Assembly (NCBI GenBank): GCA_964007475.1
Contig: CAXFZM010000180.1
Location: 1-64,000 of the forward strand
Direction: 5' to 3'
Origin: Hybos culiciformis
Lineage: Eukaryota > Arthropoda > Insecta > Diptera > Hybotidae
Length of the DNA: 64,000 nucleotides
Part shown: positions 1 through 64,000 of the stretch, one piece after another
Numbering within the stretch: the stretch's first letter is position 1
Layout: each line of letters starts with the position of its first letter
Program-made: the position numbers and the translations under genes
Notes under the pieces: generated by a model
What the model saw: the letters and a program-made list of their open reading frames with translations, nothing else
The model's database searches: none
What the model was told of the DNA's origin: nothing

Positions 1-35
1 AACTTGCCTTATTTAATACTGTATTATTTGTAAGC

Positions 36-142
36 CTAAGAAGCATTAAATTCTATTATTGTGCTTCCGATATAGAAAAACTCACGCTTGGTGCCTGATA
101 TGGAACCATAAATACCACCACGTCCACGTCTTTGGTTCTGAG
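36..142 (-). pseudogene. 3'-terminal coding piece of an exon split by a hAT insertion
   Basis: Read on the minus strand, an open frame runs from the hAT junction to a TAG at 36-38. It encodes a short basic, glycine-rich stretch (NQRRGRGGIYGS) followed by alternating hydrophobic residues and ends in EFNAS. If the hAT element at 143-3931 and one copy of its 8-bp target duplication are removed, the same frame continues upstream into 3940-4012 without a stop. So the transposon apparently landed inside a reading frame. I do not recognise the protein; a vague resemblance to small secreted insect proteins of the MBF2 type is too weak to use. The frame is short and could be chance, but its continuity across the insertion is notable. 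Confidence 0.35.
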
Positions 143-490
143 CAGGGCCGTGCCTGAGTTCATGGCCGCCTGCGTGCAAGCTGGTAAAGCCGCCTTTAAG
201 CCACACTGAGAAAAAAACGATAGTATAATTACGGAAAAACATAGTATAAAATACACAAGGCTTCGGCAGTTTTCAGCCTACCAAGTACTTGTATACAATA
301 ACCAAGTTATTTAAGTTGTTTTAAGAAAATTAAGCTTTGTTAAATCAACTTAGTTTTTTGTATAAAATATACTTTTTAATATGTTAACTTATCGAAGTGG
401 CTTAGGTAATTCATACATGGCAAAGTATTTTGTACAAAACATCGAAGTAACTTTAAAAACCCCTCAAATCAAAAAACAGTTCAAATGGGT

Positions 491-521
491 TTTTTTATTT
501 ATTTATTTATTTATTTATTTA
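491..521. repeat. (ATTT)n microsatellite
   Basis: About six perfect ATTT units. On the minus strand this looks like the AAAT-type tail left by some non-LTR retrotransposons, but no attached coding relic was found. Confidence 0.7.
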
Positions 522-2337
522 ACAATCTAAAGGAAAATCCTTATTTTTACAAAAAATTTTATTACAAAAAGTTTGTCTAAGATTGAATTGAATTAATAAT
601 ATTAAAGTGAAAAAAATCATTATTAATATAGCAACAATAAAGAAGTTAAAGCAAAAAAAAAATTAAAATAAAAAAACATATCTATATATATATATACATA
701 TTACGTTAACCTAATGATTCTAAAGTTATAAAAAAAAAAAATATGTGAGTCTCGGGACACACGGAAGAAGTGAAACTTCATGGCAAGTAGTATTTTTTGG
801 GAAGGCTAAATAAATATTTAAAATGGCCCAGTGCATATAAGATATGACGCCGATCGATTTTTTCGACGGCGACTAGTTGATTTTTGCCCTTCGAATGCTG
901 CGGTCAGTCGACTTAAAATTACTTGTTTGGGAATTCGGCGGCTTAGAAAAAATTAAAACCCAGCGACTGCTTATACCTTGTTCGCATTCTAATTTAAATT
1001 CACTTATATTCCGGAAAACAAATTACCGTTCGCAGAAGTGGAATTTAATGATGTATACAAAATTTAGAAATTTGTTGTTGAAAATTTTGACTTTTTATCT
1101 CACTTTTTATCAATTTTATTTTGTTTTTTTTTTTTATTTTGACTCGAATTTGAAAAAAAAAATTGTTGCCAACTATAACAAAATTTCAAAAAGTGAGTGA
1201 AAGTAACTATAAATATAGAATTTTAACTCTGACAAACTAGAATATGAAAGTGGAATATACATATTCCGGAATATATTTTTATATGAAAAATCTAGTTCAT
1301 TTTCCTGAAATATTCCGGAAATATACTATTCCACAAATATTCTCCTAATGAGAACACCATATTAGAGATAAAAGCATTTAAAAATTCTAAAATACTTTTT
1401 AAGCTCAAAAACTTTACTGGCATAAAATTATTTCAAAATGGCTATATTTATGGCAACACTGATTGCAGATGATTTCTACTATATTTTAAGCTGTAAACAC
1501 AATTCCGGTTATTAGCGACAATAATGTATGAAAAAACAGCAGCGTGGCTTAAATCATGTTTTCTTTTTGTTGCCCGAAAAGTTTAACCTAAAATAACTTT
1601 TGCAAATATGCCTGAAAAATTTCATGTTTATTAGTACTTCTTCTGAAAAGGAATTGTAAAAAAATATTCCTCCTGCATTTTATTAGTGTAATTTAATGTC
1701 AAAAATAAATTACACCAACAAACTACAAATTACACTAAGAAAAATTAATATCATAAATAAATTATCTACAAAATAGGTGCATTGGAACATTTTTATTCAG
1801 AATACATATTTATATTCCAAAAACTTTTTGAAAATTAGCAGTAATAATTAATAAATGAAATATTTGTTATTCAATAATTTAAAATAAATTATATTTCCCT
1901 TCAATCGAAAAAAAAAATAGTATTTTCGACTTTAATTCTGAGCTAATATAGAGTAGGTTATTGCGCTGATAAGCTTCATTAAGTTGCTAGCGGCTGTCGG
2001 ATTTATCATCAGCTGACAAATAAATTTTTTCTTTTTTCTTTTTTTTTTGCCTTTTTTTTTGACAATAATCGTTTGAATTTTGACAATAATCGTTTGAATT
2101 TTGTTTTATTTTTTGACAATAATTGTTCTGTTTTTGACACTTACATTTTTTTCACTCTCAATCACAATGCCTCTAAAGAAGTTTCAGTTCAAAAAAAAAA
2201 AATCAAGCGACTACGGATATGAGGTGTGATGAAGCACGTCCAAGAACGATAAAGAGGAATAAAACAGAAACTTTTCAAGAAAAAGAACCAATAAATTGAT
2301 AAAATATCAGTAAATAAGCAAGTGACAATTCAGTATC

Positions 2338-2565
2338 TTATTGGATTTGATTAATGTTGAAAAAATCTAGAATTAACTTAGCGAACTTCTTATGAGACTG
2401 GGCATTTTTGATAGTGTTAGGCAGGCGGTTCCACATTGAAGCACTGCGAATAATGAACGACTGAGAAGCAATATTAAGCCTATGAATAGGAATAATAATT
2501 GAATAAGATCTTGCTGACTGAGAAAAAGTTATGTAATCGAAAAGATATTCAGGTTGTTTATTTTG
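2338..2565 (-). pseudogene. non-LTR retrotransposon ORF2 C-terminal relic
   Basis: The minus-strand translation contains HRLNIASQSFIIRSASMWNRLP followed by a helical end terminating in FFNINQIQ and a stop. The block with R..S..WN.LP is the usual C-terminal signature after the reverse transcriptase and thumb region of CR1/jockey-type LINEs. Nothing upstream encodes RT: on the 5' side it runs into a long T/G-rich low-complexity run (about 2578-2692), so this is only a terminal scrap. It lies inside the hAT element at 143-3931. Confidence 0.6.
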
Positions 2566-2869
2566 AATTATTTTATTTGTTTTTTTTTTTGTTTTTTTCT
2601 GTTTTTTTTGGTTTTTTTTGTTTTTTTTTTGTTTTTTTTTTGTTTTTTTTTGTTTTTTTTGTTTTTTTTTTTGTTTTTTTTTATGTTTATTAAAAGGGAT
2701 TAAAAACATTATGTTAAAAAAATTAAATTTGACAAAATTAAAGATTAAGAGCTCTCACTGTGGGAAATAGGTCTTGGTTTTGCTTTGTAGGGTTAATGCA
2801 ATCTCGACTGAAGTGATTTTTGATATGAGTGAGCCGGATTTTGAAAATTTTGTGTTTTTTTGGCTTAAA

Positions 2870-3645
2870 TTGGTTTTTGAAAAACTTGAACATTATTAGC
2901 TGAGATTGTGCAGAAAAGGAAACAGATAATAAAAAAAATTAAACACAGAAATAAAGCTAAAATATCACTCTCCAGGGCTTTTTAATTTTCTAAACAATTT
3001 TTAATTAATTTCATTTAATTTTAAAATTTTTTTTGATTTTTTTTTATAAATTGCAGTTTCTGCACAGAAATAAAATTCAAATACAGTCTTTTGAAATTCC
3101 CCTACTGTTTTACCTCGATAATAAGGACCGGTCCCTCTATTTAACTTTTTTTGTACAAGACTTTTATATTAGTTCATATAAATTATCGAATAAAGGGACC
3201 GCATAATACAAGGACCGAACCTTCTATTCGAATATTTTTAAAAACAAAATGTTTAAAATGTGTAGACGAACATTTTAGGTAAATGGTTGTTTACACGAGT
3301 TATTTTATTTATTACTCGCTTAACTGCGCTTCGTTCGTAATAAAAAAAAAATTAATAATTAATATTTTTTCGATTGTAGCAGTGTTTTTTTTTAAAAGCG
3401 GTTCGTGGTGAGAGATGTAAAAGCTGCTTAATTTTTTCGAACATAAGGACCGGGCCTTCTATTTAAATAGAATAGAAAATATCTAGGGAAGACAGTAGAG
3501 GTGTTTTTCTTAAAATTTTTGTCGCATTTTTCACAGCACTGGAGAGTGATATTTTAGCTTTATTTCTGCGTTTGATTTTTTTTATTATCTGTTTCCTTTA
3601 TACTGCACAATCTCAGGAAATATGTTCAAGTTTTTCAAAGGCTAA
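2870..3645. repeat. foldback element with ~105-bp inverted ends
   Basis: The stretch 2870-2975 (ending in ctctccaggg) returns in inverted orientation at 3538-3645, with small differences. Between the arms, the phrase ataaggaccgg recurs three times with variation (about 3120, 3210, 3440). No coding frame is seen. It is a MITE-like foldback nested in the hAT element. Confidence 0.65.
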
Positions 3646-3931
3646 TTTAATCTTAAATCGAAAAAATTATTAAATTGAAAATTATAATGGAAAAACAGAT
3701 ATTTTTAAAATTAAGGAAATTCATCAATAATTAAGGTTTTGTTTACCTTTTGTAAAAACATAGATAATTATTTTTTCCTTTTTTGTTAAATAGAACCAAA
3801 TATAAGGATTGATAACATAATAACAACTCAACACGATTTCGAATAAGAAATTAATTTAATTTCTTTGGCCGCCTTTAAATTAGCCGCCTGCGGGCGGCGC
3901 CCGCAATGAACTATTTACAGGCTCGGCCCTG

Positions 3932-4012
3932 GTTCTGAGAATAACTAAGAGTGGTATATTCGTAAAAGATTATTATATTGATTTCAATAGCATGTGTAGC
4001 AATTACATTGTG
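3932..4012 (-). pseudogene. upstream coding piece of the exon split by the hAT insertion
   Basis: On the minus strand the frame is open from just after two adjacent TAG triplets (4013-4018) down to the target duplication. It joins in frame with 36-142 once the hAT element and one gttctgag copy are removed. The peptide is short, with alternating hydrophobic residues, and unrecognised. Identity as a real exon rests only on frame continuity. Confidence 0.3.
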
Positions 4013-4184
4013 CTACTAATGTTCGAAAACTTATAAAAACTAAAATAAATTTATTTCGCGAAAACGATCAGCTACGATTTCGTTAAAAGCAGTTCTGGAA
4101 TCTGTGATAATGCTGCTATTAAGCTGTGAAGTTGGTTTTTGGCGTCATTTTTATCAAACCTAAAATTGGTTGAAGACCACTGTG

Positions 4185-4365
4185 TGCCAATGTGTTTCTA
4201 AAATGTGAAATTTTATCTGCTCTATCAAAATATTTTGCAAGGATACACATATTTTGTTTTGTTTTTTTTTTTATTCCTGTATGTGAAAATAAATTTATGA
4301 AATTTTTTTTTAAATGCAATATAAGTGTAATTTCCGAATGAATAATTTAAATATGTACATCATAT
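4185..4365 (-). repeat. dispersed repeat, inverted partner at 43655-43850
   Basis: The reverse complement of this stretch matches 43655-43850 with few changes, for example the shared ttcggaaattacactta and attggcac ends. Function and class are unknown. The flanks differ, so it is a dispersed repeat rather than part of a larger duplication. Confidence 0.75.
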
Positions 4366-4999
4366 AAATTAAACTCTAAAAGTATGAGGTATATTTACAA
4401 TAAATGTGACTGGAAAAGCAGTGAAAAATGCAAATTACTAGGTATGTATAGATTAATTAAGAAAGTTATGGTGGTCCGTATTAGGCTTTCGTTAGACCAT
4501 CATTATCACATTATTAAAAAATCCAATTTTTATAATAAACTAACATCAAAAATTGATATCAGATAATGACAAAAAAATTTATCCAAAATTCAACATTATT
4601 ACATTTTATTTAGAATTACAAAATATATCCTGACTGATTTTTTAATAGATATTCTTTATACGGGAGGACTATTCAGTTGTATATGATTGTATCACATTCA
4701 ATTGAATCATTTATATCACACTAGTACTGAATTAAATTCGAGATGTAAGGAAAATCTTTTTATCTTAATTTTTGCATTTCACTTTTTTATTTCATGAAAA
4801 CATTTTTGATGGTTTTTTTAAGTTCTTTTTTTTTTTTTTGGAGAATTCTCTATTCGATTTTTTTTTATTATACTCCCAAACATTTTACACACAAATATAC
4901 AATATATAGTACGTTGTAATCATCTAATACAGCGGTGTCCAACAGAAATTTGTTTGTAGCCACAATCGCTATTTTTAAATAACGATATTCGCCACTTAA

Positions 5000-6306
5000 G
5001 AGGACTTGGTACCAGTTTGGATTTTTTGTCCCAGAATTTGATTGAAAAGCCGTTTCAGATTATTTTAAAGTTTAATTTAAAAAAAACATCTCATTCAAAA
5101 CCTCAGGAATGTTTCATACTTTAAAATGGTATAAAACTTTTTAGAATCGGTTCAGGCTAACTGCTCGAAATTTCTTCAAAAGCATTTTGTGACATAAAAA
5201 AATAGTTTTGAAGAGATTCCGAGCACTTCCCGATCAACCATTCTTTATACTTACGCGAAGAATCTTTATTAAAATCACGAGTATTTGCCTTTACCGATTG
5301 TTAGCAATCGATGCGGGATTTTAAAGTTGTCCAGTCACAAATAAGTATCGATTGGTATCAAAAAATCTTTAACATATTTTCCGAAATAAATCAAAAAAAA
5401 ATTTTATTTATTTTTTTTTATTATTATTTTTGTTTATTTAGTTTTTTTTTTTTTATTATAAATTTTTTTTCATATATATTTATAGGTAATATTTATTTAA
5501 ATTACATTTTTAATACAATTTATTTTTGCTCTGCTATCGGGGTTTGAACCTGCGTCCCTTACGTTCATGTGTTAGCATCTTAGCCATTCAGCTACATCCT
5601 ATGATAATTTTTGCCAATCAAAAGTAAAATTTAAATTACTATTGATTTTTTTAAAATATTTATCGACTTTTATTACAAAATTTAATTTTTATATGAAGAA
5701 AAATATTAAAGAACTGCATCGAATTTTAGTGTTATAAAATTTAAAAGTTAAGTAAATATATTCCGATATAAAAAATCATATCGTCAGCAGTTCAAATTCT
5801 TCAAAAAATGGTGACTATCCATAAAGATATTTCTTTTAAATTATTTTAAAGAAAATTAGAAAAATAATTTTATCGATTCATAAAGTTTTTCGACGTTTCC
5901 TGGTTATATCGAAATTTAACTAAAGTTTTATTGCAATCTTTTAAAGGCGATGCAATAAATATAAAGATTTTTTTTTAAAGAAAGTTTCAACGAAATATGA
6001 TAAATATTTTTAAAGTTAATTAACGTTTGTTAAATAATTTTAAATATTATTATAGAAGTGTAAAACATATTCTGTATATCGATTTTTCTGCCCAATTCGG
6101 TGCAAGACTTTTAAATATTCTTCAAGAAATATAAAGAATGGTTGATCGGGTTAGCCTTAACCGATTCTAAAAAGTTTTGTACCCTTTTAAAGTATCAAAC
6201 AGTTCGAAGGTTGTGAATGAAATGTTTTTTCTAAATTAAACTTTAAAATAATCTTCAAAAAAATTTTGGGACAAAAAATCAAAACTGGTACCAAGTCCGA
6301 GTCCCC
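5000..6306. mobile_element. TTAA-flanked element with ~250-bp inverted arms
   Basis: TTAA stands at 4996-4999 and 6307-6310. The arms begin near gaggacttggtaccag on the left and ggggactcggacttgg (reverse complement of the right end), and remain complementary for about 250 bp, ending near the shared phrase aatggttgatcggg. TTAA flanks suggest piggyBac-type mobilisation. The interior holds a tRNA-like block but no protein frame. Part of its right half recurs at 10551-10930. Confidence 0.7.
5529..5607 (-). repeat. tRNA-derived (SINE-like) head, not an intact tRNA
   Basis: On the minus strand the A-box-like tagctgaatgg is followed about 40 bases later by the B-box-like ggttcaaaccccg, the spacing of an internal pol III promoter. 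No acceptor stem pairs across the ends and the T stem is imperfect, so a functional tRNA is unlikely. It lies inside the long-TIR element. Confidence 0.55.
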
Positions 6307-6389
6307 TTAACCTCTTCTCGCATGCATTATGAATTAATAAGAAAAACAAATTTCTTTTAGCATAACTAGTTTAGAAATTAAAAGTGGGG

Positions 6390-7126
6390 GATGGAAATAA
6401 GGCCGCAGGAAATAAGGCCGCGACGTTTTTTTGTTGCGGTCTTATTTCATTTTGAAAAATGAAATAAGGCCGCGAAGATTTTTTCGCGGCCTTATTTCGT
6501 TTTTCAAAATGAAATAAGGCCGCGAAAAAATCCTCGCGGTCTTATTTCATTTTGAAAAATGAAATAAGACCGCAAAAAATTCCTCGCGGCCTTATTTCGT
6601 TTTGAAAAATGAAATAAGGCCGCGACAAAAAAAAACAATTATTCGGAGGGCTAATTTCATTTTTATAAACGAAATAAGGCCGCGTAATCTTGTGAGGTGA
6701 GCACACAGGGCAGGGGGCAGCAGGGCGGCGGGCGGGCGGTTGGTCAGTGGGATTTGCGGCGCAAATCCCACTGACCAACCGCCCGCCCGCCGCCCTGCTG
6801 CCCCCTGCCCTGTGTGCTCACCTCACAAGATTACGCGGCCTTATTTCGTTTATAAAAATGAAATAAGGCCGCGAAAAAATCCTCGCGGCCTTATTTCATT
6901 TTTCAAAATGAAATTAGGCCTCCGATTAATTTTTTTTTTGTCGCGGTCTTATTTCATTTTTCAAAACGAAATAAGGCCGCGAGGAATTTTATGCGGTCTT
7001 ATTTCATTTTTCAAAATGAAATAAGACCGCGAGGATTTTTTCGCGGCCTTATTTCATTTTTCAAAATGAAATAAGACCGCAACAAAAAACCTATCGCGGC
7101 CTTATTTCCCGCGGCCTTATTTCACT
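6390..7126. repeat. ~735-bp near-perfect palindrome built of smaller palindromes
   Basis: The symmetry centre is base 6759, within gatttgcggcgcaaatc, with no loop. Arms of about 365 bp are nearly perfectly complementary. Each arm is a series of units of the form gcggccttatttcatttt followed by its own inverse, plus a GC-rich central 80 bp. Because the arms mirror each other, both strands show the same spurious open frame starting MVSGIC. The class is unknown; it behaves like a foldback element. It is far richer in GC than its surroundings. Confidence 0.9.
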
Positions 7127-7480
7127 GCGCCATTAAAAGTTTACATCCTTTTTTATCAAAAATAAGGCTCTACCTTGCTCGGTGTCGATTTTAGAGAAGT
7201 GGCATCAAGTGTGCCAAAAACACACTGTGAATGCAAAATTACTGAAGAATATATATAAGTGGAAAAAACATAAATATTTTTTTTTATAAAGTTATTTATT
7301 GAAACATTACGTATATCGTATATACAAACTTAATTTCAAAAATGTAATATTACCTTTTATTTCTTATAGGTAATTTATATTTTAAATATTTAAAAATAAA
7401 ATAAAAGTAACTTCAGTTTTATAAACATAAACATAAACAAAAATAATAAAAAATCTTAATAATCAAAAAAAAAACTATTT

Positions 7481-9203
7481 TTATTTGCTATGGAAATTTT
7501 CCATACATTCGGGACAAACTGGTTCTTGACATTTGCCACAAATATATCGAGTTCGACGTCTACACAAGAGATCATGACATCTTGGGGCTGATTTAGCTAC
7601 AACCTTTTTTGGATAGTGTTTATTTTCATCAAAACGAACCCGAGAAATTTGGTATTCGTGAGAAGTTTTGACCTTTTTTGGCGGAGGCGTTTTTTGAGAA
7701 ACATTTCCTATTTTTATTAGTTCATAAGCTAGCTTTGCTTTAAAATTTAAAAGTGGTACATCTTCAATAACTTTTCTATAGCAAATCCAAGAATTTACCA
7801 CAGACATATTCACAAGATGAAAAAATACTCTCAAGTACCATTTTTTAGATTTGAAACCGTGAGGATAGTGCGCTATCATTCGATCCATCAAGTCGACCCC
7901 TCCCATGAAATTATTATACTGTTGTATAATGTAGGGTCTGGTAATTTGGGTGATTACTTTATTTTTACGATCCATCGCCTAACATTATCTTCAGGGTATT
8001 TCCCAGCGAATGTTGAAGCCACATGCACCTCATTATTATCCTTCCATCTCAAAATTGTTATATTATCTGAAGAAGTTGTATAGGAACTTTCTCCTCTTTC
8101 CATTTTCTTACCTGACTTCAATTTCGCTTGAGCTTTTGAAGCTCTATTCATTCGTATGGTTCCAATGACATATATTTCTTTTTTTTGTAGATATCTCATA
8201 AGAGGCAGGCTTGTAAAAAGATTGTCTATATATAATTTGAAATTTTTTCCTTCCATATCATGACAAAGACGTACAACAGTGTCTCCAATTGGACCCAACA
8301 CAGCCTTGTTGACATCTTTACCCTGATAAAATTCAAAGCAATGGACATAACCATCTGCACTTGCTCGAACCCAAATTTTGAATCCCCACGGTTTCGGTTT
8401 ATTTCTAATATACTGTTTCATCGTGCTTCGACCTTTAAATGGTACGATCATTTCATCAACTGCTTGCATCTCAGGTGGAAGTCTCAAATTGTGAAAGCTT
8501 TCATGAAGAGCTGTTATAATCGGTCGTAATTTCCAAAATTTATCATTAGGCAAATGTTCTGATTCATTGTCAACAAAAAAAAAAAAAAAATTTCTTCGAA
8601 GCGATTTATTGACATATTGTCAGCTATAAGATCCATGCGCAAGGATGGGTTTGAAGACCAGTACATTCTTGTTTGAGGGTATTTTATATAAGTCATTATA
8701 ATATTGATTCCAAAATATATAAATAATTCTTTGGTAGTAACAACAAAATTAATTTTTCCGTTTTGATGAGCGAATCGAATGGTTTCAAATTGAATTTGCT
8801 CGAATAACTGTTTCGGAAACATTTGAAAGAAATAGTCAATTGGATCGCAGCCGTCTAATAAAATTAATTCTACACCTTTAAAAGGAGGTGGATTACTAGA
8901 ATGCATATTGTCTTTACCAGTATACCAAATTTCACGACGGTTGTTTTCTAAAACAGAATAATCTGGAACTATTTCATTTGCGGTATCTGGAACTACACTA
9001 GATTCCGTTTTATTTATGATATCTGGAACTATACTGGATTCTATTTCATTTACGACATCAATCGATTGATTTTCTCGGTTTTTTGAAAAAAATTCTTCCT
9101 CGAAATCCGAGCCAGAATCACAAGAAAAGTCTGCATCAGAATCTGATGGAAAATCCTCTAAAAGTCTTGCAATTTCTTCATTTGTTAGTCCTTTACGTGA
9201 CAT
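7481..9203 (-). pseudogene. piggyBac transposase, two frameshifts
   Basis: Three overlapping frames make up one piggyBac-type transposase (DDE_Tnp_1_7 family), which cuts and pastes at TTAA. The N-terminal frame (9203 to about 8580) has the usual acidic leader and the fold preceding the core. The middle frame (to about 7960) carries AVDEMIVPFKGR and YIDNLFTSLPL, and the last frame carries MGGVDLMDRM, so the expected catalytic aspartates are all present. The C-terminus is a cysteine-rich zinc-binding tail (CRRRTRYICGKCQEPVCPEC). One frame break lies in the A run near 8577-8590, the other near 7965. About 570 residues in total, a normal family length. It cannot make full-length protein as sequenced; both breaks could be checked as assembly errors. 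Confidence 0.9.
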
Positions 9204-10095
9204 CTGAAAATATATCGCAAATGCATGTTGTCACATTTGATGCCACTAAACAAATTATATTTTTTTCCCTAAAAACTCTCAAATTTTGCCAGAACTTTGA
9301 GTTAGTAACAAAATTTGAAAATTAAATTTTTCAAAAAAAAATTTTACTAACCTTTCAGACAAAAATTTCAATAAAAAAAATAATTTTTAAATTTTTTCAA
9401 AACACAAAATTTTTTTTCTCGTTTTCTGATTTTTTTTCAAACAAAATCCATAAACTACTATAGTATAAACGATCGGTAGACATCTTACAGAAAAAAAGAA
9501 AAGCTAAATAAGGGTTACCGCTTTGCTAAAATCATAAATCCCAGTTGGAATTTAAATTGTATTCAAATTACTTAAGTGGCATCATTTGTGTTCAAATGCG
9601 AGAAGAGGTAATATATATTTAGAAAAAATTCATTAATTATTGTGTCATTATAATTAACAAGTTGTTATTAAGATAAAATAAAAAATGTAAAATTTGACAA
9701 TTTTTGTTTGTTCTTTTTTTCATTTTCACATTTTGCCACCACAAGTTCGTTAATATAGAATAGATATTGTTTTGTCGTATTTTTTTTTTTTTTAAATAAA
9801 ATTTTTTGATTTGTTTTTGCTTTTTGACTGGCAAAAATATTGTTTTTTGTTATTTGTCTAAAGTCAAGCCATGGTGTGAAAACTTTATTTAATATAAAAA
9901 ATATTTCAATGCTGCATTCGCCACATTCACAAAGTCTATTCGCCACATGTGGCGAGTGGCGACTGTGTTGGACATCACTGATCTAATAAATTTGATGCTG
10001 GAATTCAATAATTCAGTTTGTTTATTTTAAAATGGTAAGCTTGCGATTTCGTATTTTGTATTTTCGTATTTGGTATTTTGTATTTCGTATTTTGT

Positions 10096-11774
10096 AGTAG
10101 ATTACAAACATGTTAAGAAAATTTGTTATTACAACGAGTTGTGTATACACAAAAGCACATAGACACGAGTCAATACTTATATCACGAGACCGTTAGGTCG
10201 AGCTGTATAACAAATTTTATTAACATGTTTTGTATACTGTTTTAATGTGCAGGTGAAAGGTAGTTGAAAACAATACATTTATAATGAAAAAAATAAACAA
10301 AAAAGTTCAAAATGAAGCAAGGAAATAAAATTTAATAAGGAAGTTTATTTAATTATCGAAATGATTTCAAACCGGAAGATTCCTAAAATATTAAAAAAAA
10401 AATTAGTAATTTTTCCAAAAAAAAATTATTCATTTTCTTTTTTTGCAAAAAAAAAATCGAATAATTTTTTTTTAGAAAAATTACTAATTTTTTTTTTATT
10501 ATTTTAGGAACTAATGGTCTTCTTAAATTTTATTTAATTTTATTTAATTTTATATCGAAATTTAACTAAAGTTTTATTGCAATCTTTTAAAGGCGATGCA
10601 ATAAATATAAAGATTTTTTTTTAAAGAAAGTTTCAACGAAATATGATAAATATTTTTAAAGTTAATTAACGTTTGTTAAATAATTTTAAATATTATTATA
10701 GAAGTGTAAAACATATTCTATATATCGATTTTTCTGCCCAATTCGGTGCAAGACTTTTAAATATTTTTCAAGAAATATAAAGAATGGTTGATCGGGTTAG
10801 CCTTAACCGATTCTAAAAAGTTTTGTACCCTTTTAAAGTATCAAACAGTTCGAAGGTTGTGAATGAAATGTTTTTTCTAAATTAAACTTTAAAATAATCT
10901 AAAACTGGTTTTCAAAAAAATTTTGGGACATATTTTTAATTATTAAAAAAAATAATAATAATTTTATAATTATTTTTTTTATAATTAAAAATAAAATCAA
11001 ATAATAATTATATAATTTATATTTACAATAAATAATCTCCTTGTTGCTGCCATTTTCCTCGTTTGTTGATAAAAGAAAAAAAAATTCTTACTTGACATTT
11101 GACAATCACAGCAAACTTTATAATGACAACAAAGATATTTTCAGGGTTACCATTGTTCTATTTTTATTCATTTTGTTTTTTTGAATAAAAATAAGTGCAA
11201 TTTTTGAAGTGTGGTTTAAATTTTTGTACTAAAATCCAACCACACTCGTTTAAAAATTTAGTAGTAGAGGTTCGAAGATCCTTTAAAAATAGTAGATTGA
11301 AACACATGTTAAGAAAATTCATCGACTGATCGACTGGCCGCTTTTTAGAAGAAAAAAAAATAGCCGCGTATTTTTTTATTGGTTCTTTTTTTTTTTTTTT
11401 TTTTTGCTCAGAGGGAAAATATAGATTAGCTCAGAGGGAAAATTTAGATTTTAGCATTATAAACTAAGCTTTGTTTGACATTGATATGATGCATGTGAGA
11501 GGTATACATTTGCAATTTTTTATTTTTTGGTATTTGTCTGTATTGAAATATTGTGAGTGTGAGTGATATTATTTTTGTTTATAGTATTACGCAGTTCAAA
11601 ATGAAGAATGTAAATACAATATAGAGCAATGTAAATACAATTTACATCACAGGGAAATGTAAATACAATTTACATTCCTCTATAATTGCATGTGTATTGA
11701 TGCATGTAATGGACCATTTACCGAGCTAAATTTGCGAATGTAAATACAACTTACCGAAGACATGCGCATTAAAA
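10096..11774. mobile_element. element A, copy 1 (unclassified repeat)
   Basis: It starts at agtagattacaa and ends at gacatgcgcattaaa, as does copy 2 (18611-20122); copy 3 (22841-23540) shares only the right end. An internal block at about 11288 repeats the start motif (agtagattgaaacacatg). The right end carries several atgtaaatacaatttacat hairpins. There are no coding frames or clear inverted termini. A 380-bp piece of the long-TIR element interrupts this copy. Confidence 0.75.
10551..10930 (+). repeat. truncated copy of the long-TIR element (right half)
   Basis: Nearly identical to about 5915-6270, including aatggttgatcgggttag and aaaatcttttaaa-type stretches. It sits between halves of element A that are contiguous in copy 2, so it is a later insertion into copy 1. 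Confidence 0.8.
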
Positions 11775-12231
11775 ATTGTTTAATATAGAATTAATAAAAT
11801 ATATTATTTTTTTTAAGTATGTGTATTTGTACATAATATGTATATTAGGGTGGTGCTTATTATGGGTTTATCCGAATTTCTTTGCTCCCAGGGGCTTAAA
11901 TGGTTTCAAATACATAAAAAATAATTGCCTCAAAATTCTAGCTCTTAATATTAACTTTAAGATAGTCCGCATTCCAGTCAAAGTTTCTCATATAAATAAC
12001 ATGGGAAAAATTTCATTTGTTCTTTAGAATTCCGTAGCTCTGCGACAAATGGATCAAAAGTAATTAATTGCGTCATGTTTATTGTAAATTTAACGCTCTA
12101 CAAAAAAGGTCTTTTATTATTTTTCGCTGAATCTATTGGCTTAAGAGTTATTCGAGCTCATGTGAAATTCTCATGTGAAATTCTCGTCTCTTAAAATCAC
12201 TGTATTTCAACATTTAATGTTTTTTTTACAG

Positions 12232-14518
12232 ATGCTTTCGGTGATGATGACAGAATAATTTGCGACAAAACTTTTGTGGACAATTTTGCACAAAGCGCTA
12301 AATCTTTAGACATTATTCTACATCTTAAATCAAATGAAGAAAAATGGTCTTATATTCCTGTTCAAAAAGATGGCTCAAAATGTTTTACATTTAAGGTAAG
12401 ATCATCTGAAGCTGCTCTTTATGTTTCTCTGGCAAATCAAAAAGGAGATAAATATGGAAATATAATATTTGCGAAATTACCACAAGGTCAATCAGATGGA
12501 TTTAGAATTTATGATTATAATGAAGATGAGGATGTTCTTGAGACCTCATCTGACCATTATCTGCAATCCTATGATTATAGAACCTATTGGTTGGATTGGA
12601 CCAATAATATTCTCCAAATAGGTGCACTTTATAATAACTCAACTGATTCATTAGAAGAGTCAGACAAACCTGATAATTTAACAATTATGGAATATAAATT
12701 CGAATCTAAACTAGAAATAACTGATGTGGGACTAAAAACGGAATCCGGAGATGGAAATTATTGTTTTAAGTAAGTGATCTTGAGATTTTTTTACATTTTT
12801 ATCGTATAAAAAATTCTGTTTGAAGTGTTGAAACCGATTTCCTCCAGTTTTAACTCTTAAGATTTTTATTTATTCTCAATGAAAAAAAATATTCATTCGT
12901 TCTCTTTAGGAATTAATTTTATTAACATACTTCTTTATGTATTGTGATTAAAATAATTTTAGATTTTCTTTTTATTGTTTCACTACACTACCCCATTGAA
13001 TGATTTTCTTTAATATCTTTGAATATTTACGATCGATCGTAAATATTCAAAGATATTAACAAAAAAACAGACGTTAATTATTAAATCAATAATTTGTGGA
13101 CAAAAGATCGGTAATTGTCCAATTTGATAATTTCTTAACTTCAAAAAATTCACTCCTGGTTGGTAATACGAATAGAAAATTATTCCTGACGGTTTCCAAA
13201 TGTGTGAACATAATAATATTTCAAAAACATAGACTCACAACCTAGAGTCAATTTTGAAATACATAATACAAAAAAAGTTCTCATATGGCATTTGTCGGAA
13301 AATGAAACGCAATAATACCACTCAAGATTAGAATAGGAGAAATAAAAATAAGAAATTTAACAAAAAAATAATAATTGAATAGAGATTTCAAAAATTCATA
13401 AAGTTAATAATACAATTAATATATGAGGAATTTGATATTCAATTTATATCCAGAAATAAAACCTCACAGAACCAAAAAATAAAAAATCTTCATGCAATTT
13501 AAATAAAAATAAATTGTATAACATTCATCTCTAGAATTGTAAATGATAGGTATCAAGTAAATCATTCTGATGAGTCCTAAGCTTGATACCAGGACGAAAC
13601 AATTCAAAAAAATTTAGTAATTTTCAAATTATTAAGTTTCCTAGATAAAAAATATTAAAAATACAATTTTCAGTTTACTTCACCATCTACTTAAAGAAAT
13701 CATGTCTGTAAAATCGATCGTAAATATTCAAAGATATTAACAAAAAAACAGACGTTAATTATTAAATCAAGATTTTCTTTAATGTTTTTCATATAATAAT
13801 ACATATTAATTACATAAATTCAAAAACTTGAGTAAATATTTTTATTTTTTTATGATGATGTAAATTTTTATAAGAACTAGATAAGATGTAATTTCAATTA
13901 CTCCATTATTCAAATGGAATTGTTTATCGCATTAGTGGAAAAATGCTTCAAACATTTCCAGGAAAAAGTATATGAGTTGATTGGTACTTGTAATCTTGAT
14001 TATTTAGGAATATGTTAATTGTGGTTATTTAATTTCTTTATATTTCAATAAATTTTTTTTAATGATAATATTTAAAATTATTTTCAGCCAAACAAGAATG
14101 TCCAGGACTCATAACAATTGACCAACCAACCAACCATACAACCGATTTCAAATGTGAAAAATTGAATATAAGCTTGTCAGAAACGGAGTTAGAAATAATT
14201 TTAGACAAGAAAAAAATAATTATAAAAGAAATTGAATCTGACTCTGAAGCTTTAAAAAGTTTTGGGGAAGAAGTTTCAAAATACGTGGTGAAGGCATTGT
14301 TGCTCAATTTAATAAGATTATATGAAGATGCTGAGAATCTTCACAAAGAGTTTTTATTTTTAACACTTGAAACTGCAAAAGAGGAATCCGATAATTTCCA
14401 AGAAATAAAACTACATTACTACAATTTAATGAATGATTTAGGAAAATATATTGATGACAATCCGGAAATTGAGAAATTTTTTAAAATTATTAAATCGAAA
14501 GGAACACCAACATTGTAA
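12232..14518 (+). CDS. Methyltransf_FA-domain gene, paralogue 1 (5' exon missing)
   Basis: Exon 12232-12769 follows a clear acceptor (tttttttacag) and ends at a GTAAGT donor. It encodes a Methyltransf_FA (farnesoic acid O-methyltransferase-type) domain: WSYIP near residue 39, FTFKVRSSEAALYVSL, then YWLDWTNNILQIG near residues 120-130. A cysteine (IICDK) precedes it, matching the second paralogue. Exon 14088-14518 follows ttttcag and encodes CPGLITIDQ and a charged helical tail ending GTPTL. The first exon ends in phase 2 but the second needs phase 1, so the obvious join shifts frame; a weaker GT at 12763 would restore it. No signal-peptide exon was found upstream, where element A lies. The domain name comes from crustacean enzymes, but methyltransferase activity in insect homologues is doubtful. 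Likely secreted by analogy with paralogue 2. The intron is split by a ribozyme repeat. Confidence 0.65.
13015..13770 (+). mobile_element. hammerhead-ribozyme repeat, single insertion in an intron
   Basis: This stretch is the 681-683-bp unit found in tandem at 48289-51454, here as 1.08 units: about 55 bases are repeated at its two ends. The 13-bp direct repeat gattttctttaat is exact at 13002-13014 and 13771-13783. The first 20 bases are an inverted copy of unit sequence, forming a palindromic start around gatcgatc. It contains one complete hammerhead (13534-13605) in the same orientation as the host gene. It differs from array units by short A-run length changes. Confidence 0.9.
13534..13605 (+). 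ncRNA. type III hammerhead ribozyme, intronic copy
   Basis: Helix III gaattg/caattc plus U-A, cleavage triplet GUA (after 13541), helix I aatgat/atcatt, core ctgatga, helix II gtcct/aggac, then gaaa. Same sequence as the five array copies. Loop 1 ggtatcaag is complementary to loop 2 cttgatacc. Confidence 0.9.
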
Positions 14519-15591
14519 ATTTAGAAAATAAATATTATGTATATTTTGTTTAGTAAATAAAATCGCAAAAGAAACTAAAATATCAGGCATTTAATATTTA
14601 GTTATGTTCTTTGTATTTTTATGTATATTTATATTTTAATATATAAAAAATATTATGGAAATCTTATACATATATGACTTAATTTTTATTCAAATATTCT
14701 TACTTAATAGAAAGATTAACGTTTGAGAAAAATATAAAAATTGTCAGTTTTAATTTTAACTATACTAAGGACTAAGCCAAAAACAAACATATTAACATCA
14801 TGGTTTGTTTTCTTTAACGAGAAAATAAGTAAAAATTGATTTTCTATAATTAAGTAATTAAATAATTTTTTAGTTCATGAGCCCATAATCTACAATAAGT
14901 GTGCGCAGTATGACAGTTCGTTTTACATGTAGGTATTATGACATTTCGAAAGCTCTATCCAAACAAAAAACAACCTTTATACATGTATAGTGAAATTTAT
15001 TTTTTTTTACTTTGAGAAAAAATTTAGACAGAAAAATTTTAGACAGTTAATTTTAGACAGATATGTACAACTTTCTTAATTTTGATTTTATAAAGCTCAA
15101 AAGCTGGCACATTTTTATAATGTTTATTTAGCATGGAGTTGAAAAATAAGAATCATCTTGCCTTAACAATGCTTTCAAATAACGAGCTAATTTTATTTGA
15201 ACTGTCTTAGTAATTAGATATGTTATGAAGATTTTTCTTCTTAAATTGATAACATATCTACTTATTGAATAGTTAAATCCGATAAAGGATGAAAATGTGC
15301 TTTGTAAAAGTTTTGGAAAGTAATAAAAATGTTAAGGAATTGTCTTATAAATTATTGTTTATTAAAATGTTCCATTACTGAATATAAATTTCAATGATTA
15401 AGCAAACTATTTATTTTTAATTTCATCTTTTTTAATCTTTTTTTTCTTTTTAACATTGACCTTAAGATCGTTTTCTAAATTTTAAACCCTTCTTATCTTT
15501 GCCCGGAAAAGTTAATCTTAAAAAATTAAAATAGAAAAAAAAATTTTCTTCAGTTTTTAAATATATTCAATTTGATCAACTTCATAAAATA

Positions 15592-17286
15592 ATGTTAAAA
15601 CTAATGTTTTTTGCTTTGCTTTTTATATTAAAAAGTAATAATTTTAAAAGTTTAAATTTTTATTAATACTAAGTGCAATAAATAAATTTTGCCAAATTAT
15701 TCCTTCTTTCTTAAAAAAAAAAAATGGAACGTGATATTTCTTGAAAAGTTATCATCGACCTAAGGTTTTTTTTTTTTTAAATATTCAGTTTATCTTTTAA
15801 CTAATGTTATGTGAAATATGTAGGAATAGAGGTACTCCAAAAAAATTCATTCATAATACTTAGAGTCATAAATTGCATTTAGTTAAAATAACCAAAGTTA
15901 TTTTGTGGTTTTCTCATGGTAAAAATTAAAACGTCTGCTGGAAGTGTTAACTTAGTATTTGAATTGCTAATAATGAACGATCTAGACTCTTCTGATTTAT
16001 TAAATCTAGATTTTTAATGCAAGTGTAAAATATAAAATGCTATTATAAGTTATTTCATAACACAAGTTTTATTTTTACAGTTTTTGCTCAAGTATTTGCT
16101 AACGAATATTTTTTATGCCAAAATACAACTCCTTCTACACTCAATTATCCTAGGAAAGGTATCTTATGTAAGTAAAGTAGTATGTAATTTAAAGGTTGCT
16201 TATTAAAACATTTTCGTTTATGACTTTTACTTTATTTCAGTAAATTTAAAAAAACTAGATGAATGGTCACATTTCCCTCTATTACCAGGACAAAAGTGCT
16301 TTTCATTAGAAGTTAAAACAAATGGGATTTTTGAATTAGGGTTAACTTTAAAAAATGCTATTGACGAGAATGAACCGCTTATTTCTACGTCTTTGATGTC
16401 GTCTTCAGATGGAAAATCTGAAATTGAAATAAATGATTATATTCGTTATATTCAAATGGCAAAATATACTCGCAGAGTTTTCAGTTCAAAAAATTTTAAT
16501 AGTTTTTGGATAAGTTGAACTAATAATATATTTAAAATTGGACTTGATGAAGAAAAGTATTCTTTTATAGAATATGATATTAGAGAACATAAAAACTTAG
16601 AGTTATTGTTTTCGTTTAGAACTAAATCTAAAGCAGTGGTAAAAATTCGTAAGTAAAAAACCAATAAATTTTTATGCCTTAGAGTTTCTATTTATAAAAC
16701 GTAGTCTAAAATATATTAAAGAAAGACCAACTATGTTCAATAAATTTAAAGTGATGGAACATAAAACCATCTATTTCTATCATAAGTAAGTAAAAACAAT
16801 GTGATAATGATGATTATAATTCGACGATAAACCTAATTTTATTTGAATTCTGCTTTTGTCAAAATTATAATGAACATAAACTAAGCCAAAACAGTTTAAT
16901 TTACATATCATCGAATGTTTCTTTTTCTAGGTGACCCTGTTTGCCCAAAGAGCACATTAACTGAATTTGATTGTTTTCCATTGAATTATGTTCTAGAGGA
17001 AATTGAAACTATTTTACAACGCCAAAAATATATTATGGAACAAATGGAATTTGATTATAATATGTTTAAAAACTTAAAAGGGAATTCAACAAAAACTTTG
17101 AAAAAACTTTTCTTTTCCGAATTATTCCAATATAATATAATAGCCAATAAAAATCACCGAATAATTGCTGATTCCAAGGAATATAAAATAAAACAAGTAA
17201 TTGGTGAAGCTGAACTTCTAAAAGAATTAGATTTATATCATGAAATTAGGAAGTTATATTTCAAATTTTTAAATGAACTAAAATGA
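15592..17286 (+). pseudogene. Methyltransf_FA-domain secreted protein, paralogue 2, with in-frame TGA
   Basis: Four exons join in consistent phase 1: 15592-15634, 16081-16167, 16241-16648, 16931-17286, 298 codons including the final TGA. Exon 1 gives a strong signal peptide (MLKLMFFALLFILK) that continues into exon 2; after it come a cysteine (FLCQNT) and the Methyltransf_FA domain in exon 3 (EWSHFPLLPGQKCFSLEV; SFWIS-stop-TNNIFKIG). Exon 4 encodes DPVCPKS and a helical, charged C-terminus like paralogue 1. The codon at 16516-16518 is TGA exactly where paralogue 1 has the conserved tryptophan (WLDWTNN), a one-base change from TGG. The rest of the frame is intact, so the lesion is recent, a polymorphism, a sequencing error, or a read-through site. 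Tandem arrangement with paralogue 1 indicates local duplication. The role is unknown; probably extracellular. Confidence 0.75.
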
Positions 17287-17805
17287 GAAAGTAATAAATT
17301 CGTTCTTGAGATCAGAATTATTCTAAGTCAATTGTTTTTTAAGAGTGTTTTAGTTTCTTATTATAGCTAATCAGTACATTTCTCATGTGTGTACAAAAAC
17401 ACATATTTCTTTAATGGATTTTAAGTACTGAAAACAGGTAAGTACAAAATAATCCTATGCCCATCCTACAGCAGAACTATCCTATGCCTATCTAAATTAG
17501 TTCTGGGTTTAAAAAAAATTATGCTATTTTATTGACTAAAAATAATTGTTTAAATCTTAAAATGCCTCTCCTGAACAATTTAATTTTAATTTTAAAGTTT
17601 TACTCTGCTACCTTTTGATATACGAGCTTATGGCCCAGAAGGCAGAAGTAAGATCTTTAAGTAACTTGTTTAAGTAACAGCAACTTTATTCAAATCAGAT
17701 CAGATCGATTATAATTGTTTCAGCAGACAATTGATTCGAAACTAATAATTGCTGTCTATAAAAAATTACAAAGTAAATTAGGACGTGTGGTTTTAAACTA
17801 TGGTT

Positions 17806-18560
17806 TTAAATTATGGTGACATAAAAGCATATTCCACATATCAAAGTTCGTAAAATTATTCCAAATAGGGTTGAGAATCCGTTTTTCGAACACTTCTCCA
17901 TTTTTTTCATCAAATAACTTTCGAAAACTACAAAAGAAATAATAATGGTAGCTTGTAGGTTTTTCAAATAATATTGATGTTCATTTTGAATTTTCAATAA
18001 TTTAGTACTTTTTATATAATCCAGACCCGAGTCAGAATCCTTGGGCTCCATTTTTCTAAGTTCTTATAATCGACATCTACATACCAAATTACTTATTTTA
18101 ATCAAAATTCAATTAAACTTACATAAAATACAAAATTTATAAAAATTTTATATGAAAACCCTTGGCTCGTTGAGAGTCTTGAACTCCGAAACCCGAAATG
18201 ATAGAATCCCAAATATAAATCAAGAAGAAAGTGAACGAGCTGCGCTTGTTTAAACATATAGTCCGTATTTGCGTTTTTGAAAAGAGAATAATTAGTGTAT
18301 TTGGGCGGATAGATGTCGATTAAGGGACCTTAAAAAAAGGTTAGAGTCCACGAACTCGAACTATTTAGGGTTTGGATATCGATGAAAATTGTTATTATTT
18401 GTATATACGACTTAATTGAGTTGGTACTGATATTGAAGGTATTTTAAAAAATGTTTCTAGCCCAATTGTGACCGAGGTATTTTAAAATTAAAGTGTCTTA
18501 AATCAAATAATTGAAAACGGACCCCATACTTCATTTATGAGATATTCGTCTGTATTTTTT
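17806..18560. repeat. degenerate repeat family shared with 48.1-51.8 kb
   Basis: Variants of a phrase close to tagatgtcgattaaggga, followed by gagcccaaggactcg and gggtttggatttcgatgaaa, occur near 18050 (minus) and 18310 (plus), and again near 51500 and 51630. The minus-strand frame at 17806-18051 starts inside this repeat and is probably not a gene. Bases 18109-18120 (tcaattaaactt) are the unoccupied equivalent of the ribozyme array's target site. Confidence 0.65.
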
Positions 18561-18610
18561 CATTTATTTTTATTTAGGGCTTAAAACTATTAATTTAACG
18601 GACTTACAAT

Positions 18611-20122
18611 AGTAGATTACAATACATGTTAAGAAAATTTGTTATTCTTGCGAGTTGTGTATACACACAAACACATAGACACGAGCAGAGCTGGACTGGC
18701 CTAACAAACTAGCGGGAGTTTCCCGGTGGGCCGTGCCAAAATCCGTTGTCTAAAATTGTAATGTTTTCTTTTAATTTTGTTTTTTTAAGCGTGAGAAATT
18801 TTTTTTACAAAGAAAAATTTGAATTTCCCGCTCCTAAATTCATTCCCAGTCCAGCCCTGGACACGAGTCATGTTTATATCACGAGACCGAAGGTCGAGTG
18901 ATATAATATTGACGAGTGTCTATATGTTTGTGTGTTACAAAACGAGCTGTATAACAAATTTGATTAACATGTATTGTATACTGCTTTAATGTGCATGTGA
19001 GAGAGATTTGAAAACAATACATTTATAATGAAAAAAATAAACAAAAAAATTCAAAATTAAGCATAGAAATAAAATTTAATAAGGAAGTTTATTTAATTAT
19101 CGAAATGATTTCAAACCGGAAGATTCCTAAAATATAAAAAAAAAAATTAGTAATTTTTCCAAAAAAAATTATTCATTTTCTTTTTTGCAAAAAAAAAAAT
19201 CGAATAATTTTTTTTTAGAAAAATTACTAATTTTTTTTTTATTATTTTAGGAACTAATGGTCTTCTTAAATTTTATTTAATTTTATTTTTAATTATTAAA
19301 GAAAATAATAATAATTTTATAATTATTTTTTTTATAATTAAAAATAAAATCAAATAATAATTATATAATTATAATTTATATTTACAATAAATAATCTCCT
19401 TGTTGCTACCATTTTCCTCGTTTGTTGATAAAAGAAAAAAAAATTCTTACTTGACATTTGACAATCACAGCAAACTTTATAATGACAACAAAGATATTTT
19501 CAGGGTTACCATTGTTCTATTTTTATTCATTTTGTTTTTTTGAATAAAAATAAGTGCAATTTTTGAAGTGTGGTTTAAATTTTTGTAATAAAATCCAACC
19601 ACACTCGTTTAAAAATTTAGTAGTAGAGGTTCGAAGATCCTTTAAAAATAGTAGATTGAAACACATGTTAAGAAAATTCATCGACTGATCGACTGGCCGT
19701 TTTTTAGAAGAAAAAAAAATAGCCGCGTATTTTTTTATTGGTTCTTTTTTTTTTTGTTTGCTCAGAGGGAAAATGTAGATTAGCTCAGAGGGAAAATATA
19801 GATTTTAGCATTATAAACTAAGCTTTGTTTGACATTGATATGATGCATGTGAGAGGTATACATTTGCAATTTTTTTTGTATTTGTCAGTGTTGAAATATT
19901 GTGAGTGTGAGTGATATTATTTTTGTTTATAGTATTACGCAGTTCAAAATGAAGAATGTAAATACAATATAGAGCAATGTAAATACAATTTACATCACAG
20001 GGAAATGTAAATACAATTTACATTCCTCTATAATTGCATGTGGATTGATGCATGTAATGGACCATTTACCGAGCTAAATTTGCGAATGTAAATACAACTT
20101 ACCGAAGACATGCGCATTAAAA
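18611..20122. mobile_element. element A, copy 2
   Basis: Same ends as copy 1. Near its start it holds an inverted repeat: cacaaacacatagacacgag returns as cgagtgtctatatgtttgtg, with tatatcacgagaccgaaggt between. It is interrupted by a 174-bp hAT MITE but not by the long-TIR fragment found in copy 1. Confidence 0.8.
18686..18859. mobile_element. 174-bp hAT MITE
   Basis: Ends cagagctggactggc and (reverse complement) cagggctggactggg. The exact 8-bp duplication gacacgag stands at 18678-18685 and 18860-18867, and the uninterrupted sequence is seen in element A copy 1. Confidence 0.93.
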
Positions 20123-21748
20123 ACCTTTAAATTAATTTCTTATTCATAAAAAATGTCCTTAATTTTAGTTACAAGAAAATACTTTTTTGCACTTATGTAT
20201 ATTATGTATATAAATATGATGCATCTCTACAACATTGTTTATATAATTTATAATATATAAGAAAGAATTTTGTGTTAACTTTAAGTAAGTTCATCCGTTT
20301 TTTTTTCGTAATTCATAATGTATAATATAAGTATGATAGTGTGAAATAATTTAAATATTTTGAAATATATCAGCTGTTTTCTTAAAAATCATGAAAAAGC
20401 ATTGTAAAAAAAATAAAATTGAAGCAAGCGCATTTAACACCAGTTGCGCCTTTCATTATTATTAAAGTACATAGAGCATTCTGAAAGATTTTTATCTATG
20501 ATGTCTACATTATTATACCAAAGTTTGAGAAAATATTGTACATAAAGAAATGAAAATTTTATTTACTTTTTTTTATTATTTAAAAATGTATGCAAGGTTG
20601 AAAAAAATATTTACTTTAAAAAAAAAAAACGAAACACTTTGAAACCTTAAATGAATTATAATATTTACCAACTTTGGAATATACATAAAAATATATTTTA
20701 CATATACACAATATTCAACAAATAAAAAAGTAAATACTTGACTTAAAAATATTATACCACAATATGAATTATTTCTTATTCTATTCAGAAATTGTTGAAA
20801 ATTGAAGAAATTTTATTATTGAAATAAAAGAGATATAATAAAATTTAATATTTAATTTATGATTTACTTTTTCACCATAAATTTTAGATGAATGTATTCT
20901 TAGTTGCAAAATTTACGTTGATGTTGTTGACTAGGTTATGACAAAAATATTTAAATAATGATGTTGCTTAAAAATTGACTTTACTTTCGATAATATTGCT
21001 TTGAAATTATAGCGTAAAACTGCTCTTTCAACATGTTGAAATATTTACTACAGACGTATAAACTAAGTTGAAAAACTAGCCTTCTAAAAGTCTTGCAGCA
21101 TTACTATAACTCATGCACTCATACAAAATGTCAAAATAGTTTGAAGTTTTTCAACCAGGTTGAAGGACTTGTTGAAAAACACTGTCACCAATCCTACAGA
21201 TGAGTAAAGCTAATACTTCATTTTACAACAATAAAACGATTCTTCTTTTACTCCAAACGAGGCTAACCAACATATTTCTTTTATAGCAGCACTCTCTATC
21301 GATTCTTTAACAGTTAGTAGCTGGACTTACGTATTTTCTTTATTTTTTCACTGAACTGATTTCTGAAAAAAAAACCTAAATTTAATACCAAATTTTTCTA
21401 CTGTTACCACTTTATTTAAAAAAACCTATAGCTAGTCAAAAATCAACTTCCAAACACTTCTACACTGATGCTGAAAAAAGAAATAAATGGGAAGAAGAAC
21501 GCCATAAAAATTCCAAAAGAAAATGTTTTATAAATAAAATTATGTTTATGACTATCAGCTGAAAATGTAGACGGCTATACCATGAACATTTAGATGGTTT
21601 TTTTTAATATCAAAAAATTCAATAAAATAAGATTAAAGTTTATGTAAAGCAAAATGTATAACAGCCCGTTTTCAACATTTAGCTTCAAGATAGTTTACTT
21701 TAAGCAAGATGTGTCACTCACAACCAGAAAATAAATATATTTTTAGTT
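20123..21748. other. AT-rich stretch, nothing identified
   Basis: No domain-bearing frame, RNA gene or flanked element was seen. Short frames only. A small inverted pair (gttgaaaaac / gtttttcaac) near 21070-21170 may be a foldback. Confidence 0.5.
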
Positions 21749-21756
21749 CCTTCAAT

Positions 21757-22336
21757 CAGTGCCATCCTAACCAATGTGCTAACTGTGCTATAGCACATAG
21801 GCGCCAATATATAAGGGACCAAAAAGAAAAATTTTCAGTTGGAATTTGGAAATCTGTGCTGAAAATTACGAGTCCGAAAATGTACTTGTATGTTTTTTAA
21901 CTTGTCGCGTCAATTCTCCGAAAACACAATTCACCGAAACCACAATTCACTGAAAACACAATTCTCCGAAAATAGTATTAACCACAATTCACCGAAAACA
22001 CAATTCACCGAAAACACAATTCACCGAAAATAGTATGAAACACATTTCACCGAAAACTCAATTCACCGAAAGCACAATTCACCAAAAATTATAGACAGGT
22101 TGAGTTCGGTTAAAAAAACGCGGCGATTTTTTAACCGAACTCAACCTGTCTATAATTTTCGGCGAATTGTGTTTTCGGTGAATTGTGTTTTCGATGAATT
22201 GACGGTAAATCGTTTTTTATTATTTTATTTATTTATTTTTTAATATATAACATATAAGTCTTTAATTAATTTTTCTATGTTATGAGCGCCAGGAAATTAT
22301 TAGCACATAGGTACGAAATACATTAGGACGACTCTG
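21757..22336. mobile_element. hAT MITE carrying a foldback minisatellite
   Basis: Left end cagtgccatcctaaccaatg, right end (reverse complement) cagagtcgtcctaatg. Exact 8-bp duplication ccttcaat at 21749-21756 and 22337-22344. The interior includes the phrase agcacataggcgcc, also typical of other hAT relics here, and the repeat block at 21907-22203. Confidence 0.88.
21907..22203. repeat. caattcaccgaaaaca minisatellite ending in a hairpin
   Basis: Around nine degenerate copies of a 15-16-bp unit, caattcaccgaaaaca, run rightwards. From 22090 the sequence folds back: ttatagacaggttgagttcg and its inverse enclose a short aaacgcggcgatttt loop, followed by two inverted units (ttttcggtgaattgtg). Confidence 0.85.
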
Positions 22337-22344
22337 CCTTCAAT

Positions 22345-22840
22345 ACCATAATGTACCAATCTTTTAAGTATATACGGCAGAAGCAAATATAACAATTTTC
22401 ATCGAAATCCAGACCTCCAGTCCGAATCATTGGAAACAATGATTTTAAATGAAATCCATTAAAATGTTTTAAAAAAAATGTACTTGTATATAAAATTTTT
22501 ATGGAATTTTTCTTGGTTGGTTAGTGAAAGTGAATGTGAACGAGATTGCTTTTATGTTGGCGTATAAAGAATCGACTAGGCGGTTCATTAGTTCTAAGCA
22601 TTTTAACCAGAAAAATATAGTCCGTTTTTTTGGACGTAAAAATAGCTGTACATGAACCCAGAATAATTATTTGATAATGTAATTCTAGCACTTGAATACG
22701 TACTTTTATTAGTCTCAAGCACAAAAACTTATTTGAAGGTACATAAGGTCGTTTACACACCATACCTTGGTATATATACTTAATCGAATTATAATTATAA
22801 AGAACTTGTAGTTGCAAATAAGAGAAATCACAGCTTTGCC
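22345..22840. other. unassigned stretch between two elements
   Basis: A minus-strand frame at 22521-22817 has no recognisable domain, signal peptide or splice context. I see no supported gene. Confidence 0.4.
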
Positions 22841-23540
22841 AATAAATAATCTCCTTGTTGCTGCCATTTTCCTCGTTTGTTGATAAAAGAAAAAAAATTC
22901 TTACTTGACATTTGACAATTCACAGCAAACTTTATAATGGCAGTGTTACCATTGTTCTATTTTTATTCATTTTGTTTTTTTGAATAAAAATAAGTGAAAT
23001 TTTTGAAGTGTGGTTTAAATTTTTGTACTAAAATGCAACCACACTCGTTTAAAAATTTAGTAGTAGAGGTTCGAAGTTCCTTTAAAAATAGTAGATTGAT
23101 CCACTGGCCGCTTTTTAGAAAAAAAAAAAATAGCCGCGTATTTTTTTATTGGTTCTTTTTTTTTTTTGTTTGCTCAGAGGGAAAATGTAGATTAGCTCAG
23201 AGGGAAAATATAGATTTTAGCATTATAAACTAAGCTTTGTTTGACATTGATATGATGCATGTCAGAGGTATACATTTGCAATTTTTTTTTTTTTTGGTAT
23301 TTGTCAGTATTGAAATATTGTGAGTGTGAGTGATATTATTTTTGTTTATAGTATTACGCAGTTCAAAATGAAGAATGTAAATACAATATAGAGCAATGTA
23401 AATACAATTTACATCACAGGGAAATGTAAATACAATTTACATTCCTCTATAATTGCATGTGGATTGATGCATCTAATGGACCATTTACCGAGCTAAATTT
23501 GCGAATGTTAATACAACTTACCGAAGACATGCGCATTAAA
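22841..23540. mobile_element. element A, copy 3 (left-truncated)
   Basis: Matches the right-hand 700 bp of copies 1 and 2, starting at aataaataatctcc and ending at gcgcattaaa. Loss of the left part while the right end is preserved fits retroposition or rolling-circle truncation. Its right end coincides with the outer border of the left duplication arm. Confidence 0.8.
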
Positions 23541-24379
23541 GTTTTTAACATGGTCTTCATATTGTTTTTGTTGCCTTAATTATGAGTTTGAGTTCTTTCA
23601 AGCGTTTTTCCCAAAAACTTACCGTAGTAATCCAATAGAATTTATGTATACATACTTAATTTAACCGCTTTGTATTTTCTCGCTGAGTTAAAAAAAGCGT
23701 ATAATAATGGTTCTATCAACCTTTAAAAATAAAAGCATTTAAGAAAAACATAATAATTTTATATTATTCCAATTTTTTTTCAACACTTTTTTTAATATTC
23801 CCACCAGTAATATCCAATAATTATTTTATCAATTTTAATAAATTTGGATGAATTAATTTTAAGAGTTGATTACTAAGAGTTTTATTAACACTATATTAAT
23901 GTGATGTCATCATAAAAACTTATGATACATAAAAAAATATTTGTTTATTTCTACATTATGTATAAGATATAAATTATAAATTTATTTACTTATCACGATG
24001 TAATTCTCGCCTGCATATAGCCATGAAAATAATTTAATATGATATGAAAATAATAAAAAAAAACCCAAATCTTTCTATTTTCCCAATCCCCAAAGGAGCT
24101 TTCAAAAATGCCATTAGACAAATAGAAAAATAGATTATTTTTTGGCTTAAAAAGATAAAAAAAAATGTGTAAAGTGATGAACAAAATACATTTTTTATAC
24201 TGTGCATACAGAAGTTTCGTTAATATATTTTATTATATACATCTATATTTAATATTTTAACATATATATTTTGGTTTTGTGATAAAAACTAGGGCAAAAT
24301 TTTCTCGTTTATTTGATTTTAGCTAAAGTAAAGAAAAGTTCGTGCCTATTCAGTCAATATATAAATAATGTAACCTTAA

Positions 24380-24915
24380 GGCCGGTATTCAACTGGAGAT
24401 AAAATCAACTTTTTCATATAAAATTTTATCTGAGATAAATTTTAGTTGAGTGAATTTAATTTATCGGTACCCAACTGAAGATAAATGGAAATTTATCTGA
24501 GTAAAAATTGTATGAAAATATTTTCACTCAAATAAATTTTATTTCAAAAATTTATCTTGCAAAGAATGTTTTGAACATTCTTTTCAAGATAAATTTTGAC
24601 ATTAGGTCGTGTAAAAAGAATTTGACGTTTGTTGTTTGACGAAAACAAACAAAAATCAGAAAACTCAAATAATTTTTAAACTGAAATTGGTAAAAAATAT
24701 TAAAATTAAAATAATAGTTTAATTTAATAAAATAAAATAAAATTGGTAAAATTAATTAAATAAAATGGATGAAAGTTAGGTAAGAAAATTAAAAATAAAA
24801 TTGTTTAGGTACTACATAAGTCAGAAAGTCATGTGTCAATTTTTATCTCACTCAATAATGTTCCTTTTCAAGATAAAATTTATCTTGTACTTTATCTTCA
24901 GTTGAATACCCGCCT
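24380..24915. mobile_element. MITE with TTAA flanks
   Basis: Ends ggccggtattcaactggaga and (reverse complement) aggcgggtattcaactgaag, flanked by TTAA at 24376-24379 and 24916-24919. Internal sequence is rich in aagataaatttt and its inverse. The superfamily is uncertain (piggyBac-like by flank, Harbinger-like by first bases). Confidence 0.7.
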
Positions 24916-25224
24916 TTAAGGGGTATATTTAGAGTGATAAAGTTTTTTGAAGTTTATACTTCTTTAGGCGCGTTGTATGATATAATTGAGTAATTCTGTA
25001 GGGGGTAAAAATTCATTTTCATTCTACTCATTCGACATTCGAAATCGAATTCGAACTGACATGGTTTTTGACGTTTCAATACTCAAAAAAATTAGTGGTC
25101 CACTCAATAATCATTTGTCATTTATAAAAACAAAATAATTTGGCGCGATAAATTTAAATTTTAATTATTTTTTAAATATTTTTCGTTTACAAATTATTTA
25201 AAACTAAATTTTTTTTTTTTTTTT

Positions 25225-26400
25225 CAAAATAGGTAGTTCAATAATAATTTGTTATTTATAAAAACAAAATAATTTGGCGCGAAAAATTTAAATTCAAATT
25301 AATTTTAAAAATCTTTCGTTTACAAATTATTTAAAACTAAATTTATTTTTCCAAAATAGGTAGCTCCGTTAAAATAAAGATTAACTGCCGAAAAATTTTT
25401 GAGCAGGGAACTACGTTTAGGGTCTTCCCGGGTCAAAATATGGAAAAAAACATTTTTTTCAAAATAGGTAGCTTCGGTGAAATAAAGATTACCTGACCAA
25501 AAATTTTGGGTAGGGAGCTACGGTTAGGGTCGTCTCGGCTCAAAATTTACAAAAAAAAATTGTTTTCAAAACAGGTAGCTCCGGTAAAATTAATATTACC
25601 TACCGAAAGGTAGGGATCTACGGTTAGGTCGTGCCGGCGCAAAATATACGAAAATTTTGTTTTTTTTTTTAAATAGGTAGCTCCGGTGAAATTAATATTA
25701 CCTGAAAAAAATTTTTGGGTGGGGAGCTACGGTTAGGTCGTGCCGGAGCAAAATATACGAAAATTTTGTTTTTTTTTTAAATAGGTAGCTCCGGTGAAAT
25801 TAATATTAACTGAAAAAAATTTTGGGTGGGGAGCTACTGTTAGGTCGTGCCGGAGCAAAATACACAAAAAAAAATTTTTCCGAAATAGGTAGCATCGGTG
25901 AAATAAAGATTACCTGCCGAAAAATTGTTGGGCAGTGAGGTACGGTTAGGTCGTGCCGACGCAAAATGTACAAAAAAATTTTTTTTAAATAGGTAGCTCC
26001 GGTGAAATTAATATTACCTGAAAAAAAAATTTCGGGTGGGGAGTTACGGTTAGGTCGTGCCGGAGCAAAATATACGAAAACATTTTTTTTTTAAATAGGT
26101 GGCTCCGGTGAAATTAATATTACCTGCAAAAAAATTTTTGGGTAGGGAGCTACGGTTAGGTCGTGCCGGAGCAAAATTTACGAAAAAAAATTTTTTTTTA
26201 AATAGGTAGCTCCGGTGAAATTAAGATTACCAGCCGAAAAATTTTTGGGTAGGGAGCTACGGTTAGGTCGTGCTGTCGCAAAATACACAAAAAAATTTTT
26301 GCCGAAATAGGTAGCTTCGGTGAAATAAAGATTACCTGGCGAAAAATTTTTGGGTAGGGAGGTACGGTTAGGTCGTGCCGGCGCAAAATATACAAAAAAA
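25225..26400. repeat. tandem array of ~105-bp units
   Basis: About eleven units, each starting ataggtagctccggtgaaat and containing gggagctacggttaggtcgt and gtgccggagcaaaatatac. Starts are near 25230, 25357, 25464, 25571, 25674, 25781, 25886, 25989, 26096, 26204 and 26307. The first units are the most diverged. Open frames here are by-products of periodicity. Confidence 0.9.
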
Positions 26401-26494
26401 ACACGAAGCAGTCATAGAACTGCCGACAGAAGTTTATACTTTTTAAATCTTTTAAGTATAAACTTATGTCGGAAGTTCTATGACTGCTTCGTGT
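26401..26494. repeat. 94-bp hairpin closing the satellite array
   Basis: acacgaagcagtcatagaac is mirrored by gttctatgactgcttcgtgt around 26447, nearly perfect for about 40 bp per arm, enclosing agtttatact-type sequence. The same motif stands alone at 47262-47312, so it is probably a terminus of a dispersed family. Confidence 0.85.
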
Positions 26495-26527
26495 TTTTTA
26501 TTATTATTATTATAAAACATTATTACT

Positions 26528-27130
26528 TTTTATTTATTTTATTTATTTATTTCAAATGCTTAATACAAGCGAGCGAATACAACTTAATTATAATAAAATT
26601 AAATATATATACAATCAATTTAATAATGGAAGTAAGAATATATACAAAGCAGCAGTGTTTACTATTAAATAATGTATCACTTAGTTCGAATTAATTATAA
26701 AATTATGATAAAATTTACTTTTAAAAGAAGGACTTTCGAAAACGTATAACTGAAGAAGGAAATGATATCGGTTATAAATTTTGAATAGGGAGTTAAGTGG
26801 GCTATATTGACCATAATTGGTTCTGGAAAATTGAATACTAATGACATCAAAATTTCTAAGACTTCTTGAGGGCACATTGAAAAATAAATTAGACATTAAA
26901 CAGCTACTTGTCGTTTTTCCTTCGATGACTTTATGGATAAAGCTGAACGACAAATAAGCTCTTCTATTCTCCAGACTTGGGAGATTTAGAAGTTGAAGTC
27001 TGTCAGTGTATGGAGGTAAATTTAAATTATCCTGCCAATTGAGTCGCCTTAAAGCGAAACGAAGGAAATTTTTTTGATTCGCTATTATTTTCTTAATGGA
27101 AAAAATACTTCCTTAGAATTGATGAAAAGA
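26528..27130 (-). pseudogene. 5'-truncated non-LTR retrotransposon, RT C-terminal region
   Basis: The minus strand encodes a typical LINE post-RT region: NFLRFALRRLNW, LPPYTDRLQLLNLPSLENRR, FIHKVIEGKTTS, then NVPSRSLRNFDVISI and FSRTNYGQYSPLNS. Such blocks follow the reverse transcriptase in jockey/CR1-type elements. Palm motifs are absent, so it is 5'-truncated, as is common after target-primed insertion. The 3' side ends in an aaataaat-type tail at 26528-26553. It occurs in the left arm only, so it may postdate the duplication. Confidence 0.85.
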
Positions 27131-27479
27131 TATGAGTAGTTTATGCAGACATAAAATAAAAAATGTTATTTGAGTCTAAGATATAGCAAACAATGTCAAC
27201 AATGGAATAAGGTCAATGAGTGTATAATTAATATATGTATGTATTTCAGAATATTGAAGTAATCCAAAAAATTTTATATTAAATTACAGTCAAGGGGTTG
27301 TACAAAAAATATTTCTCATTACTTTGCTGAATTTATTTTTCGCTGCTTTAATACCCAATACATTGAAATTTTATATAAAATCAACAAAAGTAATTTACAA
27401 AAATAAAAATTTTAAATAAATTTCCTTACCATTTACAATTTATTTTTTTTGAACGAATTGTGCTGATGGGCTAGGCTCT

Positions 27480-27895
27480 GGACAATTTTCAGAATTACCA
27501 CCAAAGTAAAATTCTTATGAAATTTTTTTTTTAATCTTCACTGAATTTCAACAAATGTTAATTTTTTGTTTTACGCAATGAAAAGGAGAACTAGATTTTC
27601 GTAAAAATTAATAATGGATCGTACGAAATTAATAATAATCTATCGAAGATTCATAAAATTTAGATTTGCATGATAATAATCAAAGATCTGCTAAAGATAT
27701 CAACTTTTTTTTTTTTTTTTTTTTTAAAACTTAAATTTTAAACTGTGTTATAAGAGTTAAGACAAGAAAACTCTTCTTTTTTTTTCATTCTTACATAAAC
27801 GTTTTGGTTTATAAATGTGCATGTTTTAATAGACTAATAAAAAGACTAGAGGGTATTTTTTAGTGGAACATATTATATGTACATTGTTCATATAT
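27480..27895 (+). repeat. segment X, direct (not inverted) partner at 35566-36028
   Basis: It shares long stretches with 35566-36028 in the same orientation, for example cattcttacataaacgtt and gtgcatgttttaatagacta, although the segments on both sides of it are inverted in the other arm. Confidence 0.85.
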
Positions 27896-30450
27896 GTTAC
27901 AGAAATTTTAATTTGATTTCCATATGCGACTTTTTAATGGAAATTATATTTTAATTTACTTAAATTTTAATATAAAAAGTTATTTTGCTTTGAAATAGAA
28001 ATTTTTTTTGCAATTTTTTTTTTAATTAGAGCTTAATTAGGAAACCAGTCATCCTCATAATTCTGTGGGATGAAAAAAATAAATTTATTACAGATTATTA
28101 TAGAGATAATTGTTTGCTTAACACTTTAAGCATAATACTGTTGAAATGTTTTACAGAAAAGAGCAATCTTAATTATTAGAATTCCAATTAGAAAAGTGGT
28201 GTGGTAAGCTTTTATCGTACCTTAGAAGGAAAATAATTTGTCGAGCAAGTAAGAAAATTAAACTACAAATGATTCGACAATAATCATACATACAATGATT
28301 CGACAATAATCATACAGTAAGAAAACGAATCTCCAAAGCTCGTTCTATCACATCTGGGAATTTTTACGAAATATGGGTGTGACGTTGAAGCGGTACGTGT
28401 TTGGCGTGAAAATATTTGAAGTTGAGGAAGTATGGCCTTTACTTCCAGGGAACACGTATCCTTTGTAGCATGAGATAAAGGTTGTAAATTAGATTGACTC
28501 TTTATGTATTATCGTTTATATTTATATTTTTAACAGTTTTATGTTTTTACTATTAGTTTTATACTTTATGTTTTATGTATCATGTTTTTACTATTAGTTA
28601 CTGCAACATTCAGAGCAAATTGCAAACAATCTAAATTGTACCAGTTCAAAAGGTCACAATCATTTGGGTTAAGAAGGTTAATTAAGAAATAATGATAATG
28701 AAAAAATAACTAGAATGCATTACGCCGAAAAGAATGTAATTCAAAATATGTACATACAGAGTTCATCCATTATTATTTATTTTCGTTTGGTATTTTGCAT
28801 TTATGTTTCGTTTTATAAAAAAAAAACTAAATAGATTGTAAAATTGAGCAATCAGTTATGATTGTTATAGTTTCAGTATAAAGCAAAAATAAAACTTATT
28901 TTTTTTTGTAATGTTATTTTCGCATGACATAATAATTGACATAAATGAGTTAACATTATAATGTTCACAAAAATAGTTAATTAATATAAAGTCAAAGATG
29001 AATTAGGTAATGTCAATCCCACCTGGAATATCGACGCCCTATGTTTTTACAATTCTCTTGAGAAAAATTAAAAAAAACATTAGAAAATTGGAAAAACTTT
29101 TTTTTTTTAATTTTAATTAAAACAATTTCCCAAAAATATGTATATAATTTGCAAATTGAAATATGCAATCAAAAAAGTGCAGTAATATAGCAGGAAAATA
29201 AAGTTGTTATGAACCATACTATATTTATTTTTATTATAATTTTATCACATTATTAAGTTTAATATGTAAATACGAAAAAATTATTTAAAAACTATTAAAA
29301 ATTTGTTAAATTTAGAAAAAAAAAAGTCGAATTTAGAATATTTTGCCCAGTGAGTGAAACTTGGTACTAAGTGGTAAAAAATAATATGTAGATTAAGTAC
29401 TATTGATTATGTATTTTTCTATAGCCTCTATAAAAGTTAAAGATATTATTTTAATTAAAAAATAAAAAAATACTCGTTTTATTATATGATTAATGGGCTG
29501 CCAACAGCGTAAACAAATTTTAAAACTGTGTTCATATAAATTTTATGAATAAATTTTATAGATTATGGTTATTTGAATTTCATAAATTTGAGGTCAACAT
29601 TAATTAATATTTGGAAAATAATAATAAAAATTTTTTCTTGCCATCATTCTACTTGAAATTGTTGACGTCAAACTTTCTTATTTTGTGTCCATACACTTGT
29701 TATTTATTCTTCATCATGGTCAATCCTTTTTACAATATAGGTATCATTTAATTTAAATGGACAAATAAAAAATTAAAGCAGAATTTCGAACCGACAACCG
29801 CAAATTCTCTACGATAATATGTTCCACAGTTTTGGGGATAATAATCCTTGATGTTGCATCCCAAACATACCTACTTAGTCCTTAATTTTTTATCATTATT
29901 TTATAATTATAAAATTATATAACAGACGGACATTTAATTAATTTTTGATTGAAAACGAGCTAAAAATGCTGTCTGTTTGTTACGATGAATTTTTTTTGAG
30001 ACAAAAACTTTAATTTCATCCTTTTATTTCAAGCCGATTGTTTAATCATCGCATCAAAATAAATATATAATTTCAACGAAAAGATTGATCTAAAACTCAT
30101 GTTTTTTTGTAAATCAGAAAATTAATGAAAATCAAGCAAACTGTTTCTTTTTACACAAAACAAAAACTATAATTTTAAAGGAGAACAAAGTCATAACTTT
30201 TATTGCAATAAAAAAGTGAACTTTTATTTTTTATGCACTAAATTGAGAGAAAAAAATATTTCCTCTTTTTTGTTATGTATTTAAAAAAAATTTTAAATTC
30301 TTTTTCAACTATGTTATATATTAAATTTAAAAAGTATTTTTCAGAAAATAATGAAAATAAAATAGATTGCATAAAAAATGTTTCCTTTAAAAAGAAATAT
30401 TTACGGCATGCCTTTCGAAAAAAAAAAAAAAAGTATATAGATATATATAT

Positions 30451-31627
30451 CAGTGGCGTGCGGTGACTTTTATTTGAAGATGTGCAGAGTTGTCCCACCC
30501 TAGGAGTGACCCAGAACCAATGACGAGGACGTAGAGGGATAATGGTTCCATTTTTTATTTTTTTTTTATTTTTTATTTTTTTTTTATTAATCTAGATTGT
30601 AGTTAATTATAATTTATAATGTTCTTATAATGTTTTGAAACAATAGTGCTTCTGCTCAAAAAAATTTTTAAATAAAAATATTCTGTGTAAAAAAATTCAA
30701 CATGCATTTTGTTACTGTAATTTCCTTTTGAGATTTAATTACACGAACCAAACCAACTAGACTATTTTACGTTCAGAATATTTTTATTCCAAAATTTTCA
30801 TTAAACTAAATTTTAACAAAAACATTTCAATAAACATTTTTTTTTAAAGACAACATTATTGTCACTTACAACAGTTTACTTTTCAGAATTTTACCATTCT
30901 TATGTTCATAGGAGAAAAATTCCCTTGAGCGGCAAAATATCAAAAGCACAAAACAAAACAAAACAACACATCTTCACAGTTTTCCACTAGAGTTCTTATG
31001 TTCAGAGTGAGAAAAATTCCCTTGAGCGGCAAAACATCAAAAGCACAAAACAAAACAAAACACACCTTCACAGTTTTCCACTAGAGTTCTTATGTTCAGA
31101 GAGAGAAAAATTCCTTTGAGCGGCAAAACATCAAAAGCACAAAACAATATAAAAAGCTTACACCTTCACAGTTTTCCACTAGAGTTTTTTGTGTAGGATC
31201 AGAAATTGTTTATAATGTTCGTTTGTTGATAGAGAGGTGCAGAAATTTTGTAGCACCTCTCTATAAACAATTTTTTATTTTGCTTGTGTAAAATGATTAC
31301 GCATGCGCAATGTTGGAAATTTTTTATATGAAAAATAAAAAGCTTTATTATTTTTGTTCAAGCAAGTTGTGCTAGCACCTGATTAGCACCAAAAAATTTG
31401 TTATAACTTTAATTGCAGTGCGATAATGGTAAATTTTTATTTTTTACTTTTTTCAGATTCTAACGCGAATTTTGTAAATATTCAGAGTACTTTTGTTTGC
31501 CAGTATGTATTGAAAAACAAAAACATATTGATTTAAAAACTCTAGCTAGTTATAATTTTTTTTATAATTTTATTTTGATAAGGTATTTTTTAAGAGAGTG
31601 TGCTCTGCACCTGGAGCACCTTAGACC
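30451..31627. other. spacer DNA of the duplication, with a possible hAT-type end
   Basis: At 30451 the phrase cagtggcgtgcggtgac looks like a transposon terminus, but a matching right end is not visible; the assembly gap begins at 31628. Apart from the direct repeats at 30890-31192 and a short inverted pair around 31240 (gaggtgcagaaat / gcacctctct), no gene is seen. Confidence 0.45.
30890..31192 (+). repeat. three direct repeats of ~95 bp
   Basis: Three copies of a unit containing ttcttatgttcagag, ttgagcggcaaaacatcaaa and cacagttttccactagag, starting near 30897, 30997 and 31090. Confidence 0.9.
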
Positions 31628-31827
31628 NNNNNNNNNNNNNNNNNNNNNNNNNNNNNNNNNNNNNNNNNNNNNNNNNNNNNNNNNNNNNNNNNNNNNNNNN
31701 NNNNNNNNNNNNNNNNNNNNNNNNNNNNNNNNNNNNNNNNNNNNNNNNNNNNNNNNNNNNNNNNNNNNNNNNNNNNNNNNNNNNNNNNNNNNNNNNNNNN
31801 NNNNNNNNNNNNNNNNNNNNNNNNNNN
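31628..31827. other. assembly gap (200 N)
   Basis: Exactly 200 unknown bases, probably a placeholder length. It sits in the spacer of the inverted duplication and upstream of the Helitron relic; any frame crossing it is an artefact. Confidence 0.99.
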
Positions 31828-32274
31828 TACTTAGAAATTTAAATCCAAAGAAAGGTATATGTAATGGCAAACGACTGATTGTGGAAAAGTTAGGACGAAA
31901 TTCAATTTCAGCAAAAATGATTTCGAAATCTCACTACGGCGAATCATGCGTTATACCGAGAATAGATCTTGCTCTTAGCAATACATTTCTTCCATTTGTA
32001 TTAAAAGGAAGACAACTCCCAGTAATCCCTGCTTACGCAATAAAAATCAACAAATCACAAGGTCAAAGTTTTAAATATGTTGGAATTTAGCTTGATCGAC
32101 CAGTCTTTAGTCATGGGCAGTAGTATGTCACTCTGTCTAGATGCACTGACCATAAAAACATTAAAGTAAAAGTGGACGAAACAAATGAACAAGGCCAATT
32201 ACTTAGAGGTCGTACTTTTACCAAAAATGTAGTTTTTAAGGAAATTTTCAAATTAAAATATGTATTATATTAAG
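31828..32274 (+). pseudogene. Helitron Rep/helicase C-terminal fragment
   Basis: The frame encodes the C-terminal part of a Pif1-like helicase as found in Helitron rolling-circle transposons: LRNLNPKKGICNGKRLIVE, then VIPRIDLAL, then LPVIPAYAIKINKSQGQSF (helicase motif V/VI region), then PVFSHGQ and YVTLSRC. Two in-frame TAG codons follow KYVGI and SHGQ. The upstream part is lost in the assembly gap. In an intact Helitron this domain unwinds DNA during rolling-circle transposition. No Helitron 3' end (hairpin plus CTRR) was found next to it. Confidence 0.88.
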
Positions 32275-33438
32275 TTTTAGGGATGTAACATATTAATAAA
32301 AATAAACATTTTGTTCATTTTATAAATAAAGTTTTTGATATAAATAAATTAAATATGTTCTTTAAGTAATGCTAACGTTCTAGGACGGGCATACAATATT
32401 AGTTATAAAATAATGACAAAAAATTAAGAACGAAGTACTGTGGAACACATTATCGTAGAGAATTTGCGGTTGTCGGTTCGAAATTCAGCTTTAATTTTTT
32501 AATTGTCCATTAAATGTTATCTTACCTGTATTACAAAAAGAATTGACCATGATGAAGAATTTATTTATTGTAAATAACAAGTGTATGGACACAAAATAAT
32601 AAAGTTTGACGTCAACAATTTCAAGTAGAATGATGGCCAGAAAAAATTTTATTATTATTTTCCAAATTTTAATTAATGTTGACCTCACATCTATGCAATT
32701 CAAATAACCATAATCATATAAAATTTATTCATAAAATATATATGAACACAGTATTAAAATTTTTATACGCTGTTGACAGCCCATTAATCATATAATAAAA
32801 CGAGTATTTTTTTATTTTTTAATTAAAATAATATCTTTAACTTTTATAGAGGCTATAGAAAATATATAATCAATAGTACTTAATCTAGATATTATTTTTT
32901 ACCACTTAGCACCAAGTTTCACTCACTGGGTAAATATTCTAAATTCGACTTTTTTTTTTAGAAATTTAACAAATTTTTAATAGTTTTTAAATAATTTTTT
33001 CGTATTTCCATATTAAACTTAATAATGTGATAAAATTATAATAAAAATAAAGATAGTATGGTTCGTAACAACTTTATTTTCCTCCTATATTACGGCATTT
33101 TTTTGATTGCATATTTCAATTTGCAAATTATATAGATATTTTTGGGAAATTGTTTTAATTAACATTAAAAAAAAGTTTTTTCAATTTTCTAATGCTTTTT
33201 TTAATTTTTCTCAAGAAAATTGTAAAAACATAGTTCGTCGATATTCCAGAAGGGATTGACATTAGCTAATTTACCTTTGACTTTATATTAATTAACTATT
33301 TTTGTGAACATTATAATGTTAACTTATTTATGGTCAATTATTATGTCATGCGAAAATAACATTACAAAATAAATAAGTTTTTTTTTTGCTTTATACTGAA
33401 ACTAACAATCAAAACTGATTGCTCAATTTCACAATTTA

Positions 33439-34257
33439 CAGTGAAACCTGCCTAAGACGGAACCTCAACGGACCGGGAAATATTTCCGTCTTAGACAGGT
33501 TTCCGTCTTACACAGGGTTAATAAAAAATATTCTTAATGATTCTTAATTTTTAATGTATGTATGTCTAACATATATGTTATACATTTGGTTTATTAAACA
33601 TTAGTTTGAAATAAAATAACAAAATTTGGCATAAAAATTCAAACTGTCATATAACAAAAGATAAAATATGTATACCTTAAATTAATAAATTCAGGAACTT
33701 TTATAGGTACATACATATACACTACACATATTAATATATTAATATATATATTAATATATTATATTAAATAGTTTGGCATTACTGTTTGTTTAGCTTTTTT
33801 TTGAACAAAATGATAACAACAATTTTTAAATTCAATAGTTATAGTAGTTGCAACCATCTTCCGAACTCCCCTTTGAATAAAAAAACAGCTGCATCCATAG
33901 CTTGTTTATCAGTTATATTCTCATCTTGAAAATCATAATTTAGATCAACATTTGTTTAAAATGATAATAATATACCCAGCAGAAAATTACATATGATATA
34001 CATATGATTGATATTTTCCCAGCAAATGTGAAATGATATACCCAGTAAAGAATCATGGAAAAAAACAGTGATTCATTTTTCCGTTTTACACAGGTTTACT
34101 AATAGTAAATACGACATAAAATCTGTCCGTTTCCGTCTTAAGGTATTTTCCGTCTTACACGGGTTGATTTGAATGGAAAAATCAACAATCACAAAAAAAG
34201 TTCCGTTTAATGCAGGTTTCCGTCTTACACAGTTTCCGTCTTAGACAGGTTTCACTG
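33439..34257. mobile_element. pogo/Tigger-like MITE with TA duplication
   Basis: Ends cagtgaaacctgcctaagac and (reverse complement) cagtgaaacctgtctaagac, flanked by TA at 33437-33438 and 34258-34259. The subterminal phrase ttccgtcttacacagg recurs several times. No transposase. The matching site in the left arm (near 28835) lacks it. Confidence 0.92.
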
Positions 34258-35171
34258 TATTTAGTTTTTTTTTTATAAAACGAAACATAAATGCAAAATA
34301 CCAAACGAAAATAAATACTAATGGATGAACTCTGTATGTACATATTTTGATTTACATTCTTTTCGGAGTAATGCATTCTAGTTATTTTTTCATTATCATT
34401 ATTTCTTAATTAACCTTAACCCAAAAAATAATTGTGACCTTTTGAACTGGTGTAATTTAGATTGTTTGCAATTTGCTCGGAATGTTGAAGTAACTAAAAG
34501 AAAAAACATAATATAAAACATAAAATATAAAACTAATAGTAATAAAACAGTTAAAAATATAAATGAAAACGATAATACTTAAGAGTCAATCGAGTTTACA
34601 ACCTTTATCTCATGCTACCTTACAATTTTATATTTCGGAACTAAATTGTTTAAATTTTCATCTTTTTTAAATCTAAACAATGGAAAAAATTATGATTAGA
34701 ATGATTTCTGTCTTTCTGTAGGGATTTTTAATGCTTCCCAAAACCATACTGTATGATTATTGTCGAATCATTTGTAGTTTAATTTTCTTACTTGCTCGAC
34801 AAATTATTTTCCTTCTAGAGAACGATGAAAAGATTACCACACCACTTTTCGAATTGGAATTCTAATAATAAAGATTGCTTTTTATGTAAAACATTTCAAC
34901 AGTATTATGCTTAAAGTGTTAGGCAAACAATTATCTCTATAATAATCTGTAATAAATTAATTTTTTTCATCCCACACAATTATGAGGATGACTGGTTTCC
35001 TAATTAAGTTCTAATTAAAAAAAAAAAAAGGAATTGCAAAAAAAATGTCTATTTCAAAGCAAAATAAATTTACTTAAATTTTCTATATTAAAATATAAGT
35101 AAATTAAAATATAATTTCCATTACAAAATCGCATAGATATTTCATATGGAAGACAAATTAAAATTTCTGGA

Positions 35172-35365
35172 ATGATTGGCGCCTTTGAAAAAGTTTTCAA
35201 TTAGATACTCAAAGGCTACAAAAAGCAAACACTAGCTAAATTCCATTTTTCTTGCCCGATAGTTGATCTGAAGTAATTTTTGATCAGTTTTAATTTTGGA
35301 AAAGTTGTCTCACCTTTAGCAATGGAAACGGGTAAAGTTAGTAATACCACAAAGTAAGCATAAAT
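35172..35365 (-). pseudogene. hAT transposase C-terminal fragment
   Basis: Minus-strand translation: VVLLTLPVSIAKGETTFPKL followed by KLIKNYFRSTIGQEKWNLA. This is the hAT dimerisation region (TLPVT-A-ER-FS-LKLIK-Y-RST) of the ZMYM1-like type. Isolated scrap, ending at a TAG after SVCFL. The phrase ggcgcc lies beside it as in other relics here. Confidence 0.85.
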
Positions 35366-35369
35366 AAGA

Positions 35370-35560
35370 GAAATTCATTCCATACAAAAAATTAATATTA
35401 AAAAAACTAAACAAAAAATGTCGGTCTATGAAATCACTATCCCAATTGTCGGTAATAGGATAGCGATTTCAAATTTTTTGTGTCATACTTTTTGTTTAAT
35501 TTTTTTAAATTTGAATTTTTTGTATGGAATAAATTTCTAATATTTATACTTCCTTTATAA
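35370..35560. repeat. ~190-bp imperfect hairpin
   Basis: attcattccatacaaaaaat on the left is mirrored by tttttgtatggaataaat on the right, with atagcgatttcaaa and its inverse nearer the centre at about 35448. Confidence 0.75.
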
Positions 35561-35565
35561 TATAG

Positions 35566-36028
35566 GCTCTTGTGGAGTTTTTGAATTACCATCAAAGTAA
35601 AATTCTCACGAAAATTCTTTTTTCAAATTTGGCTGAATGTTAATTTTTAGTTTTACGCGAACGGAAAGCAGAGTTGGATTTTCGTAAAATTTTTGGGTTT
35701 GTTAGAAATTATTAAAACTATCCGGGGTCGATCAAATTTATCAAAAAATTCAATGTTATTAATATGGATTAACAAATTATAAATAACTTATAAGATACAT
35801 AATAATTAAATCAAAATTTGCATGATATTAACCAAAGAACTGCCAAGATATCAATTTTTTTTTAAACTTAAATTTTAAACTGTGTTATAAATGTTAAAGC
35901 AAGAAATCTCTTTTTTTTTCATTCTTACATAAACGTTCTGGCTTATAAATGTGCATGTTTTAATAGACTAATAAATAGACTGGAGGGTATATTTTAGTGG
36001 AGCATATTATATGTACATTGTACATGTA
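35566..36028 (+). repeat. segment X in the right arm, flipped relative to its surroundings
   Basis: Same orientation as 27480-27895, whereas neighbouring right-arm blocks are inverted. It is bordered by hAT scraps in opposite orientation (35172-35365 minus; 36029-36295 plus). Confidence 0.85.
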
Positions 36029-36295
36029 TGCAGGCCCGGCTCGAGGCGTGTGCGAACTGTGCACTGCACACAGGCGCCAGTAATGAAAAGGTGCCTACAA
36101 GCCAATATGAAATTTAAATTTCAACAAAAATAAATTTTTTTTTTGAATTTTTGATTTTTTGGAGCAAACGAACTATAAAATTGTCTGATATTGTTGTCTC
36201 GCAAAATTGAAAATGATGTTAATCCAGAAAACATTTTAAACTGGATTTATAACAATAATGTTGAAGAACTCTTTCCAAATGCACTGATTTAAGGG
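36029..36295 (+). mobile_element. hAT fragment with left terminus
   Basis: It starts caggcccggctcgaggcg, a hAT-like end, followed by cacacaggcgccag. At about 36200-36291 it encodes SRKIENDVNPENILNWIYNN and a stop, resembling the short C-terminal tail of ZMYM1-like hAT transposases. The right end is missing: a MITE follows at once. Confidence 0.6.
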
Positions 36296-36297
36296 TA

Positions 36298-37257
36298 CAC
36301 AGAAAAAAAAGAGTAGCATTTTCATCTAAACTTCAAATAAAATCATCTAATGTTTGTGATTGAATTTTAGCCATTTAAACTGTTTAATTGCGCCAGCTAT
36401 TCTTAATTAAATGATTTGCTACAAATCGTAATTATTTGTTTTGTTGAAACATTAAATAAAAAATGTATTACATATATTCATTTGATTCATTTACTAATTT
36501 AAATGAAATATCTAATTTGCATTATCCGTTTTTGACCCCTCAAATACAAAAAACAACTCAAACGTTTTTTTTTTGTTTTTTTTTAACTTTTTTTTTTTAA
36601 CTTTTTTGGTTTTTTTTTTTGTTTTATTTTTTTCTTTTTTTTTTAAACTTTTTTGGTTGGTCACACATCTAAGTACTATCCCTAAGAGACATTGCTTTTT
36701 TTTTTTTTTGGCTTTTTTGGTCGGTCAACCATCTAAGTTCTATCACTACGAGATGTTGCTTAACCTTCTGTGTTCAATGTGATGTAGTCTTCCACTGAGC
36801 TATGTCAGTGATATACAACAATGTACTAATAGACAATATAAAATCGGTTTCTATGAAAACTTTCTACAATTGTCAAAGAATGTTACTGTACAATTCTACT
36901 ATTTTTATAGTTGATATATTGAAATATTTATTTCAAATCCAATAATTAAATTTGTTGAATCACATAATGTTTATATAATTTCAAAATTTACCTTAATTTT
37001 AGTTTTAACAAATTTGTTTTAATATTTCAAATAAATGAATTGTTAAAAACAACCTATTGAATTTATTAATTCTTTCAGTTAATTATTTGTATTTTAAAAC
37101 TTAAATCAATGAATTTTCATTAGAAAAATCATTTAGTTTTTTTTTTTTTTTTTTCAACTATTGAATTAATTAATTTGTTTAAAACATTAATTAAATTAAA
37201 GAAAGCTGATTTATTTAATTATGTTTAGTCAATTATTCTAATTTATTTTTTTCTGTG
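36298..37257. mobile_element. TA-flanked MITE (mariner-like ends) with internal tRNA-like block
   Basis: Ends cacagaaaaaaaag and (reverse complement) cacagaaaaaaataaa, with TA at 36296-36297 and 37258-37259. Inside, at about 36540-36820 on the minus strand, is a tRNA-like start (catagctcagtggaag) with two ~60-bp tandem copies of a phrase containing catctaagt and ctatc, ending in T-rich DNA. Confidence 0.75.
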
Positions 37258-37924
37258 TAGTCCAGCACAATTCGTTTAAATAAAAAGTGCTAAATGGTAA
37301 GCATATTTATTTCACAATTTTATTTTTGTAAATTACTTTTGTTGATTTTATACAAAATTTCAATAATTGTATGGCTTTTGTTATTCTTAACTAACAAAAA
37401 ATCACATTAAAAATAATATCATTAGTTATAATTAGAATTTAGTTTAGTAAGCTCTAAGTTTTTTATTTTATGTATAGTATGTATTTTATCATATACGTTA
37501 TACATATACCAAAACTTGTTTTTTTTTTTATATTTTCAATTATTAAATGTGTTTTAAATGTATTTTCAATGTATTTAAAGCTTCAAAAAATTCTAGCATT
37601 TTTATCAAAATCACATATTATAATGGTTTGATAGACTATACTCAGCTCTAGCTTGTAAAGATTTCTTTAAAACATTAAAAAACACCTTATCTGTTCAAAC
37701 TATTTATAACTATTTATAACATACTATGCTATAATAATGCTATAAAAAATTATATTTATATCTGGAGTGCGCTTCATTTAATAACTCAAACTGTGTGCAG
37801 TAAAAATAATTTTTTTCATTCGCACTTTATAATATGTTATAAAAAAAAGTTCAAAAATAAAAAATTTTCGTTCTTTGGTCAACAATACATTATAAACAAA
37901 ATATTCCAAATGGCATAATATTAA

Positions 37925-38443
37925 CCCTTTCACTGTCCAGTGCATCACATATGATGCACACATGTTTTAATCGTGACGCTTTGTGCATCATATATGATAC
38001 ACATTATGCCTATTTTCTCAATAAAATTTTTATTGAGACTTGTGAAATAAATATCATTTAAGACGTTGAGCGTGTAGAGAATGTTTTGTTTTATAAAAAG
38101 TGAACGTTTGGATACTGAAAAACTGTAAATTAGGAATATACATAGGACGAAAAATCATTTGTTTTAAGAAAAAATTAAACTTTATTCAAACAAAAAAAAC
38201 TTACAAAAATCAATTATAACACTAACTTTATTCAAAAAACTTAATGAAAAACAAAAATATAAATTCAAAATCAAAAGTATAAGACAAATAAAACTTTTTT
38301 ACGTGCATCATGTATGATGCACAGAACGTGTGACTAGTAAAAAACTTCAATATTGCTCCGTGTATCTTATGTGATTCACGTGATTTTTAGTACGTCGGAC
38401 GTAGGGAGTTGCAAAAAATATTACTATGGGGACAGTGAAAGGG
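37925..38443. mobile_element. piggyBac-type MITE
   Basis: TTAA at 37921-37924 and 38444-38447 flanks the ends ccctttcactgtcc and (reverse complement) ccctttcactgtcc. The interior has four versions of the palindrome gtgcatcatatatgatgcac. No coding frame. Confidence 0.93.
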
Positions 38444-38751
38444 TTAATGTTACACCGTGAGAGAGGGAATCAGAGATAAACCATAATATTTAAAAAAATT
38501 AAATTATAAAACTTTATGTATGTAGTTCGTAATTAAGAACGTTGGAATGTTAGAATAAAAGTAATAATGTTTTACAATAATAATAAAAAATAAACCTTTA
38601 TCACTACATTGACTAAATAGGCCATTTTTTAAAACAAAAATATTTTTTTTATATATTGCACTTTTTGGCAAAAATGCAACTAATAGAAAACGTCAAACAC
38701 TGTTTGAGCGTATCTGGATTGGTACCTTACTATTTTAAAATTATTTTGCAA

Positions 38752-38850
38752 TTTGAAAATGATTATTTCCATTTTGAAAATGATTATTTCCATTTTGAAA
38801 ATGATTAATTCCATTTTGAAAATGATTATTTCCAATTTGAAGTTGAAAAT
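38752..38850 (+). repeat. ~20-bp minisatellite
   Basis: Five near-copies of ttgaaaatgattatttccat. The same repeat appears inside the hAT element at 54312-55055 (about 54430-54510). Confidence 0.9.
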
Positions 38851-39164
38851 TTATAGAAAATTTTGCTCTAGTTGTTATTACAAAACTAAAATAATATGTA
38901 ATATATTAAGGAAGCTTCTGTATGCACAGTATATAAAAAATATATTTTGTTCATCATTATATTATACAATTTTTTTTATTAAAATCTATTTTTCTATTTG
39001 TTTAATGAAATTTTAAAAGCTACTTTGGGGATTGGAAAAATAGAAAGATTTGATTTTTTTTATTATTTTTATTTATATAACATTAAATTATTTTCATGGC
39101 TATATGTAGGCGAGAATTATGTCGTCATAAGTAAATAAATTTATAATTTATATCTTCTTACATA

Positions 39165-39719
39165 CACAGAAAGAAATTTGCTCTTACTGAAAACTAAAAA
39201 ATGCGTTAAAATCAACGAAAATTTCGTTGATTTTGCACATACGAACATTTCGTTGAAAAAAGAACGTTGTTCGTTAAAAAGTTCGTTATAACCCAAAACC
39301 AAAAACCTTTTTTATTTTATTTTAGTTTTTTATTTTATTAATTTTTTTTATTTATTTTTCTAATTTTTTTAATTTTTTTTTTTAATTTTTTATTTTTTTT
39401 ATGCCCCGCTTGTCCTAAACATTCCACTGTCCTAAACATTGCAATCCGCCAACTCTGCCACTCAGCTACGAACTAAATTTACGGCAATGTGTAAAATGGA
39501 AAATATAAGTTCTGTATGGATTGAAATTTTTGTTTCCCGTATTTAACGATTAACGAACTTTTTTAACGAGTACTAAAAAAGGTTAGTTTTTCTGTAATGT
39601 GAAAAAATACGAAATTCACGTTATCAAAACCTACATTTTCTGAAATTTTCTTTATTTCAACGAGACTTTCAATAACGACCTTTTTTGGCGTAAACGTTAC
39701 GACCTTATTTTTCTCCGTG
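39165..39719. mobile_element. TA-flanked MITE with internal tRNA-like block
   Basis: Ends cacagaaagaaatttg and (reverse complement) cacggagaaaaataag, with TA at 39163-39164 and 39720-39721. The left arm (near 23965) lacks it. On the minus strand at about 39410-39475 the A-box-like cgtagctgagtggcagag is seen. Confidence 0.82.
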
Positions 39720-40558
39720 TAATTGAAGTCATAATATATAGAAATAAACAAATATTTTTTTATGTCTCATAAGTTTTTATGATAACATCACATTAATATA
39801 CTATTAATAAAACTCTTCATCCAAATTCATTAAAATTGATAAAATAATTATTGGATATTACTGGTGGGAATATTAAAAAGAGTGTTGAAAAAAAAATTGG
39901 AATAATATAAAATTATTATTTTTTCTTAAGTGCTTTTATTTTTCAAGGTTGATGAAACCATTATTATACGCATTTTTTTAACTCAGCGAGAAAATACAAA
40001 GCGGTATACACATAAATTCTATTGGATTACTACGGTAAGTTTTTGGGAAAAACGGGCTTGAAAGAACTACAACTCAAAATTAAGGTGACAAAAACAATAT
40101 GAAGACCATGTTAAAAACTTTTTCATTCAATTCAATCTTTCCCTGTTCCCTGTTTCTTTTTGTTAGGTGTTTCGTTTAATAAATAATTTAAATTCAATTT
40201 ACAATTTGTGTGCGTAAATGATTTAACATACGAAATTGTATCTTCTTATGCTTGCGATAACATTTTTAAAGTAAACAAACTATTGAATTCCATCACCAAA
40301 ATTATTAGATGATTCATCACCCATCAGCCGTGTAGTTGAAAAGTAAACAAAACTTTTCGTAGGGATAATAAATAAAAAATTCCCACTAGTTTTAAAATAA
40401 ATTTAAATTGAATAATAATGAAGATAAATTAATAAAAAATAAATTTTTTATAAGCTTATTAAAAAAAATTAATTTTAAAATGTCGAAAATAAAATAAAAA
40501 TCCTTTCTAGGTTATTGTTGTTTTTTATATTTATTTGTTTTTTAATGTTACATATTTT

Positions 40559-41962
40559 CAGAGCCGTAACTAGGGTATGGCGAACATGGCTCCGGCTATA
40601 GGCGCCTGATTAACAAGGCGCCTGATTAAAAAGGCGCTCACTCATTTTACATTTTTCGAATTTTAAACAGTTTTTACTTAGAAAACATGATTTATTACAG
40701 CTTTATACAAAATTTCAAAATTCAAAGTTTAAGTAATTTTCTTCAAAAATAATTTTTGTAAATTTGCTAAATTATTTAAAAATTATTTGAATTTTTGTCG
40801 GGAGGCCAGTAGAATCGATTTATGATTTTCAAAAGCAACAAAAATATTTGCTACTGATATAGGAAAATTGATAGTTGAATTTAATGAACGGTTTTTAAAA
40901 TTGTTTAGATTAAAGATTTCGAATCCGTTTTGAGTTGAAACGAATTCAGTTGACGTAAAAATTCAGCTGGAATTGTTAGAACTGCAAAATGATTTGTTAG
41001 GTAAGCAGGCATTTTCAGATGATATAAGCAATTTCCTAAAAATTTACTTAACTGAAAATGATTATCCAAATATAAGAAAACCTTTTTTAAAGATCATTTC
41101 TTTATTCGGTACAACGTATAACTGCGAAAGATTCTTTTCGGGGTTGAAATTTACAAAAAATTCTTATAGAAGCAGATTAACTGACAATAATTTACGAAAT
41201 GAATTAAGAATTTCAAACACTCAATTAGATTATAATGTAAAAGAATTAATTTAAATAAAAAGAATTCAATTTAAAATTGTGTTTTTGTTTTGCGGTCAGT
41301 ATTTTTATTTTCGTAAAATTTTGGTCATTCGTTTCATGATTTTTGTGCACCCCTGGTCTAGATTCATGATGGAATTAAATAAATCAGTGAAAGATATTTG
41401 TTCGGAGTATTCAGAATTGAATTCCGGTGAGATGCTGAATGCTTTAAATTTCAAAGTGCGGAAGAATTTCCTTAAATTTTAAGGAAATTGTTGCACTTGA
41501 TTTGTGTGAAACATAATTGTGGCTGGCTAGTGGGAAGAGAAGTTTTAGCAAACTTAAGCTCATTAAAAATTACTTGCATTAACAATGAAACAACATCCCT
41601 TAAGTGCGGATTGGCTATATTGTCAATCGAATATGATATTTGATATGTTTGAAGAAGAAAATTTTGATGAAATAATCAACGAATTTGCAAACATTAAAGC
41701 AAGAAAAATCAAATTAAAAAAATTTCTAAGCATTGAATTTGTTGAAATTATTGCATTTGTTAAAAATCAACAAAAGTATTAATTTCAAATTGAATAGTTA
41801 TGTTGAATTAATAAAGAATTCATGTTATCTTTTTTTCGTACAATAGCATTTAAAATAGATCAAAATTAAAAATTGGAAGATAATTTTTTGTAAGGTGGTT
41901 GAGATATTAGGCGCCATTTTAAATGTTTGCCATAGGCGCCGCAAACTCTAGATACGGCTCTG
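40559..41962 (+). mobile_element. hAT element, internally deleted
   Basis: Ends cagagccgtaactaggg and (reverse complement) cagagccgtatctagag; exact 8-bp duplication catatttt at 40551-40558 and 41963-41970. Subterminal aggcgcc on both sides. It contains degraded transposase pieces on the plus strand but no full gene. Confidence 0.95.
40973..41782 (+). pseudogene. hAT transposase remnants
   Basis: The first piece (40973-41254) ends with FLKIISLFGTTYNCERFFSG and SYRSRLTDNNLRNELRI, the hAT C-terminal dimerisation region of FAM200/ZBED5-like elements. A separate piece at 41585-41782 reads FDEIINEFANIKARKIKL, the tail of the ZMYM1-like type. The intervening frame (about 41340-41480) is similar debris. 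Catalytic and BED finger regions are missing, so this is non-functional. Mixed types suggest more than one insertion or rearrangement. Confidence 0.8.
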
Positions 41963-42099
41963 CATATTTTCATAAAAATAAATTAAAAATCATTTTTAAA
42001 AAATTATTGAAATGTTGAAATAAAAAAATTAATTGTGATAAAATCAAAACATATTTTTAACTGGATTTTTTTTTTTGATGAATAATTTTTAATACAAAT

Positions 42100-42639
42100 T
42101 TTTAGTGCATATATATTCATAAAATGAGATTAGATTTAAATTTATTTTCAAGGCATAAAATAAAAAATGGTTTCAAATACAGGAAGAAGGTAGGAACATA
42201 TTTACAAGTACAGGAAGAAGGTAGGAACATATTAACAGAAGTACCCAGGTAGAAAAACAGCCACGTGAGTGCAGTTGACGTCCACAAGTTCGATTTTTCC
42301 GAAACTTGGTGGAGAGTAGAGGGCGGTTCTACAGTCGAATAATAATTTATGCAAAAGAATTCGGTGTGATGTTTTGTTGACAATTTTTCTTTGCCTTGAA
42401 TTCTGCTCCAACAACCACTGATTGCACGCACGCACGCTTAGCGTCTTGCGGCACACAAATTGATATCATTTCTTTTGTGTGATGAATTGAATTGTGTACG
42501 CAGCTTGCGTCACGAGTTTTAACTGCGCCAAGAAGTGTTTTTAGTTGATATAACTATTTTTCGAAGGTAAATGAATATATAAAAATATTTCGAAAAAACT
42601 TGACATTTAGGGAGACATTTGGAAATTTTGGGTAATTTT
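42100..42639. other. unassigned stretch before a minisatellite
   Basis: It holds a 30-bp tandem duplication (acaggaagaaggtaggaaca, 42178-42237) and a cacgcacgcacgct run near 42426. The minus-strand frames here carry no recognisable domain. Confidence 0.5.
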
Positions 42640-43110
42640 TTTGATTTTGGAACATTTTTGATTTTGGGACATATGTGGATTTTGGAACATTTTTAATTTT
42701 GGGACATATTTGGATTTTGGAACATTTTTGATTTTGGGACATTTTTGATTTTGGGACATTTTTGATTTTGGGACATTTTTTGATTTTGGGACATATTTGG
42801 ATTTTGGGACATTTTTGATTTTGGGACATTTTTGATTTTGGCAATTTTTATGATTTTGGGACATATTTGGATTTTGGGACATTTTTGATTTGGGACATTT
42901 TTGATTTTGGGATATTTTTTGATTTTGGGACATATTTGGATTTTGGGACATTTTTGATTTTGGGACATTTTTGATTTTGGGACATTTTTGATTTTGGGAC
43001 ATTTTTGATTTTAGGACATTTCTTGATTTTGGGACATTTCTTGATTTTGAGACATTTTTGATTTTGGGACAATTAGGATTTTGGGACGTTTTAATTTGGG
43101 ACATTTTTGG
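42640..43110. repeat. ~16-bp minisatellite (ttttgattttgggaca)
   Basis: About 28 copies with point variants, chiefly atttttgattttgggac and catatttggattttggg. All three minus-strand frames stay open as KCPKIKN-type repeats because the unit lacks stops; this is not a protein gene. Confidence 0.95.
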
Positions 43111-43317
43111 GACTTGAGCCTGAGTGGAAATCATATTGGAGAGTGATTGAGTGAAATGAAATTATTGAGCGTCGACCTTTGACTGCGAAATATATTCTGT
43201 CCTCAAACAAACAATCAAACAAACAAACAAACAAACAAACATACTATTCGGTTATCTCAAGGTAGAGGTCATGATTCAAATATCCGGTCATAACTTTTGA
43301 ACTATTGACCCCATCCC

Positions 43318-43545
43318 CTCATGCTAAGTACCGTTGGAAAGGTCTTGAGACGTAGATACGAAAAAGGTCAAACGTCATCCAGAAAGGTCAAACGGTCACC
43401 AAGTTATAGGCCAAAAACTGAAAAGGTGAACAAAAATTCAAATGACCATAACTTGATGACCTTCTGACCTTTTTGGATGACATATGACATTTTTCGCATC
43501 TACGTTCCAAGACCTTTCCAACGGTATCTAACATGCGGGGCTAGG
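43318..43545. repeat. ~230-bp imperfect inverted repeat
   Basis: taccgttggaaaggtcttga on the left is answered by tccaagacctttccaacgg on the right, with aaaggtcaaacgtcatcc and its inverse nearer the centre at about 43430. Class unknown. Confidence 0.85.
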
Positions 43546-43654
43546 GTTAACAGTTCAAGAAATCGAAAGTTAGCTGTATATATTGTCGTGAAGCTTCACA
43601 CGTAGAAGTGCTTGCGTCACTCGGGGGACTCCCGTCCCCGGTGATATGATGTAC

Positions 43655-43850
43655 ATATTTAAATTATTCATTCGGAAATTACACTTATATTGCATTTATA
43701 AAAATTTTCATAAATTTATTTTCTCATACAGGAATAAAACAAAACAAAAAAAAATATGTGTATTCTTACAAAATATTTTGATAGAGCAGATAAAAATTTC
43801 AAATTTCACATTTTAGAATTTTAGAAACACATTGGCACTATCTCTATAAT
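43655..43850 (+). repeat. dispersed repeat, inverted partner at 4185-4365
   Basis: The reverse complement matches 4185-4365 closely. On its left lies a GC-richer 80 bp with tcgggggactcccgtccccg at about 43620. Confidence 0.75.
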
Positions 43851-44308
43851 ACAGATTAAATATTATATAAAGTTTTGAATTTACGGATTTGTATATTTTA
43901 ACGTTTTTAAATATTATTTTGAAACATATTTATTTATCTATATCTAAACTAGGGCTTGCAAAAACCCGGAATCCCGGTTTTCGGTTATTTAGAAAATAAA
44001 AAACCGAAAACCGGTTAAAAACCGGTTTTTTTTCAATAAAAAAAGTACCTTGCGTATTACTTCGAATGCAATGAAAAATGATACCTATAAAACCAAGTAA
44101 AAGAAATGAATATACACAAAAAAATTTAGAATTGGAATTAGATTTTATTCAGGGATTTATTGTTAATAGAAAAATAACAAACGAAAAAAGTTAACAAAAC
44201 ATAATTTCATTATTTACTTATATAAAAAAAGCAGAAAAATAACAAACGAAAGAAAGAAAGCAAATAAAACATATATTAATTATTTAAATATATAACAAAA
44301 AAATCAAG

Positions 44309-44524
44309 TTATGGTAATAAATTTTTTTTAATAAAATAATATTTAAGGAAAATTAATGCCTCCAACATATTAAATTTCATTGATGAACGTAATTTGGTGC
44401 AGAAATTTCCTGCGATTGGAAAAACTCGCTCACTCTCTGTTGACGAGGGTTGAATTGATGCCAGAGCTTTCAATAATTTTTCGACTGTCACCGGTTTTTG
44501 TTTATTGACGACAAATATTTTCAA
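44309..44524 (-). pseudogene. hAT transposase C-terminal dimerisation domain
   Basis: Reads VEKLLKALASIQPSSTESER, VFPIAGNFCTKLRSSMKF and LEALIFLKYYF, the hAT dimerisation region (Dimer_Tnp_hAT) with the ER.F..AG and LR.RM.....L..L.FL elements. The frame opens just after a break, and the RNase H-like core expected upstream is absent; the remaining N-terminal part lies at 44700-44855. Confidence 0.88.
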
Positions 44525-44699
44525 CTCTTTTTGGAACGATTACTCTCGAAGACGATGACGATGATTCTCTAATAGCGCTGGAATGTGTAATAGCGTGAAT
44601 CGAAAACCCGTCGTACGCTGCACATTTGGCTAATAATTCTCCCAAAGATTCTCTCTTGATGAAAATAACCATATTTTACTTTGCTCTTTTCTGTTCTTC

Positions 44700-44855
44700 A
44701 TTTTTCTTAAGATCGATAGTATGTTTTGCTCGAAGAGGATTTGCCAAAGTGTTCCCACCTGCACATTTTAAAACTGAATTGCACATACTGCATTTTGCCG
44801 TATTTTCAGTTTGTTTTTCGAATATTTTCCATACTACTGTTTTTTTGTTGTTCAT
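44700..44855 (-). pseudogene. BED zinc finger start of the same hAT transposase
   Basis: From ATG at 44855 the minus strand encodes VVWKIFEKQTENTAKCSMC, then SVLKCAGGNTLANPLRAKH, a BED finger (W....F, C..C, then H...) that binds DNA ends in hAT transposases. The usual second histidine spacing is blurred by a missing residue or two. After about 52 residues similarity stops, the core having been deleted. Confidence 0.8.
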
Positions 44856-45540
44856 ATTCAGGCTAAAATAAAATATAATTAATTAATAATAATAATATAA
44901 ATGTATTTTCAATCAAAGTACTTACTTTACTTAAAATTCAATTTATAAACGCGTAAATTATATTTATATTTAACACAGTTTATTTTTTTTTAATACACTT
45001 CTAACTCTAACAAAAATTATTAACTACATATTAACAAAAATATATAAATATCCCGAATCTCCCGAATTATAAAATTATTCGTTCGTAAACGGTAATAGTT
45101 ATAATTATAACAGACAAAGGCAGATTTTTTTCTTTGTTTATTTTACTTCTTAATTAATTTTAAGAAATTTGAGAATGAGATTGAGAAATAAATATCTATA
45201 TTTCTTTCTTTTAAAAAATTATTCTGTTTTAGAGAGAAGCTGTCATAACAGATTTATATTTTCTATTTTACTACTGCATGAATTTAGTACAAAAATAAAA
45301 TTATTTATCACTTGAATAAACAGAAATAAATATAATTCACTTTAGGTTTTTTTTCGGTTTTTCCGGTTTTTTTTCGGTTTTTGGAAATTTGGACAAAAAA
45401 CCGGTTAACCGGGTTCGGTTTTAACCGGTTTGCAAGCCCTAATCTAAACTAAACCAACATAATATTTTTTATATAACTTTTAGAATGAGAAAGTAAAAAT
45501 ATGATTTGGAAAAAAATGTATTTTATCAAATAGTAAATTT

Positions 45541-45979
45541 TTGCGCTATGAATTAGGACCTAATGAACTAAAACCTAAAAATCTCTTACAAGAACCTAAA
45601 AAATCTTACAAAAATTAAAAAAATCTTAAATGAACTATAGCATCTAAAAAAATGAACTAGGACCTAAAAAAAATTAACAAGAACCTAAAAGCGAAATGAA
45701 CTAGAACCTAAAAATTTTAAACTTTTTTCTTTAATAGTAGCTAATTTTTTTTAGGTTCTCGTTCATTTTTTATTTAGGTTCTAGTTCATGTTTTTAGAAT
45801 CGAGTTCATATCTTTTACTATACAATCTTAAATTTTTTCTTATTGTTTCCAGTTTATTTCTTTATTTTTATTATTCAGTATATCGCAAATCAACCTATGA
45901 CAATTCAACGACTGGGTATGGTTGTAGTTCATTTTGCTCTTAAGGTTCTAGTTCTTTAGGTCCTAATTCGTGGCGCCAA
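45541..45979. mobile_element. MITE with gaattaggacc ends
   Basis: Ends ttgcgctatgaattagga and (reverse complement) ttggcgccacgaattagga. The interior repeats the phrase gaactaggacctaaaa and, in the right half, its inverse. No target duplication could be fixed. Confidence 0.65.
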
Positions 45980-46373
45980 TAAATTCGATTTAGGAGCATA
46001 ATTACTCAAATCCAAAACAACTTTTAGAATGAGGTAAATTCGATTTAGGATTAGGACTCGTTTTTTTAGATTTAGCTTCAATAGCTTTAATTGCCATATT
46101 TACTACAGTTCAAAGATTAAATTTTCAAGATTGATAAGATTCAACGTTTTTAATATTAACTTAATTTAATTTGCATAATTTATCAATAATATTTTAATTT
46201 ATTTTGTTAAAAAAGAATCGAATTTAATGTATATGTTTCAAATTTTGTTATTTTACTATAATTGTACATAATACTATTATTTTGTATCGAAATTATTTTT
46301 AAATAGAACACAATTTTACCTGAATTTTAATTGAATTACCCATATATCATTTTGATGTTTTTTATTCATTTAA

Positions 46374-46692
46374 CCCTTAATTAGAATAAAACGATTTTAA
46401 ATCATTCAAAATGTTTTATACTGATATTTTTATTGAAAATATTTATACCTTACAACACCGCAATGTTATTTCCAATTAATTCAACAAATAACTTTTATTT
46501 TTTATGTAAAAAAAGTTATATAATATTATTTACATTGTTATTTTATGCAGATTTTGTGATGGCATTTACATAATAATGATTTTAGTGAAAAAAAATACAT
46601 ATGTATGATTTAGTCATAATATTATTAACGTAATAATACGTACTTTAAACGTGATTTATTTTGATGATACTTTTTTAATACTTGTTCAAGGG
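46374..46692. mobile_element. possible TTAA-flanked MITE
   Basis: TTAA at 46370-46373 and 46693-46696 with very short inverted ends cccttaa / cccttga. Termini are short, so chance is possible. Confidence 0.45.
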
Positions 46693-46696
46693 TTAA

Positions 46697-47261
46697 ATTA
46701 AAAGTATTATGATTTTGGTATTGTAATATTTTCATTTTGTAATTTATATTGATTAACTAAATGATTATTTACTTATTTTTATTTGTTAAAATGCATTATA
46801 ATATTAATTTTTTGACTTTGACCTTTATTATTTTAGTTTCTGTTGGCTTTAGTTTCGCATTTAAGCTTCTTTTAAACTTCTGAAGTAATTATTATTATTC
46901 GATTGGATTCTTTTATAATTACTAACCACTGATTCGATTTTGATTTTTTCAATACAAAAATATCCCCAAACTTTCACTAAATTACTTTTTATATAGTGTT
47001 GACTTTTAACTTTCATCGTCAGTGATTCACTTGTAGTAAACGATAAGTGATCACTCTTGAGGAATGATAAACAAAATAGAACGCGGTTCAACTTTTCGTT
47101 CACTGCTGGTTCACTGCGATGATTCATCAAGAGTGCACGAAACAAAAAGAGAATTCCTTTTCAAGGTTCATTCCTGATAAACTGGAGACAATTTTTTGCT
47201 TGAGGTGTAAAAATAAGAGACATGGAGAAACATGAGAAAAAAGTAAGAAGAAACAAAAAAC
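46697..47261. other. AT-rich stretch, nothing identified
   Basis: The minus-strand frame at 46861-47145 has no recognisable domain or splice context. Confidence 0.4.
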
Positions 47262-47312
47262 ACACGAAGCAGTCATAGGAACTGCTGAAAGAAGTTTATA
47301 CTTAAAGCTTTA
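47262..47312 (+). repeat. solitary copy of the cacgaagcagtcata motif
   Basis: Matches one arm of the hairpin at 26401-26494 (cacgaagcagtcata followed by gaagtttatactt). Confidence 0.8.
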
Positions 47313-47401
47313 AACTATGAAATAACAATGGTAACAAATAATGGACTGCTTTTGGACTGATGGACTGATTTTTATTTTAATTTACATTTTGTACTGAGCA
47401 G

Positions 47402-47634
47402 CCCTCAATTCTACCCTCACTTCCGCCCTCACTTCAGCCCTCACTTCCGCCCTCATTTCCGCCCTCACTTCCGCCCTCACTTCAGCCCTCACTTCAGCCC
47501 TCACTTCCGCCCTCATTTCCGCCCTCACTTCCGCCCTCACTTCCGCCCTCACTTCCGCCCTAACTTCCACCCTCACTTCCGCCCTCACTTCCGCCCTCAC
47601 CTCCGCCCTCACTTCCGCCCTCACTTCCGCCTCA
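47402..47634. repeat. 12-bp minisatellite (ccctcacttccg)
   Basis: About 19 copies of ccctcacttccg with a few point variants. The minus strand reads as (RAEV)n, the result of an in-frame 12-bp period. Confidence 0.96.
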
Positions 47635-48109
47635 GTTAAATCGAAAGTTAATTAATTTATTATCCATCAAACTAGGGTTTACAAAAACAATTGCTGGAAA
47701 AACTTTCAATTTTATATGTAATAGTTGTAAACAAAAATTTTTTATACGCAATTGTTGTGAAAAAAATACATTTATTGATTTTAGAATTACTTTACAATTT
47801 CGAAGCGGGTAACATAAAATGATGCTTTGGGTCACCCCGTGACCCACCGGTCATAGTTTGCGAACCGCTGCTATAGACTATACTATACACATATACATTA
47901 TAAACTTCACTAGACCACAATATATTATTAAAAATGTTTTGAAAAAAACGTGGAATATATTTTGAGGGTAAAAGTTTTTATTTGGTTTCCTTTTTTTTGC
48001 AATTTTTTAGCTCGTTTTCCAGCAAAATGGGCTATGTATGTATAATTTGTTTTCATCAAATGTCCTTCCGTCCGTCCGCCACTGGAATGATCATAATTTT
48101 GTGACCAAC

Positions 48110-48288
48110 AAATTGATGTTTATTCTTTAAATGTCAAAACATGTCTCGTTCACTTTCACTTCAACAAAAATTTGAGATTCTATCATTTGGGATTTCGGAG
48201 TTAGCTTTTCTCAATGTCAACTTCTCAAGGATTTAAATAATTTTCATTAAAATTTTTATAAATTTCAAATTTAATAAAGTTTAATTGA
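48110..48288. repeat. left flank of the ribozyme array, related to 18.1 kb
   Basis: Matches the reverse complement of about 18109-18240, including gattctatcatttgggattt. It ends with the target duplication aaagtttaattga (48276-48288). Confidence 0.75.
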
Positions 48289-48482
48289 TTTAATAATTAA
48301 CGTCTGTTTTTTTGTTAATATCTTTGAATATTTACGATCGATTTTACAGACATGATTTCTTTAAGTAGATGGTGAAGTAAACTGAAAATTGTATTTTTTA
48401 ATATTTTTTATCTAGGAAACTTAATAATTTGAAAATTACTAAATTTTTTTGAATTGTTTCGTCCTGGTATAAAGCATCTCTA

Positions 48483-48554
48483 GAATTGTAAATGATAGGT
48501 ATCAAGTAAATCATTCTGATGAGTCCTAAGCTTGATACCAGGACGAAACAATTC
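48483..48554 (+). ncRNA. type III hammerhead ribozyme, array copy 1
   Basis: Helix III gaattg (48483-48488)/caattc (48549-48554) plus U48489-A48548; cleavage after A48490; helix I aatgat (48491-48496)/atcatt (48510-48515); core ctgatga (48516-48522); helix II gtcct (48523-48527)/aggac (48540-48544); gaaa (48545-48548). Loop 1 ggtatcaag (48498-48506) is the exact complement of loop 2 cttgatacc (48531-48539). Confidence 0.95.
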
Positions 48555-49204
48555 AAAAAAATTTAGTAATTTTCAAATTATTAAGTTTCCTAGATAAAAA
48601 ATATTAAAAAATACAATTTTCAGTTTACTTCACCATCTACTTAAAGAAATCATGTCTGTAAAATCGATCGTAAATATTCAAAGATATTAACAAAAAAACA
48701 GACGTTAATTATTAAATCAATAATTTGTGGACAAAAGATCGGTAATTGTCCAATTTGATAATTTCTTAACTTCAAAAAATTCACTCCTGGTTGGTAATAC
48801 GAATAGAAAATTATTCCTGACGGTTTCCAAATGTGTGAACATAATAATATTTCAAAAAACATAGACTCACAACCTAGAGTCAATTTTGAAATACATAATA
48901 CAAAAAAAGTTCTCATATGGCATTTGTCGGAAAATGAAACGCAATAATACCACTCAAGATTAGAATAGGAGAAATAAAAATAAGAAATTTAACAAAAAAA
49001 AAAAAAAAAAAAAAACAAAAAAAAAAAAAAAAAAAAAAATAATAATTGAATAGAGATTTCAAAAATTCATAAAGTTAATAATACAATTAATATATGAGGA
49101 ATTTGATATTCAATTTATATCCAGAAATAAAACCTCACAGAACCAAAAAATAAAAAATCTTCATGCAATTTAAATAAAAATAAATTGTATAACATTCATC
49201 TCTA

Positions 49205-49276
49205 GAATTGTAAATGATAGGTATCAAGTAAATCATTCTGATGAGTCCTAAGCTTGATACCAGGACGAAACAATTC
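49205..49276 (+). ncRNA. type III hammerhead ribozyme, array copy 2
   Basis: Identical to copy 1, offset 722 bp because of the A-run expansion in between. Predicted cut after 49212. Confidence 0.95.
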
Positions 49277-49887
49277 AAAAAAATTTAGTAATTTTCAAAT
49301 TATTAAGTTTCCTAGATAAAAAATATTAAAAAATACAATTTTCAGTTTACTTCACCATCTACTTAAAGAAATCATGTCTGTAAAATCGATCGTAAATATT
49401 CAAAGATATTAACAAAAAAACAGACGTTAATTATTAAATCAATAATTTGTGGACAAAAGATCGGTAATTGTCCAATTTGATAATTTCTTAACTTCAAAAA
49501 ATTCACTCCTGGTTGGTAATACGAATAGAAAATTATTCCTGACGGTTTCCAAATGTGTGAACATAATAATATTTCAAAAAACATAGACTCACAACCTAGA
49601 GTCAATTTTGAAATACATAATACAAAAAAAGTTCTCATATGGCATTTGTCGGAAAATGAAACGCAATAATACCACTCAAGATTAGAATAGGAGAAATAAA
49701 AATAAGAAATTTAACAAAAAAATAATAATTGAATAGAGATTTCAAAAATTCATAAAGTTAATAATACAATTAATATATGAGGAATTTGATATTCAATTTA
49801 TATCCAGAAATAAAACCTCACAGAACCAAAAAATAAAAAATCTTCATGCAATTTAAATAAAAATAAATTGTATAACATTCATCTCTA

Positions 49888-49959
49888 GAATTGTAAATGA
49901 TAGGTATCAAGTAAATCATTCTGATGAGTCCTAAGCTTGATACCAGGACGAAACAATTC
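49888..49959 (+). ncRNA. type III hammerhead ribozyme, array copy 3
   Basis: Identical to copy 1, 683 bp after copy 2. Predicted cut after 49895. Confidence 0.95.
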
Positions 49960-50570
49960 AAAAAAATTTAGTAATTTTCAAATTATTAAGTTTCCTAGAT
50001 AAAAAATATTAAAAAATACAATTTTCAGTTTACTTCACCATCTACTTAAAGAAATCATGTCTGTAAAATCGATCGTAAATATTCAAAGATATTAACAAAA
50101 AAACAGACGTTAATTATTAAATCAATAATTTGTGGACAAAAGATCGGTAATTGTCCAATTTGATAATTTCTTAACTTCAAAAAATTCACTCCTGGTTGGT
50201 AATACGAATAGAAAATTATTCCTGACGGTTTCCAAATGTGTGAACATAATAATATTTCAAAAAACATAGACTCACAACCTAGAGTCAATTTTGAAATACA
50301 TAATACAAAAAAAGTTCTCATATGGCATTTGTCGGAAAATGAAACGCAATAATACCACTCAAGATTAGAATAGGAGAAATAAAAATAAGAAATTTAACAA
50401 AAAAATAATAATTGAATAGAGATTTCAAAAATTCATAAAGTTAATAATACAATTAATATATGAGGAATTTGATATTCAATTTATATCCAGAAATAAAACC
50501 TCACAGAACCAAAAAATAAAAAATCTTCATGCAATTTAAATAAAAATAAATTGTATAACATTCATCTCTA

Positions 50571-50642
50571 GAATTGTAAATGATAGGTATCAAGTAAATC
50601 ATTCTGATGAGTCCTAAGCTTGATACCAGGACGAAACAATTC
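50571..50642 (+). ncRNA. type III hammerhead ribozyme, array copy 4
   Basis: Identical to copy 1, 683 bp after copy 3. Predicted cut after 50578. Confidence 0.95.
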
Positions 50643-51253
50643 AAAAAAATTTAGTAATTTTCAAATTATTAAGTTTCCTAGATAAAAAATATTAAAAAAT
50701 ACAATTTTCAGTTTACTTCACCATCTACTTAAAGAAATCATGTCTGTAAAATCGATCGTAAATATTCAAAGATATTAACAAAAAAACAGACGTTAATTAT
50801 TAAATCAATAATTTGTGGACAAAAGATCGGTAATTGTCCAATTTGATAATTTCTTAACTTCAAAAAATTCACTCCTGGTTGGTAATACGAATAGAAAATT
50901 ATTCCTGACGGTTTCCAAATGTGTGAACATAATAATATTTCAAAAAACATAGACTCACAACCTAGAGTCAATTTTGAAATACATAATACAAAAAAAGTTC
51001 TCATATGGCATTTGTCGGAAAATGAAACGCAATAATACCACTCAAGATTAGAATAGGAGAAATAAAAATAAGAAATTTAACAAAAAAATAATAATTGAAT
51101 AGAGATTTCAAAAATTCATAAAGTTAATAATACAATTAATATATGAGGAATTTGATATTCAATTTATATCCAGAAATAAAACCTCACAGAACCAAAAAAT
51201 AAAAAATCTTCATGCAATTTAAATAAAAATAAATTGTATAACATTCATCTCTA

Positions 51254-51325
51254 GAATTGTAAATGATAGGTATCAAGTAAATCATTCTGATGAGTCCTAA
51301 GCTTGATACCAGGACGAAACAATTC
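51254..51325 (+). ncRNA. type III hammerhead ribozyme, array copy 5
   Basis: Identical to copy 1, 683 bp after copy 4. Predicted cut after 51261. The last partial unit ends about 130 bp further on. Confidence 0.95.
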
Positions 51326-51454
51326 AAAAAAATTTAGTAATTTTCAAATTATTAAGTTTCCTAGATAAAAAATATTAAAAAATACAATTTTCAGTTTACT
51401 TCACCATCTACTTAAAGAAATCATGTCTGTAAAATCGATCGTAAATATTCAAAG

Positions 51455-51780
51455 AAAGTTTAATTGAATTCTGATTCGAATAAGTATAAACTATTTGGGT
51501 AGATAGAGGTCGATAAGCGGAACATAGTCAGAGCTCAAGGATTCGTACTAGGGTTTAGATTTCGATGAAAACTGTAAATTACATGGTTTAAAATGATTTC
51601 TACCAAGAATAATTGTATTGGGTGGATTAATGTCGATTAGAGGAACAAAAAAAATGTTTAGAGCCCAAGGACTCGGATTAAAGTTTGATTGAAAATATTT
51701 ATATGTGTACATATGTATGAAAGTTTTTTGTCCTAAATCGAAATGCTGAAAACGGACCCCTTACTAAATTTCTGATGCAC
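51455..51780. repeat. right flank of the ribozyme array, degenerate repeat family
   Basis: Starts with the second copy of the target duplication, then two diverged copies of the family seen at 17806-18560 (gagctcaaggattcg near 51530; gagcccaaggactcg near 51660). Confidence 0.7.
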
Positions 51781-52250
51781 TGTTCTAAATTTTTTTTCTT
51801 TATAAATAAAATATAATAAAACTTTATTTATTTTATTTTATTATTTTTATATGTATTTTTTAAACTCTATTTGACAGCAAAACATTTTTTTTTAACTGAG
51901 GAAATTACTACTTTAAGAGTTAAAAAAAAACTGTTAATTCGAAAAAAAAAAACTATATTAAAATTGAAAAAAATATTTTTATATACTTTCCATCATAGCA
52001 GCATAAAAAACAATAATAATTATGTATATTTCGCTTGAACAAAGTTTAAAATCTTTTTTTTAATCCTGCAGTATAATGATGCTTTGGGGACAAGTTTAAT
52101 AACACAAACATAAATTTACAGAAATTGGTCGTGAATGGTATTATAGGTATAGGTACTCTATTCTATACTCAACCAAACAATAACAAAAGAAATAATTTAA
52201 TTTTTTTTATGTTTAAGTTTTATTTAAAAGTTTTTCTTTTCTTATTTATA

Positions 52251-53479
52251 GTACGTTCAGTAAGTACAGATTGTCCTTAGCTAATGACAAAATCTTACGT
52301 TGCAGACAATTTGTACTTTGTGAAAGACAAAATCTGCCAGCTAAAGTCCTTAAATACGGACAAATTCTACAAAAAATCGTTCAGTAATGCAATCCTACCT
52401 GAAAACTTCTGCAAAGGGAAATTTTATAATTTCCCATAATATACATTGATAATTTTGATTAAAAACAAACAAAAAAAAGTTAATTTTAACAAAATTTTTT
52501 GTTTCCTAAATAAAATTTGAAATTTTATATTTTTATTTTAATAAATACAAAATTTTAAATAAAAATATAAAATGTTTAATAAAAATATAAAATTTTTAAT
52601 TTTGTTTACATATTTTATCAAATTTAGTTCAACCCATATACTTTAAAAAGGTTTATACCGAGTTCTTGTTTACATTTCACTACAAGCTATTCTTCCTTTA
52701 TGATGATTTTTTTTCAATCAATTATGCAAATTGAATAAAAATTTTCGATATCTTCCTTAGTTTTCGAGATATCAAACATTTTATCTTTTAAATAAAAATT
52801 CGCTACAACAAGAAAATATTAAGAAACTTCGTAAAGAAGGGAGAACGGCAACATGCATTAGCATAATGTTAATAAGACATAAGGTCAGGTGCTTTGTACT
52901 TTTAATATTTGTTCACCAATAGCATGAGAGTGGTTTCAGAAGTAGAAATACTTTTTCATCGGTGAACCACTAGTGAATAGGAAGTACTAATTCATGTTGA
53001 ATTGAGGCAAGATCTCTTTTAAAAAGTAAATTGTTCGTACTTTTTTGCTCTATTAAAGAACTTGTAAGCAATATTCAGCATGATTCAATACAGAGTAGGA
53101 AACAGAAATATATGTAAAAAAAATACATTAACTCAATTTTTGTTCATGCATTTTACTAGACAATTTGTATTAAGTGAGTTTTATTTTTCATAATTTTTAT
53201 GTGTTAAAAAAGGGCAGAATTTTTGAAATTTCATCAAATTTGTATTTCCTTAAACAAAATACATGCATATCATTAATAAATGTTACAAATGATTCTTCAA
53301 AATTTGAAATAGAACAAATGACACATTTCAATATGCCCATATAAATTTTTTTAATGTATATGATTTTAAAATGAAATGTCACAGCTGTCCTTTTCGTAGG
53401 GGTTTGCAGAAGTTATTTGCAAGATTTTGCAGAAATGGGAATTCCTTAGCTACGGGCAATCGGTACTTACTGAACGTAC
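52251..53479. mobile_element. 1.2-kb TA-flanked MITE
   Basis: Ends gtacgttcagtaagtacaga and (reverse complement) gtacgttcagtaagtaccga, complementary for about 40 bp. TA at 52249-52250 and 53480-53481 is the apparent target duplication. No transposase domain; the minus frame at 53197-53382 is unrecognised. Confidence 0.85.
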
Positions 53480-53481
53480 TA

Positions 53482-54303
53482 TTAATAGTATACGATTGGA
53501 AGTCACATAAATATTTTTTTCTATATTTTAGATGTTAATAAAATAATTTTATTAATTAAATTTACAATTTTCGCAGTCGGATATGATGAGGTCGGTTAAG
53601 TTGCAATTGAATATGACGGAGGGATTGCCTATGACTTGTCCCTACCCAAACACTTTTACATAAAAAAACATTTTGTTTTTGGTTGGTTTTCACGGACCTC
53701 GTCGCGATTTTGGCCGATTAGTTACGATCATATTTGAACGGGTAAATTTATTAGTATTTATAATTTTCACGGATAACAGCGTCATCTGCCGATTCGAAAT
53801 CCGAACTAAAATCTAAGCCTAGGCCTTATGCTTATTTGTTAGAAGTTTGGAGACATTTTCTCAAATATTTAGCATTTTTTCGTGGTTCCAAACCTGAACT
53901 GAAACCTAAGAGCGGTCCTTAATAATGTATGCTAGAAGTTATTATTTCAATCCTTAAATCTAAACCAATCCAATTTGTAGGATGACGTATTCAAAAATAA
54001 AAATGCAATCAAATATATGTTTTTTTCCTTTTATTGTATCCTCTATCACAGCTAAACACTTAATTAATAATTAAAAATTTATTTTAAATTTTTATAAGAA
54101 TATTCAAAGTATAGAATTAACGTTAGGTACATTTTAGATTTTATTTCCATTGTATTCAAATCTTTTATATTATACGAAGGTAGATTACTACCGTATCACA
54201 TGATATTATATTAAATTTTATAGTGCTTAAGCCTACAAATTTAAAATGGTTATAATTTTATAAAATAATTAACATAATTATGTAATATTGCTCTCTTAGG
54301 TGA
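53482..54303. other. unassigned stretch
   Basis: 53570-53840 is less AT-rich than its surroundings (for example ggacctcgtcgcgattttgg), but no open frame longer than a few dozen codons or splice context supports a gene. Confidence 0.4.
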
Positions 54304-54311
54304 CTTTTAAG

Positions 54312-55055
54312 TACGGTGACCAGACATACCCCATTCTGGGGTAGGCTACCCCATTTTTGAGTGAATTTTCCTCAAATACCCCTTTTCCAAAATCTGTAAT
54401 GGGGTAGGATAAAATACCCCAAAAACTCCAATTTGAAATTGATTATTTCCATTTTGAAAATGATTATTTCCAATTTGAAAATGATTATTTCCAATTTGAA
54501 GTTGAAAAGGTATAGTCTATTTCAGCATTATTTATTCATAGGGAATATTAGTAAATAGGCAGGAGTCGAATATTTTTGGGTAAAATTCCTAAATAATTAT
54601 AGTTCACCTAATTTGGAAAAAACTATTAATTTTATATTTACATTGCCTAATTCAAATGCAACGAGTGAATGCATTTTTTCATTAATGTTTAATACATTGA
54701 GAAAGGACAGGAAAGGACTCGACTAAACATTAGTGCTGTTGCATTTGAAATGATGGTAAAAACTTAATATTCATATTCATGTAAAAAATTCTATGATTTC
54801 GTTTCCAAAAATAATTCGTTACTTAAAAAAATGAGATCCAATAATAAATATTAAATTTGGCTTTTAATTTAAGTATGTTGATACAATTTTAATTTTTGTG
54901 ATTTAATTTTCTCATTTTTTATTTATTTTTTGTTAGTTATTACTTATTACATAGAACTAAAAAGTTTGTTTTATTTTTTTACATAGTGAAAAACGCAGTA
55001 AAAAACCATTAATAAAATACTACCCCAAAAATAAATTTTTGATCTGGTCACCCTA
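54312..55055 (+). mobile_element. hAT element relic
   Basis: Ends tacggtgaccagacatac and (reverse complement) tagggtgaccagatcaaa; exact 8-bp duplication cttttaag at 54304-54311 and 55056-55063. It carries taccccattt phrases near both ends and the ~20-bp minisatellite also seen at 38752. Confidence 0.93.
54631..54726 (+). pseudogene. hAT dimerisation-domain scrap
   Basis: Encodes FIFTLPNSNATSECIFSLM then a broken basic stretch and a stop. It matches the TLPHSNA..ER.FSLMN segment of hAT transposases. Confidence 0.8.
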
Positions 55056-55063
55056 CTTTTAAG

Positions 55064-56079
55064 CGTCGACATTATTGGCATATTTGTAAATTCAATATTC
55101 GAATACTGCTGAAAATTCTATCTTTATTTGATTCGAAATTTCGAGTTATTTTTATTTATTAGATTATTTCATTTGATCATGAATGTATATTGGTTTTCTT
55201 TAAATCACAGTTAAGACGAACTCTGTAAAAAAATGATTTAAATTACAATATGTATAACACACAGATACTTGACTTTTCGGTTGACTTTTTTTATCATAAA
55301 TTAAATCCTTTAAGACTATTCAAATGCTAAAAAACTTTCACATTTCATTTATGTAAGTATAGTTCATAAAAATAAATTTCAAATTTAAATAAAATTTAAA
55401 AAGAAAATGTTATGAGACATTTTTCGAAAAAATCCTTCAAAAAAATTTTTTTTGATATCAAAAGTTTTGAATCCTTAATGTATTCAACTGGTTCTTTTTA
55501 ACTTCTGAAAATAAAACACATAAATATTGTATACCGCATTAAAAAATTTTTATTAAATAAAAGCATCATCAGAATTTTATAAAAAAGTTTTTGTCGTCAT
55601 CTCAAGAAATTCACATAAAAAAAATTACATTTCGAAATCAACAATACAGCACGAAATCAAGATTTATGTGCAAGGAAATAATAGGATTTAAAAGTATGTA
55701 AAAGTAAAAAGTACATACATATATATAATCAAAAGTTTTTTTTTATTTAAGAATAAATATCTTAAAATAATTGCTGAAAACTTGAGTAAAAATTTGTCTT
55801 AAACTGTCAGGTTTCTTATTTTTAAGAATCATATTTGAGCTCCCGTCCGCCAACGTGATTGAATGAAAAATATGTATATCGGTGGAATATTTGGGGTCTA
55901 TATTATCATAATCCTACGGCATGTTCCGTTGCGTGTTTAATTCTTACCTCGCGCTGTTATTTCTGTTAATTTTTTTGTTGTTTACTTGATTTAATGTTAT
56001 TTTTAAAATTCCAATTGAAGCTGATTACAGTATTTCCAGTTTTCCTAAATAATCTGTCGAGAATTTAGAAAAAAAAATT
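55064..56079. other. AT-rich stretch, nothing identified
   Basis: No supported gene or element. A GC-richer 120 bp near 55840-55960 (contains ctcccgtccgccaacgtgat) is unexplained. Confidence 0.4.
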
Positions 56080-56087
56080 TGTGTTTA

Positions 56088-56459
56088 GGCAGCGCTGGAT
56101 TTACGGATAGACACACTACTTAAGTATAAATAAAAGATAAAACCGATAAAAAAAATTTAAAATTTTCAAAAATAAATAAATTTTTCTGTTTGTAATTAAT
56201 GTACAAAAAAATTATAAAAACGTATTTCGAAATGTATATCTTGAGAATTTATCTGTCACTAGCACATTGCTCTGCTGAAAGCTCTTTTTCTTCTTACAAT
56301 AGAACTAAAACTTATCTTCGATCACAATTGGAAGAAACGAAATTAAATTAAATAGTAAATTGAGCTCATTAAATAATACAATTTGTTTCTTATTTAAATT
56401 CAAATAACTCTAAAATTCTCTAAAAGTACCTAGAGGCAGAATATTCGTAAATCCGCTCC
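56088..56459 (+). mobile_element. 372-bp hAT relic
   Basis: Exact 8-bp duplication tgtgttta at 56080-56087 and 56460-56467; ends ggcagcgctggatttacg and (reverse complement) ggagcggatttacgaa. At 56235-56351 it encodes YILRIYLSLAHCSAESSFSS and TKTYLRSQLEETKLN, the hAT dimerisation region, followed by a stop. Confidence 0.9.
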
Positions 56460-56467
56460 TGTGTTTA

Positions 56468-57814
56468 TTGCAAAATAATATTTATTCATAGTTAATTAAA
56501 TAAAATATTATAAACGAAACTAATTCGTATAAAAAAACATAAACAATAAGAACGAAAATAAAAATTTGTTAAGACCATTAAAGCAAGTAAAACAAGTATC
56601 TGCTTTAATTGCTCGCAATTTTCATGTAATTCAAACTAGCACAGATTTTATCTCAAATTATAACAGAAATTAAAAATTTTGAAATAAGTCAAAGCCAGAG
56701 CTTTGCAGTTTAAAAATAAAAAAAAAATAGATTTGATTTTTCTGTTAATATAATAAAGGTTAAAATTTCCATAAACATTAATTGAGCAAAAAAAATGCAC
56801 AAACACTAGGTAGAAAAAGCTTGAGTACGGTCTCGTTTTCTTATTTTTAGCTCAACATGTTGACAATTTTTGTTTTTTTCCAAAATTAAATTTTGAGAAA
56901 TTCAAATTTTTGGAGCATACCGTACAGTCGGTTTAATGTAGCGTCTCAGAAATTAACCAGTCATTTAAAAGACAATTGCATGTAGATAATTTTGCACCAT
57001 ATAATTTAATCCCTCATTCATTAAACACAAAAGACTAAAATGTATATATAAATAACATATAAATATGTAAAACCTCAACATTGAGTAATGTAAACATTCT
57101 AATCGTATCATAGTTTGGTGGTAAATGAGACAAGAAAAAAACAGTTTTTTCTTATCATAAATTTCTTATATTCAACTCATTACGTTTTCGCTGCATAAAC
57201 TTAGGTTTTAAATTCTATCTTGCTTCGTTGGAGGATTAAAAACAATCAGAACGTGCTTTATAGAGAAAATTTTTCCAATTTTTATGTTGAATATTTTTAT
57301 ATTTTACAAACCCTTAAGAAATTACAAAAAAAAAAAAAAATTCACATTTTTGAATATTTAGTTTCTAACAAAATTCTTGGCGCTTGTGTCTGATAAAAAA
57401 AACAAAGAAGAAAATGTCTTTGCAATAACTCAAATACAATGCAATATTAAATACTGTTGCGGTGATTTTATCTTAAAAAAAAAAAATAGAAAAAAAATAA
57501 TGATAAAAAAATAATGATAAAATTACACAATCATTTTTTTTAAACCTAATTAAAGTAAAAACAATAATTGCATTTTTTTTATCCATTTTTAAGTTGGAAT
57601 AGGTTAAGTTAAAAATAAAACACATAATTTACAGAATAATACACCTGATGTAATATTTTGTAAATTTTGCATAATTACCTTTTTTTTGTTTTTATATGAA
57701 ATTGTTTTGATTAAAAATCATATAAAAGAATCGATTTCTTTTATAACAATTTGATATTGTATTTTTCCACAAAACAAAAAAAAGGTAAATGATGTTTTTG
57801 TTTGTTTTCCCTTT
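56468..57814. other. AT-rich stretch, nothing identified
   Basis: Short A and T runs only; no domain-bearing frame or repeat family member was recognised. Confidence 0.4.
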
Positions 57815-58320
57815 GTCTTTAGGTGCTGGAACTTGCCATCCGAAGCTTAGTGGAATTTATCTCACTGGCTTAAGATGACAAGTCCAGGGGTGTTTTACTA
57901 GAATGTGAGCCACACAATTGCCACTTCTAGTAAAACCCAAAAGCCCGTTCTTTGTGGAGGATTCTTGGGTATATCCAAGAATCCAAAGCTAAGACATCGC
58001 TGGTAACCACATGGGTACTCCCTAGGAGAATCCATACTACGTTGTGGTACTACAACTGGCTCATCTGCCACTGATTTGAATCCAACAAAATGGAACTTTT
58101 AAAAAATCTTAAAATCACTTTTTTTATCGATTTTGACCACATGGTGTGTGTAGCTTGTATAAGCAATAGGTTCGTTCACTTCGGTGTTCGCTTAAAAACT
58201 ACCTTGTGTCAAAACAAAAATTTGATAGTAGTTAGATCAGCCATTTTTACTTTGCATGACAGAAAAAATTAGCTGATCCACAACACAGCCCAACCCACAT
58301 CACAATCCTCTCCCTTACTA
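57815..58320. other. GC-richer island of unknown nature
   Basis: About 500 bp with balanced composition, for example cttgccatccgaagcttagt, cactggcttaagatgacaag and ccacatgggtactccctagg. It includes the inverted pair ttttactagaatgtga / acttctagtaaaac around 57890-57940. It looks like part of a retroelement untranslated region or a conserved non-coding block; the frame at 58090-58272 has no domain. Confidence 0.45.
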
Positions 58321-58884
58321 TATAATTATATTTAATTTCAAATTTATTTAAAATAAATAAAATTATTTGAAAATAATAATATTGAGACTTATACATGGGT
58401 AGTTTTACTGAAACAGGCGTAAAACTAAATAAAAAACATAAATTGAAAAAAATTATTTTTGAGGCTTAAATCGAAACTTGTTAGATTCTTCAGATAATTT
58501 TGAACTTATTTTCAAAGGGAACACGTATTTTTCGATTTTTTAAAAAAAATTAGCTTAACACGGTAATGACCAAACTGACACGGAAATGACAATACATATT
58601 ATTTTCTGTATTACTTCTTTAATTGAAAAAAAATAAATGAAATCAGATTTAATATATATTTAATTTTTTTTTTCTCTATCTAAAAGTATATTTTCACATT
58701 TCCAAGTACCCATACCATAGTGAGAACATTGATATAAACAATCCAAACAACTCAATTCTCGCATGTGTATAATTGGGAGAAACTTTCACCGGAAACAATT
58801 TGATGAATTTTGAGTGTTCCCTTAAAAGGTTTTAAATTTTGTGGTATAAATGCAGCAACGTTGTCTATAGCATCATTATCAATT

Positions 58885-60955
58885 TATTTTTTTATTTTAT
58901 TTATATATATTAGTATACGAGATACTTTATTTACAAAATTTTACAATTTATTTATCTTTTATTTTATTTTATTTTATTTTTATTTTTTTTCGACTAAGCT
59001 CTATCTATTTTTAATAAAAATTACGCAATTCCTTTTAAATCTAGAAAACTGGTGTTCTTTTTTAATATAATTAGGTTAAGTGTTGAATAATTGTAGACCC
59101 CTGTAGAAGAAGGAATTCTGAGCTGCAGTTGTTTTTTGGATTTGTATTCTAAAATTGCCCACGTTCCTCAATCGATAAGGTTGCACCTCTTCCACATAAT
59201 TAATATGTTGCTTTAAATAATCTGGTGTCATTCCATTTTTTATTTTGAAAACGAAAACTAATGAATTACACTCTAACCGCTGACGTATATCCAGCCATTT
59301 CAAACTTTCCAGCATAAAACTAATTGGTGTGAGATTACCACATCCCAGTATACATCTCACCACTTTGTTTTGGAGTTTCTGAAATCTATCTATTTGGCCT
59401 TGGTTGCAACAAGAAAAAAGTATAGATGAGCAGTACTCAAAATGTGGTTTTATTATTACATTGTATATGTTTACAGCTGTTATTCTGTCTATTTTACACC
59501 TTATTCTTCTTAAGAAACCGATCTTCTTCCCTATCTTTTTACATATGTAATCAACGTCTCCATTTAATTGAATATCTGAACTATTATTTATTTCCATCAT
59601 TTTAGTTTTTTTCTCGTTTAGTTTAAGTTTATTCATGTTTAACCATTTAATTATTCCATTCATATCGCTCATAATTTTACTTATACATTCATCTTCATCA
59701 TTACCTTCTGCATAAATTAAAGTATCATCTGCATAAAATATGTATTTACATTTTCTTATTACCTCAGGCATATCGTTTATGTAAATAATAAAAAACAAGG
59801 CTCCTAGAATTGATCCTTGAGGAACGCCGCATTGAACAACTTCTGGATCCGAAAGATTGTTGTTGACCTTGGTTCGCTGGGTCCTATTAGATAAGTAGTT
59901 CGAAAACCATTTCAGTTCATTATCCTCAATTCCATAACATTTCAACTTCCTTAACAATATATTCCTGTCGATTGTTTCAAATGCCCTTTCAAAGCCTAAG
60001 AAAAGAGCAATTATTTTTTTTGTTCTCCTTTACATTTACATTTATTTACAATATAATTCACCGCTGTTTCAGATGAATATTTCTTCCTAAACCCTGATTG
60101 AAAATGTGACAGAATTTTATTTTCCTCAATATATTTTTCTAGCTGTTCTTTTACGACCTTTTCTAATATTTTTTCAAGAGTTTGCAATGAATTTAAGGGT
60201 CTGAACTATTCACATTTTTTAGTTTTTGGAACTTTTTCAACCGGTGATATAATAGATTCTTTCCATACTTCTGGGAATTCCCCGGTTGTTATAGATTTAT
60301 TGATTATGTTAAGCAGCCTTGGCCCAAGAAAAACCCAGTTATCTAGGATCATTTTAGGGTTTATTTTATCATTATCTGACTTATTTTTTAGTGATTTGCA
60401 TACAGCTTTTAGTTTATTCAGACTAATTTCTGCAAATTTGAATTTGCATTGCATTTGATTTGTATGGTTATTATAAGGTACAATTTCGATTGATCCTCTA
60501 ATTTCTTCCACACTATTTATTAAGTATTTGTTAAAGTTATTTGCTATATCTAAATTATTTTCACATTCGTTTCCTTTAAATATTACACTCTGGATTACAC
60601 TTTTCTCTTGTTTTAGTACCAAAATTTTTTATTTCTCTCCACATTTCTTTTTGTCCATTTGCTTTATTAATTTTATCGGAAATGTAATTATTTTTTGAAT
60701 TTTTTACTTTTAAATTATATTGATTTCTGATAATTTTGTACTGATTCCACGTTTCTCGAGTTTTAATTAATCGCGCTATGTTATATTTCTGTATTTTATT
60801 TGCTTTTAGTATTCTTAGTTCATTGCTAAACCATTTATTAGTTTATTATCACAATTAATTTCTTTTTTATAAGTAAATTTATTTACGGTATTGTTCAAAT
60901 GACAGACCAAAAAACTCTGCACTTAAATTAATATCACAAGTGGAATCTCTTAATT
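58885..60955 (-). pseudogene. non-LTR retrotransposon with reverse transcriptase, 5'-truncated and frameshifted
   Basis: Reading the minus strand from about 60955: the linker after a lost endonuclease (KWFSNELRILKANKIQKYN, WNQYKIIRNQYN), then RT segments with SIISPVEKVPKTKKCE, LEKILEKVVKEQLEKYIEEN and FQSGFRKKYSSETAVNYIV. After a break near 60020 a 293-residue frame (59957-59076) carries GVPQGSILGALFFIIYINDM and the catalytic YADD box, followed by thumb and C-terminal blocks. The order fits the CR1/jockey group. At least two further interruptions (a TGA after KKCE, frame breaks near 60840) make it inactive. The 3' side ends in A-rich, AATAAA-type sequence near 58885-58990. It lies inside the unassigned transposon, downstream of its gene. 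Confidence 0.9.
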
Positions 60956-60964
60956 GAATCTCTT

Positions 60965-63713
60965 AATCTCTTAAAAAAATTATCAATGATAAAAAATTTA
61001 ATTCCTTCACAGTTTGATTGAAGAATTTTCATCAAATCCGAAATATTTGTTACATCGTGACACAATTAACGAAACGATCAGGCAGTTCTCTTACATACTC
61101 CTCCAATTCCATCTGAAGCCCCTTTGCCATGTCCAGATTCAGAATAATTCCACGTAAATCTCTTTAATCCCAAACAATAATATTGTAATCTATTACCCAA
61201 AAAGTGAAACATTGATTTATTTCTGTACTGCGTAGCAGGACTGTCACTTAAAAAATGTAAAGTTGTAACAGTACGTGGAAGTGATTTCAAAATATGGAAA
61301 AGATGTGCCCAGATAGCAGAAACATTATGTACTAGCGAGGAACTCAGTGTACAGTAACTTAGTTTTTGTTTGATCACCAAATTTAGAATAAACGACGACT
61401 GCGTGCAAAGTAATCTGTTTTCTTGACCCACCAAAATGAAAATTTTGAATTTCTTCGGCATATTTAATTGAATAATTCTCACTAAAGTCCATGTGTATCA
61501 AAACTTCATTCATGTTTAAATTTTCCTTCAGGCTACGGATTTGAAAGTGTTGGTGTAAAATTTTTCCTTCGTGAATTAAAAATTTCGGTAGCATCAAATT
61601 AAATTCTTTTATTAAATCTGTAATTTTAGTTTTTATGGCGTCTTTTGTGATTTTATTGACAATTTTTTGAATTTCTGTTTTTTTGAAAAAAATTTCTTCC
61701 TTTTTATTAATCCATTTAAAATATATAACTTCTTTTTCGGAAACATCAAGAAAAGATAGTCCTTACAAACCAAGCAAGTTCTTAAAAGACACTGCACAGA
61801 TAAAGAACAACATACAGAATTAATTATATCTGTTGTAGTTTTCTCAGAAATAATTTTATTGCACGAAAGACTGGAAATTATAAGTTCCATATTTGCGTGA
61901 ATAAAACATTTGCACGTTTCCCTTTTCTCTTTCATTTGTTTTATATAGAAAGGGCAACTTCGGCAAAATAATGAATAACTGCACGAGTTTTCTGGATATA
62001 TTAAGTTAAATTTTTTATGTAAATTTTTTAAATTATCATTAAGAAATCTTTTTTGTTTGACATGACCGCTTTTTCTGACAAAGTCCTTTTTACCAGGACA
62101 CATTCGAGAATTCTCGTCTTCTTCTAGGAATTTAATAATTTTACTTATAAGCTTTCTATTTAGTTTAGATTTTCTCAATGTATTCAAATTTAGATAAGAT
62201 TTTGAAATTTTTTTTCGATTTGAAAACGTACACCTACTAATTATTTGATATTTTTTCAAAATTTTGCCAGAAATCATATTAGTGAATATTTGTTTTGATT
62301 TGAAACCGTTTAATTTAGAATAATTAAGACTTAGTTGCTCTTTCAAAGCTTCTAACATCATCAAGTTTTGGGAAACAGCTGATGGGCCGGAATCAATAAT
62401 GGTATCCACTTTCTGCATTAGGACATCTTTTTTATAATTTTTACATTTAATTTTAAGACGAATGAACCGCAATTTATATTTATTGACTTTTAATTTTAAA
62501 TTTTTAATTTCATTGTTCATTTTTTTAATTTAAGGCTTATTACTTTTCTATTACGCGCGCGATTTGTCAGTCGAGAATCTTTTTTTGGTTGTAATATAGG
62601 ACTGGCACATTAACTTCATCTTCACTTTGTGGTGCAGTATTATTTTCTAAATTATGTTTCTTTTCATTTCTTTCTTTTCGAGATTTCCTTTTATTTTCTC
62701 TCCCTATTTTTCGTTGTTTTCTTGATTTCTTTCAGACATAGGCAGTGGTCGAAGTGGCAGGCTAAAAGTGGTGGGATGGTTAGAAAAAATTTAAGAGCAG
62801 GTTGATGCTCATGGGGTTTCTACCTCTTTGTCCTTTTTTAGTAGAAAAATGACTCATCCAAACAACTTTATTTTAATTTTACCAGCTTCAACCCTTGCGT
62901 TGCGTCTTTGTTGTTCCTAAATCATTTAATGAACTACAGATAGAACATCCTACTCCACTTTCTTTAACTGTTGTATTTATATGTTTCTAACTTTTCACAC
63001 CATTGTGTTTTGTGCCTGGTAATCTAGGAACTTTAAAGTATTGTGCTCCTATGATGTCCTATCTTGGCTTAATGTACTAAGTACATTCATTCAAATGTTT
63101 TTTTTCCTCCGCCTTTATGACTCCTGCTGTTCTTCAATTTTTCTTTTTTAAAAATTTAACCATTTACAAAAAAAAAAATTTAAACAAAATTTGGTAGTTA
63201 ACTAAAGATAGAGAATATTCAAAATTTGATCGGGTAAAAATTTGAATTTACGAAAAGCTGCGAAAATTGTTACAAAAAAAATAACTACATGGCCAATTAG
63301 TAACCAAAATATCTACTATTTACTATTTGAATTTTAAAAGTCTCATTTAAAATTATTTTTAATTTTTTTATTAAAAATTTTTAAAATCCATAAAAAAAAT
63401 TATTAAAATTTTAAAATATATGTTCCGGGATGTATTTTTCCTTCCTAAGAAGTGGTGGGATGAGTTTAGAATTATTTAGAAGTACCGGGATGGCATCCCA
63501 CCCCGTCCCGCCTCACTTCGAGCACTGGACATAGGCAAAATTTTGATGGGCAAAATTTACTTCAATTGTTTTTTTTTTTTAAATATCTTAATTGATTTTA
63601 TTGTTTCAGTTCTTCGTACAATAATGGATTTTCTTTGATTTTTAATCGTCTTGTTCGCTCAGCTTCTCGTTTTTTTCCAGAATTTCTTTTTTAACTTTAT
63701 TTTTTAATGACAT
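60965..63713 (-). pseudogene. transposase-like gene of unassigned family, multiply frameshifted
   Basis: Pieces in family order on the minus strand: a basic start (REAERTRRLKIKENPLLYEE, about 63650), LPMSERNQ, a hAT MITE gap, KKSRKQRKIGRENKRKSRKE and APQSEDE (about 62700), SRLTNRARNRK (about 62570), then a 295-residue frame (62520-61633) with FLEEDENSRMCPGKKDFVRK and a cysteine cluster, then HMDFSENYSIKYAEEIQNFH and FHFGGSRKQITLHAVVVYS (61597-61325), then SAIWAHLF, FLSDSPATQYRNKS and WNYSESGHGKGASDGIGG (61482-61078). The D..EN, SD and E.GHGKG blocks look like an acidic triad of an RNase H-like nuclease, which I infer. Frame breaks fall near 63680, 62720, 62540, 61760, 61360 and 61070. The family is common in arthropods; its superfamily is unknown to me. 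Confidence 0.75.
62743..63527. mobile_element. 785-bp hAT MITE inside the transposase-like gene
   Basis: Ends cagtggtcgaagtggcaggc and (reverse complement) cagtgctcgaagtgaggcgg; exact 8-bp duplication gacatagg at 62735-62742 and 63528-63535. Coding similarity resumes on both sides. Subterminal phrase gtggtgggatgg recurs near both ends. Confidence 0.93.
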
Positions 63714-63803
63714 CTACAATAAAGCACAAATTCACACATTTAAATCAGTAAATAAATCAAATAAATATAAAAAATAAGAAAAATGTCCTTATCGTGCCAT
63801 CAA

Positions 63804-63854
63804 GTCATTCCCGTGTTAGCACACGAACCACGGGAATGACAGCACGGTAATGAC
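63804..63854. repeat. cacggNaatgac motif cluster, right side
   Basis: gtcattcccgtg (63804-63815) and cacgggaatgac (63829-63840) form a hairpin, followed by cacggtaatgac (63843-63854). The matching left cluster is at 58559-58590. Confidence 0.8.
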
Positions 63855-64000
63855 AAAAAAACAGTTTTTCCTTAATTTATTGCAAAAAATTCGAAATAAT
63901 TAAAATCTTCAATTAATTAAATTATAAGAAAAAATCAGAGAAATCTAAATAAAATTGAGAAAAAAATATTTTTTATTATTTCAATTAAAAAAACACTTAC

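Follow-up and report, generated by a model that had tools for sequence, protein, structure and literature searches.

Tandem units with type III hammerhead motifs in the fly Hybos culiciformis: a probable retrozyme and its candidate Penelope-like (PLE) helper

Type III hammerhead ribozymes are known mostly from plants. The genome of the dipteran Hybos culiciformis contains tandem units that each bear such a motif, and the locus raises the question of what kind of element this is and by what route it has been copied. The window considered here is a stretch of 64,000 nucleotides (contig CAXFZM010000180.1, forward strand), for which an initial annotation had described 683-bp tandem repeats, five of them with a complete type III hammerhead. 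The hammerheads were borne out: all five are present and identical across the 72-nt ribozyme. The repeat length holds for the second to fourth hammerhead spacings (683 each), but the first is 722, and of a fifth unit there are just 209 nt. The units are indeed arrayed in tandem, but as one insertion of a dispersed mobile element with an inverted arm, a 13-bp duplication and stereotyped ends, and not as a satellite.

The array and its hammerhead motifs

The array (element A) is a single insertion composed of an inverted left arm of 192 nt, about 4.3 direct units and a 13-bp target-site duplication. Its parts are as follows, unit 3 being the reference for every unit coordinate in this text.

48276 to 48288, no strand: left 13-bp target-site duplication, AAAGTTTAATTGA
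48284 to 48475, minus strand: inverted left arm, unit 246 to 55, head-to-head with the array; 192 nt, 99% complementary, 1 mismatch against its own array
48476 to 49197, plus strand: unit 1, 722 nt, with an expanded poly-A run
49198 to 49880, plus strand: unit 2, 683 nt, 100% identical to units 3 and 4
49881 to 50563, plus strand: unit 3, 683 nt
50564 to 51246, plus strand: unit 4, 683 nt
51247 to 51455, plus strand: partial unit 5 (unit 1-209), 209 nt, its right end at start site 1
51455 to 51467, no strand: right copy of the 13-bp target-site duplication, AAAGTTTAATTGA

The first hammerhead spacing is 722 and not 683 because the poly-A run is longer in unit 1. The unit has a GC content of 0.24 and is non-coding, the longest stop-to-stop stretches being 46 codons forward and 112 codons in reverse, and a tRNA search at the element found none. 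A match to MIR1509 in the window proved to be merely the hairpin formed by the inverted arm. The five hammerheads span 48483 to 51325:

48483 to 48554, plus strand: type III hammerhead, predicted cut between 48490 and 48491
49205 to 49276, plus strand: type III hammerhead, predicted cut between 49212 and 49213
49888 to 49959, plus strand: type III hammerhead, predicted cut between 49895 and 49896
50571 to 50642, plus strand: type III hammerhead, predicted cut between 50578 and 50579
51254 to 51325, plus strand: type III hammerhead, predicted cut between 51261 and 51262

Each copy is laid out as GAATTGT-A / AATGAT..ATCATT / CTGATGA / GTCCT..AGGAC / GAA / ACAATTC. The 15-nt conserved core is complete and is surrounded by helices I (6 bp), II (5 bp) and III (7 bp including U16.1-A15.1); helices I and II are capped and helix III is open, which is the type III topology, and cleavage is predicted directly after GUA. 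A descriptor scan (three helices, types I and III only, both strands, composed after the motif was known) found six motifs in the window and none in 40 first-order Markov resamplings of it. Loops I and II are complementary over 9 nt (GGTATCAAG / CTTGATACC), a length reached by 3 of 20000 loop shuffles, and the same letters build a competing hairpin. This long hairpin is the predicted minimum-energy fold, at -20.8 kcal/mol against -10.0 for the hammerhead with the pseudoknot energy left out.

The covariance-model match above threshold whose absence the initial annotation had named as a refutation was not obtained: Rfam 15 gave nothing at the gathering threshold in the window, and RF00008 at E 0.001 matched nowhere in the genome, in a search that was also silent in all 14 control genomes. 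The best relaxed hammerhead match in the window (Hammerhead_1, 17.9 bits, E 1.2) threads the wrong topology. We judge the absence of a match non-decisive because core, three helices and topology are all present, and because a hammerhead with loops of 12-13 nt is, in our estimation, probably poorly represented in the Rfam models. Covariation lends the motif no support, since the young copies are identical and the old ones have decayed.

Insertions, ends and unit identity

A second insertion in the window, element B (13004-13776), bears a sixth type III hammerhead.

13002 to 13014, no strand: left target-site duplication, GATTTTCTTTAAT, overlapping the first bases of the arm
13004 to 13037, minus strand: inverted arm, unit 221 to 188; 2 mismatches in 34 nt against its own array
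13032 to 13776, plus strand: direct part, unit 188-683 and then 1-251
13534 to 13605, plus strand: type III hammerhead, predicted cut between 13541 and 13542
13771 to 13783, no strand: right target-site duplication

The two open frames that flank element B may be exons of one Methyltransf_FA-type gene, the domain in this host gene scoring 24.4 bits against a cut-off of 24.2. The inverted arm, the 13-bp duplication, the loop complementarity and this sixth hammerhead are features that the initial annotation did not contain.

Across the genome there are 59 exact hammerhead cores and at least 117 unit matches. Among 52 mapped 3' ends at 38 loci, 49 fall at two adjacent sites, and the stretch between these corresponds to an optional 'tail'; the same positions are found in unit 3 of the window.

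50087 to 50103, plus strand: start site 1 (unit 207-223), 27 of the 52 mapped 3' ends
50117 to 50132, plus strand: start site 2 (unit 237-252), 22 of the 52 mapped 3' ends

The three outlying ends lie at a contig edge (L050), in a distant fragment (L069) and at an internal deletion whose flank carries the site 2 sequence (L036). At 12 of the 13 two-armed loci, and at all 10 of the first set, the two ends are divided between the start sites, and an exact 13-bp target-site duplication is present in eight of the 13, namely element A and seven others; at the two-armed locus L076 both ends are at site 1 and there is no duplication. When the flanks of the first 21 loci were compared, a closeness score of 8 was passed by 12 of 21, as against 5 of 420 mismatched flank pairs. 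These counts exclude L050 from the two-armed loci and the fragment C2:39998517 from the mapped ones, and they include both L074 and L075, apparently copies of one insertion; L039, a segmental duplicate of L038, was kept in the 21-locus set and in the unit comparison and dropped from the 3'-end, two-armed and private-substitution counts. The marks of mobilisation in the style of a Penelope-like element (PLE) are present: a head-to-head arm, a tail at one end (12 of 13 loci) and a target-site duplication (exactly 13 bp in 8 of 13). The direct part starts at unit 1-5 in the window array and at L037, L045 and L072.

The 22 units of six insertions contain a single internal substitution, found in L049 (2 units), and none in L032 (3 units), L038 (6), L046 (2), L050 (5) or the window array (4), while insertions differ from one another by 0.7-8.6%; the units are 670-722 bp long. 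Among the substitutions private to an insertion, 15 are common to all of its units and one is not. Between the units of one insertion only the length of the A-run varies. Inverted arms agree with their own arrays, with no mismatch in five of ten insertions, one in three and two in two (aligned parts, length changes ignored). Because units are identical inside each insertion, the genomic pattern favours a monomeric RNA intermediate, which would most simply be circular.

A start region shared with a PLE

A GIY-YIG profile search of the genome gave 51 matches over the cut-off, among them three nearly identical PLE arrays in which an 849-aa frame repeats at exactly 3587 bp. Retrozyme unit 167-281 aligns to the start of this PLE with 72.5% identity over 120 nt (49.1 bits, a score reached by none of 200 resampled units). 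Both PLE right ends examined, which belong to two arrays on C1 out of the three arrays, lie at a site homologous to the retrozyme ends. Of two loci on C328, the contig of the third array, that do not cover its right end, L055 gave no match and L056 matched over 44 nt at a contig end. The start of a control PLE, L058, has no match to the retrozyme start region; it is the one clean control, as among the control loci L057, L058 and L059 only L058 clearly covers the start of the reading frame.

A stem-loop is predicted around the start of reverse transcription, and the other full units have it at the corresponding position:

50057 to 50110, plus strand: predicted stem-loop, unit 177-230 (AUGUCUGU / ACAGACGU)

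Its outer stem is predicted in 14 of 14 sequence variants, chosen for having both stem halves. With the upstream GTCTG half included, the stem lies 0.6-1.6 SD below the energies of crude Markov resamplings, which is weak evidence, and a 51-nt fold of the start region alone gave no signal.

The GIY-YIG assignment of the putative helper rests on a partial profile match in the 849-aa frame (profile 2-43 of 78, 28.3 bits) together with the domain content of its relatives. A Pfam scan of the whole protein found neither GIY-YIG nor RVT_1, even at E 5, and comparison with solved structures returned non-significant matches only. Relatives number 751 among 7997 proteins scored, the best with 46% identity over 99%, and the best 120 of these 751 have PLE-type domain sets, mostly RVT_1 and some with GIY-YIG across almost the entire alignment, as in P0033 (38% over 98%). 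Named PLE relatives include those of ants and a wasp. The candidate helper also looks, by eye, as if it carries a type I motif, whose topology would differ from that of the retrozyme; Rfam does not recognise it.

Route of copying and relation to known elements

Taken together, the element is probably a non-autonomous retroelement of the retrozyme kind, mobilised by a PLE and copied in laps from an RNA circle made by its hammerhead. From the directly observed motif, ends, arms, 13-bp duplication, unit identity and shared start region we infer cleavage, circularity, the number of laps and the use of the 849-aa PLE as follows. Multimeric transcripts of an array would cut themselves at the type III hammerheads and the 683-nt monomer would be closed into a circle; that self-cut monomers of this length could circularise is a sensible model. 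The helper protein would bind the RNA at the start region that the retrozyme has in common with the PLE's own RNA, cut the target with a 13-bp stagger, and use both cut strands as primers, with reverse transcription beginning at start site 1 from one strand and at start site 2 from the other. One polymerase could then run several laps of the circle and leave identical direct units, while the second would yield the short inverted arm, and the two cDNAs would be joined head to head.

We lean narrowly towards the full form of this model, in which the insertions were left behind by rolling-circle target-primed reverse transcription: one PLE complex would use both strands of a 13-bp cut, two adjacent sites and a single hammerhead-made circle for several laps (six full units in L038). 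Work on the anole PLE has parallels: the purified enzyme is reported to cut and extend both target strands and to start internally within an AC-rich stem loop, at two neighbouring sites that delimit a 'tail' (PMC11167929).

The same work provides an argument for a fairly unlikely alternative, that the PLE enzyme copies an uncut array transcript, a linear multimer, for which the hammerhead is dispensable. According to PMC11167929, hammerhead cleavage is unnecessary for insertion of the anole element in vitro, hammerhead mutants insert like the wild type, and the main template is uncut RNA. In H. culiciformis, moreover, the predicted cut (unit 13-19) coincides with none of 24 outer 5' ends, the closest being unit 21 in L040, though some of the 24 are not true insertion ends, as the boundaries of L031, L036, L043 and L069 take in neighbouring or distant fragments. 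This argues that cut linear monomers are not the template, and the lowest-energy fold, which differs from the hammerhead, points the same way as the anole results. Copying of an array would, however, carry over differences between its units, yet all private substitutions but one are uniform; that A-run length varies among units and substitutions hardly do fits repeated passes over one monomer. A vestigial hammerhead, whose sequence is right but which is not active in the cell, so that the element now spreads without cutting, is also unlikely. The competing hairpin, the weak Rfam scores and the core or helix changes in several diverged copies would agree with such decay, and 14 of 38 loci have no intact core, part of it missing in some and core letters altered in others. 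Against this, the exact 34-nt core is present in all multi-unit, least diverged insertions, and the core-and-helix-II pattern is intact at 24 of 38 loci, a count biased as a measure of constraint because the first 21 loci were selected by the core.

Origins outside retrotransposition fare worse. Ordinary satellite DNA that unequal crossing-over or gene conversion has homogenised would also offer identical tandem units, with the hammerhead a passenger, and newts and cave crickets are known to have hammerhead satellite DNAs (PMC6155905). The ends and duplications nevertheless speak against a satellite as the main origin, which we regard as very unlikely: the copies lie dispersed as insertions that end preferentially at two sites and carry inverted arms and 13-bp duplications, and crossing-over would not keep the arms uniform with their arrays at 0-2 mismatches. 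Units may nonetheless have been homogenised locally once inserted. Amplification at the DNA level without reverse transcription, by a helitron-like or extrachromosomal rolling circle, would suit the tandem units and the little coding capacity, but its probability is close to negligible, as two-site inverted arms, 13-bp duplications and a PLE-shared start region are not known to mark those pathways. Preferred ends, duplications and arms led us to drop LTR, satellite and helitron-like readings alike.

Among known systems, metazoan non-LTR retrozymes are the nearest in form. For these, Cervera and de la Pena (2020, PMC7229834) describe type I motifs and a unit size of about 150-450 bp; the initial annotation's remark that animal hammerheads are mostly type I and short is in agreement. 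PLEs are put forward there as strong candidate helpers, on shared features and co-occurrence, and circles as templates. The element described here is like them in its non-coding, low-GC tandem units with a hammerhead per unit, and in target-site duplications of more than 4 bp when present; it differs in its type III motif, its units of 670-722 bp and a specific helper indicated by sequence. Plant LTR retrozymes have type III hammerheads and a comparable unit size of 600-1000 bp, but are reported with LTRs that carry PBS/PPT, 4-bp duplications and GC above 55% (PMC7229834, PMC7761336), as opposed to the 13-bp duplications, 24% GC and inverted arms found here. PLEs offer the head-to-head arm, an optional tail of 30-40 nt at one end, tandem copies, duplications and a start stem loop (PMC3846280, PMC11167929), yet they encode an enzyme and carry minimal type I hammerheads, in contrast to the non-coding type III retrozyme. 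Type III motifs have been noted in termite genomes, as isolated motifs, and in flies, a Drosophila pseudoobscura motif being cited; like the hammerheads of HDV-like agents, these show loop I-loop II base pairing in animals, but they have a longer helix I with an internal loop, and the account of them in PMC7936874 describes no mobile element. Unpublished insect elements with type III motifs are alluded to in PMC7761336. The novelty that the initial annotation saw in the type III unit is therefore narrower than proposed: against these sources, what looks new is an animal retrozyme that has a type III motif and for which a helper is indicated.

The finding touches on two open questions: the means by which animal retrozymes move, and the reason that PLEs have a hammerhead, a motif whose role in them a review calls unknown (PMC7761336). 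A recently active retrozyme is found here in one genome alongside a PLE that has a long open frame, and since the two have start region and end positions in common, the helper question becomes directly testable. Identity from lap to lap is in itself a genomic test for circular templates that is applicable to any retrozyme or PLE. If the motif of the helper is type I, the topology of the hammerhead would not be fixed by the helper. If the rolling-circle reading is true, the nearly identical 3587-bp PLE arrays would arise in like manner, and the role of the hammerhead in PLE-type retroelements would be to make the circular template.

The hammerhead and its insertions in the window

The genome comprises 342 Mb, with three very long contigs of 152, 106 and 48 Mb, and the window, part of contig C164, contains two insertions of the same retrozyme, elements A and B, among the following features.

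48276-51467: element A, one insertion, flanked at both ends by the 13-bp duplication AAAGTTTAATTGA
48284-48475: inverted arm of element A, 192 nt
13004-13776: element B, between two open frames, with its own 13-bp duplication GATTTTCTTTAAT
6436-7108: two tandem blocks of 50-bp palindrome-like units (GCGGCCTTATTTC...)
7481-9230, minus strand: open frames that overlap one another in different frames; one of them has a piggyBac-type transposase domain (PF13843)
25346-26401: minisatellite, 107 bp x10
42638-43109: minisatellite, 17 bp x27
47401-47631: minisatellite, 12 bp x19
59076-60029, minus strand: reverse transcriptase domain (RVT_1) in an open frame of another retroelement

The inverted arm of element A is followed by direct units of 722, 683, 683, 683 and 209 nt, of which units 2-4 are identical to one another and unit 1 deviates in having an extended poly-A run. 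In two insertions (window 48994-49039 and unit 1 of locus L050) the unit copied last exceeds the others by about 33-39 nt, and in the window this extra length stems from the longer poly-A run. The first open frame flanking element B carries a borderline Methyltransf_FA domain; the 23-bp sequence GCTCAGAGGGAAAATATAGATTA, which stands in two tandem copies (95% match) at each of 11406, 19760 and 23172, suggests that the region around this gene exists in duplicated copies.

A 72-nt type III hammerhead is present in each unit of element A. The initial annotation of a complete type III hammerhead per repeat was borne out by a motif scan requiring the core, three helices and U16.1-A15.1, which found six motifs and no others in the window and none in 40 resampled windows, and genome-wide there are 59 exact copies of the 34-nt core versus zero of a reversed control. 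The covariance-model check proposed in that annotation was run, and Rfam did not call the hammerhead in these units; the family search likewise gave zero matches in all 14 control genomes. Loops I and II could pair over 9 nt, and PMC3088659 predicts this type of contact in about 40% of hammerheads; the same loop letters could form a long hairpin whose predicted energy lies 10.8 kcal/mol below that of the hammerhead counted without the pseudoknot. Weighing the scan, the core count and the loop pairing with the Rfam miss and the competing hairpin, we take sequence and topology to show a real hammerhead, whose ribozyme activity is predicted.

Insertion ends and the template of each insertion

The retrozyme unit has at least 117 matches in the genome (40 of 253 candidates scored). 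Twenty regions covering the exact-core places outside the window and 17 of the further match places were taken; together with elements A and B these gave 38 mapped loci, L039 being left out as a segmental duplicate of L038. This six-unit insertion occurs twice within G000:C1:85073500-85116500, about 34 kb apart, and since the printed flanks are the same, a duplication of the DNA around it probably followed the insertion.

In coordinates of the 683-nt reference unit (unit 3 of element A, 49881-50563), 27 of the 52 3' ends in the 38 loci fall at 207-223 (site 1) and 22 at 237-252 (site 2), the three outliers being a contig edge, a distant fragment and an internal deletion. There are 3' ends on both sides in 14 loci, including L050, which is truncated by a contig edge; in 12 of the other 13 each site supplies one end, the sole exception being L076, where both ends are at site 1. 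A duplication of exactly 13 bp flanks eight of these 13 (L032, L035, L044, L045, L046, L071, A and B) and one of 14 bp flanks L034, its length is ambiguous in the low-complexity flanks of L038, L049 and L073, and none was found at L076. Where a locus has just one 3' end, a duplication is mostly absent, a match of at least 13 bp being seen in 4 of 24 (L047, where it is mostly T, L074, L075 and L078). Among the first 21 loci, L039 included, the duplication score was reached by 12 real flank pairs and by 5 of 420 mismatched pairs.

Units of different insertions differ by 0.7-8.6% and form two subfamilies. Within insertions (22 units in six multi-unit insertions, L039 left out) there were no substitutions in five and one in the sixth; 15 private substitutions were common to all units of their own insertion and one was not. 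Compared with the array of the same insertion, the inverted arm had 0-2 mismatches across the aligned stretch in all ten cases tested, length changes set aside. From this identity and the arm match, every insertion seems to derive from a single monomer. A cut linear monomer is disfavoured as that template, none of the 24 outer 5' ends lying at the hammerhead cut; the simplest single-monomer source of head-to-tail units is a circular monomer copied over several laps, with slippage in A runs altering unit length between laps. Four direct parts (L037, L045, L072 and window 48476) start at unit 1-5, just 5' of hammerhead helix III, possibly where reverse transcriptase stopped at the folded ribozyme.

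A candidate helper element

A GIY-YIG search of the genome gave 51 matches, among them an 849-aa frame of a Penelope-like element (PLE), the proposed helper, spaced at exactly 3587 bp in three arrays.

C1 near 54.47 Mb: three frames
C1 near 138.48 Mb: two frames
C328: three frames

The protein, 844 aa counted from the ATG at L051:1299, had no Pfam match at E 0.001 (at E 5, one unrelated weak match) and no significant match among solved structures. Of 7997 proteins scored, 751 were relatives, the best with 46% identity over 99%; of the 120 relatives listed, most have domains of the reverse transcriptase, PF28514 and PF26215 types, and some GIY-YIG. Within the first array, counted against unit 1, unit 2 has one difference in 3587, unit 3 has four plus an insert of 269 bp, and the final partial unit has five substitutions and four gaps in 397; in the second, two units were seen without differences and the last partial unit has one difference in 388. 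Full units are identical between the two loci. Such near-identity within and across arrays indicates a recently active PLE.

Retrozyme unit 167-281, the stretch containing both start sites, matches the PLE at L051:1208-1324, just ahead of its reading frame, at 72.5%; this is the sole strong match and exceeds those of all 200 resampled units. By alignment, the right ends of the two C1 arrays (L052, L054) lie at the position homologous to site 1. The start of L058 (C1:54357500-54358900), a separate PLE, had no match to the retrozyme; this element carries a hammerhead-like motif of minimal form, and a stem of its own (AAAGTCT / AGACTTT) can be made out by eye at the equivalent position. The CTGATGA motif of the helper, which Rfam did not detect, appears by eye to be a minimal type I hammerhead like that of PLEs, with one additional base before helix II.

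Relation to published systems

In the anole PLE, as reported in PMC11167929, both strands are cut and extended by the purified protein, which favours ATT within AT-rich DNA and starts at two adjacent sites inside an AC-rich stem loop; the stretch between these sites makes up the 30-40 nt PLE tail. Since its hammerhead mutants insert unimpaired in vitro (PMC11167929), cutting as a required step would be disfavoured. The rotifer Penelope (PMC3846280) resembles the retrozyme in its inverted arm, its tail on one inverted copy and its duplications, which are 8-10 bp rather than 13 bp. For retrozymes, a 2020 paper suggested that circles serve as the templates and that PLEs act as the helpers (PMC7229834). 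The present element works like a metazoan retrozyme, but lacks the published type I hammerhead and 150-450 bp unit.

The type III unit had been put forward as new. Type III hammerheads are already known from insect genomes (PMC7936874), and unpublished insect elements are alluded to (PMC7761336). What looks new is a type III hammerhead in an animal retrozyme, none being found described among the top-ranked open-licence PMC papers. What is added to published work is the sequence link to one PLE, the end positions, the test of unit identity and the type III topology.
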